This document shows, piece by piece, positions 1-64,000 of a stretch of DNA of 64,000 nt. Both the position numbers and the translations under genes were made by a program. The number at the start of each line of letters is the position of its first letter. Within the stretch, counting starts at the first letter, position 1. The notes beneath the pieces were generated by a model. It was not told the DNA's origin. It saw only the letters and a list, made by a program, of their open reading frames with translations, and made no database searches. The stretch lies in the NCBI GenBank assembly GCA_013289765.1, contig JABCZI010000002.1, forward strand, positions 496,001 through 560,000. The letters are read 5' to 3'. The DNA comes from Acidobacteriota bacterium. GTDB lineage: Bacteria > Acidobacteriota > Terriglobia > Terriglobales > Acidobacteriaceae.

Positions 1-1
1 T

Positions 2-424
2 CGCGTGATTTTGTACGACGGTTCGTATCACGATGTGGATTCTAACGATATGTCATTTCAGATGGCCGGGCGCATCGCCTTCCGCAAAGCCATGGAGCAG
101 GCCAAGCCTACGATTCTGGAGCCGGTGATGCACGTCGAGATTACGATCCCGGACGAATTCGCGGGCTCAATCATGGGCGACTTGAACAGCCGCCGGGGAC
201 GCATTCAGGGCATGGACAACAAGGGCGGCAATACCATTGTGAAGGCCGAGGTACCGATGGCCGAGATGCTGACTTACGGCGTGGACCTGACCTCGATGAC
301 GCAAGGCCGCGGCAGCTTCAATATGGAGATGCATCATTACGACACGGTGCCGGGGCAGTTGCAGGAGAAGATTATCGAGAAGGCCAAGGCGGCGCGGGGT
401 GAGGTGAAGGAAGAGGAAGAGTAG
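2..424 (+). CDS. Elongation factor G paralogue, C-terminal part (gene starts before the window)
   Basis: The reading frame is open from the first complete codon, so only about the last 140 residues are visible. They cover the end of domain IV and domain V of an EF-G-type translocation GTPase: the YDGSYHDVDS stretch, then LEPVMHVEITIP, GDLNSRRGRIQGM and TQGRGSFNMEMHHY, all hallmarks of EF-G. EF-G moves tRNA and mRNA through the ribosome in the cytoplasm. The acidic tail (KEEEE) and wording such as GNTIVKAEVPMAEM fit the second EF-G type found beside the str-operon copy in many bacteria. The next gene is not tuf or rpsJ, which also argues for a paralogue rather than the main fusA. The GTPase domain is outside the window. 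Confidence 0.9.
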   Translation, partial: RVILYDGSYHDVDSNDMSFQMAGRIAFRKAMEQAKPTILEPVMHVEITIPDEFAGSIMGDLNSRRGRIQGMDNKGGNTIVKAEVPMAEMLTYGVDLTSMTQGRGSFNMEMHHYDTVPGQLQEKIIEKAKAARGEVKEEEE

Positions 425-443
425 GGACAACGGGAGGTCAAGA

Positions 444-1169
444 ATGAAGCTCGCATCGAGTATTGTGTGCGCCCTTATTGCGATAGCAACGCTTGTGCGC
501 TCCCCCCAGACGCAGGTCTTTCCCACATCGTCGGGGCCGGTTCTGATCACTCCTGTATATCACGCCAGCACATTGATCGAGGCGGGAGGAAAGACCATTT
601 ACCTCGATCCCGCCAAGCCTGCGAACCTCACAGCGCTTCCGAAAGCGGACCTGATTCTGATTACCGACATTCATGGCGACCACATGGACCCGGATTCGAT
701 CAAGGAAATCAGTAAAGCGGGTACGGAGATTCTTGCGGCGCCGGCCGTGGTTCAAACCGTCACCAGCGCCAAGCCCATTGCTAATGGAGAAACGAAGAGC
801 TGGCAGGGCTGGACGATTGAGGCGATTCCCGCGTACAACTTGAAGCGCGGACCCGCGCCGGGGAAACTGTTTCACGACAAGGGACGCGGGAACGGTTATG
901 TGCTGACTTATGGCGGCAAGCGGTTTTATTTTTCGGGCGATACCGAAGGCGTTCCGGAGATGCGGGCGCTTAAGAACATCGATGTGGCATTCGTGTGCAT
1001 GAATCTGCCTTACACTATGCCGCCGGATGAGGCTGCTGACGCGGTAAAGGCGTTTCACCCAAAGGTGGTCATCCCGTACCACTATCACGGATCTGACCTT
1101 GCCGTATTTCAAAAAGGATTGGAAGGGACTGGCATTGAGGTGCGGGTGCTTGATTGGTATCCGAAGTAG
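444..1169 (+). CDS. Secreted metallo-beta-lactamase-fold hydrolase
   Basis: A 241-residue protein with a hydrophobic N-terminal signal segment (about residues 3-18), then a metallo-beta-lactamase fold of the UlaG/metal-dependent hydrolase kind. The metal motif is HGDHMD (residues 77-82); later metal ligands are likely the Asp in YFSGDTEG and the His residues in VVIPYHYHG near the C-terminus. The start is set by a GGGAGG Shine-Dalgarno 6 bases before ATG. The substrate cannot be read from sequence; proteins of this family are often annotated as Zn-dependent hydrolases acting in the periplasm. It lies 19 bases after the EF-G gene and may be cotranscribed with it. It faces the phosphoesterase gene across a shared terminator. 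Confidence 0.85.
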   Translation: MKLASSIVCALIAIATLVRSPQTQVFPTSSGPVLITPVYHASTLIEAGGKTIYLDPAKPANLTALPKADLILITDIHGDHMDPDSIKEISKAGTEILAAPAVVQTVTSAKPIANGETKSWQGWTIEAIPAYNLKRGPAPGKLFHDKGRGNGYVLTYGGKRFYFSGDTEGVPEMRALKNIDVAFVCMNLPYTMPPDEAADAVKAFHPKVVIPYHYHGSDLAVFQKGLEGTGIEVRVLDWYPK

Positions 1170-1211
1170 GAGGGCATCTCCGAAGCCAGGAATTCAAAAG
1201 CTGTAACAAGG

Positions 1212-1244
1212 AGACGGGACCACTTGGACAAAGTGATCCCGTCT
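1212..1244. terminator. Bidirectional terminator hairpin between convergent genes
   Basis: Arms of 14 bases (1212-1225 and 1231-1244) with a 5-base loop and one mismatch, which becomes a G-U pair in minus-strand RNA. It sits between the convergent metallohydrolase and phosphoesterase genes. Only a short T-rich stretch follows on the plus strand, so efficiency is uncertain. Confidence 0.65.
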
Positions 1245-1264
1245 GCCTTTCCTAAAGTACGAAA

Positions 1265-2518
1265 CTACCGACTATCTCCGAATAAATCCGACATGGTGTT
1301 GGTAGTGGTGTCGCAGGCATGGTTAAGGCAGGGCAGCTTAAGCCCTCCCTCGATGGTGCGGAGTAGGGAGAAGTGAGTGTAGAACGTCCCACTTTGCTGG
1401 CCGTGCACACCGTAGTTGGTGTCGACGATGGCGACGACCTGGTTCACGATGGGCTGCACTGAGTAGTCGTTTTCATCCCAGATTACGACGATGGCGTTAT
1501 GACCTTCTTTCCACGCCCTGGAGCCGTGAATTGCCGTCACGATCTTCTGCACGGCTTGATCTCCGAGGATAATCAGAGCGGGGTTCAAGCCCGCTTGCGT
1601 GCCGTTATCGTTTGGATCAGAGCCGCAGAAGGCGGTGCTGTTGCTGCGTCCATGCTGGTCGTTGCACTGGTTGGGGACGATGTAAGAAAAATCCGGGACC
1701 TTGCCCGACCCCAGATCGCTCCACAATCCCTTCATGCCATCGAAGCCAGTAATGTTCGCGTAGCTGGCCAGAGGATTGGTGCCTTGCTGGACGCTCTGGA
1801 AGTAGACAAAAGGATCGTGCTTGGAGGCATAGAGTTGAACGATGTCGCTGGTGGTCAGTGGCGGCGTCAGTTGTGGATTGATCTGGCTGAAATCGGTATT
1901 GTTAGTGAAATTGCTATCGCTGTAGTCGACCAGGTCCGGGCCGGTCAACGGAAGACTTTCCTGGTAGGTCTTCCAGCTTTTTCCGGCGGCGGCAAGCTGA
2001 TCGGCAATGGTAATGCCGAGGGTGCTAGAAGCTGCCGCATAAGAGCGGGTACCGTCGATATTCATTTCGCAAGGAGGACCCGACACCTCATTGCTGCAGT
2101 CCAGGGCCGGTGTAGCCGCGTCGGTTCCGCTACCCGATATGGGGCAGATGGCGGGGCTTGGCGGGTTATCGGTATTCGCTACTCCTGAGGCAAGGTTGGT
2201 AGTGCAAGACGCGTTATGCCAGTCGGGCGAGTTGTCGCTTAGCACGCCGAAATTCGAGCCGCCTACGACCTCCAGGTAATTCGTCAAGCTGGGATGGGCC
2301 ACAGCGAAATAGTTTGTCGCCAGGTTGGCTTGCTTCGCATAGCTGTTAATGAACGGAGCATTGGGATTGTTGAGAATCTCGCTGTAACCGTGATTCTCCA
2401 TCATGATGACGAAAACGTGGTCTAAGGGAGTTATGCCTTTCGGCACCGGGCCCTGTTGGGCGATGCCTGCGCCCGTTAAAGCGAGCACGGAACTAATCAT
2501 CAAAGCTTGTATTTTCAT
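1265..2518 (-). CDS. Secreted phosphoesterase / acid phosphatase-like protein
   Basis: A 417-residue exported protein with an N-terminal signal peptide (MKIQALMISSVLALTGAGIA). The mature part begins with the hallmark of the PF04185 phosphoesterase family (phospholipase C / AcpA type): DHVFVIMMENHGYSEI, then PFINSYAKQ and AVAHPSLTNYLEVVGG. The metal ligands are expected to include the Glu-Asn of MMEN and, near the C-terminus, the Asp-Glu-Asn of VIWDENDYS. The family hydrolyses phosphate esters, including phospholipids. AAGGAG lies 8 bases before the ATG. It is monocistronic by layout, with a terminator at its 3' end. Substrate (phosphomonoester or phospholipid) is undecided. Confidence 0.88.
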   Translation of the reverse strand: MKIQALMISSVLALTGAGIAQQGPVPKGITPLDHVFVIMMENHGYSEILNNPNAPFINSYAKQANLATNYFAVAHPSLTNYLEVVGGSNFGVLSDNSPDWHNASCTTNLASGVANTDNPPSPAICPISGSGTDAATPALDCSNEVSGPPCEMNIDGTRSYAAASSTLGITIADQLAAAGKSWKTYQESLPLTGPDLVDYSDSNFTNNTDFSQINPQLTPPLTTSDIVQLYASKHDPFVYFQSVQQGTNPLASYANITGFDGMKGLWSDLGSGKVPDFSYIVPNQCNDQHGRSNSTAFCGSDPNDNGTQAGLNPALIILGDQAVQKIVTAIHGSRAWKEGHNAIVVIWDENDYSVQPIVNQVVAIVDTNYGVHGQQSGTFYTHFSLLRTIEGGLKLPCLNHACDTTTNTMSDLFGDSR

Positions 2519-2724
2519 AATTTTGAGTCTCCTTCAATCGGTTTATAGCGGTGGAACCTCACCGGGCGGCGAGCGTGATCTACCCTACAGAAGCTATGGC
2601 GAAGGCGTTAATGTTGCGTAACAGCAAGGTTAAGATTGGGTGAATTATGAATACTCAAGCCCGCGCCAGCAGGGCGTTCGAAGGCAGCGGTCTGCACGGC
2701 AGCGCGTGGTAACATCCGGTGAGA

Positions 2725-3774
2725 ATGGCAGCGAAGAACAATGCGAGAGTAGAGTACAGCCCTGACCGCGTGGTCTCTGCTGCGCCGGTGGAGGACGATT
2801 CATCGTTTGAGCTGAAGCTGCGGCCACAACGGTTGGGCGAGTTCATCGGGCAGGGCAAGGTCAAAGAAAATCTGGCAGTGGCCATTGAGGCAGCTAAGTC
2901 ACGCGGCGAGGCCATGGACCACGTACTGCTTTACGGGCCTCCGGGATTGGGGAAGACTACGCTGGCTAATATCATTGCCAACGAACTGGGCGTGCACTTC
3001 CAGCCGACCGCGGCACCTCTGCTCCAAATCAAAGGCGATCTGACCGCCATCATCACCAACATGCAGGACAAGCAAGTGCTGTTCATTGACGAAATCCACC
3101 GCCTGCAGCCGGTCTTGGAGGAGTTGCTGTACTCTGCGCTGGAAGATTACAAACTGGACATCATCATCGGCCAGGGGCCTTCGGCGCGCACGCATACGCT
3201 GGAAGTAAAGCCGTTCACTTTTGTGGGCGCGACCACGCGGGCGGGATTAATTTCTGCGCCGCTCCGTTCGCGATTCGGCATCGTGCTGCGATTGGAGTTT
3301 TATACTCCGGAAGACCTGCGCGTGATCGTTGAGCGGTCGGCGGAAATTCTGGCGGTGGAGGTCGACCGCGCCGGGGCGACCGAGATCGCCAGCCGGTCCC
3401 GAGGGACGCCGCGAATCGCCAATCGGCTCTTACGGCGCGTCCGCGATTATGCGCAGGTACGCGGGGCAGGCAGAATCGATCTGCCCACAGCCCATGCGGC
3501 GCTAAAGATGCTGGAAGTGGATAAGTACGGCTTCGATGAAGTCGACCGACGATTACTGTTGACGATCATTGAAAAATATCAGGGCGGCCCGGTGGGCGTG
3601 AATACTTTGGCAGCGGTGTTGGCCGAGGAGCCGGACGCGATTGAAGAAATTTACGAACCATTCCTTATGCAGATTGGCTTCTTGAACCGCACCCCGCGGG
3701 GGCGAGTGGCCACGCAACTCGCTTACGATCATTTCGGCATCACTCCGACACGAAGGCAGAGTTCGCTGTTCTGA
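2725..3774 (+). CDS. ruvB: Holliday junction branch-migration helicase RuvB
   Basis: A 349-residue AAA+ ATPase, the motor of the RuvABC complex that drives branch migration of Holliday junctions in recombination and repair. Walker A is GPPGLGKT (residues 71-78) and Walker B is FIDEIHR (around 122). The GATTRAG sensor segment, the arginine-finger region (LRSRFGI) and the C-terminal winged helix ([18 protein letters not shown]) are all present, and the length is normal. A GTG at 2719 is also in frame; ATG 2725 is preferred because GGTGAG sits just upstream. ruvA and ruvC are not adjacent in this window. Confidence 0.97.
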
Positions 3775-3908
3775 AGCGCGGCTCCTCCTAAGTTTTCTTG
3801 TTTTGCTGCCTCTGACATCCCACTCAATGACCGGTGCATCCTTCGCAGGTCTTGTTCGGAAAACCGTACAAACATATTTTTACTGTTGTGTCAGGGCCAA
3901 AATGGTGT

Positions 3909-6710
3909 ATGGTTGCACGCTTCCCTGGGGGGCCGATAAGGGAATACGAGGACTGTTTGCGGTCGAATAGAATTCGTACAATTCAAGTTGGTCCCCTGAA
4001 AAAGCTTCTGAGGCTTTGGCTCGCGGGTGCATTAGTTCTTTCCGGAGCCTTGGGATATGGGTTAGTTTCAACCCTCGGGACAGCACCGTTAGTCCAAAGT
4101 GTTGTTCTCCCTGAACCGAACACCGCGTCAGCACTGGCGGGGCAGGATCAGCAAACCCCTCCACAAGGCGCTGGTCCGCCCTCTGGAACGAACCCAACCC
4201 CTCCGGAACATAAGCCGCAGACCTCCCCGCAGACTCCGTTGCCTTCAGCGCAGTTGCCAGAACCGCCGATCAAGGATCCTGAGGTAAAGCCCGCGCCGCT
4301 GCCTCTGGTAGCGCCTCCATCTTTAACCATCCCTCGCCTGCCGCACGGCCCGGTCCTTGATGACTTCCTCGATATGAAGCCCACAGGTGAGACCGCGCTC
4401 CAGATGGCCAAAGTCACCGGTTTTGCGCAGCGCAATCCGTACGATGGCCAGAACGTTTCAGAAGAAACAGCGGCCTATCTGGGCTATGACCAGAAGAATT
4501 TGTATATCGTCTTTGTCTGTTTCGACGATCCCAAAAAGGTGCGGGCTCGGATGTCGCGGCGCGAGGACATTTACGACGACGATCAAGTCGCGGTCCTGTT
4601 TGATACGTTTCATGACCGGCGGCGTGCGTATGAGTTCCAGACTACGGCGCTCGGTGTCCAGTGGGACGCGATTTATACCGAGGCATCGCGCGATGAGACG
4701 GGGGGTAACTGGGACACTTCATTCGACACAGTATGGGACTCGCGCGGAAAAGTTACGAGTCGCGGTTTCGTGGTGTGGATGGCGATTCCATTCAAAAGTC
4801 TGCGTTTCCCAGCCACCAGACAGCAGGAGTGGGGCATCATTTTGTATCGCGGCATCATTCGCAAGAACGAGGATTCGTTTTGGCCGTATATTTCGCGCAG
4901 AGTGGAAGGCCGGCTCGGGCAGGCGGCCACTCTTTATGGACTTGAGGGAATCTCGCCGGGACGCGACATCGAGCTGATTCCTTATGGAGTGATGCGCAGT
5001 TTCCGGTCCCTAGACAGCGTCGATCCGTACAATCCATTTTTTCAGAAAGCCGGGGTGCAGGGGCAGCCGGGCCTGGACGCGAAGTTCGTAATCCGCGACC
5101 ACTTCGTGCTCGATGTAACGGCAAATCCGGATTTCAGCCAGGTGGAGTCGGAAGATCCTCAGATTACGGTGAACCAGCGTTTCGAAGTGTACTTTCCTGA
5201 GAAGCGTCCGTTCTTTCTGGAGAATGAAGATTACTTTCGCACCCCTATCGATTTATTTTTCACCCGCAACATTCAAGACCCGTCGGCCGGCATTCGGCTC
5301 ACGGGTAAGGAAGGCCCCTACTCCGTCGGCTTCATGTCAACCGACGATCGTGCTCCGGGATTAGCTGTGCCCAATTTCTGTCCTTCTACTTCACTTAATT
5401 GTTCAGACAGTCTTACCGGTATCCGGTCGTACTTCACCATCGCACGGGTGAGCCGCGACATCTTCAAGCAATCGAGCGTGGGGGCGGTCTACACCGATTG
5501 GGAATGCCCTACAACCGGCGAGTTTAACCGCGTGGGAGGACTCGATACCCGGTTGAAATTAAATGCCAACTGGATTGTGGAGGGCCAGGCAGTGGTGAGT
5601 TCCAGCAATTTGCGGGGGCTCAATTCCAATCTCGAAAGCACCTGCGAATACAATCTCTTTCCGTTCAGTTCAGGTAATGCCGGTAAGGGAAACTATTATG
5701 CTGGACCCGCCGACAAACTAGAGGTCCGGCGCAACGGTCTCCATTTTAATTACGTGGGAACATATCAGGACGTGAGTCCGGGCTTTGTCACTGTCCCTGG
5801 ATTCGTCAACCGCGTTGATATTCGCGGAATCTACCAGGGAATCTATTACCGGTTTCGCCCGAAGAAAGGCTGGGTCTTGAACTGGGGGCCCTCCATGCTT
5901 CAGCGTTATGTGTTCGATCACGAAGGAAACCGCCTGGACACGAGTTATGATCCCTATCTGAAAATTGAAGGACGCGGGCAAACCTTCATTTGGGTTGACC
6001 CTTACGAAGAATTGCGGGAGCGCCTGCGGCCTCAGGACTTCGCCTTCTTGGGTTTGTCGGAAAATAAGAATCAGGATTACCACGAACATCTTACGGACGT
6101 CCGTTTCCTAACCGGATACCTACGGAAAGTTACTGTCGGCGGAGAATACACCTGGGGGGACGGAGTAAACTTCGTGCCAGCCGCCCATTCCCTGCCCCAA
6201 GGTCTGTTGTCGCGGTCCAATACCGCCCAAGCCACGCTGACCTTCCGTCCTATTAAGCCGCTGAAGATTGAAAATACTTATCTATTCGAACGCTTGCGTG
6301 CGACGGACAACGAGTACCTTCTTGCGCTCGCTCAGGCGCCAGGAGTTCCTATCGGCAAGGGAATTTTTAATAACCACATCCTGCGCAGCAAGTGGAACTG
6401 GCAGTTTACGCCTCAACTTTCGTTGCGCCTGATTTTGCAGTACAACTCCATCCTGGCGAACACGCCGGGTAATACCTTTTACCCCTATACATATCTACCT
6501 ACACAGAAGCAGTTCAACGCCGACTTCCTCGTCACCTACCTCGTGCACCCGGGTACTGCAATCTATATTGGGTACAACGGCGATCTGCAGAATCTGGATC
6601 ATAGCCTGATGCCAGATTCGGCGGGGCTGGCGGGACTTTATAGGGCCAAGGGTTACATCAATGACAGCCGGCAATTCTTTGTAAAAGTGTCGTATCTCTT
6701 CAGGTTCTGA
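3909..6710 (+). CDS. DUF5916 outer-membrane protein with CBM9-like domain
   Basis: A very large secreted or outer-membrane protein. After an N-terminal hydrophobic segment (KKLLRLWLAGALVLSGALGY) and a Pro-rich linker comes a carbohydrate-binding family 9-like beta sandwich (around VSEETAAYLGYDQKNLYIVFVC). Next is the DUF5916 region, recognisable by YFPEKRPFFLENEDYF, and a C-terminal predicted beta-barrel ending in aromatic FFVKVSYLFRF, typical of outer-membrane barrels. Such proteins are abundant in Acidobacteriota and Bacteroidota; their function is not established, and polysaccharide binding or uptake is a guess. The start is uncertain: a GTG at 3834 gives 958 residues, ATG 3909 gives 933, and a start nearer 3990 would place the signal peptide at the N-terminus. 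Confidence 0.82.
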   Translation: MVARFPGGPIREYEDCLRSNRIRTIQVGPLKKLLRLWLAGALVLSGALGYGLVSTLGTAPLVQSVVLPEPNTASALAGQDQQTPPQGAGPPSGTNPTPPEHKPQTSPQTPLPSAQLPEPPIKDPEVKPAPLPLVAPPSLTIPRLPHGPVLDDFLDMKPTGETALQMAKVTGFAQRNPYDGQNVSEETAAYLGYDQKNLYIVFVCFDDPKKVRARMSRREDIYDDDQVAVLFDTFHDRRRAYEFQTTALGVQWDAIYTEASRDETGGNWDTSFDTVWDSRGKVTSRGFVVWMAIPFKSLRFPATRQQEWGIILYRGIIRKNEDSFWPYISRRVEGRLGQAATLYGLEGISPGRDIELIPYGVMRSFRSLDSVDPYNPFFQKAGVQGQPGLDAKFVIRDHFVLDVTANPDFSQVESEDPQITVNQRFEVYFPEKRPFFLENEDYFRTPIDLFFTRNIQDPSAGIRLTGKEGPYSVGFMSTDDRAPGLAVPNFCPSTSLNCSDSLTGIRSYFTIARVSRDIFKQSSVGAVYTDWECPTTGEFNRVGGLDTRLKLNANWIVEGQAVVSSSNLRGLNSNLESTCEYNLFPFSSGNAGKGNYYAGPADKLEVRRNGLHFNYVGTYQDVSPGFVTVPGFVNRVDIRGIYQGIYYRFRPKKGWVLNWGPSMLQRYVFDHEGNRLDTSYDPYLKIEGRGQTFIWVDPYEELRERLRPQDFAFLGLSENKNQDYHEHLTDVRFLTGYLRKVTVGGEYTWGDGVNFVPAAHSLPQGLLSRSNTAQATLTFRPIKPLKIENTYLFERLRATDNEYLLALAQAPGVPIGKGIFNNHILRSKWNWQFTPQLSLRLILQYNSILANTPGNTFYPYTYLPTQKQFNADFLVTYLVHPGTAIYIGYNGDLQNLDHSLMPDSAGLAGLYRAKGYINDSRQFFVKVSYLFRF

Positions 6711-6730
6711 GCAGAGCTGATAGCTTCCCA

Positions 6731-6760
6731 TTGCTGAATCCCACGGCATTCCGGTAGAAT
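6731..6760 (+). promoter_or_regulatory. Probable sigma70-type promoter of rpmE
   Basis: TTGCTG at 6731-6736 and TAGAAT at 6755-6760, separated by 18 bases. The -10 box matches 5 of 6 consensus positions and the -35 box only 3. It lies about 28 bases upstream of the rpmE start. Confidence 0.5.
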
Positions 6761-6787
6761 CTAAGCTTCATACAGAGGTTGAAACCC

Positions 6788-7027
6788 ATGAAAGCTGCCA
6801 TTCATCCCGCTTATAACGAAATTCGCGTGCACTGTGCGTGCGGAAATGCCTTTGTTACCCGCTCGACTCACAAGGGCGATATCAGCGTTGAAATTTGTTC
6901 TGCCTGCCACCCTTTCTTTACCGGCAAACAGAAACTTATGGATACCGCTGGGCGCGTAGAGCGGTTCCGCCGCAAGTACGCCAAGAATGTGCCCGCTGCC
7001 GCAAAGCCCGAACTGGCAAAGAAGTAA
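6788..7027 (+). CDS. rpmE: 50S ribosomal protein L31, zinc-binding (C+) form
   Basis: A 79-residue ribosomal protein of the large subunit, near the central protuberance and the bridge to the 30S head. It has the L31 signature (CACGN, then [14 protein letters not shown]). The four cysteines C16, C18, C37 and C40 mark the zinc-binding C+ form, not the zinc-free paralogue made under zinc starvation. The ATG at 6788 is chosen over an upstream TTG because L31 normally starts MK and AGAGG lies upstream. It has its own likely promoter (6731-6760) and a strong terminator (7076-7105), so it is probably transcribed alone. Confidence 0.96.
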
Positions 7028-7075
7028 CCCCCGCCAACGGGAGTCGTGCGGATTGGCGCGGATACACCAAAATCA

Positions 7076-7105
7076 GCCCTCGCTCTTCTGCGGGGGCTTT
7101 TGTTT
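7076..7105 (+). terminator. Rho-independent terminator of rpmE
   Basis: GC-rich stem, 7076-7083 with 7090-7097, one G-T pair, loop TCTTCT, followed by TTTTGTTTT. A textbook intrinsic terminator placed 48 bases after the rpmE stop. Confidence 0.85.
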
Positions 7106-7129
7106 TGCCAGGCCAAGTAGAATAGGAAT

Positions 7130-8329
7130 GTGAAGAAGTTCTGGGACAACTCGAATGGGAAAAGCTCGTGTGGGGCGGACACTCTTGTCCGCCAAGCAGC
7201 GCCACTGAAGCCGGTGCCAGAGACTCTCTCCATCGGCAATGTCCGAATCGCCCCTGCCACGGTCCTCGCACCCATGGCTGGCGTTACCGACACCGTGTTC
7301 CGCCGCTTTATCCGCAACCTTGGGGGTTGCGGCCTGATCATGACCGAGTTCACCTCGGCCGACGGCGTGCTTCGCAAGAAAGACCAGAAGGCGAAGCGCT
7401 ATCTGCACTTCTATGAAGACGAGCATCCCATTTCAGCGCAGCTTTTTGGCAGCGATCCGAATGTGATGGCGGAAGCGGCGCGCCTGGTCGAGGGCCTCGG
7501 CTTCGATCTGGTTGATTTGAACCTGGGATGTCCTGCCAAAAAAGTTGTGAAGTGCAACGGAGGCTCGGGCCTGCTGCGCGATCTGCCGGCCATCGGTCGC
7601 ATCTTCGAAGCGGTGCGCGCGGCGGTGACCATTCCCTTCACCGTGAAGTTTCGTGCTGGATGGAGTGACGACGAGATCGTATGCGTGGAATTGGCTCGCA
7701 TGGCGGAATCCTGCGGACTGGCAGCGGTTGCGCTTCATGCGCGAACCCGCGAACAGGGTTACAGCGGGCAGGCGCGCTGGGAGTGGATCGCCGCCGTGAA
7801 AGATGCCGTGAAAATTCCTGTGATCGGTAATGGCGACATCCGCAGTCCTGAAGACGCGTGTGCCATGGTCACGCAAACCGGCTGCGACGCCGTGATGATC
7901 GGACGCATGGCCCCGTCGAATCCGTGGATCTTCCGGCAGATTCAGCAGTACTGCGCAGGGATGGAAAACGCCGTTAGAGGCGTGGATGTAGGAGGGACGG
8001 ATCGGGAAGGGCTCGACTTTAGTCGTGCCGATCATGCGGCGACCTCTCGGTTGGCTTTAGCCTCTGGGGGCCAGCCTTACGACGAACCCTCCGAGGCCGA
8101 TCGCTACCAGATGATCCGCACCTACTTCCAGATGCTGATTGAGGAGGAACTCCCCGATGCCGTTGGCAAGATGAAGCAGTTTGCCTCCTGGTTCACCCAC
8201 GGCGTTCCCGGTGGAGCCGCGCTACGCAAAGCAATCTACGATTCGAAAGACGCGGTGGAGATTCTAGGCCGGGTGGAAGAGTTCTTTGAAGCGCGATTGA
8301 GTACCCAGTTCCTAGTACCCAGTTTCTAG
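7130..8329 (+). CDS. dusB: tRNA-dihydrouridine synthase DusB, with repeat-derived inserts
   Basis: An FMN-dependent TIM-barrel enzyme that reduces uridines in the tRNA D-loop. It shows VLAPMAGVTD near the N-terminus, the catalytic GCP (Cys134) in LNLGCPAKKVVKCNGGSG, then FTVKFRAGW, ALHARTREQGYSG, VIGNGDI and VMIGRMAPSNPWIF. The start is a GTG at 7130 with weak ribosome-binding signals. Three segments are unlike the family. Residues about 13-22 are encoded by a palindromic repeat (7168-7192). About 40 residues near 282-322, just before the conserved EADRYQMI, come from another palindrome-rich insert. The last nine residues (STQFLVPSF) are encoded by a tandem 14-bp repeat. The frame stays open throughout, so the enzyme may still work. 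Confidence 0.93.
   Translation: MKKFWDNSNGKSSCGADTLVRQAAPLKPVPETLSIGNVRIAPATVLAPMAGVTDTVFRRFIRNLGGCGLIMTEFTSADGVLRKKDQKAKRYLHFYEDEHPISAQLFGSDPNVMAEAARLVEGLGFDLVDLNLGCPAKKVVKCNGGSGLLRDLPAIGRIFEAVRAAVTIPFTVKFRAGWSDDEIVCVELARMAESCGLAAVALHARTREQGYSGQARWEWIAAVKDAVKIPVIGNGDIRSPEDACAMVTQTGCDAVMIGRMAPSNPWIFRQIQQYCAGMENAVRGVDVGGTDREGLDFSRADHAATSRLALASGGQPYDEPSEADRYQMIRTYFQMLIEEELPDAVGKMKQFASWFTHGVPGGAALRKAIYDSKDAVEILGRVEEFFEARLSTQFLVPSF
7168..7192 (+). repeat. Palindromic dispersed repeat (copy A) inside dusB
   Basis: A hairpin with 7-bp arms GCGGACA and TGTCCGC (7175-7192) preceded by GTGTGGG. The 25-base unit matches the reverse complement of 36605-36629 at 22 of 25 positions. It is a REP-like dispersed element that supplies codons to the dusB N-terminus. 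Confidence 0.75.
8010..8029 (+). repeat. Palindrome inside the dusB insert
   Basis: Nine-base arms (8010-8018 and 8021-8029) around TT, with one mismatch. It lies within an in-frame insert of roughly 7970-8095 that also holds a small GGCTTTAGCC palindrome. The insert interrupts an otherwise conserved stretch of DusB and has the look of a short palindromic element of the kind scattered through acidobacterial genomes. Confidence 0.6.
8300..8327 (+). repeat. Tandem 14-bp repeat forming the dusB C-terminus
   Basis: Two adjacent copies of AGTACCCAGTTYCT (8300-8313 and 8314-8327) differing at one base. They encode the last residues of DusB and its stop codon overlaps the end. A related TACTTGGTACTCGGTAC stretch follows at about 8346. 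Confidence 0.7.
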
Positions 8330-8370
8330 AGCCGGGGAATTGATTGTACTTGGTACTCGGTACTTGCACC

Positions 8371-9129
8371 CTACTTCATCTGATCCAAAATCGATCCCAC
8401 AATCCCACCCACCACGCCGCCCTGCACGGTCTCCCGGCTCGCCTGATGCGGCATAAATTCCGCGAGCGCATGCGCGAGCTTCGAGATCGGCAACGTTTGC
8501 AGCCAGATTCTTCCCGGACCGGTGAGCGCCGCCAGAAAAATTCCGTCGCCGCCGAAGATCAGATTCTTGATGCCAGGGACGGTCGTGATTTCAAAGTTCA
8601 CACTCGACTGGAACGCGCCAACGTGTCCGGGATGCACGCGCAGCGTCTCGCCCGGCTTCAGATCGCGCATCACCAGTTCGCCGGAGAGTTCCAGCCAGAA
8701 CGTGCCCTGTCCATGCACCCGCTGCAGCACAAATCCGCTGCCGCCGAAAATTCCCGCGCCAAGAGATTGCTGAAAGCCGAGGCCGATCTGAATTTCCGGA
8801 GTTCCACACAAAAATCCGTGACGATGAATTAGATATTCGTGGCCCGCCGATACTTCTACGGGAACGATGTGCCCCGGCAGCTTGGTCGCGAACGCCAACT
8901 CGCCCGCGGCGCCAAGCGCGCGATACTCAGTCATGAAAATCGATCCGCCGCCGGCCACCCGCTTGAGCACGCCAAACAGTCCACCGCCGCCGCCGAACTG
9001 CGTGTGCGTGGTCATCTGAATGGAACTGCCCATCCAGGAAAGCTCTCCGGCTTCGGAAATGATTGATTCGTTCGGCTCGAGCGCGAACTCGAGCACAGGC
9101 ATGGTGGTGCCGGTGATGCGGCTTTGCAT
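8371..9129 (-). CDS. AIM24 / TIGR00266 family protein
   Basis: A 252-residue protein of the AIM24 family, beta-prism proteins related to a yeast mitochondrial biogenesis factor; bacterial members have no settled role. Evidence: the N-terminal MQSRITGTTMPVLEFALEPNESIISEAGELSWM, the glycine-rich GGGGGLFG and GGGS segments, and the mid-domain GFLCGTPEIQIGLGF and GTFWLELSGE. There is no signal peptide or membrane segment, so it is probably cytoplasmic. It lies 33 bases downstream of the retron reverse transcriptase on the same strand and could be read through from it. I know of no family link to retrons, so the adjacency may be chance. Confidence 0.85.
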   Translation of the reverse strand: MQSRITGTTMPVLEFALEPNESIISEAGELSWMGSSIQMTTHTQFGGGGGLFGVLKRVAGGGSIFMTEYRALGAAGELAFATKLPGHIVPVEVSAGHEYLIHRHGFLCGTPEIQIGLGFQQSLGAGIFGGSGFVLQRVHGQGTFWLELSGELVMRDLKPGETLRVHPGHVGAFQSSVNFEITTVPGIKNLIFGGDGIFLAALTGPGRIWLQTLPISKLAHALAEFMPHQASRETVQGGVVGGIVGSILDQMK

Positions 9130-9162
9130 TGGGAAACCTCGGTGGAAGTATACAGTCTCGGA

Positions 9163-10494
9163 TCAGGCCGTCCACTGAACCCGATTTAGTATTTCACGAA
9201 GACGTTTACCCTTCGCCGGATTGATCATCTCCACAAACGCCACACGTCCCTCGAGATGAGAACGGAACTGCGACCGGCCATCCCGATTTTGACTTTCTGG
9301 GCCAGAGCGCACGCAGTTATGCAGCGTGGCTTTAAGATGATCAAAGTCGCGTCGTGGAACATTCATTCTCTGATTGGTGACCAAGCCCGCCAGATACTGT
9401 CGCACTCCCTGCCGCATGATTCGCGTCTTGCGATGATGGATGGTGAAGCCTTCTTCGTGGAGGACAGAAGCCACATGAATTGCGAAGCGCTCGGCACATC
9501 TCTGAAAATCCTTGCCGCCGGAAAATGCCAAGTCGTCTGCGTAGCGAGAATACCTCGCTCCCGCGGACTTTGCTAAAGCATTCAGCCGGCAGTCCGCACG
9601 ATAGAAGCAAAGGTTCGCCAGAGCCGGCGACGTGGGCGCGCCTTGGGGCAGATGCGGCCGGGAATACAAACGGCGAGCCTCGCCAACGACGGGCGCATCA
9701 ACCCTGGAATGAATGTTTGTCCAGACCTGGCGCGGAGCGGCATTCGTACAAATGCCGCCCAGCAAGTCGGCAACCGGCTCGGGATAACCCAACGTGCGAA
9801 AAAAGGATTGAACCCGCACTCCCGCAAACGCAGGAAAGAAGTCTTGCAAATCCATTCGCAAGACAACCTTCTGCGCGATATGGGAAGCAACGAAAGTTTT
9901 GATCGATCGCCCCTTCACGAAGCCATGCACTGCCGGATGGGACGGAACCTTTGCAAGAATGTAGAAAAGGATCTGTCGTTGTAAGTCTTTCAGCCGCGAT
10001 TTTGGCGCTTCAATCAGCCTTATGGCGCCAAACCTCTTAGACAATATCCGGTAATGATAGTGTCTCAATTTATCGCGTGACTGTTTGTAGCCGAGGGCCT
10101 TAAGATCCGCGAACCACCGGAGTTCGCCGCTATCCAGTCCCAGCCAAGCAGCCAGATCGCGCACCGATACGATAGCCGGGACGTCCCACGAAACGGCCGC
10201 AGCGACAGGCTGCATTTGTTGAGGATCGGTCAGCCAGGCAGCTAACGAGAGCTCGCCCGCATACTTCGTTCGGGCCTTCCCGAGTCCCGAATCGTTCTGT
10301 AAGAAAGCAATTACGTCCCGATAGCGAGGTCGCGCACTGTTTCCAAACTCCCGCACATACCGTTGGGCCAGCGGACGAAGCCAGCGCCAGGACTTCCCCA
10401 GCGTCCGGCTGCAGCGCAGAGTGAGCAGTTCAACGGTGGCTTCGCCGGCGAGAAGGGATTGGGCCAACGCACTGAGCAGAGACGAATCCTGCAT
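9163..10494 (-). CDS. Retron-type reverse transcriptase (long, myxobacterial-like)
   Basis: A 443-residue reverse transcriptase predicted to make msDNA from the ncRNA just upstream. About the first 130 residues form an N-terminal extension ending in VSVRDLAAWLGLDSGELRWF. RT motifs follow: VHGFVKGRSI, VVLRMDLQDFFPAF, LPQGAPTSPALANL and the catalytic YADD (residues 318-321). The C-terminal part has GLVTN and GRVAFVEMINPAKGKRL, retron-type thumb features. From memory the layout and wording are close to the long RTs of myxobacterial retrons such as Mx162. Two motifs deviate: the usual NAxxH reads FVASH, and VTG reads LAG. ATG 10494 is preferred to the in-frame GTG 10542, which lies inside the ncRNA. 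No maturase, Cas1 or nuclease domain is attached. Confidence 0.9.
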   Translation of the reverse strand: MQDSSLLSALAQSLLAGEATVELLTLRCSRTLGKSWRWLRPLAQRYVREFGNSARPRYRDVIAFLQNDSGLGKARTKYAGELSLAAWLTDPQQMQPVAAAVSWDVPAIVSVRDLAAWLGLDSGELRWFADLKALGYKQSRDKLRHYHYRILSKRFGAIRLIEAPKSRLKDLQRQILFYILAKVPSHPAVHGFVKGRSIKTFVASHIAQKVVLRMDLQDFFPAFAGVRVQSFFRTLGYPEPVADLLGGICTNAAPRQVWTNIHSRVDAPVVGEARRLYSRPHLPQGAPTSPALANLCFYRADCRLNALAKSAGARYSRYADDLAFSGGKDFQRCAERFAIHVASVLHEEGFTIHHRKTRIMRQGVRQYLAGLVTNQRMNVPRRDFDHLKATLHNCVRSGPESQNRDGRSQFRSHLEGRVAFVEMINPAKGKRLREILNRVQWTA

Positions 10495-10502
10495 GGCAAG
10501 AG

Positions 10503-10670
10503 GCGGTGGAACGCTCCAACGAGTCTGACCCTGCGTGAGCACTCCTGCGCAGTTCGCGCAGCGAAGCTCATGCGACGAATTTGCAGTTCCTTACGTTACC
10601 CTGGGGTAACCCCAGAGAGGTCGAGCCGAGCCTGAAGGCTCGGTTAACCGAGCTTGGAGCATTCCACCGC
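10503..10670 (-). ncRNA. Candidate retron msr-msd RNA
   Basis: A 168-base segment directly upstream of the RT, read on the minus strand from 10670 to 10503. It is bounded by an inverted repeat: arm a1 is 10654-10670 and arm a2 is 10503-10519, 17 bp with one mismatch that becomes a G-U pair in the RNA. Right after a1 comes AGC, the context of the branching guanosine in known retrons; the G would be 10653. Inside are a perfect 16-base palindrome (10638-10653), a 7-bp hairpin (10626-10643), a 6-bp hairpin (10601-10615, or the alternative 10595-10610), and a longer stem-loop near a2 (10533-10573) suited to be the msd hairpin. It begins 15 bases after the upstream gene stops. Inferred from structure only. 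Confidence 0.65.
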
Positions 10671-10685
10671 GTGGTGGACAATATA

Positions 10686-11537
10686 TCAGCTTTCAGTGAC
10701 TAGACCGTGCACCACCATTTTCCCCACGTCATCCTTCTCCACATACGCCCACGGTGTTTTCGGATCATGCGTGAAAACCGTTAGCCATTTTTCCGGCAGA
10801 GCTTTGGCGTAGTACTGCTTCTTGCTTTCAATGGTTTGCAGCGGGTAGAGGTCGAAGCCCATGCCCCAGGTCAGGTCGATGTGCGCCGTGGTTGGGATGA
10901 GGTCGGAGATGTAGCAGGCCGTGCGGCCTCCGCTCTCGACGATCACCGCCTGCATACTGGCGGTGTGGCCGGGGAAAGTTTTCACCGAGATGCCAGGAAC
11001 GATTTCTTCGCCGCCTTTGAGAAGGGTCATCTGCCCGCTTTCGACCAGCGGATCATAGTTCTCGGGAATGTAGCTGATGGAGTCGCGCTCACTGGGTTTG
11101 CGTGCGTATTGCCATTCGCCCTCTGGCGCGTAGTATTTCGCACGCGGAAAGGTGGGGACAATCTTGCCGTCTTTGCCGCGGATGGTATTCCATCCGCAAT
11201 GGTCGAAGTGCAGGTGCGTGTTAATGACAATGTCAATGTCTTCTGGGCGAACGCCCGCAGATCCAAGATTCGTGAGCAGTTGCGCGGGCTGGCCGTAGAA
11301 TTTGACCATGCGTTCCGACAACTTGTTGCCCATGCCCGTTTCCACCAGCACATTTTTTTTGCCGGTGCGGATGAGCAGGGAGTTGAGTCCTGCCTGGACG
11401 TAATTCTTTTCATCGGCGGGCGCTTTGCGCGACCACATGACCTTGGGAATGACGCCGAAAAAGGCGCCGCCGTCGAGGGGGTAGGTGCCGTCGGAAAAAA
11501 CGCTGAGTTCGAAGTCGCCTAGAGTAAGGCTGGGCAT
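10686..11537 (-). CDS. Metallo-beta-lactamase-fold hydrolase (lactonase/GloB-like)
   Basis: A cytoplasmic protein of about 283 residues with no signal peptide. The zinc motif is THLHFDHCG, and later ligands are likely in FPGHTASM and CYISDLIPTTAHID. The architecture (FGVIPKVMW, then GQNSLLIRTG-like AGLNSLLIRTG, VLVETGMGNK) is that of the AHL-lactonase/methyl parathion hydrolase branch. The substrate cannot be named from sequence. The ATG at 11537 is chosen over an upstream TTG because PSLTLGDFELSVFSDG is the usual family start. It lies just upstream of the retron ncRNA on the same strand, so transcription could run into the retron. Confidence 0.87.
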   Translation of the reverse strand: MPSLTLGDFELSVFSDGTYPLDGGAFFGVIPKVMWSRKAPADEKNYVQAGLNSLLIRTGKKNVLVETGMGNKLSERMVKFYGQPAQLLTNLGSAGVRPEDIDIVINTHLHFDHCGWNTIRGKDGKIVPTFPRAKYYAPEGEWQYARKPSERDSISYIPENYDPLVESGQMTLLKGGEEIVPGISVKTFPGHTASMQAVIVESGGRTACYISDLIPTTAHIDLTWGMGFDLYPLQTIESKKQYYAKALPEKWLTVFTHDPKTPWAYVEKDDVGKMVVHGLVTES

Positions 11538-11563
11538 CGATCTAGTGTGCCACAAAAAATCAT

Positions 11564-11641
11564 GGCCACGGATTTACACGGACCTTCACGGAGTTTCTTA
11601 ATCTTAGATTTATCCGTATGAATCCGCGTTAATCCGTGGCC
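11564..11641. repeat. Inverted-repeat element between metallohydrolase and clpB
   Basis: Terminal arms GGCCACGGATT (11564-11574) and AATCCGTGGCC (11631-11641) match perfectly over 11 bp. The interior contains further degenerate copies of the CACGGA/TCCGTG theme. It occupies almost the whole gap between the two genes and looks like a non-coding miniature repeat; no ORF or transposase is present. Confidence 0.65.
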
Positions 11642-11648
11642 AATTGGG

Positions 11649-14297
11649 TTACCTCTTCGCTTTCGCGGGTTCTTTCTCTCCAACGCGCTTGCTGATCTCA
11701 AACTTCATCTTGCCGGCTTTCTTGTCGGCGTCGACCACAATGTGATCGCCATGCAGAATTTCGCCATCCAAAATCTTCAGCGCCAGCGGATCCTGAATCA
11801 GCTTTTGTATGGCGCGCTTCAGCGGACGTGCGCCGAAGTTGGCGTCGTAACCCTGCGTAAAGAGCAATTCTTTCGCAGCGTCCGTAAGCTCGATCGAGAT
11901 TTTGCGGTCGGCCAGCAGGCGGCGCACATCTTCAAGGCGCAGCTCGACGATCTTGACCAACTGTTCTTTTCCAAGCGGCTTGAAGACAATGATGTCGTCC
12001 ACGCGGTTCAGGAATTCCGGGCGGAAGTGACCGTGCAGCGTGTTCATCACCTGCTCGCTGGCCTTCTCAAAATCTTCCGGAGTGCGCAGGTTTTCAGCTT
12101 GCAGGTAACTCGAACCAAGGTTCGACGTCATGATCAGAATCGTGTTCTTGAAATCCACAACCCGGCCTTTGCCGTCGGTAAGGCGTCCGTCATCCATGAT
12201 CTGCAGCATGACGTTGAACACATCCGGATGCGCTTTTTCGATTTCGTCAAAAAGCACCACCGCATAAGGACGCCGGCGAACCTGCTCGGTGAGCTGGCCT
12301 CCCTCCTCATAACCGACATAGCCCGGAGGTGCGCCGATTAAGCGCGCAACCGAATGCTTCTCCATGTATTCCGACATGTCGATGCGCAGCAAAGCGCGCT
12401 CATCGTCGAAAAGAAATTCCGCTAATGCACGGGCCAGTTCGGTCTTCCCGACGCCAGTGGGTCCGAGAAAAATGAATGAGCCGATCGGCCGCTTGGGATC
12501 GCTAAGTCCCGCGCGCGACCGGCGAATGGCATTGGCGACGCGTTCCAGAGCCTGGTCCTGCCCAACCACGCGCTGGCGCAGGCGCTCTTCCATCGTGACC
12601 AGCTTCTTCACCTCGCCCTCCAGCATCTTCGAGATCGGAATGCCGGTCCATTTGGAAACGATGCGGGCGATATCTTCCTCGTCCACTTCTTCTTTGAGCA
12701 TGCGAGGGCTGCCAGTGCCCTTGCCGTCGATCTTTGCGGTCAACTGGCTCAATTCTTCTTCGGCTTGCCGCAACAGGCCGTAGCGGATTTCGGCCACGCG
12801 CTGCAGATTTCCCTTGCGCTCTTCGGTCTGTTCTTCGATCTTGAGCTTCTCGATTTTCTCTTTTAGCTCGCGAGAGCGCGCGATCAGATCCTTTTCCTTC
12901 TTCCAATTGGCCTTGAGGGCGTTGGCTTTCTCGCGAATCCCGGCAAGTTCTTTTTCGATGACGCCCAGGCGTTCTCTGGAGTTGGCATCGTCTTCCTTCT
13001 TCAGCGCCTGTTTTTCGATTTCGAGCTGAGTAGCGCGGCGTTCGAGCTGATCGATGTCGGTAGGCAGCGAATCGATCTGGATGCGAATGGAAGCGGCGGC
13101 TTCGTCGACCAGGTCGATTGCCTTATCAGGCAAAAAGCGGTCAGAGATGTAGCGGTGCGAAAGCGTCGCGGCCGCCACGATTGCGGAATCTTTGATGCGA
13201 ACGCCGTGATGTACTTCGTAGCGCTCTTTCAGCCCGCGAAGAATGGCGATGGTGTCCTCGACATTGGGCTCGCCCACGAAAACAATCTGGAAGCGGCGTT
13301 CCAGGGCAGCATCTTTTTCGATGTATTTGCGATACTCGGCGAGAGTCGTCGCGCCGATTGCGCGCAGTTCGCCGCGGGCCAGCGCGGGCTTAAGCATGTT
13401 CGAAGCATCGATGGCGCCCTCGGCGGCTCCAGCTCCTACAAGCGTGTGTAGTTCGTCGATAAAGAGAATGACTTGTCCCGCGGAATCCTCGATTTCCTTG
13501 AGCACGGCTTTGAGGCGATCTTCAAATTCGCCGCGATATTTCGCTCCCGCCAGCATCGCGCCGAGATCGAGCGCGACTACGCGCTTGTTCTTCAGAACTT
13601 CAGGCACGTCGCCGGAAATAATGCGCTGGGCCAAGCCTTCGACGATGGCAGTCTTGCCTACGCCCGGTTCACCGATCAGCACTGGATTATTTTTAGTGCG
13701 GCGGGAAAGAACCTGCACGACGCGGCGGATTTCTTCATCGCGTCCGATGACGGGATCAAGTTTGCCGCGGCGCGCCTGCTCCGTCAGATCGCGCGCATAG
13801 CGCTCCAGCGCCTGATACTTTGCTTCCGGATTCTGGTCGGTCACCTTCTGCGAGCCGCGAACGGAGGTGAGCGCCTTCAAAATGGCGTCATAGGTGGCGC
13901 CATGTCGGGCAAGGATCTGCTGCGCTGCATCTTGTTTGAGGTGCGTGATGGCGAGCAATAAGTGCTCGGTGGAAACGTACTCGTCCTTAAAATTCGCGGC
14001 CTCTTTGAAGGCTTGTTCCAGCAACTTGTTAGCAGCGCTCGAAAGCGCGGCTTGCGTGGCGTCGCCTGAAACCTTTGGCAGCTTTTCAATTTCCCGGTAG
14101 AGATCGCTGAGAACGGCCTGCGGACCGATCCCGATCTTGTCGAGTACCGGCGCAACAATTCCTTCTTTATCTTCGAGCAAGGCGGCAAGCAGGTGGATGG
14201 GCAGAAGCTCGGGATTTCCGTGCTCTGAAGCGAGCTCATTTGCACGCTGCACCGCTTCCTGCGCTTTTACGGTGAATTTATCCCAACGGATGGCCAT
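11649..14297 (-). CDS. clpB: ATP-dependent disaggregase ClpB
   Basis: An 882-residue Hsp100 chaperone that pulls polypeptides out of aggregates with DnaK. It has the N-terminal Clp repeat domain (residues about 1-150), the first AAA+ module with GEPGVGKT (about 206-213), the long coiled-coil M domain (about 410-530, rich in Glu/Lys/Arg) and the second AAA+ module with GPTGVGKTE (about 610) and [15 protein letters not shown]. The M domain separates ClpB from ClpA and ClpC. AGGAG precedes the ATG. It is followed in cis by no chaperone partner, but hsp20 lies upstream on the same strand, separated by a terminator, giving a small heat-shock neighbourhood. Confidence 0.98.
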
Positions 14298-14427
14298 GGG
14301 GGACTCCTATCTAGTATCTATAATTTCGCAAAGTTTACTTGGCAATTTGGAAATCGCGGGACCGAGGGCTGCAGTCGGGAGGATTTCAAATTGCTGAACC
14401 TCACAGGCATTAGGTGCAAAAAGTTGA

Positions 14428-14456
14428 CGGGAAGCAGCAATTTTTGCCGCCTCCCG
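14428..14456 (-). terminator. Rho-independent terminator of hsp20
   Basis: Read on the minus strand, a 13-bp stem (14456-14444 with 14440-14428, two G-U pairs) and a 3-base loop are followed by TCAACTTTTT. It separates hsp20 from clpB, so the two are probably not one transcript. A small GAGC-type hairpin lies between it and the hsp20 stop. Confidence 0.75.
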
Positions 14457-14489
14457 CCGATTTAGTCGAGCTTCGCTCGAGCCTAAAAC

Positions 14490-14984
14490 TTACGCGGCTT
14501 TGCTGGGGGCTTTGGCCTCGACGATCTTGTTGTCGCTGCCGATGTTTACTTTGATCTGCTTGGGTTTGGCTTCGGCTTTTTTGGGCAGAGTGATCTTCAA
14601 AACGCCCTTGTCGTAGTTGGCCGAAACTTTCTCGCCCTCGACGGTGGGGGGCAGAGTGAAAGTACGAGTGAAGCTGCCGTATTGGCGCTCGACGCGGCGA
14701 TAGTTCTCTTCTTTCTCATCCTTCTCGATCTTGCGCTCGCCGCGGACGGTGAGAGTGTTGTTCTCCAGCTGAATGTCGAGATCTTTTTCGTTGATTCCCG
14801 GCGCTTCGATTTTCAGAGTCACGTTGTGCTCGTCTTCGTAGACATCAACGGCTGGGGCGAAACTGGATGCGGTCAGGGATTCATCCCGGCCTCCCTCGTT
14901 GTAGGACTCCCGGAACAGGCGGTTCATGCGGTCCTGCAAGGTGGAAAACTCACGGAAAGGCTCCCATCGGGTAAGTACAGTCAT
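14490..14984 (-). CDS. Small heat-shock protein, Hsp20 family
   Basis: A 164-residue holdase chaperone that keeps unfolding proteins soluble until ClpB/DnaK can act. The N-terminal MTVLTRWEPFREFSTLQDRMNRLF is the usual bacterial sHsp opening. The alpha-crystallin domain runs from about 44 to 140 (APAVDVYEDEHNVTLKIEAPG, then GERKIEKDEKEENYRRVER, then the ANYDKGVLKITLPK motif). The Lys-rich tail ends in Ala. AAGGAGG lies 9 bases before the ATG. A consensus-like promoter sits about 110 bases upstream, leaving a leader of around 100 bases that could fold; whether it is a thermometer is unknown. Confidence 0.95.
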   Translation of the reverse strand: MTVLTRWEPFREFSTLQDRMNRLFRESYNEGGRDESLTASSFAPAVDVYEDEHNVTLKIEAPGINEKDLDIQLENNTLTVRGERKIEKDEKEENYRRVERQYGSFTRTFTLPPTVEGEKVSANYDKGVLKITLPKKAEAKPKQIKVNIGSDNKIVEAKAPSKAA

Positions 14985-15095
14985 GGCTAAAATCCTCCTT
15001 CAAATATCGTGGGCTTGAATTTTGGTGAGAAGTCCATCTATGACACTTCAATGGGCCTCAGTCACTACATTCGATGCCGTAGTTATTGTGAAGGA

Positions 15096-15124
15096 AGCAT
15101 AAAATATGAGTGCCTTATTGTCAA
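15096..15124 (-). promoter_or_regulatory. Sigma70-type promoter of hsp20
   Basis: On the minus strand a perfect TTGACA (15124-15119) is followed after 17 bases by TATGCT (15101-15096). It points at hsp20. No CIRCE-type inverted repeat (TTAGCACTC type) was seen nearby. Confidence 0.6.
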
Positions 15125-15144
15125 TGCTTGCTATCGGCTTAGTT

Positions 15145-16338
15145 TCAATTACTTACAATGGCTATGACGCACTTCAAATAGGCAGTTTCCGGGATATTCA
15201 GCAAGACTGGATGATCTTTGGCCTGTCCGCGAACCTCGACCAATCGCAGCGTTCGATGCGCGTCGCGGGCGGCGCCAGCAAGCATTTCCAGGAAATCGCC
15301 CTGGCTGACGTGATAGGAGCATGAGCAGGTGACCAGGGTCCCGCCGGGACGAAGCGTCTTCAACGCCCGCAGGTTCAGCTCTTTATATCCCCGCATAGCG
15401 GCATCAAGATCGCGCTTGCTTTTGGCGAAGGCCGGCGGATCGAGAACGATAGTGTCATAGCGCTGGCCTGAACCGGAATAGTCCTTCAGCAGGTCGAAAG
15501 CGCTGGCTTCGATCCACTCGATGTCGCAGTGGTTCAGGATAGCGTTCTGGTCGGCGACTTCAAGAGCCGGGCGGGAACTATCGACGCCGGCAACGTGCGA
15601 GCAGCGCGGCGCCAGATGAAGGGCGAAGCCGCCCTGATAGCAGAAGACGTCAAGCGCTTCGCCGTGTGCGTATCGGGCCGCCGCGGCATAGTTTTCCCGT
15701 TGGTCGAGAAAGGCTCCTGTCTTCTGGCCTTCCAGCGCGTCGAACTGAAATTGGACCCCGTTCATGGTGAACACCGTCGAAGTGCTTTCGCCTTGCAGAA
15801 GTCCAGAGGCGCGCGCCGGTAATTCTTCCAGTTGGCGGACGCGGGGATCTACACGCTCCACGATAGAGGCAGGATGAAGACGCTCGGTCAGCTCAGAAAG
15901 CAGAGTTCCCCGCACGGGTTCCGCGTCCATTGCCTGAGTCAGAATTTGCATCGAGAGAATATTGTTGTAGCGGTCAACGATCAGCCCAGGCAAGAAATCC
16001 GCCTCGCTAAAAATTATGCGGTACGCATTGCTGTCGTGAACGAGTGGCTCGCGATAGGCAATCGCATCGGCGATGCGCTGCCGCAGCAGCGCTGGAAAAT
16101 CTGCAACCGGATCCCGCGAGATGAGGCGGACAGCAATTTGCGACGAACTGGAATAGAGCGCCGTGCCCAGGATCTGGCCGCGATGATCGGTGACCATTAC
16201 CGGCGATCCGGATGAAACCCCAGCCGCTGAAACTATGTCTGAGCGGTAGACCCAGACGTGCCCGTCCTTCAGGCGGGATGCTCCGCGGGGCGAAACCTTC
16301 ACCATTGGAAATTCGGGGCTACCGCTTATCTTGGGCAT
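15145..16338 (-). CDS. rlmI: RlmI-like 23S rRNA (cytosine-5) methyltransferase
   Basis: A 397-residue class I SAM-dependent methyltransferase with an N-terminal PUA domain (VKVSPRGASRLKDGHVWVYRSDI), the layout of RlmI, which methylates C1962 of E. coli 23S rRNA. The SAM-binding region is ALDVFCYQGGFALH, followed by DTIVLDPPAFAKSKRD and the Cys motif VTCSCSYHVS that carries the catalytic cysteine in this family. An inner ATG 11 codons later (16305) could be the true start, since the family usually begins close to VKVSPRG. No clear Shine-Dalgarno helps to choose. Confidence 0.88.
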   Translation of the reverse strand: MPKISGSPEFPMVKVSPRGASRLKDGHVWVYRSDIVSAAGVSSGSPVMVTDHRGQILGTALYSSSSQIAVRLISRDPVADFPALLRQRIADAIAYREPLVHDSNAYRIIFSEADFLPGLIVDRYNNILSMQILTQAMDAEPVRGTLLSELTERLHPASIVERVDPRVRQLEELPARASGLLQGESTSTVFTMNGVQFQFDALEGQKTGAFLDQRENYAAAARYAHGEALDVFCYQGGFALHLAPRCSHVAGVDSSRPALEVADQNAILNHCDIEWIEASAFDLLKDYSGSGQRYDTIVLDPPAFAKSKRDLDAAMRGYKELNLRALKTLRPGGTLVTCSCSYHVSQGDFLEMLAGAARDAHRTLRLVEVRGQAKDHPVLLNIPETAYLKCVIAIVSN

Positions 16339-16360
16339 GCAGCAATCTTAAATGGAGAAA

Positions 16361-17488
16361 CTAGCTGGCAGCCTGCTCGGTGGGAACGGCCGGGGATCCA
16401 GGCTTGCCGGAAGTGCGTGCACTCATTTCGTAGCGGGCGGCTTCAAGATCGACATGAAGGGAATCCAGCGCCGTCATCGGCATCTCGGTGCCCCAGTTCT
16501 CCATGTCACGTTCGGACCAGCTTCCGTTCAGGCGAATGGCCCCGGTGATGTCTTCCGGAAACGCTTGGCGGTAATCCCCCTCACGAGTAAGAATATCGCC
16601 AACCAGCCGCCCCGTGTGCATCTCGAAAACGCGCCGGCTAGCCTGACCTGCGGCATTCACCAGGCACAGAAAAACTTCGCCCGTGTCGCCGAATTCCTGG
16701 CGGTAGTACCAGGCCTGCGGGGCGTCGATTTTAGGATGATGGCGGCGGGAGCGTTTGTGCTCCGGCTCGAGCGCCTGCATTTCGTTGGCGGGATTGAAGT
16801 AAAGAATCCGCTGGCAGGAATCGCAAACCACGGTTTGCTGGCCGGTGCGGACGTCGTTGTAGATCTGCGGCCGCAACATCACCTGGCACGCCATACATTT
16901 GTGATCCCGCACTTCGGAGATGCCACTACCGCGGAACTTCGAGACGCGCTCGTAATGGCGCAGAAGGTCTTCATTCACGCCTGCACGCATTTTATCGCGC
17001 TTGGCGCGCCATTCCGTGAGTTGCTTTTCGTCCTCGGCAGTGCGGAGGCGGGCGTCTGCTTTTTCTTTTTCGATCTCGGCGGTTTCCGCTTTCAGGTCAG
17101 CCTGCGCGGCTTTTACTTCCTTATCGCGCGCGTCGGCATTGAGCATCAGCTCAAGAATCTTGTCTTCCGTGGCGGCGATTTCTTTTTCGGCGAACTGGAT
17201 TTCGTGCAACAGTGCCTTGTATTGATCGTTGGTTTTTACGTCAAGGGATTGGTCGCGATACTTGGAAATTTTGCCGCGGAGGTCGCTGATGGTAGTGTCG
17301 TGCTTGCGCCGGGTGGCTTCGTCAGCCTTAACAGCGGTCTGCGCTTTTTCAAGTTGCGCCTTCGTGCCGGCCAGCTTATGTTCGATAGCCGCGACGCGTT
17401 TGGGGAGTTCGGCGATTTCGTCCTGCAAGCGTCGGATTTCCTTGTCCGCGTCTTGCAAGTGCAGCAGGTTTTCTATTTCTGGAAGCAT
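16361..17488 (-). CDS. Coiled-coil C4 zinc-ribbon protein (DUF164/CT398-like) with C-terminal extension
   Basis: The first 180 residues are long coiled coil (EIRRLQDEIAELPKRVAAIEHKLAG onward), followed by a C4 zinc ribbon with CMAC and CDSC, together the CT398/DUF164 family thought to bind nucleic acid or act as a scaffold. After the ribbon there is an extra segment of about 130 residues (KIDAPQAWYYRQEFGDTGEVFLCLV and on) that I do not recognise. The ATG at 17488 (MLPEIENLLHLQDADKEI) matches the usual family start; an upstream in-frame start at 17518 seems less likely. The reading frame ends 22 bases before the RlmI-like gene on the same strand, so the two probably share a transcript. Confidence 0.83.
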   Translation of the reverse strand: MLPEIENLLHLQDADKEIRRLQDEIAELPKRVAAIEHKLAGTKAQLEKAQTAVKADEATRRKHDTTISDLRGKISKYRDQSLDVKTNDQYKALLHEIQFAEKEIAATEDKILELMLNADARDKEVKAAQADLKAETAEIEKEKADARLRTAEDEKQLTEWRAKRDKMRAGVNEDLLRHYERVSKFRGSGISEVRDHKCMACQVMLRPQIYNDVRTGQQTVVCDSCQRILYFNPANEMQALEPEHKRSRRHHPKIDAPQAWYYRQEFGDTGEVFLCLVNAAGQASRRVFEMHTGRLVGDILTREGDYRQAFPEDITGAIRLNGSWSERDMENWGTEMPMTALDSLHVDLEAARYEMSARTSGKPGSPAVPTEQAAS

Positions 17489-17675
17489 CCCGAGAGGACT
17501 CAGTCTTGATTCTACCACGCGGAAACCCTTGCCTTCCGGAGGATGTCGGGCTCAACTCGTGTCCTAAATTAGTACACACCTCGGCCCAAGGTGGCAGCGG
17601 AGAAGGCATTCGCGGGTGTAAACTCTTCCGTTCGCGTCGTGCGCATTTCCTTCAATTCTTTTTCTCGGGGTTTCA

Positions 17676-19903
17676 GTGAACAAAATTATCCTCGCTCTGG
17701 CTGCGTTTTTTGTTTCAAGTTGCTTTCCGTCTCCGCTCCTCCGCGGGCAGTCGTCTTCGCCGGTCAAGCCGCTCACCATTGAGGCGATTTTCGCTCCCGG
17801 CGGTCTGGGTGGGCGCGGTCCGGAAAATGTCGAGTGGAGCCCCGACGGCACCAAACTCTCATTCGTGCAGCGCGATGACGAGGGAGAGCACGGCGAGCTC
17901 TGGTACGTGGATGCGGCGACCGGCGAGAAGAAGGTTTTGCTCAGCGCCGCCAAGCTGGCCTCGCTCGCCCCCGACTACAACAAAGTTAAGAACGAGCGGG
18001 AAAAAGAGCGCCTGACGCGCTATCACGTCGCCGCCTATTTGTGGGCGCCGGATTCGAAGCGCTTAATTTTTGATTCTCAGGGACAGCTCTGGCTTTTTGA
18101 TCTGGCTACGGGCACGGCGGTCCAGTTCACTTCGGCGCCAGACCCAAGTATCGATCCAAAATTTTCGCCAGATGGGAACCACGTTTCGTACGTTCGAAAG
18201 CACAATCTCTATATTCGTCCGGTCAGCGGCAAGAACGAAAAGCAACTCACCAGGGACACGGCGGACGATCTGTTCAACGGTGACATCGACTGGGTGTATG
18301 CCGAAGAGCTGGCCGTACGCAGCAATTATTTTTGGTCGCCTGATAGCAAGCAGATCGTCTTTCTGCACATGGACGAAAGCAAAGTGCCCACTTATCCCAT
18401 TGAAAACTTGATTCCCACGCATCCGACAGTGGACAACGAAAAATATCCCAAGGTGGGTGACGCCAATCCGGTGGTGAAGCTGGGGGTGGCGGATACTAAC
18501 AAAGGAAAAGTTCGATGGATCTCACTGCCCGGCGAGGAAGAGTCCTACATTCCTCGCTTTGGCTGGGTGCGGGAAGGCGTGGTGTGGGTGGAGCTTTTGA
18601 ACCGCGACCAGGACAAAATGGATTTGTACTTCGTCGAGGTTAAGTCAGGGAAGTCGACGAAAGTGTTGAGCGAGATCACTCCGGGAGCGTGGGTCAATGT
18701 GAACGATGATTTCAAAATATTGAAGTCGGGCGACCGCTTTCTATGGTCGAGCTGGCGCGACGGACATACCCACTTATATCTCTACAGTTTTGACAAGCAG
18801 AATCCGCTGAGCGCCGAGGCGAAGCTCGAGCGCCAACTGACGCGGGGCGATTTCGAAGTGCTTGGAGTTGCGGCCGTGGATGAGAGTGCCGGCACGGTAT
18901 TTTTCTCTTCCAATAAAGACGATCCCAGGCAGCGGCATATTTTTTCGATCAAGCTCGATGGAACTGATCTGCGTCAGCTCACGCCGGACGAAGGACTTTA
19001 CTACGGCAAGTTTTCCGATGACGCGAAACATTTTGAGCAAACCTTCATGGGTCCATCGACCGTCCCGCGGATATCGTTGTGCGCGGTAGGAGCCGCGTGT
19101 GTTCCCGTGTGGCAGGCGCGCGACGAAGTGGCTGAGTACGGATTGCGGGCGCCGAAATATCTTGAGTTCAAAGCCGACGACGGCACCACCCTGTACGGCC
19201 GTCTGTTGCTGCCTCCGGACGCGCCGCCCGGCGGCAAAATTCCGCTGATCGTAAACATTTACGGCGGGCCCGCGGCCCAGATGGTGCTGAAAGAGCCGAT
19301 GAGTCCCTTCGACGAAGTCCTGTCGCGCCAGGGCTTCGCGATTTTTGCCCTCGACAATCGCGGAACGCCGGGCCGCGACCAAAAATTCCAGGCAGCTATT
19401 CGTCACGAATTCGGAGCGATCGAATTGAAGGATCAACTCGGCGCTCTCGACCAACTTTTCACACAGTATCCGCAACTCGACCCTGATCGCTTGGCAATCT
19501 GGGGATGGTCGAATGGCGGCTCCATGACGCTCTACGCAATGACCCACTCCAAACGATTTCGCGCCGGAGTTGCCGTCGCGCCGTCACCGACCAGATCAAC
19601 TACGACACCATCTACACCGAACGTTACATGGGACAGTTGAAAGACGACCCCAAGGGGTATGCCGAGTCCGACGTCACGGCCGATGCCGCGAAGTTGCACG
19701 GCGCGCTCTTGATGGCGCATGGCACGGGCGATGACAATGTGCATTTTCAGAACAGCATGCAAATGGTCAACGCGCTCATCAAGGCCGGCATCCAATTCCG
19801 GCTGATGATCTATCCCAATAAAACCCACAGCATCTCCGGAACGGATTCGCGCACGCATCTCTTCCACATGATCGACGATCACTTTGTGCGGGAGCTGAAA
19901 TAG
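17676..19903 (+). pseudogene. S9 prolyl oligopeptidase / DPP IV-type peptidase, frameshifted
   Basis: An exported serine peptidase: GTG start, signal peptide (KIILALAAFFVSSC), DPP IV-type beta-propeller and an alpha/beta-hydrolase domain. The nucleophile motif is GWSNGG (Ser612). Shortly after, at about 19581-19583, the frame breaks: reading on gives only SPTRSTTTPSTPNVTWDS and a stop at 19640. The -1 frame from that point gives the expected continuation (VTDQINYDTIYTERYMGQL, then HGTGDDNVHF with the Asp and NKTHS with the His) to 19903. One missing G in GCGCCGGTCACC explains it. It is either a recent inactivating mutation or a sequencing error; nothing else in the gene is decayed. Confidence 0.85.
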
Positions 19904-19917
19904 GATTATGTGAAATA

Positions 19918-19950
19918 AGCTCATTCGGGCGAAGCCCGATGGCTTTTTTT
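19918..19950 (+). terminator. Rho-independent terminator after the S9 peptidase
   Basis: Stem TCGGGC / GCCCGA (19925-19930 with 19934-19939), loop GAA, partly extended by flanking pairs, followed by GGC and seven T. It lies 21 bases after the peptidase stop, in front of the convergent FmdB gene. Confidence 0.8.
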
Positions 19951-19979
19951 CTCTTGAAGGGAGCTAGACCCTATCTCCC

Positions 19980-20387
19980 TTACTTGCTCTTCTCAGACTT
20001 GCGCGACGAACTCTGCCTGGACGAACTTTGTTTCGATGAGGAATCTTTCGAAGAGCTCTCCTTAGAAGAACTTTCCTTCGACGATCCCTCCTTCGTAGAT
20101 CCTTCCTTCGACGATGCTTCCTTCGAGGACGACCCGTCTGACTTGTCCCCGCCGTCCTTCTTGGAGTCCTTTGAATCTCTGCCTCCGTCGGAAGAAGACG
20201 CGTGAGATTTATTTGCGTAGTCGGTCACGTACCAGCCCGATCCCTTGAACTGCACGGCGGGCGCGGAGATCATCTGCTCGACGCGGCCGCCGCACTCCGG
20301 ACACTTCTTAAGCATCTTGTCGGAAAATTTCTGGATTTTCTCAAATTGATGACCGCATTTTTCGCACTTGTATTCGTAAAGAGGCAT
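19980..20387 (-). CDS. FmdB-family zinc-ribbon protein with Ser/Lys repeat tail
   Basis: The first 45 residues are an FmdB-type regulatory zinc ribbon: MPLYEYKCEKCGHQFE and KKCPECGG give a C4 zinc site. A short linker with GSGWYVTDY follows, as in other FmdB proteins. The rest (about residues 62-135) is low complexity: repeated SSSKE, GSTKE and SSSKQ units with almost only Ser, Lys, Glu, Asp, Gly, then Arg. Such tails vary in length between relatives and are probably disordered. FmdB proteins are called putative regulators; their target is unknown. It converges on the S9 peptidase. Confidence 0.85.
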   Translation of the reverse strand: MPLYEYKCEKCGHQFEKIQKFSDKMLKKCPECGGRVEQMISAPAVQFKGSGWYVTDYANKSHASSSDGGRDSKDSKKDGGDKSDGSSSKEASSKEGSTKEGSSKESSSKESSSKDSSSKQSSSRQSSSRKSEKSK

Positions 20388-20514
20388 GGGTTCTAAGACG
20401 GTTGTGAGGAAAACTCTTTCACATCGATTCTAGGGGCGTGGGTTCGATTGCGTCAATTGAGGCGGAGACAGGTTACCCGAGTGTGCGAAGCAGTCTGGGT
20501 GGTAGACTCCGGCC

Positions 20515-21474
20515 ATGCAGCCTGTTGGCGGGAAAATCGACGCGGTCAAAATCGTCGAACCCGAGGACCATTCGTCCGTAGAGGCGAAGGAGATTATCGC
20601 GCACAGGCGCCAGGCGGTTTCTCCGGGGCCAGCGCTCTATCTCGTGGCCACGCCTATCGGCAACCTCGAGGACATCACGCTTCGCGCCGTACGAGTGCTG
20701 AAGGAAGTGGGTGTCATTGCCTGCGAAGACACGCGACAAACCCGGAAGCTTCTCAACCACTACGGAATCGCGACGCGAACCACCAGTTATCACGAGCACA
20801 ATGAGATGACGCGCGCGTCGGAACTCGTAAAAGAAATGCAGCAAGGCGCCAGCGTCGCGCTGGTCACGGATGCGGGGATGCCGGGAATTTCTGATCCGGG
20901 ATTTCGTCTGATTTCCCTGGCGATTCGTCATCATCTACCGGTTGTGCCGATTCCGGGAGCGTCGGCATTTTTGGCGGCTCTTGTGGCCAGCGGCCTGCCC
21001 ACCGATTCGTTCCGCTTCAGCGGATTTCTCCCGCCGAAGCGCGGTGAGCGTAGGGCCGCGCTGGAGGCGATCCGCACTTCTCCCCGCACCCAGATTTTTT
21101 ACGAAGCTCCGCACCGGATCGTCGATGCGCTTGCGGATCTGGTTGAGACCTTGGGAAAAGACCGCCATGTGGTCATCGCGCGAGAGCTGACCAAGTTGCA
21201 CGAAGAGTTCCTGCGCGGACGCGCGATTGAAGTTCTGGAGGCGTTGAAATCGCGCGATGGCGTTAAGGGCGAGATCACGCTCCTGATCGGCAAGGCCGCC
21301 GAAGAAGAGGCTAGTTTGGGGACGGGCGACCCCGCCCGTACCGGGGTGAGGCAGAGGCTGGAACAAATCATGGCAGAGGAAAAAGTTGACGAGAAATCCG
21401 CGCTAAAGAAGGTCGCGAAAGAGCGGGGCATTTCGAAGAGCGAGGCGTACCGCGAGTTGCAGAGGAGCAAGTGA
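20515..21474 (+). CDS. rsmI: 16S rRNA (cytidine1402-2'-O)-methyltransferase RsmI
   Basis: A 319-residue tetrapyrrole-methylase-fold enzyme that methylates the 2'-OH of C1402 in the 16S rRNA P site. Typical motifs are LYLVATPIGNLEDITLRA, ACEDTRQTRKLL, SYHEHNE, LVTDAGMPGISDPG and VPGASAFLAALVASGLPTD-like PIPGASAF. About 33 residues precede the first motif and may be dispensable. The C-terminal region (RQRLEQIMAEEKVDEKSALKKVAKERG) is the usual RsmI tail domain. Between catalytic part and tail, residues SLGTGDPARTGV are encoded by a GC-rich palindrome (21322-21339), probably a repeat captured as coding sequence. Confidence 0.95.
   Translation: MQPVGGKIDAVKIVEPEDHSSVEAKEIIAHRRQAVSPGPALYLVATPIGNLEDITLRAVRVLKEVGVIACEDTRQTRKLLNHYGIATRTTSYHEHNEMTRASELVKEMQQGASVALVTDAGMPGISDPGFRLISLAIRHHLPVVPIPGASAFLAALVASGLPTDSFRFSGFLPPKRGERRAALEAIRTSPRTQIFYEAPHRIVDALADLVETLGKDRHVVIARELTKLHEEFLRGRAIEVLEALKSRDGVKGEITLLIGKAAEEEASLGTGDPARTGVRQRLEQIMAEEKVDEKSALKKVAKERGISKSEAYRELQRSK
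21322..21339 (+). repeat. Palindrome inside rsmI linker
   Basis: Seven-base arms ACGGGCG and CGCCCGT around ACCC, with GGGG on either side. It falls between the methyltransferase domain and the C-terminal tail of RsmI and keeps the frame. Confidence 0.6.
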
Positions 21475-21489
21475 CAAGTTATGGAATGC

Positions 21490-21515
21490 TATAATCAACG
21501 TTGATTAACATTGAT
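21490..21515 (+). promoter_or_regulatory. -10 box and overlapping operator of the toxin-antitoxin pair
   Basis: A perfect TATAAT (21490-21495) is overlapped by the 12-bp palindrome ATCAACGTTGAT (21494-21505), followed by a second, similar half-site AACATTGAT (21507-21515). No good -35 box is seen at the right distance. Phd/YefM antitoxins bind palindromes over their own promoter, so this is the expected place and form for an autoregulatory operator. Confidence 0.55.
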
Positions 21516-21549
21516 CAGTCTGCACTGGAACCGGAAGGGGCTGAACATC

Positions 21550-21849
21550 ATGAAGACCGTTGTGCATCGTATTCCTCTCACGAAAGCCCGCATCAACCTT
21601 GGACAGGTGGTTCGGAGGGCTCACGTCAATCGCGAATATTTCATTCTCGAAAAAGACGGTATCCCCGTGGTTGGCATCATGCACGTCGATGATTTAGAGG
21701 ATTACCTGGACCAGCAGGACGAATCATTGAAGGAACAAATTAAAACCGGCCACAAAGACTACCTTGCCGGCAAGGTTCGGGATGCGGGTGAGTTCCTGAC
21801 TGAACTGCGGCGTCCTGCCAAGAAGGCTAAAAAGCAAGCGGCGCGATAA
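21550..21849 (+). CDS. Type II antitoxin, Phd/YefM family
   Basis: A 99-residue protein. The N-terminal MKTVVHRIPLTKARINLGQVVRRAHVNREYFILEKDGIPVVGIMHVDDLEDYL is the Phd/YefM fold: a DNA-binding dimer that also gives the IPLTKAR...LGQVV motif. The rest (about 60-99) is charged and Lys-rich, the usual disordered segment that wraps the toxin. GGAAGGGG lies upstream of ATG 21550; an earlier in-frame TTG at 21511 falls inside the operator and is unlikely. It precedes a RelE/ParE-type toxin gene and probably represses the pair. Confidence 0.82.
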   Translation: MKTVVHRIPLTKARINLGQVVRRAHVNREYFILEKDGIPVVGIMHVDDLEDYLDQQDESLKEQIKTGHKDYLAGKVRDAGEFLTELRRPAKKAKKQAAR

Positions 21850-21904
21850 CCGCACCCTCGGCATCATGTTCACGCCGCAAGGCAGGGACAAGGACCTATC
21901 AGCC

Positions 21905-22222
21905 ATGCCTGCGGATCCAAGTCTTTATAGAGTCTTAACGACGCCCGGCTACGAACGGGACTTCCACACAATTTCGCGTGGCGTGTCCGCAGCAGTCGAC
22001 GCGATGGACCGAGTGCTCACTATTCTCCGCCGCGATCCATACAACCGTAGCAGGCAGCATCAGATCAAGAAGCTCACTGGATGCAAGGCGGGCGAAGGGC
22101 AATGGAGAATCCGCTGGAAGGAATACCGGCTGCGGTACGACATTCTGGAGAACGATGTGGTCTTATACTCGTTCCGCCCCCGAGCTACTTCCCCGCCAAC
22201 TCCCGCTTCACCGCTTCACTAA
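21905..22222 (+). CDS. RelE/ParE-superfamily toxin
   Basis: A roughly 106-residue protein with the RelE/ParE toxin fold: YRVLTTPGYERDFHTI, then ILRRDPYNRSRQHQIKKLTG, GEGQWRIRWKEYRLRYDI and VVLYSFRPR. The basic WRIRWKEYRLRY strand fits a RelE-type ribosome-dependent mRNA endonuclease, but ParE-type gyrase poisoning cannot be excluded. ATG 21905 has AAGGAC upstream; ATG 21866 is possible but lacks one. The last 12 or so residues (ATSPPTPASPLH) look added and overlap the 3' end of yqeY by 38 bases on the other strand. Confidence 0.75.
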   Translation: MPADPSLYRVLTTPGYERDFHTISRGVSAAVDAMDRVLTILRRDPYNRSRQHQIKKLTGCKAGEGQWRIRWKEYRLRYDILENDVVLYSFRPRATSPPTPASPLH

Positions 22223-22643
22223 CCATCTTCCCATCCACGCGCATCCCTGCTCCTGAAAACCGCGCCATCGCATTCTTCATCACCGTCCCCATATCCTTCA
22301 TCGTAGGTGAGCCCATCTCGGCAATCACGGCTTTCACTCCGGCGACCACTTCGGTCTCGCCCGCGGCTTTTGGCAAATAGCTCTCGATCAACACAATCTC
22401 AGCGGCTTCTTTATCAGCCATTTCCTGGCGTCCGCCTTTGGTGAACTGCTCGACGGACTCTTTGCGCTGCTTGATCAGCGTGGCCAGGACGGCTTGCGAC
22501 TCTTTGTCATCCAGCGGCGCCATCTTGTCGATCTCGCGATTCTTCAGCGCGGATTTAACCATGCGCAAGGTGGAGAGGCGCTGCTCCTCGCGCGCTTTCA
22601 TCGCGGCGGTGATGTCACTCTGGATCTGTTCGATAAGGCTCAT
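22185..22643 (-). CDS. yqeY: GatB/YqeY domain protein
   Basis: A 152-residue helical protein of the YqeY family, related to the tail domain of GatB, the tRNA-dependent amidotransferase subunit. Evidence: SLIEQIQSDITAAMKAREEQRLSTLRMVKSALKN, KQRKESVEQFTKGGRQEMADKEAAEI and the C-terminal VDGKMVSEAVKREL. Its role is unclear; a tRNA-related function is suspected from the fold. ATG 22643 (MSLIEQ) is the usual start, 14 codons inside a longer open frame. Its 3' end overlaps the convergent toxin gene. Confidence 0.88.
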   Translation of the reverse strand: MSLIEQIQSDITAAMKAREEQRLSTLRMVKSALKNREIDKMAPLDDKESQAVLATLIKQRKESVEQFTKGGRQEMADKEAAEIVLIESYLPKAAGETEVVAGVKAVIAEMGSPTMKDMGTVMKNAMARFSGAGMRVDGKMVSEAVKRELAGK

Positions 22644-22753
22644 AGTTTGCCAATTATAGCGGAGCGGCGGCAACCCTCCGGGCATCAGATTCTCTCATCA
22701 AATTCGTCACTAAACCATCTTGACCTGCATCTCATCCTCAGGAGGAAACAGAT

Positions 22754-23059
22754 ATGAGCAAACTTGCCCTTTGGGCCCAACTGGAAGCGAAGCCCGGAAA
22801 AGAAAAAGAGGTGGAAGAATTTCTCAAGTCGGCGCGGCCCCTGGCCGAAAAGGAACCAGCCACATTGACTTGGTACGCAATTAAAATGGGCCCTGGAAAA
22901 TACGGCATCTTCGACACGTTCGCCGACGAAAATGGACGAAACGCTCATCTTAACGGCGAGATCGCCAAGGCACTCTTTGCCAAGGCCAAGGATCTTTTTT
23001 CCAAACCGCCAGATATTGCTAAGCCGGAAGTTCTTGCCGTGAAATCCTCGCGCAGCTGA
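22754..23059 (+). CDS. Antibiotic biosynthesis monooxygenase-like (ABM) protein
   Basis: A 101-residue ferredoxin-like dimer of the ABM family. The opening LALWAQLEAKPGKEKEVEEFLKSA and the middle TLTWYAIKMGPGKYGIFDTFADENGRNAHLNGE are typical. Family members include cofactor-free monooxygenases and heme-degrading proteins; many, probably including this one, have unknown substrates. A strong AGGAGG lies before the ATG. It appears to stand alone, 110 bases upstream of the aminotransferase gene. Confidence 0.85.
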   Translation: MSKLALWAQLEAKPGKEKEVEEFLKSARPLAEKEPATLTWYAIKMGPGKYGIFDTFADENGRNAHLNGEIAKALFAKAKDLFSKPPDIAKPEVLAVKSSRS

Positions 23060-23175
23060 TGCTGGTCAGCCGACAGATTAAGCGAAGCGTTTCGCGGCGT
23101 CTATCGAAACTCGTACGGTTCCGGTAGACTACTGAAGAATTCTTTCTCATCCTCATCTTCAGGACATCAGCCGTA

Positions 23176-24369
23176 ATGCTTCGCAAGAATCGTCTTTTCA
23201 CTCCTGGGCCAACGCCGCTGCTGCCAGCGGCGCAAACGGCCATGGCTTCGTTCACGGCACATCACCGCACCGCTGATTTCCGTGCGCTGTTTCAACGCGT
23301 ACTGGCGGACATGAAAGATTTTATCGGCACGCGAAACGACGTCCTCGTCCTGGCTTGCTCGGGCACGGGCGTGATGGAAGCTTCGATCTCAAACTTAACG
23401 TCGCCCGGCGATAAAGTTTTAGTCCTCACGGCGGGAAAGTTCGGCGAGCGCTGGACCGGACTTGCAAAAGCATTCCGTTGCAACGTCGAGGTAGTGAACG
23501 TCCCCTATGGCGAAACTTTTTCGCTGAATGACATTCAGACCAAGCTGACTCCTGACGTGCGAGCCGTCTTCATGCAGGCCACGGAGAGTTCGACCGGAGT
23601 GCGGCATGACGTGGAAGGCATTGCCAAGATCGTACGCGCCAACGGCGCCGACACGCTGCTGGTGGTCGATGCCATCACTGGCTTGGGTACGACTCATCTC
23701 GATGTCGATCGATGGGGCGTGGATTTTATTATCGGCGGATCGCAGAAAGCGCTGATGATTCCTCCGGGCCTCGCGTATTGCGCCGTGAGTGAGCGGGCAT
23801 GGCAGAGAATGGAGACCACTTCTTCTCCGCGCTTTTACTTCGACCTGCGCAAAGAACGCAAATCCGCCGCCAAGGGTGAATCGGCGTACACGCCGGCGAC
23901 CTCGCTGTTTGCGGCCCTAGGAGCCGCACTGGAGTTCATTCGGCAAATGGGCAACGGCGATTTGAGCAAGGGCCGCGAAGCCTTGGTCAACAACGCGGAA
24001 CTTTGCGCCGAAATGACTCGCGCTGGAGTGCAGGCTCTTGGACTGAAACTCTTCGCGGCGTCGCCCGCCGCCGCACTCACCGCGGTCTGCTCACCCGCTG
24101 GACTCGATTCTGGAAAAATCATTAAGGAATTTCGCGAGTCCTTCGATGCAGTAGTCGCCAATGGCCAAGGTGAGATGAAAGGCCAGATGTTCCGCATTGC
24201 CCACATCGGCTACTACGACTATCTCGACACGATCGGTATCTTGGCTGCGCTTGAGCACGTCTTAACGCGCTGCACCGGCAAGGCTGTCGAGTATGGCGCG
24301 GCAGTACGCGCAGCCCAGGAAGTCTACGCGCGCGAGATGTCGAAAAAGCGCCAACTTGTTGGAGCGTGA
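23176..24369 (+). CDS. Class V aminotransferase, likely serine-pathway
   Basis: A 397-residue PLP enzyme of the alanine-glyoxylate / serine-pyruvate aminotransferase family: LFTPGPTPLLP at the start, HHRTADFRALF, LACSGTGVMEAS and the PLP lysine Lys191 in GGSQKALMIPPG. The next gene on the same strand is serA. In several phyla, an enzyme of this type paired with serA makes phosphoserine in place of SerC, so that role is inferred here; transamination with glyoxylate is the alternative. An opposite-strand lipoprotein gene sits between the two, so cotranscription is not certain. Confidence 0.88.
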   Translation: MLRKNRLFTPGPTPLLPAAQTAMASFTAHHRTADFRALFQRVLADMKDFIGTRNDVLVLACSGTGVMEASISNLTSPGDKVLVLTAGKFGERWTGLAKAFRCNVEVVNVPYGETFSLNDIQTKLTPDVRAVFMQATESSTGVRHDVEGIAKIVRANGADTLLVVDAITGLGTTHLDVDRWGVDFIIGGSQKALMIPPGLAYCAVSERAWQRMETTSSPRFYFDLRKERKSAAKGESAYTPATSLFAALGAALEFIRQMGNGDLSKGREALVNNAELCAEMTRAGVQALGLKLFAASPAAALTAVCSPAGLDSGKIIKEFRESFDAVVANGQGEMKGQMFRIAHIGYYDYLDTIGILAALEHVLTRCTGKAVEYGAAVRAAQEVYAREMSKKRQLVGA

Positions 24370-24392
24370 AAATACGGCTGATCCGCTCCAGC

Positions 24393-24788
24393 TTAGTTGA
24401 TGGTGAAAGTCATGCTGTTGGAGGTTTCGGGCGAAGTACCTCCTCCGTACATGCCGCCGGGAGTGCCGGGGTTCGTTACCGTGACCGAAACCGTGCCCGC
24501 AGTGGCGATCGACGCGGCGGGAATGGTAGCGGTCAACTGATTTGCGCTCACATGAGAGGTGGTCTGTGCCGTGCCGTTCCAGTTCACGGCGGCATTGCTA
24601 TTAAAGTTTGTACCGTTGACCGTGAGTACGAAGGACGGGCTTCCGGCAGCCATGCTGCTAGGAGCCAGCGCGCTGACGCTCGGCATAGTTCCGACGGCGG
24701 GGGGAGTAGTAGTGGTTGGCTTGCTGTAGCCGCAAGCCAAGCCTACGGCAATAAGTCCAGCCAGAATTACTGTCTTCACAGTCTTCAT
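24393..24788 (-). CDS. Small IPT/TIG-domain lipoprotein
   Basis: A 131-residue protein with a lipoprotein signal (MKTVKTVILAGLIAVGLAC; lipobox GLAC, Cys19). After a Thr/Pro linker it has one IPT/TIG immunoglobulin-like domain: SVSALAPSSMAAGSPSFVLTVNGTNFNSNAAVNWNG, with the closing SVTVTNPGTPGG. It is anchored in the membrane and faces the periplasm or surface. Function is unknown; such domains serve as structural or binding modules. It is encoded antisense between the aminotransferase and serA. Confidence 0.85.
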   Translation of the reverse strand: MKTVKTVILAGLIAVGLACGYSKPTTTTPPAVGTMPSVSALAPSSMAAGSPSFVLTVNGTNFNSNAAVNWNGTAQTTSHVSANQLTATIPAASIATAGTVSVTVTNPGTPGGMYGGGTSPETSNSMTFTIN

Positions 24789-24943
24789 ATGGTCTCTCCT
24801 CCTACGGGTTCGACAGTGCCCGATTGAGGAGAGTCTAGGAGCAGTCGGTAGAAGGTGTGTCAGGACGGTGTCATTTTGGTGTCAACGTTTTGTCACGGTA
24901 AGTTTTGCTCGAAAAGCCCTGGTTTGAAAGGATCGAGTCTCAC

Positions 24944-26542
24944 TTGAAAATTGTTATTGCAGAAAAGATCTCCGCCGCCGCCCTCGAACAGCTAAGAGAG
25001 CCGGACTGGACCGTCCTTACCGCCGAACAATTGGACGGCAAACTTTCCCACCACCTGGAATCCGCAGACGCACTCATCGTGCGTTCGGCGGTGCAGGCGG
25101 ATGCGGAGCTGTTGTCGCATGCGAAAAAGCTGCGCGTAATTGGGCGCGCCGGGGTGGGCGTGGACAACATCGACCTCGACGCCGCCACACGCCAGGGCAT
25201 CGCGGTAATGAACACGCCCGGAGCAAACGCCGTGGCCGTGGCGGAACAAACTCTCGGCATGATGCTGGCCATGGCTCGCCATCTCTGCCGGGCAGACGCG
25301 CTGATGCATGCCGGCCGCTGGGAAAAGAAATCGCTGCAAGGCACGGAACTGCGTGGCAAGACGTTGGGAATCGCCGGCCTCGGCCGCATCGGCATGGAAG
25401 TAGCGCGGCGGGCACGCGCGTTCGGAATGACCCTGGTGGCGCATGATCCGTTCGTTTCCGCGGGCGTGGCGAAGGAGCAAGGAATTCGTCTGACAAGTCT
25501 GGACGAGCTTTATGCGGCGGCGGATTACATTACGCTGCATGTCGGGCTCACTCCGCAGACGACGGGCATGATCAACCAAGCTTCGCTCAAGAAAATGAAA
25601 AAGGGCGTCCGCCTGGTGAACTGCGCGCGCGGCGAACTGATTCAGGAAGCGGATCTGATCGAAGCGTTAAAACAAGGTCAGGTTGCCGCTGCGGCGCTGG
25701 ATGTATTTACCGAAGAGCCTCTGAAGCAATCGCCACTGATGACGATGGAGAATGTGATCCTCACGCCCCACATTGGCGGCGCTACTCATGAAGCGCAGGA
25801 AGCCGTGGGAGTGCAGATCGCGCAGCAGGTGAGGGAATATCTAAAGCATGGCGTGATTCAGAATGCGGTGAACGTGCCGTCGGTTTCTGCGGAAGAATAT
25901 GCAGAGATGCATCCCTATATCGTGCTGGCAGAGCGTATGGGAGCGTTTCTCGCGCAGATTTCCGAAGGCTCGATCGAAGAAATCTCGCTGCGCTACAGCG
26001 GCCACATCGCGGAGTGGAAGACCGACCTGATTCGCAACGCGGCTATCAAAGGAATCCTCAATCAAGTTTTGGAAGAGAAAGCCAATCTGGTGAATGCCGC
26101 GTCGCTGGCGGATTCGCGGGGACTTCGCGTCCACGAGGCGCATAAAGTCAAAGTCTCGACGGGCGGCGCTGGAAGCGTGCTCTCGATTTATCTCAAGAGC
26201 TCGAAAGAAGAGCACATGGTGAAAGGCGCGGTGCTACGAGGCACCCTGCCGCGGCTGCTGCACATTGATGACATCGATGTGGAAGCGCCGCTGGAACGCG
26301 ATCTGATTTACCTAAGGAACCGCGACGTCCCTGGCGTCATCGGCAAAGTGGGCACGATCCTCGGCGAAGGCGAAATTAATATCGCGGACTTCTCGTTAGG
26401 CCGGCGTAGCGTTGAAGCGAATACTGAGGAGCGGGAAGCGATTGCGGTCGTTCACGTCGATGCACAGGTTCCAGATGAAGTGCTGAAGAGGCTGGAGAAG
26501 ATTCCGGCGGTGCGGCAGGCGAAGGCGGTGCGCCTGTTCTGA
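24944..26542 (+). CDS. serA: D-3-phosphoglycerate dehydrogenase SerA
   Basis: A 532-residue enzyme of the long SerA type that oxidises 3-phosphoglycerate, the first step of serine synthesis. It has KIVIAEKISAAALEQL at the start, the Rossmann motif GIAGLGRIGMEVARR, catalytic Arg in NCARGEL, Glu in FTEEPL and His in LTPHIGGAT. After these come the intervening ASB domain and a C-terminal ACT domain (DVPGVIGKVGTILGEGEINIADFSLGR) that mediates serine feedback in this family. The start is probably TTG 24944, which gives the usual N-terminus; an in-frame TTG at 24905 adds 13 unusual residues. Confidence 0.96.
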   Translation: MKIVIAEKISAAALEQLREPDWTVLTAEQLDGKLSHHLESADALIVRSAVQADAELLSHAKKLRVIGRAGVGVDNIDLDAATRQGIAVMNTPGANAVAVAEQTLGMMLAMARHLCRADALMHAGRWEKKSLQGTELRGKTLGIAGLGRIGMEVARRARAFGMTLVAHDPFVSAGVAKEQGIRLTSLDELYAAADYITLHVGLTPQTTGMINQASLKKMKKGVRLVNCARGELIQEADLIEALKQGQVAAAALDVFTEEPLKQSPLMTMENVILTPHIGGATHEAQEAVGVQIAQQVREYLKHGVIQNAVNVPSVSAEEYAEMHPYIVLAERMGAFLAQISEGSIEEISLRYSGHIAEWKTDLIRNAAIKGILNQVLEEKANLVNAASLADSRGLRVHEAHKVKVSTGGAGSVLSIYLKSSKEEHMVKGAVLRGTLPRLLHIDDIDVEAPLERDLIYLRNRDVPGVIGKVGTILGEGEINIADFSLGRRSVEANTEEREAIAVVHVDAQVPDEVLKRLEKIPAVRQAKAVRLF

Positions 26543-26584
26543 GTTGGCTATTCTGGATCCCCCCGGGGACTGAATATCTCGTGG

Positions 26585-26616
26585 AAAATAGAAAATGTAG
26601 AAAATAGAAAATAAAG
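26585..26616 (+). repeat. AT-rich 16-bp tandem repeat
   Basis: Two adjacent copies, 26585-26600 and 26601-26616, of AAAATAGAAAATNNAG (14 of 16 bases identical). It fills the gap between the convergent serA and M50 genes. Confidence 0.6.
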
Positions 26617-26620
26617 ATAC

Positions 26621-27742
26621 TCAGGACTCCGCGCCGTCCCGCCGGAGCTTTCTGCTCTCGGCGAGCAACGCCATGGAGTGCATCAAGTTCTGCAGCGTCA
26701 CGATTCCTACCAGTCGCTGATCTTCGACCACCGGGATAATGCTGAGATTCCGCGCTGTGAGTTTGCGGAACGCCGACGATAGCGACTCCTGCCGCACCGA
26801 CACCTCGAAAATCTTATTCATCACGGCTTGCACATAGCCGTTGCCTTCAAGCCGCAGCGCCTCCAGGATGCGCTGCTTTGAGATCACGCCGACCATGTCG
26901 CTGCCGCGCACCACGGGGAAATCATCCTGCAAAGAATGCACTGCCTTATCCAGAGCATCTTCGAGCGTGTCCGCCGGAGAAAGCGTCGCGAAATCGGTGA
27001 GCATCACTTCTTCCAGTCGCACATTATCCAAAACTGACTGGAAGATGACCGCCCGTTCCTCAAGCTGCGCCGCGGAAAAGATGATCACCCCCACCATCGT
27101 CAGCCATGTATCACTGAACAATCCCGCCACCATCAAGAGCATCGCTAAAGCGTGACTAATGGAGACAGCGCGGCGCGTAGCAGCGGCCGCTTCAATCGTT
27201 CGCGCGAAAAAGGCCCGCAGAATGCGTCCGCCATCCAGAGGATAAGCAGGCAGAAGATTGATGCCGGCGAGATAAAGATTCGCCCACACCAGGCTGCGCG
27301 GCAGATTGCTGGCTTGCAGGAAAGGCCACTTCCACAAATTCGCTCCCGGAACGAGAGGAAAAATGATTGCCGCAGCGATCATCGCGAGCACAAGATTCAC
27401 CAGCGGCCCCGTCAGCGCGATCCGCACATCGCGCTTCCACGCCACCGCAGCCGAGGCCGGTGTCTCTAAACGCGACTCGTCGAAAACGGTTACACCGCAC
27501 AATGGAAGCAGAATCACTGCCTTTGGGATCAATCCGTAACGCCGCCCCATTAGCATGTGCCCGATTTCATGCGCAGCGACGCAGGCCAACACAATCCCAA
27601 CCAGCGCCAAATCCCGCGGCCCGTTGGCCGAACGCACGGTCGATTCCGTCCAGAAAACAAACAGAGGCAGGATCAGGAACGTCAGATGAAGGCGAACCTC
27701 AACTCCGAACAATCGCCCGACTTGCACCGAAAAACTTCTCAT
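26621..27742 (-). CDS. Site-2-type M50 zinc metalloprotease with two CBS domains
   Basis: A 373-residue integral membrane protease. The zinc-binding HEIGH motif (residues 58-62) lies in a transmembrane helix, and the third ligand is the Asp in NLLPAYPLDGGR. About six membrane segments precede a cytoplasmic C-terminal part with two CBS repeats (EEVMLTDFATLSPADTLEDALD and NKIFEVSVRQESLSSAFRKL), which in this subgroup sense adenine nucleotides. Such proteases cleave anti-sigma factors or sporulation factors within the membrane; the substrate here is unknown. ATG 27742 (MRSFSVQVGRLFGVEV) is the family-like start. It is divergent to rsmD. Confidence 0.92.
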   Translation of the reverse strand: MRSFSVQVGRLFGVEVRLHLTFLILPLFVFWTESTVRSANGPRDLALVGIVLACVAAHEIGHMLMGRRYGLIPKAVILLPLCGVTVFDESRLETPASAAVAWKRDVRIALTGPLVNLVLAMIAAAIIFPLVPGANLWKWPFLQASNLPRSLVWANLYLAGINLLPAYPLDGGRILRAFFARTIEAAAATRRAVSISHALAMLLMVAGLFSDTWLTMVGVIIFSAAQLEERAVIFQSVLDNVRLEEVMLTDFATLSPADTLEDALDKAVHSLQDDFPVVRGSDMVGVISKQRILEALRLEGNGYVQAVMNKIFEVSVRQESLSSAFRKLTARNLSIIPVVEDQRLVGIVTLQNLMHSMALLAESRKLRRDGAES

Positions 27743-27813
27743 GAGAGTTTCGCCTACTGCTGTTATTTTACATGCTCGGGTATATTCGCTCCGGCACTCG
27801 AAGGTACAGAGCC

Positions 27814-28404
27814 ATGCGCGTAATTGCGGGAAAATACAGGGGACGACCTTTACGGTCATTGCGCGGAGCGGACATTCGTCCCACCTCCGATCGATTACGC
27901 GAGACCCTTTTCAATGTCCTGACCGCCGGCAATCCCGCGGCGCTTGAAGGAACAGTCTGGCTCGATCTGTTCGCCGGCACAGGCGCGGTAGGAATCGAGG
28001 CGCTGAGCCGCGGAGCCAAGCAGGCCTGCTTTGTAGAAAATTCGCCCCCCGCGGCAAAACTGATCGAACAGAATCTGCAGAGCCTCGGAATTGTGGAAGG
28101 ATACAAAATTCTGCGGGACGATCTTGACGGAGTCGTCTGGCGCCTGCAGCGGGAACACTTCGCCGCCGATGTAGTATTTCTCGATCCTCCCTACCGCTTG
28201 CAGCAGGCCTATAAGGTCACGCTCTCGGCTTTGGCCGATTCGTCGCTGGTGTGGGCTATGTCAGTGGTGATTGCGGAACACGAGAAGAAGTTCGATCCCG
28301 GCGATGCATTCGGTTCGCTGCGGAGAATTCGCAAGCTCACCCAGGGCAATACTGTTCTCAGTTTTTATCGTATCGGAGGACTCCCAGATCTGAATCGCTC
28401 ATGA
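27814..28404 (+). CDS. rsmD: 16S rRNA (guanine966-N2)-methyltransferase RsmD
   Basis: A 196-residue methyltransferase acting on G966 of 16S rRNA during 30S assembly. It starts MRVIAGKYRGRPLRSL and continues with RPTSDRLRETLFNVL, LDLFAGTGAVGIEALSRGA (SAM-binding) and VVFLDPPY, the catalytic DPPY motif. ATG 27814 matches the family start; an upstream in-frame ATG at 27772 falls in the divergent promoter region shared with the M50 gene. Confidence 0.95.
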   Translation: MRVIAGKYRGRPLRSLRGADIRPTSDRLRETLFNVLTAGNPAALEGTVWLDLFAGTGAVGIEALSRGAKQACFVENSPPAAKLIEQNLQSLGIVEGYKILRDDLDGVVWRLQREHFAADVVFLDPPYRLQQAYKVTLSALADSSLVWAMSVVIAEHEKKFDPGDAFGSLRRIRKLTQGNTVLSFYRIGGLPDLNRS

Positions 28405-28433
28405 AGCGTTCCGTTGAGAGTTCCAAATCTGCC

Positions 28434-28985
28434 CTACATCAGCAATTCGTGGTTGCGGCGTGTGATCGGGTGCTGCATTTCCTGCAAATCGTTTTTCACC
28501 ATGTTAAGGCCGTAAACGCAACCTTCAAATTCGCGGGAAAGATGGGCGAATAATGGAGCCACTTTCGCGTACTCGAAGTGTTCGAACTTCGACACGATGT
28601 AATAGCTTTCTTTTCCCGCCTTCATCCACTCCACAAAATTTTCCAGGCGATGGTGGCGGAGCCGGAAGCGGTTAATGCTTTCGGGAAACATTCCCGCGAA
28701 GAACAACGCATAGTCCCCAATGTGCTTTCGTACCTGACGTTCGCGGTCGAACGACGGAGCGGGGCCATAAACCGGATCTGATTCCAGCAGCATTTCGCCG
28801 ACATCATTCAAAGGGCGGTCGGCAGCGTCATGAATCTTGAACAGCTGATCGGCTTCGCAGAACTCCGTCAGCAAATGCGATACATAGGCAACTACCTGAG
28901 GATCGCGGATACCAATTTCCTCCGCGTAGTGGCGGCCTACCAATTCCTGGAAAAGCTCCCGCAATGGATGAGAGTCCGGAATCAT
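28434..28985 (-). CDS. Hypothetical protein, helical, possibly acidobacteria-specific
   Basis: A 183-residue protein that I do not recognise. It is mostly helical by composition, with no signal peptide, membrane segment or cysteine motif. Notable stretches are LRELFQELVGRHYAEEIG near the start and REFEGCVYGLNMVKNDLQEMQHP near the end. ATG 28985 is selected by GGAGGA 8 bases upstream. It converges on rsmD with a gap of 29 bases. Codon use looks like its neighbours, so it is probably a real resident gene. Confidence 0.7.
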   Translation of the reverse strand: MIPDSHPLRELFQELVGRHYAEEIGIRDPQVVAYVSHLLTEFCEADQLFKIHDAADRPLNDVGEMLLESDPVYGPAPSFDRERQVRKHIGDYALFFAGMFPESINRFRLRHHRLENFVEWMKAGKESYYIVSKFEHFEYAKVAPLFAHLSREFEGCVYGLNMVKNDLQEMQHPITRRNHELLM

Positions 28986-29232
28986 CGCTTTTTGTCCTCC
29001 GAAAGCCCCGGTGTTCATGGGCTTTCATCATGCGTTAGTAACTAGTTAACTTACTTCCGGCACAAAAGCAAGTGACTTTTGTGTATCGGACGAATCGTTT
29101 CTACTAATACTTAGAAGTGGCTTGCGGCGTGCGGGTTGTAGCCCGTCATTTGTTGGCACACGAGCGCATCGGCTGCTAATTACTGCCGTGTTTGTACTCG
29201 AATAGAATGGAGTGCCGGAAAGGATCGAGCAC

Positions 29233-29625
29233 ATGGAAAGAATCAACATCTCCAGTGGCACACCTTGGGAACCTACTGTTGGCTACTCGCGCGCCGTAAG
29301 GGTCGGACCGTATGTCCATGTTTCGGGTACCACTGCGACCACGGCGGATGGCAAAGTTGTGGGCGCGGGAGATCCCTACGCTCAGGCGGTGCAGACCTTG
29401 AAAAATATCGAGAGCGCATTACAGAAAGCCGGCGCCGGGTTGAACGACGTCGTGCGCACGCGGATCTATGTGACCAACATCGCGGAGTGGGAAAAGATCG
29501 GAAAAGCGCATGGGGAGTTCTTCCGCGACATTCGTCCCGCCACTTCCATGGTTCAGGTGAGCGCGCTTATTTCGCCTGAGATGGTGGTCGAGATCGAGGC
29601 CGATGCCTATATCTCGGCCAAGTGA
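29233..29625 (+). CDS. ridA: RidA-family protein (enamine/imine deaminase)
   Basis: A 130-residue RidA/YjgF/UK114 protein that hydrolyses reactive enamines and imines formed by PLP enzymes. Motifs: [63 protein letters not shown] and the substrate-binding Arg region [30 protein letters not shown] 29233 gives the usual start. The next gene, an amidohydrolase, begins 50 bases later on the same strand and is likely cotranscribed. Confidence 0.92.
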
Positions 29626-29675
29626 GAGTAAAATCCAGCATTCTGGAGCCGTCAGACAACGGAGGAAAGCCGCCA

Positions 29676-31016
29676 GTGAAGAACTACACATGGATACTGC
29701 TCTTTACCGTAGTGATTTTCGCCGCTGCACAACCGATCGCCGCGCAACAGTCCGCTGCGGTACCGAAAGACAAGAGCCCTTCCGAGGTTTGGACGGTCAT
29801 TCGCGCTGGCTCGCTGATTGATGGCAAGTCCGATAAGCCGCGCAGCGACCAAGTGATTATTATTCGCGGTAATCGCATCGAGAGCGTCAGCGATTCCGCA
29901 ACCGCCAAAATTCCCGCAGGCGCCCACGTAATTGATTTGTCGAAGTCCATCGTATTGCCTGGTCTGATCGATTCCCACACCCACATTTTTCTGCAGGGCG
30001 AAGATCCCACCCAGGGCGGATATGACGTGAACATTCTCAACGCGCCGCTCGCCCTGCGCGCGGCTCGGGCTACAGTTGCGGCCAGGCGGGCGCTCGAGCA
30101 GGGCTTCACCACCTTGCGCGATGTAGAAACCGAAGGCGCCGGATATGGTGATGTGGGCATAAAGCAGGCCATCGATCGGGGATATATTCCTGGACCGCGC
30201 ATGTTCGTGTCGACCCGCGCCATCTCCACGACCGGCGGATATCCGCTCGAGGGCTACGCTCCCGAACTCGACATGCCCAAGGGCGCACAAATTATCGATG
30301 GTCCCGTCGAGGCGCGCAAAGCGGCGCGCGAGCAATTGGATCATGGCGCCGACTGGATCAAGGTCTATATGACGCATCGTTCGTGGGTGGGCAAGAATGG
30401 CGAACTCGTCTCGCAGCCCACGCTTACGGTCGAAGAGTTGCGCGCGATTGTCGACGAAACTCACGGCTGGGGTAAAAAAGTCGCGTGCCATGTTTACGGC
30501 GGCATTGGCCTGCGCCGCGCTCTCGACGGAGGATGCGACTCCATCGAGCACGGCCTTGCTCTGGATGATGCCGCTATTTCTCAAATGCTGAAGCAGGGCA
30601 CCTGGCTTGTCCCGACTCTTAGCGTCTATTACATGGATTGGGCTCCCGCTGATACTTCTGACGGTCAGCGCGACCGCCTGCGTGCTTCGGCGCATGAGCA
30701 ATCATTTAAGAAGGCGCTGAAGGCAGGCGTCAAAATCGCTTTCGGCACCGACATGGGTGGGATTCCGTGGACTGAACCGATCGCGCAGGAATTTTTGCGC
30801 ATGACGGAGTTTGGCATGCCGCCGATGGATGCTATTCAGAGCGCAACCTCCCGCGCCGCAGTACTGCTCGACATGGAAGGAAAGATCGGAGTAGTTGCCC
30901 CAGGCGCGTTTGCGGACATCATTGCTGTCAAGGAAGATCCCCTTCATGACATCAAAGCACTGGAAAATGTGCGATTCGTAATGAAAGACGGCGCTGTCTT
31001 CAAGAGCGAAAATTGA
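29676..31016 (+). CDS. Secreted metal-dependent amidohydrolase (prolidase-like)
   Basis: A 446-residue amidohydrolase-superfamily TIM barrel with an N-terminal signal peptide (WILLFTVVIFAAAQPIAA). Metal ligands: the HxH pair His101 and His103 in DSHTH, a Lys in ADWIKVYMTH, His in ACHVYG and SIEHG, and Asp in AFGTDMGG. This is the imidazolonepropionase-like/Xaa-Pro dipeptidase branch, abundant in Acidobacteriota; substrate unknown. The GTG at 29676 is set by GGAGG 11 bases upstream and places the signal peptide at the N-terminus. Likely cotranscribed with ridA. Confidence 0.9.
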   Translation: MKNYTWILLFTVVIFAAAQPIAAQQSAAVPKDKSPSEVWTVIRAGSLIDGKSDKPRSDQVIIIRGNRIESVSDSATAKIPAGAHVIDLSKSIVLPGLIDSHTHIFLQGEDPTQGGYDVNILNAPLALRAARATVAARRALEQGFTTLRDVETEGAGYGDVGIKQAIDRGYIPGPRMFVSTRAISTTGGYPLEGYAPELDMPKGAQIIDGPVEARKAAREQLDHGADWIKVYMTHRSWVGKNGELVSQPTLTVEELRAIVDETHGWGKKVACHVYGGIGLRRALDGGCDSIEHGLALDDAAISQMLKQGTWLVPTLSVYYMDWAPADTSDGQRDRLRASAHEQSFKKALKAGVKIAFGTDMGGIPWTEPIAQEFLRMTEFGMPPMDAIQSATSRAAVLLDMEGKIGVVAPGAFADIIAVKEDPLHDIKALENVRFVMKDGAVFKSEN

Positions 31017-31079
31017 AAGCTGACAATTAAATTTAAATTAAAGAACCAGCCGCTAGCGCGGTAACCCTTTGCCGTTTTC

Positions 31080-31107
31080 CTGGAATCCAAGATCTGGAAT
31101 CCAAGAT
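31080..31107 (+). repeat. Perfect 14-bp tandem repeat
   Basis: CTGGAATCCAAGAT occurs twice in direct succession (31080-31093 and 31094-31107), between the amidohydrolase and the CBS gene. Confidence 0.7.
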
Positions 31108-31136
31108 AAAAGATTTGTAATATCGCTTCAATTCAC

Positions 31137-31164
31137 TTGACTTCGCCTTGGGCGCGCGCATAAT
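31137..31164 (+). promoter_or_regulatory. Sigma70-type promoter of the CBS-domain gene
   Basis: TTGACT (31137-31142), 16-base spacer, CATAAT (31159-31164); each box matches 5 of 6 consensus bases. It leaves a leader of about 80 bases to the start at 31251. Confidence 0.6.
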
Positions 31165-31250
31165 TCATCAATCTCTGTGATATTGCCCCGGCGACCGCAG
31201 CCAAGGTTCATCCACCCAGCGGAAGTTGCGGAACGCTAGAGGAGGTGTTT

Positions 31251-31688
31251 ATGAGCGTATTGGAACTGTGTGATCGCGAAATCGCGTCGGTCCCGCTCGA
31301 AGCCACCGTAGCCGATGCCATCAACAAAATGCTCGACCATCACGTTGGCGCTGTAGCGGTGGTCGATTCCGAATACCGGGTCGCCGGAATTTTCACGGAA
31401 CGCGATGTGCTCCGCAAGATGGCGCTCAGCCGCACCGACCCGGAGAACACTCCCGTCCGCGAACTGATGACCACTCCGGTTGAGATGGCTACGCGGCGCA
31501 CCGGGCCGGGCGAAGCGCTTACCACCATGTTGGAACGTCACTTCCGCCATCTGCCGGTGGCTGACAACGATGGCAGACTGTTGGGTATCCTCTCCATCCG
31601 TAACCTGCTGGAGTGGCGCGTCGAAGATCTCAGCCGCGAACTGGAGTCGCTGGAGCAATACGTCTCGAATGATGGGCCGGGCGGATAG
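31251..31688 (+). CDS. CBS-domain pair protein
   Basis: A 145-residue protein made of two CBS motifs (VPLEATVADAINKMLDHHVGAVAVVD with GIFTERDVLRK; TPVEMATRRTGPGEALTTMLERHFRHLPVAD with GILSIRNLLEW). Stand-alone CBS pairs bind adenine nucleotides and report energy state to partner proteins; the partner is unknown. AGGAGGTG precedes ATG 31251. A DoxX-type membrane gene follows 33 bases later and is likely in the same transcript. Confidence 0.92.
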   Translation: MSVLELCDREIASVPLEATVADAINKMLDHHVGAVAVVDSEYRVAGIFTERDVLRKMALSRTDPENTPVRELMTTPVEMATRRTGPGEALTTMLERHFRHLPVADNDGRLLGILSIRNLLEWRVEDLSRELESLEQYVSNDGPGG

Positions 31689-31721
31689 GTGAGCGTTTTG
31701 AGGGGTTACCATCCCTAATCA

Positions 31722-32192
31722 ATGGCTACTACTGCGTCGGCTGCAACCAAGACGATCGCTGGCGTGCGCATCGCCACATCGGTTTTCTTTCTCCTGTTCG
31801 GCGAATACAAGCTAGCCGGGCCGGGCTTTGCCCATGGCGGATTCCAGGGATATCTTCAGAGCTACATTACCAGTTCCGCAGTCAGTTTCTATCGTCCGAT
31901 ATTGTCCGGGCTGATCCTGCCACATGCCGTCTTTTTCGGGTACGGGGTCGGTGTAATCGAGATCTTCGTCGGAATCTGCTTGCTCGTTGGATTTTGGGTT
32001 CGTCCGGCTTGCGTTGTCGGAATATTCTTTCTGCTCAATTTGACGCTTGCCGCTTGGTGGGAGCCCGGCCACGGTGTGCCGTTGTGGCGCTATTTTGGCG
32101 CGAGGCTCGATACTCTGCCGCTCTTGCTGCTGCTCATCGTTTTCTTCGCCGCGGATGCCGGGAAAGTGTGGGGTCTAGATGGGAGGCGATGA
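31722..32192 (+). CDS. DoxX-like membrane protein
   Basis: A 156-residue membrane protein with four predicted helices: residues about 13-27, 60-75 (LILPHAVFFGYGVGVIEIFVG), 80-105 and 133-148 (LPLLLLLIVFFAADAG). Pattern and size fit DoxX/DoxD-like quinone-associated proteins. Function in this organism is unknown. It follows the CBS gene closely. Confidence 0.8.
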   Translation: MATTASAATKTIAGVRIATSVFFLLFGEYKLAGPGFAHGGFQGYLQSYITSSAVSFYRPILSGLILPHAVFFGYGVGVIEIFVGICLLVGFWVRPACVVGIFFLLNLTLAAWWEPGHGVPLWRYFGARLDTLPLLLLLIVFFAADAGKVWGLDGRR

Positions 32193-32284
32193 TAATAGAT
32201 TCCTGATTTTCTAGATTACGAGCGAATGGATCGCGCAAAGATGGGGATAATTCATGGGGAGTCGTGAGAGATTCCAGCGCTCCC

Positions 32285-33235
32285 TCATGGCCGTAGCGCT
32301 GACGAGGCAGATCGTTGTGCTTGAGCGATGACCCAGTCGGTCCAGTACGAAGAATCTCCGCTGCTGAGCAGCGGAGCCTTGCCCAGCACTGCATCCACGA
32401 AGTTCTCGATCATGGGATAGTGCAGATTGGAGAGCGGCGGTAGATTCTCGCGACCTCCGGGATATATTAGCTCGGGGCCGTTCAACGGACTTAATTCGAT
32501 TTCACCTTCAGTTCCGCGGATCCGGCACTCGTCGCGCTTCACCTTCGAATGCCAGCGCACATCCACGATGCCGCGCACGCCGCCTGCATACTCGATCATC
32601 ACCGTCGCGTTATCTTCCACCGCGTAGCGATGCACCGCGTTGAATAAATGAGCGCTCACTCGCAGAGGATGACCGAAGAGAAAGTTCAACACGTCAATTC
32701 GATGAGACGCGATATCGAAGAGCGGGCCGCCTCCCGCCTGGGCGGGATCAACCAGCCAACTGCGGCCAGTCTCTTTTTCGTCGAGCCATCCATGGCTGGT
32801 CAGTTCGGCGATGACTGGGGTTCCGATCTCGCCGGCCTCAAGCAATTGTTTCGCGCGATGCAATTTTGGGTAAGTTCTGCGATAGTAGGCGACGCCCAGA
32901 ATGCGTTCGGTGTCGTGCGCGGCCTGCACCATCGATCGCGCCTCAGCCTCATTCATCGCCATCGGTTTTTCGCACAGCACATGCTTGCCCGCACGGAGCG
33001 CTTGAAGCGTCTGTGGCGCGTGAAGGAAGACTGGCGTCGCTACATAAACCGCGTTAACCGCGGTGTCGGCCAGAGCTTCGTCGAGGGAGGTCCAAACCCG
33101 GGCGTTGTAAGAGACTGCTTTTTGCGGATCGCGCGTGACCAAGCCATACAAGCGGCTTCGCGGCTCGGCTTGAATCGCGGGAATTATGCGGCGGGTTGCG
33201 ATATCGCCGATTCCAATTACGATCCAGTTCAGCAT
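32285..33235 (-). CDS. Gfo/Idh/MocA-family oxidoreductase
   Basis: A 316-residue NAD(P)-dependent dehydrogenase. The Rossmann segment is MLNWIVIGIGDIATRRI, followed by VNAVYVATPVFLH and the hallmark CEKPMA. The C-terminal alpha/beta domain includes GGGPLFDIASHRIDVLNFLFG, where Asp and His act in catalysis in this family. The enzymes oxidise sugars or inositol-like polyols; the substrate is not evident. No sugar gene is adjacent. Confidence 0.92.
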   Translation of the reverse strand: MLNWIVIGIGDIATRRIIPAIQAEPRSRLYGLVTRDPQKAVSYNARVWTSLDEALADTAVNAVYVATPVFLHAPQTLQALRAGKHVLCEKPMAMNEAEARSMVQAAHDTERILGVAYYRRTYPKLHRAKQLLEAGEIGTPVIAELTSHGWLDEKETGRSWLVDPAQAGGGPLFDIASHRIDVLNFLFGHPLRVSAHLFNAVHRYAVEDNATVMIEYAGGVRGIVDVRWHSKVKRDECRIRGTEGEIELSPLNGPELIYPGGRENLPPLSNLHYPMIENFVDAVLGKAPLLSSGDSSYWTDWVIAQAQRSASSALRP

Positions 33236-33268
33236 AGAAGAGAGAAAGTTTACGCAGGCAGAAAATAA

Positions 33269-33290
33269 AAGGCCGGCCTGAGCCGGCCTT
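33269..33290 (-). terminator. Rho-independent terminator of the HU gene
   Basis: Nine-base arms AAGGCCGGC / GCCGGCCTT with loop CTGA, followed on the minus strand by TTTTATTTT-type sequence. It lies 20 bases after the HU stop and in front of the oxidoreductase gene. Confidence 0.85.
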
Positions 33291-33309
33291 CGAAATCAAT
33301 CTTCCAAAA

Positions 33310-33606
33310 TTACGGCTTTTTGGGAGCGATTGCGTCCTTGGCAGCCTTGGCGACGCGGAACTTCACCACGGTCTTGGCCTTGATCTGAATGGGTTCGCCA
33401 GTCTGCGGGTTGCGGCCCACGCGCGCTTTGCGGTGCGCTTTCACTAGACGGCCTAAGCCGGGCACAACGAACACGCCGTTCTTCTTGGTTTCTTTTACCG
33501 CGACGTCGGCGAGCTGTTCAAGAAATCCTGCGACGGTCTTATTGGGAAGCTCAGTCTTCTCGGCCAGAAAACGGACGAGTTGGGTCTTGGTTAAACCTGA
33601 TGCCAT
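33310..33606 (-). CDS. HU-family DNA-binding protein
   Basis: A 98-residue nucleoid protein: MASGLTKTQLVRFLAEKTELPNKTVAGFLEQLADV forms the helical body, and VPGLGRLVKAHRKARVGRNPQTGEPIQIKAKTVVKFRVAK the DNA-binding beta arms with the conserved GRNPQTG turn. The arm proline that kinks DNA is in this turn. Slightly longer than E. coli HU (90), with a short AlaPro-Lys tail. AGGAGG lies before the ATG. Confidence 0.96.
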   Translation of the reverse strand: MASGLTKTQLVRFLAEKTELPNKTVAGFLEQLADVAVKETKKNGVFVVPGLGRLVKAHRKARVGRNPQTGEPIQIKAKTVVKFRVAKAAKDAIAPKKP

Positions 33607-33900
33607 GTTTCCTCCTGGGGTAAAAATTGGAATTTGATTCCAGCGGGCCTGATCTTAAACCAGCGCCCTGTGGAAAACACCCTTATTTTACGCGGGTCGC
33701 GAGCAGATAGCACGCGAAATGTAGCATTTTTACATGCTTATTTGCTGCTGATGGTTCCAAAACAGCCCAAATACGCGTACCAGAACAGTTACGTCTCGTT
33801 AACAAAAGTTTAGGGTTGTGTCGTCGCAATTCGATCTCACGCACTCGAGGACGCACGTGGCCATCGCGGGTGCCATAATGTTTAGAAGGAGAAATGCGAT

Positions 33901-34557
33901 TTGAGTTGCGCGATTTGCGAAATCCGAAAGGAAAAGCGCTTTTGTCCGGCCGTGCATGGCCGCATCTGTCCGCAGTGTTGCGGCGAGCAGCGCGAGGTTA
34001 CGCTCGATTGTCCCAGCGACTGCCCGTATCTGCAGCAGGCGCGCGAGCATGAGAAGCCGCGTTCCGCGGAGCAGTTCGACCGCGCATCTCTATTCCTGCA
34101 GGTCGAGATTTCCGAACAATTTACCTACGAGCGCGAACACCTGCTCATGGGTCTCAGCTATGCACTGGCGCAAGCCGCCCACGCTGACCGTAACCTGAAT
34201 GATCGCGATCTGATCGCCGCGCTTTCGGCAATGTGCACCCGATACGAGCGGCTGATGAACTCGGGTCTACATTATGATCAGCCGCTGGCGAGCCCAGCGC
34301 AGCATGCGGCCGCGGCGCAGCTGGAAGAGATGTTGAAGGAATTTCGCGACGCGGAGCAGAAACAGTTGGGGCACTCGACCCTGCGCGATTCCGATGTGCT
34401 CAAGGCTCTGGTGTTTCTGCTGCGGATGGGCCATGCGCGCACTTCAGGACGGCCTAAGTCGCGGGCCTTCATCGATTTTCTATTCGCGCAATTTCCCGAG
34501 AAACAATCGGCTGTAATCGCTCCGCAGGAAGCGGGGAGCCGAATCATTGTGCCGTGA
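33901..34557 (+). CDS. Unknown protein with N-terminal Cys-rich zinc-binding module
   Basis: A 218-residue protein of unknown function. The first 45 residues hold eight cysteines (SCAIC, FCPAVHGRICPQCCGE, LDCPSDCPY), spaced as one or two zinc knuckles. The rest is helical with a conserved-looking KALVFLLRMGHARTSGRPKSRAFIDFLFAQFP near the end. The start is a TTG with AAGGAG 11 bases upstream. No signal peptide. I have seen similar uncharacterised proteins in Acidobacteriota, but cannot name a family. Confidence 0.72.
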   Translation: MSCAICEIRKEKRFCPAVHGRICPQCCGEQREVTLDCPSDCPYLQQAREHEKPRSAEQFDRASLFLQVEISEQFTYEREHLLMGLSYALAQAAHADRNLNDRDLIAALSAMCTRYERLMNSGLHYDQPLASPAQHAAAAQLEEMLKEFRDAEQKQLGHSTLRDSDVLKALVFLLRMGHARTSGRPKSRAFIDFLFAQFPEKQSAVIAPQEAGSRIIVP

Positions 34558-34571
34558 GGTGGTCGCTGGTC

Positions 34572-35075
34572 TTAGTCGTTAGTCGTTGAAGATCGTGGCA
34601 CCCGCCTAACTGTTTGCCCATCAGGCAGCTCATCGAGCAGTTCGCGAATGGTCTTCTTAGACATCGGATGTAGCGCCTGCGGCGCAATCTCCGCAAGAGG
34701 TTCCAGCACAAACCGGCGCTGATGCATTGCGGGATGAGGGATCGTAAGTTCACTCGATTGCACGATCGCGTCTGCGAATAGAAGGATGTCGATATCGATG
34801 GATCGCGGGCCTTTGTTTTGCAGCCGCCGCCGGCCCATCTCTTCCTCGATGCGGAGAATCGAGGCCATCAAATCCTCCGGAGTGGAACTGGTTTCGATCG
34901 CCACTGCGCAATTCAGAAACCAGGGTTGCCGGGTGAACTCTACGGGCTCGGTCTCGTAGAAGGACGATACCGCAATCAACCGGCCCAGCTGGGCGAGACG
35001 GTTCTCCGCATCTCGCAGTTGAGCCTCGCGATCACCAACATTTGATCCGAGAGATAGATAGACGATGTGGGGCAT
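34572..35075 (-). CDS. folK: 2-amino-4-hydroxy-6-hydroxymethyldihydropteridine pyrophosphokinase
   Basis: A 167-residue HPPK, which transfers pyrophosphate from ATP to the pterin in folate synthesis. Motifs: VYLSLGSNVGDREAQL, SSFYETEPVEFTRQPWFLNCAV, RIEEEMGRRR and the metal-binding RSIDIDILLF, then IPHPAMHQRRFVLEPLAEIAP. Length is normal for a stand-alone FolK. folP and folB are not adjacent. Confidence 0.96.
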   Translation of the reverse strand: MPHIVYLSLGSNVGDREAQLRDAENRLAQLGRLIAVSSFYETEPVEFTRQPWFLNCAVAIETSSTPEDLMASILRIEEEMGRRRLQNKGPRSIDIDILLFADAIVQSSELTIPHPAMHQRRFVLEPLAEIAPQALHPMSKKTIRELLDELPDGQTVRRVPRSSTTND

Positions 35076-35200
35076 CCACGGCGACCTTTATTAGTTAGTC
35101 CAAACTAGTTAGTTAACTGAGACCGGTGCAATAACAAGTCCAGATAAACCCTACACCTTAGTCACTTTTGGCGGGGCCGACTGAAGATTAGAATCAGCGT

Positions 35201-35926
35201 ATGACGTTGGAATCTCTTCTCCTGAGTAGGGACGCCGAAGTTGTGCGCGTTTTACGGCCGACGCTGGAAAAGCTGTCCATTGACGTAGAGATTTGCCAGG
35301 AAGCGAAGAAGGCGACTGAGATCCTGATTGCTGAAAAGTTCGATGCGGTAATCATAGACTGCGACGATCTACGAGGCGGGGTGGAAGTGCTGCAAGGGCT
35401 GCGCAACACTCCGAGCAACAAGAATTCAGTAACGTTTGCCGTTCTGAATGGCAAGAAAACAACTACGCAACAAGCCTTCGCCATGGGCGTGAATTTTGTA
35501 TTGCAGAAGCCCATCAGTCCTCTGAATGCGTCACGCTGCTTCAATGCGGCGTTGAACTTCATGGTGCGAGAGCGGCGCCGCTACTACCGGCAGCCGGTGA
35601 AGATGATGGTCAAGGTGGTGGTGGGCGAAAAAGAATTAAAAGCCACGAGCACCGACATCAGCGAAGGAGGCATCGCGCTCCTGGTGCACCAGGCGCTTCC
35701 CAAGGATGCGACTCCGCGGTTGCAGTTTACGCTGCCTGACAGCAACGTATCGATGGACATCGAGACGGAAGTGGCTTGGGCCGACTTAAAAGGAGCGATG
35801 GGACTACGCTTTCGCAATGTGCCTGCGGGTTCGCAGGAACTGCTCGAAAAATGGCTCAACGAGCGGGTACCGAAACCCACTGCCGGGTCGAAAGCACTCG
35901 GCTCGAGTTCCGAGATTATCCAGTAG
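35201..35926 (+). CDS. Receiver-like plus PilZ domain protein (c-di-GMP binding)
   Basis: A 241-residue protein. Residues 1-118 resemble a response-regulator receiver fold (LLLSRDAEVVRVLRPTLE, AVIIDCDD, VNFVLQKPIS), with IDCDD at the phosphorylation strand and a Lys in QKP. Residues about 123-225 are a PilZ domain with the c-di-GMP motifs RRYYR and DISEGG. A protein of this kind links a phosphorylation or position signal to c-di-GMP and often controls motility or exopolysaccharide. The 1131-residue GGDEF/HD-GYP gene at 39.7-43.1 kb is a possible c-di-GMP source. Confidence 0.88.
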   Translation: MTLESLLLSRDAEVVRVLRPTLEKLSIDVEICQEAKKATEILIAEKFDAVIIDCDDLRGGVEVLQGLRNTPSNKNSVTFAVLNGKKTTTQQAFAMGVNFVLQKPISPLNASRCFNAALNFMVRERRRYYRQPVKMMVKVVVGEKELKATSTDISEGGIALLVHQALPKDATPRLQFTLPDSNVSMDIETEVAWADLKGAMGLRFRNVPAGSQELLEKWLNERVPKPTAGSKALGSSSEIIQ

Positions 35927-36088
35927 TCGTTCCGCGCAGTCTCCTCGCAGCGTCATTCCACTCCTCTCCGTTCCTCTCTTCTCCGTTCCGTTCTGGGCAA
36001 GCGCTTTTCGGGCAGCATCCGGGGTATCCACTTTGCAATTTGCGTCTGTCTCTGAACATGGCACTCTGGTGGAATCACTGGAGACCCT

Positions 36089-36337
36089 ATGGTTCCGAAC
36101 AGCTATCGCATCGAACGAGTGGAGAGAACGCTGCGCCGCTTTGAAGAAGACATGCCAATGCTGAACATGCGAGTAAAGGATTTGTCGGCAGAGTGTCAGC
36201 GCTCGGCACAGCAATTCGCTGCAGCGCTGATCAGCCAGACTCGCGCCGAACTGAAGCGGCTGCGCGAAGAAATGCAAAAGGCCGGCACAGAAGTTGGCGA
36301 ACTCGAAGCTGCTGATTGGATTCCCCGGGCTGGGTGA
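36089..36337 (+). CDS. Small coiled-coil hypothetical protein
   Basis: An 82-residue protein, strongly helical and charged (YRIERVERTLRRFEEDMPMLNMRVKDLS, then TRAELKRLREEMQKAG). GGAGACC lies close before the ATG. No known family is recognised. It stands between the PilZ gene and a repeat-filled gap. Codon use looks genuine but the small size keeps confidence moderate. Confidence 0.5.
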   Translation: MVPNSYRIERVERTLRRFEEDMPMLNMRVKDLSAECQRSAQQFAAALISQTRAELKRLREEMQKAGTEVGELEAADWIPRAG

Positions 36338-36604
36338 TCCAGATCAAAGATAAAAAATCGGATCGTTCGATGTAAAATATCTGGAATCAATATCTTACGG
36401 ATATTAGATCGCATGAGGTCCGGCTAAAATCTAGATTCCATTGGGCTTATTCGTAAAATCCTGGATCTAAAGGGTTTAGGTTTAGTATGTACGATGCAAG
36501 CCCTTTAGAATCAGTCCGCCCCCCAAGATCTATCGCTGATCAGATCCAGGAATGCCGATGAGAGTTCTAAAGAAGAAACCAGATCAAGATCAAGGTCAAA
36601 AGCG

Positions 36605-36629
36605 TCGGACAGGAGTGTCCGACCCACAC
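36605..36629 (-). repeat. Palindromic dispersed repeat (copy B)
   Basis: Hairpin TCGGACA / TGTCCGA (36605-36622) followed by CCCACAC. The reverse complement matches the 25-base unit in dusB (7168-7192) at 22 of 25 positions. Confidence 0.75.
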
Positions 36630-36773
36630 GAGCCGATCAGTCCAGTAGTTATCTCGTTGCTATTTTTATGTCAAAGAGCTAATGCTTTCGAGATAATTAG
36701 AGTCCTGGGAGGGGGTGAAGTCAAGAATATTCTTTCTGGCACAGGCGAAGGAAAGAGCCGGGCTTCGTCCGGC

Positions 36774-36827
36774 GGACAGCCGAGGGCGGCTGTCCCCACC
36801 TAAACCTATTGTCCCCACCTAAACCTA
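36774..36827 (+). repeat. Palindrome fused to a tandem repeat
   Basis: GGACAGCC (36774-36781) and GGCTGTCC (36788-36795) form an 8-bp hairpin. Overlapping its right arm, TGTCCCCACCTAAACCTA occurs twice (36791-36808 and 36810-36827, period 19). Confidence 0.75.
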
Positions 36828-36836
36828 ACGAAAATC

Positions 36837-37748
36837 TTACAAGGAAGATCCGACTGTGGCTTGGGTGGTGTGTGGGGCTGGGCTGTCGTGCGCTTTCTCC
36901 GGCAGGGTGACTTCTGCCCACAGCGTTTTGTCGCGCAGGATGCGGGAGACCAGGGCGGTGTGCATGGCGTGACCGGCGCGGTCCGCCACAATTCGAGCCA
37001 AGATCGGCTTGCCGAGCAGGGCGAGGTCGCCGACCAGATCCAGCACCTTGTGGCGCACGAACTCGTCAGGAAACCGGAGCGGGCCGTTTTCGATTCCGTC
37101 GCGGGTGAGCACGATGCAGTTGTCCTTGGACGCGCCGCGGATGAGTCCCATGTTACGCATCGCTTTCTCGTCCTCGCGCGAACCAAAAGTGCGGGCGCCC
37201 GCGATCTTCTGCAAATAACTTCCATTGGAAAGTTCGACCTGGAGGGTTTCTTTGCCGATGAGCGGATGAGGAAAGTTGATGGAATAAGAAACGGAGTAAC
37301 TGTCGGCGGGATAGACCGAGATAAATTTATTGCCTTCGCGCATTTCCACTTCGCGAAGAATCTTCAGATATTTGCGGGGGCGGCGCTGTTTGCGGATGCC
37401 GGCTTTCTGAATGAGCTCAACAAAGGGCAGGGCGCTGCCATCCAGAATGGGGAGTTCGAGGTTGTCCAGTTCGACGACGGCGTTGTCGATGCCCAGGCCG
37501 ATGAAGGCCGAGAGCAGGTGTTCGGTGGTCGAGATCAGCACGCCTTTCTTCATGAGGCTGGTGGCGTAACTGACGCGGGCCACATTGCGGCTGATGGCCT
37601 CAATCTCGAAGTTATCAAGATCGGTGCGGCGGAAGACGATTCCGGTGCCGGGCGGAGCGGGAAGAATGCGCAGACGGACGGGGGCTCCGCTGTGGAGTCC
37701 CACTCCATTACATTCGACGGCTGAGCGGAATGTCTGCTCTTGAGTCAA
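36837..37748 (-). CDS. lpxC: UDP-3-O-acyl-N-acetylglucosamine deacetylase LpxC
   Basis: A 303-residue zinc enzyme for the committed step of lipid A synthesis, so the cell makes an LPS-type outer membrane. Motifs: CNGVGLHSGAPVRLRILP, the first zinc His in STTEHLLSAF, LPILDGSALPFVE, GARTFG, the zinc ligands in FVRHKVLDLVGDLALLG and catalytic DRAGHAMHTALV. The start is a TTG at 37748. The last 15 residues (AHDSPAPHTTQATVG) are a non-conserved tail. Confidence 0.97.
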   Translation of the reverse strand: MTQEQTFRSAVECNGVGLHSGAPVRLRILPAPPGTGIVFRRTDLDNFEIEAISRNVARVSYATSLMKKGVLISTTEHLLSAFIGLGIDNAVVELDNLELPILDGSALPFVELIQKAGIRKQRRPRKYLKILREVEMREGNKFISVYPADSYSVSYSINFPHPLIGKETLQVELSNGSYLQKIAGARTFGSREDEKAMRNMGLIRGASKDNCIVLTRDGIENGPLRFPDEFVRHKVLDLVGDLALLGKPILARIVADRAGHAMHTALVSRILRDKTLWAEVTLPEKAHDSPAPHTTQATVGSSL

Positions 37749-37853
37749 AGTGAATTGCGGATGTGCCAGTGAATGAATAGATTACAGTGCCCGCAAGAAA
37801 CTGCACTGTGGTAAAAAAGCCACAGTGCGTGGCGGAAATGGAGTGCCGGCTAC

Positions 37854-38708
37854 CTAGTGCTTGCCGGGAGGTTTATTGGGATCGTAGCGAGAATCGGGAT
37901 TGAACATCGCTTGGTTGAGTCCCGCATTGTAGTGAGCGGCGTTCACGAAACGCTGGGTTTGCATGTCGCCATTGAAGTAACGAGTGAAACCATAGGCGGT
38001 CATCACTCCCTGGACGAGGCGGTAATTGTCATAAATCTCTTCTTCGACATTGCGCTCTCGATCGACCGGATCGCGCCAGGTGTAGCTCTTCTTGAGGGGA
38101 AGATGGGTTTGAGTGTCGAGGAAGAGCTGAATGGCTTCGTCCTTCGAATTGATCAGAGTGACCTGCTCGGTCGGAAGGTTGCCGGCGAGGGCGTTGCCAT
38201 CATAGAAGAGCGCCACTTTAGGGTCGTTAAGCCATTCGCGGAGGATGGTCTCCAGCGAGAATCTGCGGTGGCGGAGATAATCTTCCAAATCTTTTTTCTC
38301 TAGTGCGTGCGGGCCCTTGTAAGTGAGTTCGTAGCCCTTATCTCCCACGTAGAGGTAAGCGACATCGCGCTGTTTAGTGATCTCGATACGCTCCTTGTCG
38401 GGATACTCCGTGAACCGCCAGAAGAGCACGCCATTGCTGGTGGGCTGGCCGTGATGGAAGCTGTAGGTGCGTCCCTCCTCCTGCGCATCGTGAATGTTCA
38501 GAAACGCCGGACCGCCCAGGGCGGCGACGGCTTGATCCAGAAGTGCGCGTGCTTTCCGGGCATTCTGTTGATCTCCGGGAACGGCCGTGGCGCCTGCGGC
38601 AGACTGAGAAGGCGTCTGTGTGGAGGTTTGCGATTGAGCCGCAAGCTTGCCATTGCCGGGCATCTCCACGAAAGACGCCAGCACAACGATGAGAATTATA
38701 TATTTCAT
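37854..38708 (-). CDS. Secreted protein of unknown function
   Basis: A 284-residue protein with a signal peptide (MKYIILIVVLASFVEMPGNGKLAA) and a Ser/Thr/Gln linker. The mature domain (ALLDQAVAALGGPAFLNIHDAQEEGRTYSF, VAYLYVGDKGYELTYKG, DTQTHLPLKKSYTWRDP) resembles the LolA/LppX-type outer-membrane lipoprotein-sorting fold found in many acidobacterial secreted proteins. That reading is from pattern only. Periplasmic carrier or lipid-binding role is possible but unproven. Confidence 0.72.
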   Translation of the reverse strand: MKYIILIVVLASFVEMPGNGKLAAQSQTSTQTPSQSAAGATAVPGDQQNARKARALLDQAVAALGGPAFLNIHDAQEEGRTYSFHHGQPTSNGVLFWRFTEYPDKERIEITKQRDVAYLYVGDKGYELTYKGPHALEKKDLEDYLRHRRFSLETILREWLNDPKVALFYDGNALAGNLPTEQVTLINSKDEAIQLFLDTQTHLPLKKSYTWRDPVDRERNVEEEIYDNYRLVQGVMTAYGFTRYFNGDMQTQRFVNAAHYNAGLNQAMFNPDSRYDPNKPPGKH

Positions 38709-38853
38709 GCAGCCGGTCGCATTTCGCAGGTCAGTGTGATGCTCGAACAGGAAATTGTAGCCGCTTGAAGCTTTGCCTGTGTGGAGCGGAGTTCCGCTTT
38801 CTCTTGGATGCAGAAAAGGCCTGCCGAGTAATACGCTTGCAGCGGAGCGCCGG

Positions 38854-39636
38854 CTACCCTGCTAGAACGGCTCCTCCATTTACGTTGAAGACCTCGCCGG
38901 TAATAAAAGCGGCGTATTCAGTGCATAAAAACAACACGGGACCAGCAATCTCCTCGGGTTTGCCGACGCGTCCCAGGGGAATGGTGCGGCGAATCTCTTC
39001 GCCACTTTTGGGATCATCCAGCGCGGCTTTTGACATGTCGGTATCGACCCAGCCGGGGGCCACGGAGTTTACGTAGATTCGGGCGGCTGCCAGTTCGGTG
39101 GAGAGTCCTTTGACCATGCTGATCAGGGCGCCCTTGCTGGCGGAGTAATCGCAATGGAAGGCTTCACCGCGCTGGCCGCTGGTGGAGCTGATGAGAACAA
39201 TGTGGCCGGCCGCGGAAGCGGTTCGGGGCTGCGACTTCATTTGCGCCACCGTGTATTTGACCAGGCCGAATACGGCGTCGAGGTTGATGGAGAGAGTAGA
39301 GCGCCATTGTTCGTTCGACATGTTTTCGATGGGTACGTCTTTGACGGGCCACACTCCGTGGTTGGCGACGAGGATATCAATCCGGCCGAAATGTTTGACG
39401 GTTTCCGCGACCACCGCCCTTGCTGAGTCTGCGTCGGAAAGATTAGCGGCGATGCCGCGACAGTTAGCCTCGCCGCACTCCTTGGCTAAAGCATCAGCCT
39501 GCGACCGCGCTTTGTTATAGGTGAATACGACTTTCGCGCCTGCTGCGGCGAATAAGCGCACGGTGGCGGCACCGATGCCGCGCGAACCGCCGGTGATGAG
39601 GGCGACTTTGCCAGATAAAGAAAGGGGAATCGACAT
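38854..39636 (-). CDS. Short-chain dehydrogenase/reductase
   Basis: A 260-residue classical SDR: cofactor motif TGGSRGIG near the N-terminus, NHGV (NAG-type) motif, catalytic Ser in LISSTSGQRG, and YSASK with the catalytic Tyr and Lys. The closing GEVFNVNGGAVLAG is typical of 3-oxoacyl-ACP reductase-like enzymes. The N-terminal AGAKVVFTYNKARSQ favours NADP(H). ATG 39636 (MSIPLSLSGKVALITGG) is chosen over an upstream in-frame start. Substrate unknown. Confidence 0.92.
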   Translation of the reverse strand: MSIPLSLSGKVALITGGSRGIGAATVRLFAAAGAKVVFTYNKARSQADALAKECGEANCRGIAANLSDADSARAVVAETVKHFGRIDILVANHGVWPVKDVPIENMSNEQWRSTLSINLDAVFGLVKYTVAQMKSQPRTASAAGHIVLISSTSGQRGEAFHCDYSASKGALISMVKGLSTELAAARIYVNSVAPGWVDTDMSKAALDDPKSGEEIRRTIPLGRVGKPEEIAGPVLFLCTEYAAFITGEVFNVNGGAVLAG

Positions 39637-39699
39637 GGACACTAGTGTCCAGTTTATTGTTGCTAGTTGCAAGTGGGCGAAGAGCGGAAAGCTCGGAGA

Positions 39700-42600
39700 C
39701 TAGAAAATTTCTTTGGACGAAGGTGTCCTCTCTGATTTCAATTCGCGCAAGAGCAGCCGCACGAGCATACCGTCGAAGCCGGTTCCGCTCATCTTGGCGA
39801 GTTCGTCCAGCGCCTGTTCGGGAGTACGCGCGGCAGCGATAGATTGCTCGGTCAGCATATTGGAATAGGCATCGGCAAGAGCGATGATGCGCGCCCACAA
39901 AGGGATTTGCTCACCTTTGGCGGCATCAGGATAGCCTGTGCCATCAAAGCGCTCGTGATGATGCTCGATCGCCATGCGCATCGTCGCGCTGTTTGGGAGA
40001 ATGCCGGCGATCTCCGCACCGACTCGCGCGTGCATTCTGACCAGGAAGAATTCGTCGTCGGTGAGCGGCCCCGGCTTATTTAAAATGCGTTCCGGAACAA
40101 AAATCTTGCCAACGTCGTGGATGCGAGCGGCATAGACGAGCTCGGTGGTTTCTTCGGACGGCAGGCGGAGAGCACGCGCGATAATCTCGGTATAGCGGGC
40201 AACGATGTCGCCGTGGCCGGAGGTGCGCAGTTCGCGGGATTCGGCGGCGCGGCTGAGAACTTCAATCGATTCCTTCAGCAGCGGCACGTTGCAGTCCTCT
40301 TCACCGCCGCAAAACTTCACCAGCATCGAACCTAGTTCTTCCAGATGCTCCGGCCCATTGTGCTCGCGCTGCAGAAAGCCTTCGATGTAAGCGGAGATCT
40401 GCTGCCGCTGGGTGGCGAACTCTTCGCCTTCGGCAAACTCTTCGGCCGCCGATACCCGGTTTCCGCCCGAGCGTTTTGAGACGTACATGCCGGCGTCGGC
40501 TACGCGGATGATGTCTTCGATAGAGAAGCCATGGGTTGGGAAACTGGCTACGCCGAAGCTGCCGGTAATGTGGTGTTCGTTCAGCATGGGATCGGAGGTA
40601 ATCCACAGGCGCAGACGCTCGGCCAATACTTGCGCCTGATCCGCGCCGGTTTCAGGCATGAGGATAATGAACTCGTCTCCGCCATAACGCGCTACGACGT
40701 TTGACTGCCGGGACTTTTGTTCCAACAGACGGCCGACGCGGGCGAGCACGAGGTCGCCTTCGAAGTGTCCCATGGTGTCGTTGACTTCCTTGAATTTGTC
40801 CAAATCGATCAGCACGACCGAAAATGGGCGTCCAGAGCGGGAGGCGCGCTTCCACTCGGCGGAGAGAGCTTCCCAGAAGAAGCGCCGGGTTTTAATGCCG
40901 GTGAGGCCATCGGTGATTGATTGCTGTTGCAGTTTCTGAAAGACAAAAGCGTTGTGCAGAGCCGTGGCCAGCAGATCTGCCAAGGTATTGAGGATGAGAA
41001 CGTCTTGCGGGGAGAAAGCGCTTTCGTTGCGGCTCTCGATATTGAGCGCACCCAGCAAGGTTTCGCCGTAGGTGATCGGAATACAGAGGACGGACCGGGA
41101 TTCCGGGAGAATGGCGCCCATCTGGCCTTCGAGGCCGTTCTGTACCAGGGCGCGCTCGCCGGTACGGGCGACTCGTCCGAGGATTCCCATGCCTAGCGGA
41201 ATCCGCTTACCCATGGCGTGTGCGGTGGCGCCAGCCTCGGCTTTGATTTCGATTTCTTTGGTTCCGTAATCGAGCAGTCCGATGCCGATGTGGTCGAAGC
41301 TGAAGTTCTTTTGAATCTCTCCGACGATCTGTCCCAGCATGTGGACGGGGTCATCGCTGGAAATGGCGGTGCGCGAAATGTTGTTGAGGAATGCGAGTTG
41401 GCGGGAGCGCCGCTGTTCGCCGGCGAAGAGTCGGGCATTCTCCACGGCGACGGAAGCTTGACCGGCCGCGGTAACCAGAACGTCCAAGTCGCGCTGTTCG
41501 TACACGAATTCCCGTTCCGTGTTCATGGCGACCATGACGCCTGCGGGTTTATTACCCAAGAGGATCGGTGCCGCGCAAAGGCATTTGGCCGGATTTTCCG
41601 GTCGATAAGTGATGCCTAGACGGGTGCGAGTCTTTTCCAAATCGGAGCGGATCAGCAGCGGTTGACCGGTGCGCATTACGTACTCGGTGAAGGCATTCTC
41701 GAATTTGCGAGAACGCTTGGGCAAAATTTTATCGTTCTCGACTTCCAGTTCAAACCGAATTTCGTCACCTTCCTGGAAGGCGATGTAGAAAGAGCTGGTG
41801 TTAAAAATCTGTCCCAACTCAGAGTGGATGGTGCGCAGCACTTCGTCCTGATCGAGGCGCGAGCTGATGGCTTGGCCGATCTGGGTGAGCAGTTCGTACT
41901 CCTGGGTGCGGCGATGGGCATCGTGGGCGATGAGGTAGTTATCCAGCGTCAGGCCGAGTTGCAAGGCCAGTCCTACCATCAGGCGCGGACCCGATGTTCC
42001 GAACGCTTTTCGTTCGGCGTGAGGAAATAGAATCACACCGAACGCATGTTCGCGGGTCTGCAAACTTACGGCGATGAGGTTGCGGATGTCAGCGTCCGTG
42101 AGCACCTTCTTGAGATCAGCAAATGTCCCAATCGAGCCGGACGGCAGAGGCTCCGTCATATGCGCGAGATCATGCACCGTGAAGAGGCCACCTTGCCGGT
42201 AGGCGAGTTCGCAGATGTACTCTCCGGCGCCGCTGCTGGTCAAAGCGCTCATGAATTCGGGCGAGAATCCCCGCTCGACCGAGGGCAACAGGCTGCGCCA
42301 GCGCTCCGAGATGTAGATGATGGCGCGGCGCGCTGACAACGCGCCGGCCAAACGGTCGAGCGCCGCCTGCATGCTGGGGAGCAGGTCGTCGGCCGAAAGC
42401 AATCGACGGGGATCGACGCCAAGAGTGGAGAGCGCGAGTGTGTTCTCCTGCACGGCGTTGCGCTCATTTTCAAAAAGGACCATCACCATGGCGATGCCCA
42501 GCAGCATTTGAGGCACGGGACCGAGATAGTTGGCGGCGCTGCCAAAGCGCGCACCCCAGGGATTGCGGAATTGTCCCGCTCCCATGAGTACAGCCCAAAG

Positions 42601-43095
42601 GGCCAGGGCGAAGGCGAGGACCTTGAACGCCAGCAATCCACGGCGATGACCGTTGATGTAATAGACCGCGGAGCAATACAGGAGGACGGCGGCGATTCCC
42701 AGGTCGAGGGCGATGGCAGGCTGCGCGGCTGGCTGAAACGCTCCAGCCACCATGCGGGCCTGGACGTTGATCCAGGCCAGCACAATTCCAGCCGCTGCCA
42801 AAGCCGCGTCATACCACAGAAAGCGGGACGGGCCACGCATGAGGCGGGTCGACACAAAGATGCAGAGCGCCATCGCCACCAGAAATAACGAACTGGCAAA
42901 AAACGCGAGCGGCGAGGGAGCGCGGTAGAAAGAGAATGCGTCGAGAACGTAGTGCAGGGAGTAGGCGGCCCAAGCCAGCTGCCAGGCGCGGAAGTACGCT
43001 TGCCTGCTCTGTTCGTAAAGGTAGGTGAACACCAGGAACAGCAACAACGAAACCACTCCCGGAATCACCACCATGCTGATGACTACACTATTCAT
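39700..43095 (-). CDS. Membrane GAF-GGDEF-HD-GYP protein for c-di-GMP turnover
   Basis: An 1131-residue signalling protein. Residues 1-215 hold about seven membrane helices, followed by three GAF-like sensor domains (about 240-740). Then comes a GGDEF diguanylate cyclase domain with intact RYGGDEF (about 800) and an HD-GYP phosphodiesterase domain with HDVGK (about 993), HHHERFDGTGYP (about 1052). Both catalytic signatures are intact, so it may make and break c-di-GMP. The inhibitory I-site before GGDEF reads RQSN where RxxD is usual, so product inhibition may be lost. Input signals are unknown. Confidence 0.92.
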   Translation of the reverse strand: MNSVVISMVVIPGVVSLLLFLVFTYLYEQSRQAYFRAWQLAWAAYSLHYVLDAFSFYRAPSPLAFFASSLFLVAMALCIFVSTRLMRGPSRFLWYDAALAAAGIVLAWINVQARMVAGAFQPAAQPAIALDLGIAAVLLYCSAVYYINGHRRGLLAFKVLAFALALWAVLMGAGQFRNPWGARFGSAANYLGPVPQMLLGIAMVMVLFENERNAVQENTLALSTLGVDPRRLLSADDLLPSMQAALDRLAGALSARRAIIYISERWRSLLPSVERGFSPEFMSALTSSGAGEYICELAYRQGGLFTVHDLAHMTEPLPSGSIGTFADLKKVLTDADIRNLIAVSLQTREHAFGVILFPHAERKAFGTSGPRLMVGLALQLGLTLDNYLIAHDAHRRTQEYELLTQIGQAISSRLDQDEVLRTIHSELGQIFNTSSFYIAFQEGDEIRFELEVENDKILPKRSRKFENAFTEYVMRTGQPLLIRSDLEKTRTRLGITYRPENPAKCLCAAPILLGNKPAGVMVAMNTEREFVYEQRDLDVLVTAAGQASVAVENARLFAGEQRRSRQLAFLNNISRTAISSDDPVHMLGQIVGEIQKNFSFDHIGIGLLDYGTKEIEIKAEAGATAHAMGKRIPLGMGILGRVARTGERALVQNGLEGQMGAILPESRSVLCIPITYGETLLGALNIESRNESAFSPQDVLILNTLADLLATALHNAFVFQKLQQQSITDGLTGIKTRRFFWEALSAEWKRASRSGRPFSVVLIDLDKFKEVNDTMGHFEGDLVLARVGRLLEQKSRQSNVVARYGGDEFIILMPETGADQAQVLAERLRLWITSDPMLNEHHITGSFGVASFPTHGFSIEDIIRVADAGMYVSKRSGGNRVSAAEEFAEGEEFATQRQQISAYIEGFLQREHNGPEHLEELGSMLVKFCGGEEDCNVPLLKESIEVLSRAAESRELRTSGHGDIVARYTEIIARALRLPSEETTELVYAARIHDVGKIFVPERILNKPGPLTDDEFFLVRMHARVGAEIAGILPNSATMRMAIEHHHERFDGTGYPDAAKGEQIPLWARIIALADAYSNMLTEQSIAAARTPEQALDELAKMSGTGFDGMLVRLLLRELKSERTPSSKEIF

Positions 43096-43310
43096 GAGGA
43101 CCGACTGGCTTTTCCCGCGTTAGCTGGATTCCCTGGGGAGACAAATCGATACCAATGTTTTCACAGCAAGGGGCACGTACACAACACAATTTAAGTACAC
43201 TGTCCTAGCTCTAGAATACCTAAAACCAACGACTTGACTTGGAAAACATGTGCCCAGGGTGTGCTTGACGATGCTTTTATCGCGCCCATACCATCAAGTT
43301 TCTGCCACTT

Positions 43311-44789
43311 ATGCCTGAATCTTTTGCACCCTTGACCTTGCCTCGGGTTCGATTCGCGCCCTCGCCGACGGGATTTCTCCATGTGGGGAGCGCCCGGACT
43401 TTTATTTTCAATTGGTTATACGCCCGCCGCAACAAGGGGACAATGATTCTTCGCCTCGATGATACCGACGCAGAGCGCAATACCCAGGCTTCGGTTGATT
43501 CCATTTTCGAGGGATTGAAGTGGCTGAATCTGAGTTGGGACGAGGAATACAAACAGTCCGAACGCATTGACCTACACCGCAAGACAGCGTGGGCGATCTT
43601 TGAGAAGGGCTTTGCCTACCGAGACTTCACTCCGGCGCATAGCGGAGACGCCGAAAAATCCGGAGCGCAGGGAACGTGGCTATTTAATCCCGGGGCGCGA
43701 GAAATGTCGCGTGCTGAAAGTGACCGTCGCGCCGGGGCCGGAGAGCCATTCGCATTGCGTTTTCGCGTGCCTCGCGAAGCTGGCGAGACGGTGCGTTTTA
43801 CCGACGCGGTCTATGGCGAACAGGTAAAGCTTGCCGCCGACATTGAAGACTTTGCGCTGCTCCGGTCTGACGGCATGCCAACTTATCATTTGGCTTCCTG
43901 CGCGGACGATGCCGACCTGCGCATTTCTCACATCATCCGTGGACAGGACCATCTCTCGAATACGTTCAAGCATGTGCTGATATTCGAGGCTGCTGGAAGC
44001 ACGCCTCCGCAATTTGCCCATCTGCCGCTGCTGGTTGCGCCCGACGGCACGAAACTTTCCAAGCGTCGGCATGGCCCCGTGGTCAGCGTGACCACGTATC
44101 GCGACGCCGGATTTCTCTCGGACGCATTTATTAATTTCCTCTGCCTGCTGGGATGGTCGCCTAAGAACGATCGCGAGAACATGTCTGTGCAAGAACTGAC
44201 GGACGCTTTCTCGCTCGAAGGCATTAATCGTTCGAATGCGGTGGTGAACTTCAAGGAACCAGCTACAACTCCCGAGGAAACATTCGATCCGAAAGCGGTG
44301 TGGTTGAATGCCGAGCACATTCGCGCTTTGCCGGTCGAAGGGTTGAGCCGCCGCCTGCTTCCCGTAGTGCGCGTGGCTGGATTCGATGTCAGTGAAGAAA
44401 AAATGTTGCGGATCACACCGCTGATTCGCGAACGGATCAAGCTGCTCAGCGATGTGCTCACGGCCGCTGACTTTCTCTTTGTCGACCAACTGCCGCCCTA
44501 TGATCCCGCTGAGCTAATCCCACAAAAGGGAGACACAACCATGGCGCGCAAAGTTCTGGAGAAGGCGCGCGAAGTGCTGGCTGGTGTCGAATTCAAACAT
44601 GATCCGCTGGATCAGGCCCTCCGCGCCGCCGCGCAGGAACTTGGAGTGAAAGCGGGGCAGATGTTCCAGCCAATTCGAGTGGCCGTCTGCGGGCGAAAGA
44701 ATGCGCCGCCGTTGTTTGAGACATTGGAAGTGCTAGGCAAGGAAAGTACGCTTGCACGCATTGACCAGGCTGTTAGAAAGATCGCGTAG
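43311..44789 (+). CDS. gltX: Glutamyl-tRNA synthetase
   Basis: A 492-residue class I synthetase charging tRNA-Glu. It has [28 protein letters not shown] with HVGS in place of HIGH, the DTDAERNTQ segment, [17 protein letters not shown] and the KLSKRRHG signature (KMSKS region). The C-terminal anticodon-binding part is complete, ending [16 protein letters not shown]. No Shine-Dalgarno precedes the ATG, and a weak TTGACG/TACCAT promoter lies about 20 bases upstream, so the leader may be very short. No tRNA gene was seen beside it. Confidence 0.97.
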
Positions 44790-44943
44790 GTGACGAGCCG
44801 GAAAGATTGTTTCTGAGTGGTTCTTTTTGTTGCATCCCCGCCGCTGTAATCCTTATCTACATCGCAGAATGTCCGGACTCCACCGGGCGGGGAGTTTCTA
44901 TAAGCTCGCCGGAACTTTACTCACGCCATGAAAGGGAACCCGC

Positions 44944-45951
44944 ATGAAAGCCGTTCAAGTCAGCAAGCCAGGAGGGAATTTCGAAATCGTTGAGCGCTCG
45001 ACTCCGCAGCCAGGGCGCGGGCAGGTACGCATCAAGGTGGAAGCCTGCGGCATCTGCCACAGCGACGCGCTCGTGAAAGAGGGACAGTGGCCGGGAATTC
45101 AGTATCCGCGAGTGCCGGGCCACGAGATTGCCGGACGCATCGATGCCATTGGCGCCGACGTCACAATCTGGAAGCCCGGCCAGCGGGTTGGAGTGGGATG
45201 GCATGGGGGACACTGTTTTCAGTGCGACCCCTGCCGCCGTGGCGACTTCGTCCTGTGCCAGTTCGGAAAGATTACCGCCATCACGTTTGATGGGGGTTAT
45301 GCGGAATATGTAGTGGTTCCGGCAGAAGCGGTGGCGTTGATGCCGGATGATCTGCCCGCGGCTGAGGCCGCGCCACTGCTCTGCGCCGGAATCACTGTCT
45401 ACAATTCACTGCGCAATTCCGGAGCCCGAGGCGGCGATCTGGTGGCTGTGCAGGGCATTGGCGGATTGGGCCACCTCGGGATTCAATATGCCCGCCAGAT
45501 GGGCTTCCGCACCGTCGCGATCGGTCGCGGCAAAGATAAACAGCCGCTGGCTCGGAAACTAGGCGCGCATGAATATGTCGACACTAGCGCCGGCGCTCCC
45601 GCCGAAGCGCTGCAAAAACTTGGTGGGGCGCGCTTGATTCTTGCGACTGCCCCGGATTCGAAATCGATCTCGGCTCTGGTCGACGGACTGGCGGGAAATG
45701 GAAAGCTCCTGATCGTGGGAGCAGGCTTCGAATCTCTCACCGTAACCCCCCTTCAGCTGATCGGGGGCCGCAAGTCTATTCAGGGCTGGCCAAGCGGCAC
45801 CGCTAAAGATTCCGAGGACACACTGCGATTCAGCTCCCTCAGCGGAGTGCGTCCGATGATTGAGCGTTATCCGCTGGAGAAAGCCGCCGAGGCCTACGAC
45901 CAGATGATTAGCGGGCGAGCGAGGTTTCGGGTGGTGCTGACCATGGACTGA
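44944..45951 (+). CDS. Zinc-dependent alcohol dehydrogenase (MDR family)
   Basis: A 335-residue medium-chain dehydrogenase. Catalytic zinc ligands are in ACGICHSD and PGHEIAG; structural zinc cysteines are spaced C-x2-C-x2-C-x7-C in CFQCDPCRRGDFVLC. The Rossmann motif is GIGGLGHLG. The sequence fits the AdhP/CAD branch that reduces or oxidises primary alcohols and aldehydes with NAD(P). AAAGGGA precedes the ATG. It stands alone between gltX and the ligase fusion. Confidence 0.94.
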   Translation: MKAVQVSKPGGNFEIVERSTPQPGRGQVRIKVEACGICHSDALVKEGQWPGIQYPRVPGHEIAGRIDAIGADVTIWKPGQRVGVGWHGGHCFQCDPCRRGDFVLCQFGKITAITFDGGYAEYVVVPAEAVALMPDDLPAAEAAPLLCAGITVYNSLRNSGARGGDLVAVQGIGGLGHLGIQYARQMGFRTVAIGRGKDKQPLARKLGAHEYVDTSAGAPAEALQKLGGARLILATAPDSKSISALVDGLAGNGKLLIVGAGFESLTVTPLQLIGGRKSIQGWPSGTAKDSEDTLRFSSLSGVRPMIERYPLEKAAEAYDQMISGRARFRVVLTMD

Positions 45952-46092
45952 GTGGTATCCGGAACGGTGAATCAGCTCCAGTCGCAACGGACTTGCGATC
46001 TTTCGACGGAATAACGGTTGTCACCTTCGGCCTTGCCGGAGCGGGACTTGATTTGTCTCTCGGCGCTCTTTCGTCGTCTATATCCATAATCC

Positions 46093-48645
46093 ATGGCGGA
46101 ATCGTTAGCAGAGTTTTTCCAGGTGAATTTTCAAGCGCACCGCAATGAGCGCGCTTATGGGCAGCGGCATGGGTACCGCATGGAGTGGTTCACGTACGGG
46201 CAGGTAATGGAGATGGCGCTTGGTTTCGCTCGCGAACTAGAGGCACGACGGATCGGCAAGGGCGAGCGGGTGATGCTCTGGGGCGAGAACTGCGCCGAAT
46301 GGGTTGCGGCGTTTTTTGGGTGCGTGATGCGCGGAGCGATCGTGGTTCCGATCGACGACGGGGCATTGCGAGACTTTGCGATACGTGTTGCGTGGCAGGT
46401 TGAGGCGAAGCTCTGGGTTTGTTCGCAGCGGAACGCGCTTAATTGCGCGGACGCAGGGGATGATCGTCCTGTTTTCGTTCTAGCTGAATTATCCAAGGGT
46501 TTAAGCGAGTCCCTGCCCAAGCCCAAGTCTCCTGAAGCGGCACTCAATCGAGACGATACCCTACAAATTATTTTTACTTCCGGGACTACGGCTGAGCCCA
46601 AAGGCGTGGTCATCACGCATGGGAATGTGCTGGCTAATATCTCTCCGCTGGAGCGGGAGATGCAGCGGTATTTGAAATATGAGCGGTGGGTGCATCCGGT
46701 GCGGTTTTTGAATTTGCTGCCGCTGAGTCACGTGTTCGGGCAGTTTCTGGGAATGTTTTTGCCTCCACTGCTGGGCGGCAGAGTGATTTTTCAGGAAGAG
46801 ATGAAACCATCGGAGATCATGAGCACGATCCGGCGGGAGCGCGTGTCGGTTTTGGTAACCGTGCCGAGAGTGTTGCAGTCGTTGAAGCAGACGATTGAGC
46901 GCGATCTGGAGGACCGGGGAAGAAGCGAAGAGTTTCGGCGATGGTTTGTAGCGGCGGAAGGGAAGCATTTCTTGCATCGCTGGTGGATTTTCCGCGAAAT
47001 TCGCCGGCAGTTTGGCTGGAAGTTCTGGGCCTTCATATGCGGTGGTGCGGCGCTCGATGCTGAGACCGAACAATTTTGGGATCGGCTGGGATACGCGGCC
47101 ATTCAAGGCTACGGATTGACGGAGACAACGTCGCTGATCAGCGTGAATCATCCGTTTAAGTTGGGGAAAGGATCGATTGGAAAGGTGCTGCCGGGGCGGG
47201 ATGTGAAGCTGGCGGAAGATGGCGAGATTCTGATTCGAGGTGGCGGAGTGGCGGCAGGGTATTGGAGTGGAGATCGGAGCGAGAAAGTCGCTGACGGGCT
47301 TACGGATAATGAAGGTTGGTATCGGACGGGAGATGTAGGTGCGCTGGATGAGGCTGGGAATCTTTATTTCAGAGGACGCAAGAAAGAAGTGATCGTCACT
47401 CCGGCGGGGCTGAACATTTATCCAGAAGACCTGGAGAGGGCGCTACGGTTGCAGCCGGAAGTAAAAGATTGTGTGGTGGTGGGAGTTGAGCGGGGAGGTA
47501 ACGCTGAGCCTTGTGCGGTGATGATTCTGCGCGACGATGCCCGCGTGGAAACGGTGGTGGAGCGTGCGAACCGGTCGCTGGCGGAATTCCAGCGGATGAG
47601 GATGTGGGTGCGATGGCCGCAACAAGACTTTCCACGCACCAGCACACAGAAGCCGCGGCGGAACGTAATTGCGGAATTTGCGGCAACGCACATTGCTCAG
47701 GCCGGGCAGATGGAAGCTGCTGTGCAGAGCCCGGTAAGGGAATTGATCGGTCGGATTACAGGAAGAAACATCGCTGGGTTCAATCCCGAAGCAGGGCTAG
47801 ACGCTGATCTTGGGTTGAGTTCCCTGGATCGCGTGGAGCTCATCAGCGCGCTGGAGGATCGATATCAGGTGGATCTGAGCGAGACGCGTTTCAGCGCTGC
47901 GCGCACCGTGGCCGATGTGGAAAGGATGTTAAGCGGCGAGGAACGGCCGCACGCAAAGTATCACTATCCGCGGTGGGTGTTGCAGTGTCCGGTGACATGG
48001 CTGCGATGGATCGCGCATTGTTTCTTGATGAGGCCGGCGATGATGTTACTGGGCTGGCCGCGCATTGAAGGACGAGAAAACTTGGAAGGATGGAGTGGGC
48101 CGCTACTGGTGGTTTGCAATCATATTTCCGATGTGGATGTTGGATTCGTGCACATGGCCTTGCCGGCGCGGCTGCGAAATCGAATTGCTACGGCAACGGG
48201 CGGCGAGGCTCTGGAAGCGTTGCACAGTCCCCCGGCCGGTAGAGGCTTTTTGAGGGGAATCTACGATCGCATTGGCTGGGCGCTTGGAGTTTCGTTGCTG
48301 AACTTGTTTCCCCTGCCCCGCGAGGCTGGATTCCGGCAGAGTTTCGCTTATGCCGGCGAGGCTGTGGATCGCGGATACAGTGTGCTGGTGTTTCCCGAAG
48401 GGCGACATACGCTGGATGGAACGATCAATCCATTTCGCGCGGGGATTGGACTGCTGGCGAATAATTTAGGAATTCCGGTGCTGCCGATGCGGATCGTGGG
48501 ACTGTTTGAATTGAAGCAGGCAGGAAAGAAATTTGCTCTACCGGGGAAGATAAAGGTGCGGATTGGCAGTTTGATGAATTTTGCGGATGGCAGCGACCCT
48601 GCGGAAGTTGCGCGACAACTGCAGAGAGCGGTGGAAGGCTTGTAG
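46093..48645 (+). CDS. Fused AMP-ligase, acyl carrier and acyltransferase protein
   Basis: An 850-residue protein with three modules. Residues 1-540: an adenylate-forming ligase with FTSGTTAEPKG (about 158-168), GYGLTETTS and GWYRTGD. About 550-620: an acyl carrier domain with the phosphopantetheine site LGLSSLDR (about 572). About 640-850: a PlsC-type acyltransferase with NHISDVD and FPEGRHT. The plan recalls Aas, which re-acylates lysophospholipids, but the carrier domain between ligase and acyltransferase is different from E. coli Aas. A fatty acid could be activated, loaded on the carrier and passed to a lysolipid within one chain. Confidence 0.88.
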   Translation: MAESLAEFFQVNFQAHRNERAYGQRHGYRMEWFTYGQVMEMALGFARELEARRIGKGERVMLWGENCAEWVAAFFGCVMRGAIVVPIDDGALRDFAIRVAWQVEAKLWVCSQRNALNCADAGDDRPVFVLAELSKGLSESLPKPKSPEAALNRDDTLQIIFTSGTTAEPKGVVITHGNVLANISPLEREMQRYLKYERWVHPVRFLNLLPLSHVFGQFLGMFLPPLLGGRVIFQEEMKPSEIMSTIRRERVSVLVTVPRVLQSLKQTIERDLEDRGRSEEFRRWFVAAEGKHFLHRWWIFREIRRQFGWKFWAFICGGAALDAETEQFWDRLGYAAIQGYGLTETTSLISVNHPFKLGKGSIGKVLPGRDVKLAEDGEILIRGGGVAAGYWSGDRSEKVADGLTDNEGWYRTGDVGALDEAGNLYFRGRKKEVIVTPAGLNIYPEDLERALRLQPEVKDCVVVGVERGGNAEPCAVMILRDDARVETVVERANRSLAEFQRMRMWVRWPQQDFPRTSTQKPRRNVIAEFAATHIAQAGQMEAAVQSPVRELIGRITGRNIAGFNPEAGLDADLGLSSLDRVELISALEDRYQVDLSETRFSAARTVADVERMLSGEERPHAKYHYPRWVLQCPVTWLRWIAHCFLMRPAMMLLGWPRIEGRENLEGWSGPLLVVCNHISDVDVGFVHMALPARLRNRIATATGGEALEALHSPPAGRGFLRGIYDRIGWALGVSLLNLFPLPREAGFRQSFAYAGEAVDRGYSVLVFPEGRHTLDGTINPFRAGIGLLANNLGIPVLPMRIVGLFELKQAGKKFALPGKIKVRIGSLMNFADGSDPAEVARQLQRAVEGL

Positions 48646-48677
48646 CGAAATCAGAAATATTAGTGTGCTTTATCAAA

Positions 48678-48706
48678 ACCCCGCCCAAGTTGGGCTTGAG
48701 CGGGGT
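48678..48706 (-). terminator. Rho-independent terminator of the Kelch-like gene
   Basis: ACCCCGC (48678-48684) pairs with GCGGGGT (48700-48706), with an inner CCCAA/TTGGG stem, followed on the minus strand by TTTTGAT. It also ends near the convergent ligase gene. Confidence 0.8.
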
Positions 48707-48726
48707 ACCCCACGGAAATAGAGGTT

Positions 48727-50235
48727 CTAGTCAATGACAACCGCGACCGCAGCGGACGGAATGCCGTTAGCGACGACTTCAAGAGTGCTGGCGCCAAGGC
48801 CGATGGAGGCTGGAACGTCGAACTTTGCAGAGACCAGTTTGCTCCCGGTGGCCACGCCCATAGTGCTGAAGCTGTGCGTGCGGGCGTAGACAACCTTGCC
48901 GGTGGCCGCATTGGTGATGCGCACCAGGGGCCAGTTTGTGGCGCTCTGGTTGTCATCGCCGTAAGCCGCGCATTGCGATAAGCCATTGAACTGGGTTCCG
49001 CTGATCGCGTTGTTACTGACGCCGTGAGTAAGGGTGGCCGCTACGGTAGTAATGGTAGGTTGCCACGCAGCCTGATAAGTGCCACTGGGAGTGTAAATTT
49101 CAACACTCGAAGAGAAGTCGGTGAACATAATCTGGCCTGTGGGCAGGCAGACCATGTTTCCGTAGAAGGAACTATCACTCGGAGCGTGTGGCGGAGCGGA
49201 CGTGAGGTTCATCGTGGTGCCATCCCACTCGTAGAACTTGCTACCAGTACCGAATATTCCAGGGCTGGTATCGAGAAGGACATTGCCATCGGGTAACAGT
49301 GCGGCAGGACCATCGGCGATGTCGAGACCGGTGGCGAAGTCCGGTCCGGCGGACCAAGTGCCGTTGGCAGTGTTATAGATTGCGGTATGTCCGGCGGCGC
49401 AACGATTCGCGCCCGTCCACAGAACGGTTCCATCGGGCCGCAGGACTCCGGGACCTTCCTCGTAAGAGGCGGCGCCTGATCCGCCGCAGGCAGCGGACGA
49501 ATCCCACAGCTGCTTGACAGTGCTTCCCGCGCTTACCCAAGCGCCAGTGCCTGGAGAGTATATCTCCGAGTTCGTGCCGGTTGCGCTGTAGGAGCCGACA
49601 TAAGCATCCACGGTCAGCACTTTGCCATTAGGCAGCAAGGTCCAACCTTCTTCGTCGTTGATGTCGAATTTGCCCGCGCCAGTTGTCGTCCAGGTAACGG
49701 GACTGACGCTGGAGAGAATGGCCTCTTGAGTGGAACAGCAATTCGCCAGCATCATTTTGCCATTGGGCAGTACGACACTTTGAGCATCGCCAACATTTGC
49801 CCATCCGGTGGGGGCTGCGAGCGATGCCCACGTATTGCTATGTGGGCTGTAGATCGCGCCTAAGGTGGTCCATGCATCAGCACCGTTGTTATATTCGCCG
49901 CCGATGACAACAACCTGGCCGCTGGGAAGGACCTCCGATGCAAAGTAGAGCGGATTGTAGCCGGCGGGTGCGCTGCCGGCATTCACCCAGTGTCCGTTAA
50001 TGTAGCTGCCGGTACTGTCTGGAATCAGGCGGTACCAGCTATCGGTGTGATTCGAGAAGAAGTAGCTATTTACCAAAACTGAGCCGTCAGTGAGCAGCAG
50101 CATATGGCCTACGGCTGACGCAGGCGCGGTTTTTAGCGCTTGCCATGTTCCGGCAGTGAATGGTTCCTGGCAAATGCCGATTGCGGAACACGCGAGGAAA
50201 GTCAGAGCGACTGCGAAAGCTCGGAAGAATTTCAT
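48727..50235 (-). CDS. Secreted Kelch/galactose-oxidase-like beta-propeller protein
   Basis: A 502-residue exported protein: signal peptide MKFFRAFAVALTFLACSAIGICQ, then repeated propeller blades of the form LLTDGSVLVN, VLPSGQVVVIGG, VLPNGKMMLA, LLPNGKVLTVD, VLRPDGTVLWTG, LLPDGNVLLD. A C-terminal immunoglobulin-like domain (TVAATLTHGVSNNAISGTQFNGLSQ) follows, as in galactose-oxidase-like proteins. The copper ligands of true galactose oxidase are not evident, so enzyme activity is doubtful. A TATAAT promoter lies upstream. Confidence 0.82.
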   Translation of the reverse strand: MKFFRAFAVALTFLACSAIGICQEPFTAGTWQALKTAPASAVGHMLLLTDGSVLVNSYFFSNHTDSWYRLIPDSTGSYINGHWVNAGSAPAGYNPLYFASEVLPSGQVVVIGGEYNNGADAWTTLGAIYSPHSNTWASLAAPTGWANVGDAQSVVLPNGKMMLANCCSTQEAILSSVSPVTWTTTGAGKFDINDEEGWTLLPNGKVLTVDAYVGSYSATGTNSEIYSPGTGAWVSAGSTVKQLWDSSAACGGSGAASYEEGPGVLRPDGTVLWTGANRCAAGHTAIYNTANGTWSAGPDFATGLDIADGPAALLPDGNVLLDTSPGIFGTGSKFYEWDGTTMNLTSAPPHAPSDSSFYGNMVCLPTGQIMFTDFSSSVEIYTPSGTYQAAWQPTITTVAATLTHGVSNNAISGTQFNGLSQCAAYGDDNQSATNWPLVRITNAATGKVVYARTHSFSTMGVATGSKLVSAKFDVPASIGLGASTLEVVANGIPSAAVAVVID

Positions 50236-50346
50236 TTGGATCCTCGATAACTTGATTTTGTGACCGTTGAATCTGAAGTGGCGCGTCCAACGTGGGACGC
50301 CGGGGAGGCTCCGCGTGAGTCTGGGCCTGAAACTTAAAGCGAACGG

Positions 50347-50375
50347 ATTATAACCTTAGTTTCTGGCGATCTGAA
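50347..50375 (-). promoter_or_regulatory. Sigma70-type promoter of the Kelch-like gene
   Basis: On the minus strand TTCAGA (50375-50370), 17-base spacer, perfect TATAAT (50352-50347). It would leave a leader of about 105 bases to the start at 50235. Confidence 0.5.
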
Positions 50376-50526
50376 CTGTTTCATCGACAGATTCGAAATT
50401 AATTCCTTGAACATGACGAAATTCCGAGAAAGCTTGCAAGATCTTGCACACTATTCGAGAAAAATCGGTATGTTTTCGCTCGGCTGGGATCGGACGCTGA
50501 CTGCGAGGGACGGACTAACTCGCGCT

Positions 50527-53500
50527 CTACTCTTCATCCATCCCGGATTCTTCTTTGTGAGACTCGGACTCGATCTTCACTTCGGGGAGATTCGCGTTGC
50601 GGAGTTCGCGATTAAGCGCGGGAAGGTCTGTGGTGTTGAACGTGTCCCAACGCTTCATGGCAGCCGAAGCGTCGCGTTCGACGGCAGCGACGGCTTCCGA
50701 TTGTGATTGCGTAGGTTCGGCGTCAACTTGCCACACCTGGCCATATAGCGATGCCACTTGTGCGTTTGCGCGCGCGAGAGTGACGGCCTCGGCGGGTGGA
50801 GCGAAACCGGATGGCGATCCGATCAGTGCTGCGATCTGTTCCTGGAAAGCTTGAACCTTATCGTGGATTGCACCGGTGGATCGCTCACTCAGCTTTTGCA
50901 GCGGATCGTGGAGCGACGCAGCTTGCATCACGGCCTTGGAGGTTTCGCTCAAGAGCGCGGCTAAGGTTGTTTCGAGACGGAATTTCTTCTCGAGGCTCGC
51001 CGCCGAGACTTGTACGCGCGGATCCATCTTTATTGTGAAGGGTGCGCTGTAAGTTTTCCCGTTCGCGGTAAGACGAACTGTGTAGGAGCCGGGAAGCGCC
51101 GTTGGGCCGAGCGGATAACGAGGCGTATCCCCAGGTATTGCGGCAATTGGATATTCGTGGCGAGCGGAATCGGGCGAACGATAATGCAGATCCCAAACCC
51201 AGCGATGCATGCCGGCTTCAGACGACAAAGAGCGGAAGGGGCTCAGCCAGTAAAGAGGGATCAGTTGCTTTTTCAGCTCCGCATCGTTGGCGCCGGGTTT
51301 GTCGGCGCTGGAGAATTTGCGAACGAGTTGGCCGCCAGCATCGAGAATCTCCAGCGACACCGAAGCAGAAGAGTTGTGCGCCAGATAGTAGTCGATGATC
51401 GCGCCGTCGGGAGGATTCGAGGCAGCGGGTTCGTCGGGGGGCAGCGGCGTATCGGTGTTGGTGTCGCGCTGCAGGCGGTAGGCGAGGGCGGGAGTAAACA
51501 GATGAGCGTCCCCGCTGGCGAGCGAACCGGCAGCATCGCGCAGCGGCGCGATGTCATCCAGAATCCAGAAGGAGCGGCCGTGCGTGGCTACGATGAGATC
51601 GTCGTTGTGAATCCACAGATCGCGCATGGAGGCGTGCGGCAAATTCAGTTGCAGGGATTGCCAGTGATCGCCGTCATCGAACGACACCCACACGGAATTC
51701 TCCGTGCCTGCGAACAACAAACCTTTGCGCACCGGGTCTTCGCGGACACTATCGACCGGGCCGAAGTCGGGCAATCCAGCGGTGATCAGCTTCCATGTTT
51801 CGCCGGCATCGTGAGTGCGGTAGATGTAGGGACGATTATCGTTGATCCGGAAGCGACTCACGGACGCGTAGACAGATTCGTTATCGAAGTGCGAGGCGCT
51901 AAGTTGTGTGACTTTGCTCCACGGAGTTAATTCTTTTGGAGTGATGTCATTCCACTTTTTCCCGCCATCGCGGGTCAGCCAGATGAGGCCGTCATCCGTT
52001 CCAGCCCAGAGGGTGCCGATGTTTTTGAACGAAGGTGCGAGAGCGTAGATGACGCCGCGCTGCTTCTCGGCGCCCTTCGGAACGAGGGAGCCGACGCTTG
52101 CAGGAACCCCGGGATTCTCGCGGGTGAGATCGTTGCTGATGGGCGTCCAGGAATTTCCGCCGTTCGCGGTTTTGAAGAGAATGTTGCTGGCGAAATAGAG
52201 CGTGTGAGGATCGAGCGGCGAAAACATCAACGGCTCGGTTCGATCGGTTCGATATTTTGCGCTGCGAAGTGGAATCGGCGTGACGTTCTGCACTTCCCCA
52301 GTGGACCAATGAAACTTCGACACCTCACTTCTTCCGCCACCGTAGATCACGTCGGGGTCGAGCGGGTCAGGAGCGACGTAGCCGTATTCGATGACGCCGA
52401 CGGGATGCCAGTCGCGGAAAGTGATTGCTCCGTCGTTGCCGCGGCTTGCAATGCAGACGGAACCGCTCTCCTGCTGACCTCCGCAAACTTTGTAAGGAAA
52501 AGTTGGAGTGACGGCGACGTGATAAATCTGCGCCGTGGGCTGGTTGTACCAGGAACTCCAGGTAGCTCCGCCGTTGACGGTGACCAGCGCGCCTTGATCG
52601 CTGACGAGAAGAATTATGTTCGGATCGTTGGGATTGATCCAAAGATTTTGATAATCGTCGCCGCCGGGCGCGCCGCGAAATCCCGACCACGTTTTTCCGC
52701 CATCGGTTGAGCGCATCGTCACAGTGCTGGCGCTGTAGACCACGTCTGCGTTTTTTGAATCGACTCGCGGAACCGCAAGGTCACCGCCGCCGATGCGGCC
52801 TGAGGGACGCGGGTCGTCGGTGATTTTGGACCAGTTTTCTCCGGCATCGTCGGAACGGTAGAACGCGAGCGGGCCTGACGCGGCGGCAACCGTCGCGTAG
52901 AGGCGGCGGGAATCGCTGGGAGCGATGGCGACATAGATTTGCGCGAGATCTTTCGGCAGGCCGTTCGCTAATGGCCGCCAGGTGTTCCCGCCGTCAGTTG
53001 ACTTGAACAATCCTCCGCTGGTTCCGTTGACTTCGTTGTTGTCTTCCCACGGGCCTTCGCGTACTTCCCACATTGAGGCGTAGATAATGTCGGGATTCGA
53101 TGGATCAATTTCAACATCGGATGCGCCGGTGTTTTCGTTCTTGTAAATAAGTTTTTGCCAAGTCTGGCCGCCATCGGTGGACCGGAAAAGGCCGCGTTCT
53201 TCGTTCGGGCCATAGGGATGACCGAGCACGGCGGCAAAGATTCGATTGGGATCGCGGGGATCAATGGCGAGCGCGGGGATTTGCAGGCCGTCACGCAACC
53301 CGAGATGCGTCCACGATTTTCCAGCGTCGGTGGATTTGTAGATGCCATTGCCGACCGATAGATCGGGGCGATGCAGGCCTTCGCCGCTGGCGACGTAGAT
53401 AATGTTTGGATCGGACGGAGCTACCGCGATGGCGCCGATCGACTGCGTGGATTCGTGGTCGAAGATCGGGGTCCAGGTGCGGCCGTAGTCGTTGGACTTC

Positions 53501-53715
53501 CACACTCCGCCGTTGACTTGACCCACGTAAAAAAGGTTTGGCTGGCTGGGGACGCCGGCGGCGGCGCGAGTGCGGCCACCGCGAAATGGTCCGATCATGC
53601 GCCAACGTAAATCTTGAAAGAGGTTCTCGGGAACTTGCTGCGCGGTGCTGGAGCCAATCGATAAGAAAACAGAAATGCACGCAAGTAAGCGGATGACTAC
53701 GTTGGATGTGGTCAC
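50527..53715 (-). CDS. Secreted sortilin/BNR-repeat beta-propeller protein
   Basis: A 1062-residue exported protein with a signal peptide (VIRLLACISVFLSIGSSTAQ). It has many BNR/sortilin-type repeats of the form KSTDAGKSWTHLG, RSTDGGQTWQKL, YRSDDAGENWSKI, RSTDGGKTWSGF and YRTHDAGETWKL, making one or two large beta-propellers. A C-terminal region (YTVRLTANGKTYSAPFTIKMDPRV, then a helical segment) is shared with acidobacterial relatives often called glycosyl hydrolases. No catalytic residues of a glycosidase can be named, so that label is not adopted. The last residues are Glu/Lys-rich. Confidence 0.85.
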   Translation of the reverse strand: MTTSNVVIRLLACISVFLSIGSSTAQQVPENLFQDLRWRMIGPFRGGRTRAAAGVPSQPNLFYVGQVNGGVWKSNDYGRTWTPIFDHESTQSIGAIAVAPSDPNIIYVASGEGLHRPDLSVGNGIYKSTDAGKSWTHLGLRDGLQIPALAIDPRDPNRIFAAVLGHPYGPNEERGLFRSTDGGQTWQKLIYKNENTGASDVEIDPSNPDIIYASMWEVREGPWEDNNEVNGTSGGLFKSTDGGNTWRPLANGLPKDLAQIYVAIAPSDSRRLYATVAAASGPLAFYRSDDAGENWSKITDDPRPSGRIGGGDLAVPRVDSKNADVVYSASTVTMRSTDGGKTWSGFRGAPGGDDYQNLWINPNDPNIILLVSDQGALVTVNGGATWSSWYNQPTAQIYHVAVTPTFPYKVCGGQQESGSVCIASRGNDGAITFRDWHPVGVIEYGYVAPDPLDPDVIYGGGRSEVSKFHWSTGEVQNVTPIPLRSAKYRTDRTEPLMFSPLDPHTLYFASNILFKTANGGNSWTPISNDLTRENPGVPASVGSLVPKGAEKQRGVIYALAPSFKNIGTLWAGTDDGLIWLTRDGGKKWNDITPKELTPWSKVTQLSASHFDNESVYASVSRFRINDNRPYIYRTHDAGETWKLITAGLPDFGPVDSVREDPVRKGLLFAGTENSVWVSFDDGDHWQSLQLNLPHASMRDLWIHNDDLIVATHGRSFWILDDIAPLRDAAGSLASGDAHLFTPALAYRLQRDTNTDTPLPPDEPAASNPPDGAIIDYYLAHNSSASVSLEILDAGGQLVRKFSSADKPGANDAELKKQLIPLYWLSPFRSLSSEAGMHRWVWDLHYRSPDSARHEYPIAAIPGDTPRYPLGPTALPGSYTVRLTANGKTYSAPFTIKMDPRVQVSAASLEKKFRLETTLAALLSETSKAVMQAASLHDPLQKLSERSTGAIHDKVQAFQEQIAALIGSPSGFAPPAEAVTLARANAQVASLYGQVWQVDAEPTQSQSEAVAAVERDASAAMKRWDTFNTTDLPALNRELRNANLPEVKIESESHKEESGMDEE

Positions 53716-53832
53716 TTCGGCCCCCCTCAGATGCCAAACGCCAAACGAACCAGAATAAACTAAAAACCGAAGTGACGGGCAGAGAGTCCAATTGCAGAAG
53801 AGCTCTATAAGTCATTCAGAAAAATGGAGGAC

Positions 53833-54741
53833 CTAAGTAATTTTGGCCAGAATTCGCGACAAGCCTCCCGCTTTGAGTGCCGGAGTGGCGCCCGATTGGC
53901 TGGCCACCCAGGCGCCGACGCGGTTCGCGGTTTCATTGATCTGATCGAGTGGGACCCCGCGGAGGTATCCGTGCACCATGGCTGCGGTGAAGGCGTCGCC
54001 GGCTCCGACGGTGTCAGCGACTTTTACTTTGACGCCCGCATGTTCGCTGCATTCGTCAGCGGAAATCAGCAGGCTGCCAGCGCCGCCGCGAGTGACGCAA
54101 ATCAGCTTCAGATTGTGTAAGGATAGAAGGCGGCGCGCCGAGTCCTTCTCGCTTCGGTGTTCGAGTTCGAAGAGGGCCATGATCTTCGGCAACTCTTCAT
54201 GGTTGAGTTTCACAATGGTTGCGAGGCTCATCGATTCGGCCAGTATTTGGCGGGAATAAAAATTCTGGCGGAGATTCACGTCAAAGATGCGGATTGCTTC
54301 CCGTCGCGTGGCATTCAAAAAGCTTTTAATGGTTGACTGACTACGCGCGGAGCGTTGAGCCAAAGATCCGAAGCAGACTGCATCGGCCTCGCGGGCTAAC
54401 TGCTGCCATTCTTTAGTCCATTCGAGATAATCCCACGCGACGGGATGCAGGATGTCGAAGCAGGGCTGGCCGGCGGCGTCGATCTTGACGTTTACTGTTC
54501 CAGTTGGATGCACGGAATCTCTTTGAACGAAGCTTGTGCTCAGTCCGAGCTGCGTTAATTTTTGCAGTGCTTCGTCGCCAAGTGCATCGCAGCCGATTCG
54601 GCTGGCGGGAATTCCGTGATCGCCGAGCAGATTGGTGATGTAGGCGAAGTTGGCGGGCGCTCCGCCAAGTTGCTTGCCGGAAGGAAGAAGGTCCCAGAGC
54701 AATTCGCCTAGGCCCACGCTGGTGCGCTTGCGGTCAGCCAT
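53833..54741 (-). CDS. PfkB-family carbohydrate kinase (fructokinase-like)
   Basis: A 302-residue ribokinase-fold sugar kinase. The N-terminal substrate-side motif is LGGAPANFAYITNLLG and the ATP/anion-hole signature is DTVGAGDAFTAAM with the catalytic Asp. The opening GLGELLWDLLPSGKQLGGAP is the fructokinase pattern. ATG 54741 lies one base after the stop of the CRTAC1 gene, so the two are translationally coupled or at least cotranscribed. It likely phosphorylates fructose or a related sugar released by nearby glycosidases; this last point is inference. Confidence 0.9.
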   Translation of the reverse strand: MADRKRTSVGLGELLWDLLPSGKQLGGAPANFAYITNLLGDHGIPASRIGCDALGDEALQKLTQLGLSTSFVQRDSVHPTGTVNVKIDAAGQPCFDILHPVAWDYLEWTKEWQQLAREADAVCFGSLAQRSARSQSTIKSFLNATRREAIRIFDVNLRQNFYSRQILAESMSLATIVKLNHEELPKIMALFELEHRSEKDSARRLLSLHNLKLICVTRGGAGSLLISADECSEHAGVKVKVADTVGAGDAFTAAMVHGYLRGVPLDQINETANRVGAWVASQSGATPALKAGGLSRILAKIT

Positions 54742-54742
54742 T

Positions 54743-56596
54743 TTATTTCGCGGACTTCTGGTTCTCTGCTTTTGCATTCGCTAGGAACTGCAGGGTGCGG
54801 AGAATTCCAGCGCCTTCCTTCACGTAAATCAACTGATTTGCTTTCACGTCCTTGAGCGTGTCGATCTGGCCGCTGGGCCAACGAATCTCAAGCACGTCAA
54901 CTTTCTCGGCTTTTCCAAGGCCAAAATGAATTCGCAAATCGTTTTGTGAAATGTAACTGCCTCCGCTACGGACTTCGTCGATTTGCTGGTGCGGCTTCGT
55001 CTCGCCGGGAGGGTGCGTTGTGCAAATGAGCCGCGCTCCGATGCCGCTGCGGTTCGACTTTACACCGATGGTGCGAATCTTGATCCAATTGTTGCCGAGC
55101 TTAGAGGTGCAATGGAGGAGTTGCGGATAGTCGTTGACGGTGTTTACGACCACGTCGATGTTGCCGTCGTTATCGAAATCGCCGAAGGCGCATCCGCGCG
55201 CGGGAGCAGGATCGGAAATTCCAGGTCCGGCTTGAAACGAAACATCGGCGAAGTGTCCGTTGTGCTGGTTTTGGTAGAGCAGTTTGCGCTGCGGATATCC
55301 TGCTTCGGTTTTTAGCTGCTCGACTTCCGGATAGACATGGCCGTTGCAGATAAGAATGTCAGGCCAGCCATCATTGTCGAAATCGAAAAAGCCGCAGCCC
55401 CAGCCGAGAAATTGAGTATGAGCGCCGAGGCCTGCGGTGAAGGTTGCGTCCTCAAAAGTGCCGCCGCCGATGTTGTGGTAGAGCGAAGGAGTATCGCCGG
55501 CGAAGTTTGTCTTCACCAGATCAAGATTGCCGTCGAGATCATAATCTGCCGCCGAAACTCCCATGCCCGCCTGCGGCTTTCCGTCAGGACTGAGCGCGCA
55601 GCCGGCGTCGATGGCGATGTCTTCGAAGGTTCCATTCTTCTTATTGTGATAAAGGGCACTGGCGGTGGAATCATTGGCCACGTAAATGTCGGGCCAGCCG
55701 TCGTTATCGAAATCGGCGGTGAGAACGCCCAGGCCGTAGGTCCCGTTGGCGCGAAAAATTCCCGCAGCCTCGGAAACATCGGTGAAAGTGCCGTCGCCGT
55801 TATTGTGATAGAGAATATTCTTGCCGCCCTGAAGGCCGGGCGGCCCGCAGGCGACCAGCACTCCTTTATATAGGCACGGGCCGGATTCGGGGACGGGCGC
55901 GGTGGCCAGGTCCATGTCGATGTAGTTGGCGACGAAGAGGTCGAGGTGGCCGTCGCGGTCGTAATCGACGAAGGCGCAGCCGGTGTTCCAGCGCGTGCCT
56001 TTGCCGGCGACGCCGGCCTTCTGGCTGACGTCGGTGAAAGTGCCGTCACCGTTGTTGTGATAGAGAACATTTTTTCCGTAGTAGGTGACGAAGAGATCTT
56101 CGAAGCCATCATTGTCGTAGTCGCCGATGCAGACGCCCTGCCCCCAGCCGGAGTGGGCGACTCCGGCTTTCGCGGTCACGTCGGTGAAGGTGCCGTCGCG
56201 GTTATTGCGAAAAAGGTGCGAGGTCGGTTCGCTGCCCGGAGGGAAGCCTTCGAGACGCGAGCCGTTGACGATAAAAATATCGAGCCAGCCATCGTTATCG
56301 TAATCGTAGAAAGCAATGCCGCAGCCCGTGGTTTCGAGCAGATATTTGTTCTTGTGTTCTCCGCCGAAAAAAGTTTTCACGTTTAAGCCGGATTCGCGCG
56401 CGACGTTGAGAAAACTTACGCCGAGATCGGGCGATGGAGAGGCCGGTTCTTTTAAATCAGGTTTCTGGAATGTGGGATTAAAGGCGTTTAGCCCGCGTGG
56501 ACGAACTAATCCCAAGACGCCTTCCAGCGACAAGACCAGCGCCGAACGGCTGAGAGACTTCAGAAATACGCGGCGTGAAGGGAACAAAGGGAACAA
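54743..56596 (-). CDS. CRTAC1/ASPIC-UnbV secreted repeat protein
   Basis: A 617-residue exported protein. The N-terminus carries a twin-arginine-like signal (SRRVFLKSLSRSALVLS). The body is a chain of FG-GAP/VCBS-like calcium loops (YDYDNDGWLDIFIVN, GDYDNDGFEDLFV, VDYDRDGHLDLFVANY, ADFDNDGWPDIYVAND, ADYDLDGNLDLV, FDFDNDGWPDILICN, GDFDNDGNIDVVVN). The C-terminus is an ASPIC/UnbV domain (NNWIKIRTIGVKSNRSGIGARL, IRWPSGQIDTLKDV). It probably forms a calcium-bound beta-propeller outside the cytoplasm. Role unknown; such proteins are very common in Acidobacteriota. Cotranscribed with the PfkB kinase. Confidence 0.92.
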   Translation of the reverse strand: MFPLFPSRRVFLKSLSRSALVLSLEGVLGLVRPRGLNAFNPTFQKPDLKEPASPSPDLGVSFLNVARESGLNVKTFFGGEHKNKYLLETTGCGIAFYDYDNDGWLDIFIVNGSRLEGFPPGSEPTSHLFRNNRDGTFTDVTAKAGVAHSGWGQGVCIGDYDNDGFEDLFVTYYGKNVLYHNNGDGTFTDVSQKAGVAGKGTRWNTGCAFVDYDRDGHLDLFVANYIDMDLATAPVPESGPCLYKGVLVACGPPGLQGGKNILYHNNGDGTFTDVSEAAGIFRANGTYGLGVLTADFDNDGWPDIYVANDSTASALYHNKKNGTFEDIAIDAGCALSPDGKPQAGMGVSAADYDLDGNLDLVKTNFAGDTPSLYHNIGGGTFEDATFTAGLGAHTQFLGWGCGFFDFDNDGWPDILICNGHVYPEVEQLKTEAGYPQRKLLYQNQHNGHFADVSFQAGPGISDPAPARGCAFGDFDNDGNIDVVVNTVNDYPQLLHCTSKLGNNWIKIRTIGVKSNRSGIGARLICTTHPPGETKPHQQIDEVRSGGSYISQNDLRIHFGLGKAEKVDVLEIRWPSGQIDTLKDVKANQLIYVKEGAGILRTLQFLANAKAENQKSAK

Positions 56597-56666
56597 GAGG
56601 TCGCTACCTGGCGTTTCGCTCGTGCTAGAATTCGCCCCTATTCCTTATATTCAGTGAGTCCTATCT

Positions 56667-59309
56667 TTGCAAGCTCCGGCGGCGGGTAGATTGGATCGGG
56701 CGGCTCAAGTACGCGTGGTAATCAGGGTAGCGGCGCGTTTTCTTCGGCGCTCTCGATGCCTGGCGTGTTCCCTGCTTCTGTCGCTGATTTTCATGCAGTT
56801 CCTGGCGGCGGCGCAGGAGTTGCCCGCGGGTTTGGAACTGTCGCGCACCGTTCGTTCGTGGGAGTTCCTGCCTGTAGTGGGGACGCGGGCTGGATTATTT
56901 GGGAACGAGAGTGGACGCTTTGAGGCCTGGGCTTATCCTCTGAAAATTTTTCGCGATTTTCATCTCACCTTTCATGTGGATGGAAGAGCTTTGCCGGCGG
57001 AAAGCCTGGCGCGAACGCTGACGGTGCGTCCAGAGTCTGCGACGCTGGTCTACGTGGGTGATTCGTTTCGCATGAAGGAGACATTATTCGTGCCCCAGCA
57101 TGAAGCGGGGGCGGTGCTTGAGTTGGAAGTGGAAACCGCGCAACCGCTGGAGGTGGAAGCGGGCTTTGTGGGCGACTTTTCCTTGGAGTGGCCAGCCGCG
57201 ATGGGCGGCACCTACGCCGAATGGGACGCGACTCAGCGGTCTGTAGTGTTTGGAGAGGAGACAAAGAAGTTCGCCGCGCTGGTGGGATCTCCGACCGCGG
57301 GAGATGTTCATTTAGCCTATGAGACGAATTACTCTTCGTCGCAGGAAACCTCGTTTCGCCTGGGCGTTACGCAGAAGGGTCGCGAGACCAAGGTGATCGT
57401 GGTCGCAGCCTCTGTGTTGGGTCGTGAAGATGCGAAAAAAACATACGAGCATCTGGCAAACTCTTACGAGCAACTGCAGCACGAATCTGCGGAATATTAC
57501 CGCGATTATCTGGCGCGCACCGTAAATCTTGAACTTCCGGATAGTGCCTTGCAGCAAGCCTATGACTGGGCACGCGTGAGCACAATCCAAGGTCTTGTTG
57601 CAAATCCTTATCTTGGTACGGGATTAGTTGCGGGGTATCGCACATCGGGAGTGAGCCAGCGGCCTGGCTTTGCATGGTTTTTTGGACGCGATTCGCTGTG
57701 GACGTCGTTCGCGCTGAATGCTGCTGGCGACTATTCCACGACGCGCGCCGCACTGGAGTTCATCAGCAAATACCAGCGCGAGGACGGAAAGATTCCGCAC
57801 GAGATCGCGCAGGGGGCGAGTTTTGTTCCGTGGTTCAAGGATTATCCGTATCCGTACGCTTCAGCGGATGCGACGCCGCTGTTCATTATTGCGATGAACG
57901 ATTATGTGACGCAGAGCGGCGATGTCGAGTTCGCACGCACGAAGTGGGACAGCATTTGGAAAGCCTATCAATTTCTGCGGTCGACTTACGATGCGCAGGG
58001 ATTCGCACAGAACGCGGGAATCGGACATGGTTGGGTTGAGGGCGGGCCACTGCTTCCTGTAAGAGCGGAGTTCTATCAGAGCGGGCTTGGGGTTGAGGCG
58101 TTGCAGGCATTGGCGAATCTGGCGGGCGTTGTCGGCCAAGACGATGCGAAGAAAAAGCTGGCTGCTGAATTTGAGCGGCAGAAGCCCGCGCTTGATCACG
58201 CGTTCTGGATCCCCGAGACAAAGACTTATGCATTCGCGCTGAAGCAGAATAATCAGCGCGTGGATGAGCCCAGCGTTCTCACAACCGTGCCTATGTGGTT
58301 TGAATTGCCGGACGCAGGTCACGCGGAAGAAATGATTACGCGACTCGCCGATGCGGACTTGGAAACAGACTGGGGGATGCGGATTATTTCATCGGGCTCC
58401 AAGGTCTATGACGGGTCGGGGTATCACTTTGGAGCGGTCTGGCCACTGTTCACGGGCTGGGCATCGGTGGGAGAGTATCGATATCATCGCGAACTGTCGG
58501 CGTATTCGAATCTGCGGGCCAATGCGCTTCTCGGCTTCGACGGATCGCTCGGCCACTTTTCGGAAGTTCTTTCCGGAGATTATTATCAGGGATTTTCGAC
58601 GAGTTCGCCGCATCAGATTTGGTCCGCGGCAATGGTCGTGAGTCCGATGCTGCGCGGGATGTTTGGATTGCAGACTGACGCGGAACATCATCAAATAACT
58701 TTCGCACCGCACGTTCGCGCGGACTGGACGGCATTTGGAATTCGCAATTTGCGCGTGAGCCAGACGAGTGTGGATTTCCAATATCGCAAGATGCGGAACA
58801 GCGTCACCGTTGAGGCCACACGCAAGGGCTCCGGCGATTGTTGGGTACAGTTTTCGCCTGCATTCAGTTTGCGCACGAAAATTCTCTCGGTTGAGATGAA
58901 TGGAACGCCGCTGCCGTTTAAGATTCAAGCCAATGATGAAGACCAGCATGTATCCATGCGCTTCCCGATTCATGATGGGGCTAACAGCGTGGTGATCCGG
59001 ACGAAAAATGATTTCGGGCTGACGCTGACGAATGAGCTTCCGCCGCTCGGCAGCACGAGTCGCGGACTGCGGGTCATTTCACGTTTGTGGAATTCGGCGC
59101 GCGATCGGTTGACTCTCGAAGTCTCAGGTGTGCCGGGTAGGGATTATGAACTTGGCGTTTGGAACCCCGAACAGGTTGCAGCTGTGGACGGTGCGATTCT
59201 GACCAAGCAAGGGAAATTACGGATCACAATTCCAGCAACCCCGATTCCAGCAGACAAAAACACGGGCTACACTCATCGTTTGGTAGTGATCCACTTTGGC
59301 AACGCCTGA
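56667..59309 (+). CDS. Secreted glycosidase, amylo-alpha-1,6-glucosidase-like
   Basis: An 880-residue exported protein. After a basic N-terminus and signal segment (CLACSLLLSLIFMQFLAAA) comes a beta-sandwich domain, then an (alpha/alpha)6 barrel like the C-terminal domain of glycogen debranching enzymes: GFAWFFGRDSLWTSFALNAAG, KYQREDGKIPHEI, DATPLFIIAMNDYV and DGSGYHFGAVWPLFTGW. The acid/base residues cannot be assigned confidently; the Asp of FFGRDS and the Glu of HGWVEGG are candidates. It probably cleaves alpha-glucosidic bonds. The GH13 gene follows after 88 bases on the same strand. Confidence 0.85.
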   Translation: MQAPAAGRLDRAAQVRVVIRVAARFLRRSRCLACSLLLSLIFMQFLAAAQELPAGLELSRTVRSWEFLPVVGTRAGLFGNESGRFEAWAYPLKIFRDFHLTFHVDGRALPAESLARTLTVRPESATLVYVGDSFRMKETLFVPQHEAGAVLELEVETAQPLEVEAGFVGDFSLEWPAAMGGTYAEWDATQRSVVFGEETKKFAALVGSPTAGDVHLAYETNYSSSQETSFRLGVTQKGRETKVIVVAASVLGREDAKKTYEHLANSYEQLQHESAEYYRDYLARTVNLELPDSALQQAYDWARVSTIQGLVANPYLGTGLVAGYRTSGVSQRPGFAWFFGRDSLWTSFALNAAGDYSTTRAALEFISKYQREDGKIPHEIAQGASFVPWFKDYPYPYASADATPLFIIAMNDYVTQSGDVEFARTKWDSIWKAYQFLRSTYDAQGFAQNAGIGHGWVEGGPLLPVRAEFYQSGLGVEALQALANLAGVVGQDDAKKKLAAEFERQKPALDHAFWIPETKTYAFALKQNNQRVDEPSVLTTVPMWFELPDAGHAEEMITRLADADLETDWGMRIISSGSKVYDGSGYHFGAVWPLFTGWASVGEYRYHRELSAYSNLRANALLGFDGSLGHFSEVLSGDYYQGFSTSSPHQIWSAAMVVSPMLRGMFGLQTDAEHHQITFAPHVRADWTAFGIRNLRVSQTSVDFQYRKMRNSVTVEATRKGSGDCWVQFSPAFSLRTKILSVEMNGTPLPFKIQANDEDQHVSMRFPIHDGANSVVIRTKNDFGLTLTNELPPLGSTSRGLRVISRLWNSARDRLTLEVSGVPGRDYELGVWNPEQVAAVDGAILTKQGKLRITIPATPIPADKNTGYTHRLVVIHFGNA

Positions 59310-59397
59310 GGGACGGTGAATGGTTTGACTCCCCCGGAAGAACAGTTCAATCTCTATAGGCAGTGGCCGATGCCTACGTCGGACGGAGGTCGTCAGC

Positions 59398-61101
59398 ATG
59401 AAAAAAGTCGTTCTTTTGATGTGTGCGCTTTTCATTGGTACCTGCATTCTGGGGCTGAGCGCTTCTGCCCAAGCTCCTGCGCACGCCGTGGACAAAGAAG
59501 GTCATCAGTGGTGGCAGCATGCGGTGTTTTACGAAATTTATCCTCGCAGTTTTGCGGATAGTAATAATGACGGCATCGGCGATCTGAAGGGGATTGCCAC
59601 GAAGCTGGATTATTTAAAAGATCTGGGAGTTGATGCGATCTGGATTTCGCCCTGTTTCCCTTCTCCGCAAGTGGATTTTGGCTACGACGTTTCCGATTAC
59701 GAAAATATCGACCCGATGTATGGGACGCTGGCGGATTTCGATGTGCTGGCCAGCGAAGCGAAGAAGCGCAACATTCATATCATCCTCGATTTTGTTGTCA
59801 ATCACAGTTCCGATCAACATAAGTGGTTTTTGGATTCGAAATCGTCACGCACTTCGGCGCACCGCGACTGGTACATTTGGCGCGACGGCAAAGGGCCGGG
59901 ACAACCGCCGAATAATTGGACTTCGACTTTTGGCGGCTCGGCGTGGAAGCTGGATCCAGCGACGAACCAGTATTACTACCATTACTTTTATGCGGAGCAG
60001 CCGGATTTGAACTGGCGCAATCCGGCGGTGAAGGACGCGATGTTTGGCGTGGAGAGTTGGTGGTACAAGCGTGGCGTGTCGGGATTCCGGCTGGATGCGG
60101 TGGATACTTTGTTCGAGGATCCGAACCTGAAAGACAATCCGATTCTGCGTCCAGGAACGAACGCGTTTGGCGATCCGATCGAAGATAAGAAGTACAACAC
60201 AAAGCTGCCCGAAGTACACGATGTCTTGCGCGGCCTGCGCAAAGTGGCTGATCAATACGGTGCGGTTCTGATAGGCGAGACCTGGACCGCGGACGTGGCC
60301 GAACTGAACCAGTATTACGGCCAGGGCAATAACGAACTGCAGATGCCCATGGATTTTCTCTTCACCATGGTCAACAAGCTTTCGCCGGCGGAATTCAGAA
60401 AGCAAATCGCGGCGGTGAATGGCGCCTCAGGATGGCCGACTTTTGTGATCAGCAATCACGACATTGTGCGCTCTTACGACCGTTACGGCGACGGCGAGCA
60501 CAACGACCAGATCGCGAAACTTATGGCGGCGCTTTACCTCACATTGCGCGGAACTCCGATTATGTATTACGGAGAAGAAATTGGAATGAAGACTACGCCG
60601 GCGACCAATAAAGAAGAGGTTAAGGACCCGATTGGCCGCACAGGTTGGCCGCAAGAGAAAGGGCGCGACGGCGAACGCACTCCCATGCAATGGGATGACA
60701 GCGCGAACGCGGGCTTTTCGACAGCGACCCCTTGGCTTCCGGTTCCGCCCACCTATAAAACGCATAACGTGGCGGAGGAATCGAAGGATCCGAATTCCGT
60801 GCTCGAGTTCTACAAGAAAGTGCTAAAGCTGCGGCACGAAAACACGGCCCTGCTGGATGGAAGCTATAAAGCGATCAACGAGGCCGACGATAATGTGCTT
60901 TCGTATCTGCGTGATTATAGAGATCACGGCGTGGTTGTAGCGCTGAACATGACGAATGCCCCGCAGAAAATCAGCGTTGGATTGAAGGGCAATGGCTTTG
61001 CTTCGATGAAGAGTCTGTTGGCTACGGGATCTTCATCAGGAAGCGGAGACGAGGTTTCTCTGGAGCCTTACGGAGTTTTTATCGGAGAGCTGAGCAAATA
61101 G
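59398..61101 (+). CDS. Secreted GH13 alpha-glucosidase / alpha-amylase family enzyme
   Basis: A 567-residue exported enzyme: signal peptide MKKVVLLMCALFIGTCILGLSASA, then the GH13 barrel with VFYEIYPRSFADSNNDGIGDLKGI, DFVVNHSSDQH, the nucleophile Asp233 in GFRLDAVD, the acid/base Glu294 in IGETW and Asp355 in SNHDIVR. The domain order matches oligo-1,6-glucosidase/alpha-glucosidase (GH13 subfamilies of the QPDLNW type). GGAGGT lies before the ATG. With the upstream glycosidase it likely degrades alpha-glucans outside the inner membrane. Confidence 0.93.
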   Translation: MKKVVLLMCALFIGTCILGLSASAQAPAHAVDKEGHQWWQHAVFYEIYPRSFADSNNDGIGDLKGIATKLDYLKDLGVDAIWISPCFPSPQVDFGYDVSDYENIDPMYGTLADFDVLASEAKKRNIHIILDFVVNHSSDQHKWFLDSKSSRTSAHRDWYIWRDGKGPGQPPNNWTSTFGGSAWKLDPATNQYYYHYFYAEQPDLNWRNPAVKDAMFGVESWWYKRGVSGFRLDAVDTLFEDPNLKDNPILRPGTNAFGDPIEDKKYNTKLPEVHDVLRGLRKVADQYGAVLIGETWTADVAELNQYYGQGNNELQMPMDFLFTMVNKLSPAEFRKQIAAVNGASGWPTFVISNHDIVRSYDRYGDGEHNDQIAKLMAALYLTLRGTPIMYYGEEIGMKTTPATNKEEVKDPIGRTGWPQEKGRDGERTPMQWDDSANAGFSTATPWLPVPPTYKTHNVAEESKDPNSVLEFYKKVLKLRHENTALLDGSYKAINEADDNVLSYLRDYRDHGVVVALNMTNAPQKISVGLKGNGFASMKSLLATGSSSGSGDEVSLEPYGVFIGELSK

Positions 61102-61129
61102 GTGCAATCGAAGAAGGTATTGGAGTAGG

Positions 61130-61155
61130 GGCTGGCTGCGTTGATGGCCGGCCTT
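61130..61155 (+). terminator. Possible terminator after the GH13 gene
   Basis: GGCTGGC (61130-61136) can pair with GCCGGCC (61147-61153) with one G-T pair and a 10-base loop, followed by TTATTT. Weak but well placed between convergent genes. Confidence 0.45.
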
Positions 61156-61157
61156 AT

Positions 61158-62648
61158 TTATGGAAGCTCCCAGGATTTCGTGCGGGATACAGCTTCATTC
61201 CAACGCTCACGCAGATGGCGTGCTTGCGATTGTGGCATGCGCGGCTCGAAGCGGCGTTCTTCCCGCGGCAGTTCCGAGATTGACTGCAATCCTTTCCAGA
61301 ATCCCGCTGCAAGCCCGGCAAGAAATGCTGCGCCCAGCGCAGTTGTTTCCGTCATCGAAGGGCGAACCACAGGTACACCAAGAATATCCGATTGAAACTG
61401 CATGAGAGCATCATTCGCGGATGCGCCGCCATCCACTCGCAATTCCTCGAGAGGAGTATTGGTGTCGGTTTGGACCGCATCCATAAGATCGGCGACCTGG
61501 TAAGCGATGCTCTCCAGAGCGGCTCGCGCGATATGGCCTGCATTGCTGCCGCGCGAGAGCCCGAAGAGTGCGCCGCGCGCATAGGAATCCCAGTGAGGAG
61601 CCCCGAGACCTACGAAGGCGGGAACGAAATAGACTCCGCCATTATCGGGAACAGAGTTTGCCAGAGCTTCGACCTCGAAAGACGCGCGGATAATTCCCAG
61701 ACTATCGCGTAGCCACTGAACCACGGCGCCGCCGACAAAGACGCTGCCCTCGAGCGCGTAATCAGTCTGGTGGCCGATTTTCCAGGCCACGGTGGTAACC
61801 AGGCGATTCGTGGAGTTGATCGCGCGACCCCCCGTGCTTTGCAGCATGAAACAGCCTGTGCCGTAGGTATTTTTGGTTAATCCCGGAGTAGTGCATTGTT
61901 GGCCGAATAATGCGGACTGCTGGTCGCCCGCGATGCCTGCGATCGAGATTCCATTAAGACCAGGAACCGAACTTACTTCCCCATAGACGTCGCTTGAGGG
62001 GCGAACGCTGGGCAACATCGATAAAGGAATTTGAAAGAGTTCGAGAAGTTCGTTGTCCCATTGACCGGAGTGAATATTGAAAAGCATGGTGCGGGAGGCG
62101 TTGCTGACGTCGGTGACGTGAACGCGGCCACCGGTCAATTTCCAGAGCAACCAACTGTCGACAGTGCCAAACGCGAGTCGTCCGGATTCTGCGAGTCCCC
62201 GAGCATTCGCGACGTTCTCCAGCATCCATGAAATCTTGGTGGCGGAAAAGTAGGCGTCGATCAATAAGCCGGTGCGCTGCTGTATAAGAGGCTCGTGACC
62301 TTGTGTTTTGAGCTGCTCGCAGAGAGCGGCAGTGCGACGATCCTGCCAAACTATCGCATTGTGGATAGGCTGGCCGGTTACGCGATCCCAAACGATAGTG
62401 GTTTCGCGCTGGTTGGTAATGCCAATTGCTGCAATGTCACTGGACTGCAACTTGGCTTTGGACAAGGCTTCCCGCGCTACGGCGATTTGCGATGCGGCAA
62501 TCTCTTCAGGGTCGTGCTCTACCCAACCCGGCTGGGGGAAGAACTGCGTGAACTCGCGCTGGGCCACGGAGACGACGGCGCCGCGATCGTCAAACAGCAA
62601 AGCTCGCGAACTGGTGGTGCCCTGATCGAGCGAGAGAATGTAAGCCAC
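61158..62648 (-). CDS. glpK: Glycerol kinase
   Basis: A 496-residue FGGY kinase that makes glycerol 3-phosphate. It opens with [17 protein letters not shown] and has [71 protein letters not shown] and the FGGY-type C-terminal segment [22 protein letters not shown]. The start is a GTG at 62648 with AGGAGAGG upstream. Immediately upstream on the same strand is a degraded glpF, so this was once a glpF-glpK operon. Confidence 0.96.
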
Positions 62649-62676
62649 GAAACCTCTCCTATTTTTTTTGGTGCGA

Positions 62677-62875
62677 TTAGGACGATGGCCGGAGCGCTCT
62701 TAGGAAACGTCGAATGCCGAAATCGTAAATCGCCGCGCCAAACAGTCCTCCCAGCAGCGGTGCGACAACTAGTATCCACCAGACACGAGGGCCGTCGCTG
62801 AGGCGATTGTTCCTGAATCAGCCAAGGCGGTGAACAGACGCAGGCCGAAATCGCGCGCGGGGATTGATCGGGTTC
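62677..62875 (-). pseudogene. glpF: Remnant of glycerol facilitator glpF (MIP family), C-terminal fragment
   Basis: Only the last 65 or so codons remain. Read on the minus strand, one frame gives SIPARDFGLRLFTALADSG (family form: NPARDFGPRLFTALAG), and the -1-shifted frame then gives NNRLSDGPRVWWILVVAPLL and [20 protein letters not shown] to a TAA at 62677. This is the second NPA region and last helix of aquaglyceroporins. The Asn of NPA is replaced by Ile. Upstream, up to 63100, no frame continues the protein, so the N-terminal three quarters are gone. It sits 28 bases before glpK, the usual glpF place. Confidence 0.8.
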
Positions 62876-63275
62876 CGTGCATCCCAAGAACAGGCGACGT
62901 TAAGAGGCAGCATATGCAGAACAAAAATATGAGGTTAGTGCTGCTCCAACGATTAAGTTTACCGGTGCTTGTCTTACGGTTACCAGCGTTCGCTCTTCTA
63001 CAGGAAAGACCCTAGAGTCATGTAGTTATTTCCCGTGTTAACAATCTAATGTCACATTGATGTAGATTCGTGAATTTCTCTAAATATATTCATCAAAAAA
63101 TGTGTCGGGTTGATCATGATTTCGGCATCTACCCCTGCAGCGCCCACCCCCGGACTGTTCGTGCCTATCTCCGCCTACTATTACGACCCTTCGCTGCCGG
63201 TGTAAGAAACTTAAGTCAGGAAGCGACGAACATTTCGTCGCGCAGCTGGACCCTCCCTCAGTTCAGGAGATCTCT
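62876..63275. other. 400-base gap with no intact gene
   Basis: Lies between the glpF remnant and the HAMP-protein gene. AT content rises around 63040-63110. No ORF of note, RNA gene or terminator was recognised, apart from a GCGACGAA/TTCGTCGC hairpin (63223-63241, 3-base loop) 35 bases upstream of the next start codon. Confidence 0.6.
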
Positions 63276-64000
63276 ATGAAAAAGAACAATCGGGCGGCGA
63301 CGACTACCGTCGTCACTGGCGCGCCCGACGGAAGCCCAGAGACCCGAAGTACGGGGAACGGGAGCAACGGGGATTCTGTAGTCGTAGAGGAGCAGGTTAT
63401 TAACCAAGCCTCCGGCGACCTCAGCACCATCCTGGGCAGCCTGCAAGCCATGCGGAACGGCGATTTTTCTGTGCGCCTTCCGGGCTCTTGGACCGGGCTG
63501 CACGGAAAAATTGCTGACACATTTAATTCCATCGTCGCCGCTAATCAACAAATGGCGCAGGAATTAAAGCGCGTAGGTCAGGTCGTGGGCAAGGAAGGCA
63601 GAACTCGCGAGCGCACTCGCTTCCATGAATCCAGGGGTGCCTGGGGCGAAATGGAAGTTTCAATTAATACCCTAGTCGAGGATTTGCTTCGGCCGACAGA
63701 AGGTGTGACCCGGGCGATTGCTGCGGTCGCCCAGGGAAATCTTACCCAGACCGTTCGCCTGGACGTGGATGGTCGTCCGCTTGAGGGCGAATTCCTTCGC
63801 TCAGCCGACATCGTTAACACCATGATTCAACAACTCGGCGTCTTCACTGCCGAGGTCACGCGCGTGGCGCGTGAAGTCGGTACGGACGGAAAGCTCGGTG
63901 GCCAGGCCCAAGTGCCGGGTGTTGCCGGTACATGGAAGGATTTAACCGATTCCGTCAACTCGATGGCCAGCAACCTGACCGGGCAGGTACGCAATATCGC
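63276..64000 (+). CDS. HAMP-repeat sensor protein, N-terminal part (cut by the window end)
   Basis: ATG 63276 has AGGAGA 6 bases upstream and the frame stays open to the window end (241 codons seen). The first 45 residues are Thr/Ser/Gly-rich linker. Then come HAMP repeats: [64 protein letters not shown] with [14 protein letters not shown], and [15 protein letters not shown]. Proteins with such tandem HAMP domains and no membrane segment are soluble hybrid histidine kinases (GAF/HisKA/receiver domains follow). The kinase domain is beyond the window. Confidence 0.85.

Follow-up and report, generated by a model that had tools for sequence, protein, structure and literature searches.

The window analysed here is a stretch of 64,000 nucleotides from an Acidobacteriota bacterium (contig JABCZI010000002.1, positions 496,001 to 560,000). 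Its minus strand carries a reverse transcriptase (RT) gene and, upstream of it in the same orientation, an RNA element of 168 nt (10503-10670) and a promoter-like element. The features, in the order in which they would be transcribed, with the RT domain and motif last, are as follows.

10680..10688, minus strand: extended -10 promoter-like element TGATATATT (TGnTAnnnT motif)
10654..10670, minus strand: a1, 5' arm of the closing stem (pairing with a2, covariation)
10653..10653, minus strand: predicted branch guanosine with the 2'-OH primer, the G of the CAAG adjoining a1 (role taken from known retrons)
10618..10652, minus strand: msr hairpin I, variable (RNA fold, comparison of loci)
10599..10617, minus strand: msr hairpin II with the core GGGGNTACCCC (alignment, covariation)
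10520..10598, minus strand: putative msd region, the template (retron anatomy and the lone copy in genome G070)
10533..10573, minus strand: msd hairpin, GCATGAGC...GCTCACGC with an inner CTGCGC/GCGCAG stem (covariation)
10503..10519, minus strand: a2, 3' arm of the closing stem (pairing with a1; covarying in the 25-row alignment A1)
9163..10494, minus strand: retron reverse transcriptase, 443 aa (RVT_1, PADLOC profiles, PDB and Foldseek matches)
10255..10494, minus strand: all-helical N-terminal RT domain, spanning residues 1 to about 80 (AlphaFold2)
9532..9543, minus strand: YADD catalytic motif, residues 318-321

An earlier, sequence-only reading had placed an RT with the motifs YADD, PQGAPTSP and GRVAFVEMINPAKG at 9163-10494, and all three were found in the minus-strand frame of 443 aa. 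The protein matched RVT_1 in Pfam (E 7.7e-18) and is the only RVT_1 match in the host genome; a scan against NCBIfam matched six models, every one under its cut-off. In the family of related RTs described below, the catalytic motif reads YADD in 28 of 30 rows and YGDD in the other two. The closest solved structure, by PDB sequence search and by fold, was the Ec86 retron RT, and the top 18 Foldseek matches of the window RT model were all retron entries (best TM-score 0.48, by query length).

The 17-bp inverted repeat that had been proposed to close the 168-base region upstream of the RT consists of 17 pairs (16 Watson-Crick and one G-U), and the AGC reported after its first arm is contained in an AAGC that spans the end of a1. 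RNA folding of 10495-10680 (186 nt) gave -88.7 kcal/mol against -65.7 (sd 4.2) for shuffled sequences (z -5.43), and none of 200 shuffles reached its stability. The region is thus far stabler than its shuffles, with a1 and a2 paired as that reading had supposed. The msd hairpin folded as DNA gave a z of -2.10, with 7 of 200 shuffles equally stable. The 5' end of the msd DNA is expected near 10520, and comparison with the lone G070 copy predicts a length of about 60 nt. No RNA family was matched in an Rfam scan of 8500-11500, and the window element was the sole full-length match when the host genome was scanned with our RNA model.

RT relatives comprised 14 loci from named genome contigs and those of the 19 genomes with a match among 298 of the order. 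Duplicate removal left 31 loci, from which L033 and L034 were dropped as distant RTs of other types, and 29 were kept. An msr-msd element lay upstream of the RT in all 29 family loci with readable upstream DNA (that of L029 was anchored by hand). CAAG was present at the end of a1 in 27 of the 29, and so was the core of msr hairpin II, the exceptions for the core being L010 and L011. The covariation alignment A1 comprised 25 loci, with L010, L013, L014 and L015 omitted as too divergent; these four were later recovered by the RNA model R1 at 30-89 bits. The G at the branch site, just inside a1, was invariant in position and identity (25/25 rows). Analysis of the 25 rows by RNAalifold gave 31 pairs, 20 of which were changed on both sides, a result that 0 of 500 shuffles matched, and the cells with both-sided changes numbered 61 against 14.4 in shuffles. 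When the partner columns were slid by 1-3, the paired cells fell from 95.7% to at most 48.1%. The upstream inverted repeat was thereby found to be kept across the family with compensating changes, in accord with the sequence-only reading. Helices 3 and 4, those of the msd hairpin, had both-sided changes in 5/6 and 5/5 pairs, and the msd sequence was well conserved across the alignment.

Scanning with R1 matched 19 of the 298 genomes of the order, including all 17 that bear a family RT. The remaining two RT-positive genomes (G032 and G140) carry RTs whose scores assign them to types III-A and II-A; of the remaining two R1-positive genomes, G244 contains a truncated copy and G070 a lone msd. Beyond the training set, R1 located the element ahead of the RT gene in two Gammaproteobacteria (89 and 77 bits), three of three Burkholderia (57-59 bits), a planctomycete (55 bits), a verrucomicrobial genome (30.5 bits) and Dietzia (30.2 bits). 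It gave no match upstream of the RT in Tsukamurella or in Methylobacterium, the latter a type XIII row. Counting Acidobacteriota and a desulfobacterial training row, the RNA family spans six phyla, two of them at about 30 bits. Three loci with the same RT and RNA family (L093, L094 and L098) are located on large Burkholderia replicons. Among viral contigs, none of the 80 loci kept out of 90 exceeded 36% identity to the window RT, and therefore no close family member was seen there; the top identity among the best 20 of 41 matches in phage records was 31%.

The TGA of TGATATATT doubles as the stop codon of the neighbouring metallo-beta-lactamase-fold gene. The motif TGnTAnnnT was found 26-32 nt before CAAG in 19 of 29 loci, against a mean of 0.84 and a maximum of 4 in 200 mononucleotide shuffles. 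The housekeeping character ascribed to the surroundings was borne out by the adjoining genes, which encode dihydrouridine synthase, AIM24, a metallo-beta-lactamase fold and ClpB. Retrons are usually described as an RT, an RNA and a toxic effector (PMC12548924). A search of 35 loci (RT frame recovered in 31) revealed no conserved effector neighbour, and no neighbour cluster other than the RT included more than 5 loci; nor did the N-terminal domain of the window RT give a known match that would mark a fused effector. The commonest was a GuaA-like gene, present in 5/35 loci at variable distance, and a LeuS-like gene adjoined the RT in three loci and lay farther away in a fourth (both named by eye). 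In annotated records of Burkholderia pyrrocinia, Tsukamurella and Dietzia, no shared gene adjoined the RT. The flanks searched were mostly 4-6 kb, shorter at some loci, and a more distant partner gene would therefore be missed. The locus had been called a complete retron; since no effector neighbour is conserved, the term holds for the RT plus msr-msd, the older two-part sense, and not for the effector.

Because the RNA is conserved, covaries and co-occurs with the RT, we conclude with high confidence that promoter, msr-msd RNA and RT form one unit, a retron of an unclassified clade with no cis effector found. An msr-msd with paired a1/a2 and conserved structure lies directly upstream of the RT, and the RT falls within the retron RTs by profiles, trees and Foldseek; two trees separated the family from the rows of group II introns and Drt2 (supports 98 and 92). 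The pairing of a retron RT with a cognate msr-msd, proposed from the sequence alone, is thus supported by conservation, covariation and RT phylogeny. Two outcomes named beforehand as fatal to it, homologues lacking the repeat and an RT outside the retron clade, did not occur.

We then considered the distribution of the family. Among 396 genomes of the phylum, 11 matched the RT profile at 1e-60, four with family RTs and seven with type XIII-like RTs (G376 was assigned by profile score only). The type XIII-like retron RTs (L195-L202) have long N-terminal extensions and come from other families of the phylum, with two in G630. Within the genus, the family RT was present in 3 of 45 genomes and distant RTs in six more. 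In G300 and G305, both rated 6-7% contaminated, the retron occupies the interval that separates the metallo-beta-lactamase gene from the dihydrouridine synthase gene, as it does in the window; the stretch before the promoter is longer by about 500 nt, and the interval contains no AIM24 gene. In G299 and G281, two of 19 relatives compared, AIM24 adjoins the metallo-beta-lactamase gene and there is no retron. We dropped the idea that this empty site marks a fresh insertion in the window, since G300 and G305 have the retron at the same place; gain and loss are therefore inseparable. Elsewhere in the order, G244 (L091:6558-6699) has a truncated msr-msd with a1, msr and the start of the msd recognised by eye and no RT match within the 12.6 kb read, which is probably a retron remnant. 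The RT of G146 (L032 / L035, G146:C3:520851-522165) is split into two overlapping frames near residue 298, either a broken copy or an assembly error.

Such a patchy record, with few carriers in the genus, a site empty in two relatives, a truncated RNA without RT and a broken frame, would suit a decaying or selfish leftover without function. However, the window copy has its reading frame, closing stem, catalytic motif and promoter-like element intact, dN to three relatives (0.19-0.25) is far under a dS saturated at >2, and three genomes of the genus retain the unit at a common position. We consider a leftover improbable.

Comparison of the window RT with the PADLOC profiles gave 474 bits for RT_other, 453 for RT_outgroup and 325 for RT_XIII. 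RT_other was also the top profile for 8/8 other family members scanned, and RT_XIII ranked first for 7/7 RTs scanned from six other acidobacterial genomes. Trees were built by a quick method with SH-aLRT supports, contain long branches and include no DGR rows. In them, the family formed its own clade of 30 rows (support 97), with L011, L094 and L098 removed beforehand. The type XIII clade had a support of 98, and the union of the two a support of 80 with one viral row inside. L097 turned out to belong to type XIII and is not included in the family counts; L199 was excluded from the motif counts (wrong frame) and stands in the tree as a long branch. Judged by its sequence, the window RT is a member of an unclassified clade (PADLOC RT_other/RT_outgroup), with type XIII nearest.

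Two signature motifs of retron RTs, NAxxH in region X and VTG in region Y, were each present in 14 of 16 validated retron RTs according to PMC6868368. The window RT has FVASH and LAG at these places. Across the family, the asparagine of NAxxH occurred in 0/30 rows (F in 26) and the histidine in 30/30, and VTG occurred in 0/30 (LAG in 23) with its G kept in 30/30. The removed rows L011, L094 and L098 read CSAIH/LLG, FAAPH/LAG and FAAPH/LAG, likewise without the N or VTG. With neither the asparagine nor VTG retained, the family may initiate synthesis and recognise its msr in ways unlike those of other retrons.

The sequence-only reading had linked the RT to the Mx162-type group. A type XIII (Mx162-like) retron, of the same clade and the same working, could be argued from RT_XIII being the third-best profile, from type XIII being the nearest clade and from the extended N-terminus common to both (about 100 residues precede the RT domain in the window protein); AAGC also resembles the myxobacterial branch sequences CAGC/GAGC quoted in PMC6868368. 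Against this, RT_other outscored RT_XIII by 150 bits, the two clades are separate, and NAxPH and VTG were kept in 7/7 type XIII rows and in 0/30 of the family. Furthermore, R1 found no like RNA at 8/8 type XIII loci (at most 1.5 kb of flank read). The Mx162 RT, in a provisional sequence that serves as a lead and not a test, presumably belongs to type XIII, with 510 bits for RT_XIII against 295 for RT_other. As far as these comparisons reach, the link to Mx162 is not supported, and we regard a type XIII retron as very unlikely. The loss of both motifs in all 30 rows, the lack of an effector next to the RT in 35 loci and the well-conserved msd might also fit an RT with an RNA partner that makes no branched msDNA. 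A templated or regulatory system of the DRT kind with retron-like anatomy would be an example. The order a1-G-msr-msd-a2-RT, the invariant G after a1, and the RT clade and folds are all those of retrons, however, and Mx65 (no NAxxH asparagine) and Ec48 (no asparagine, VTG changed) are validated retrons according to PMC6868368, which leaves that reading most improbable.

For the N-terminal part of the RT (residues 1 to about 80), AlphaFold2 predicted five helices. Confidence was fair to good, the block-mean pLDDT over residues 1-80 being 69-93 when the whole protein was modelled and 75-94 for the domain by itself. This domain gave no Pfam match above the cut-off, and its best PDB match had an E of 4.4.

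A lone 59-nt msd copy was found in G070 (L206:5178-5236, G070:C11:222177-222235, minus strand), a genome of the same genus without a family RT, at a site unrelated to that of the retron. It is 93% identical to the retron msd of G305 and 85% to that of G300, with the same ends in both comparisons; one end stops three nt before the expected start of a2 and the other lies just past the hairpin. The copy sits in a spacer behind a 3-hydroxyacyl-CoA dehydrogenase gene (named by eye). It was unmatched in the aligned loci of 9 relatives and in the directly read spacers of 7, and neither a clean empty site nor a target duplication was readable at the site. A dispersed repeat of about 85 nt (L206, query positions 624-708), with many copies in the genus, directly abuts it.

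Scanning 45 genomes of the genus and 25 chosen genomes with model R2 gave no second lone msd above 24 bits, with filters by which weak copies may be missed. Matches of 59 nt in G300 and G305 were rejected as lone msds because they are the msds of intact retrons, so that one lone copy remains. DNA matches of 27-40 nt in G019, G081, G158 and G284 (E 5e-5 to 9e-4) were unconfirmed by R2, and the R2 hits in G298 and G196 (24 and 22 bits) proved on reading to be unlike an msd. The G070 copy is possibly msDNA inserted into the chromosome. The idea of msDNA insertion has a precedent, since two papers on possible msDNA retrotransposition in Nannocystis are cited in PMC6868368. Among the papers searched, none joined retrons, Acidobacteriota and msDNA, which is not proof of absence in print; one on Tn7 cargo mentions retrons, effectors and Acidobacteriota together, and among the matches listed one on cold-seep viruses mentions retrons with Acidobacteriota.

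The RT and RNA of the window very probably make a short DNA hairpin, as predicted from the anatomy described above. The transcript would fold so that a1 pairs with a2, and the RT would bind the conserved msr hairpin II. DNA synthesis would be primed from the 2'-OH of guanosine 10653, and copying of the msd by the RT would yield a branched RNA-DNA molecule whose DNA hairpin measures about 60 nt. The RT-msDNA complex may then hold or sense a partner encoded elsewhere, perhaps via the helical N-terminal domain. Phage defence is the role that we would propose first, a guess with about an even chance of being right. A wider and rather doubtful proposal is that the family represents an effectorless retron class that works through its own helical N-terminal domain and the conserved msDNA hairpin, and whose msDNA occasionally becomes inserted into host chromosomes, as in the case of the lone G070 copy.

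Such a clade, in which the RNA is conserved, a promoter-like element is present, one RT domain has a fold without known match and no effector gene was found in cis, offers a clean test case for the role of msDNA without an attached effector, a question that concerns myxobacterial as well as unclassified retrons. Further members can readily be located in genome sequences with the RNA model, and the G070 copy would be a tangible example of msDNA insertion into chromosomes, which has long been suspected.

Among known systems, type XIII (including Mx162-like myxobacterial retrons, with Mx162 placed there tentatively on the provisional sequence) is like the window retron in being the nearest RT clade and in its N-terminally extended RT. 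It differs in forming a separate clade, in having no R1 match at its loci and in retaining NAxPH and VTG. The PADLOC groups RT_other and RT_outgroup are the best profiles, but they are protein profiles, whereas the RNA has no Rfam match. Ec86 (type II-A) is the best solved structure by sequence and fold, with the RT likewise behind its msr-msd, but it has an annotated effector gene beside it, a shorter RT and about 24% identity to the window RT. Retron-Bth1 of Bacillus thuringiensis, as described in PMC12548924, differs in its Firmicute host, in its extrachromosomal element and in being split by a group II intron, but it resembles the window retron in having an unclassified RT and no apparent effector, and it makes RT-DNA.
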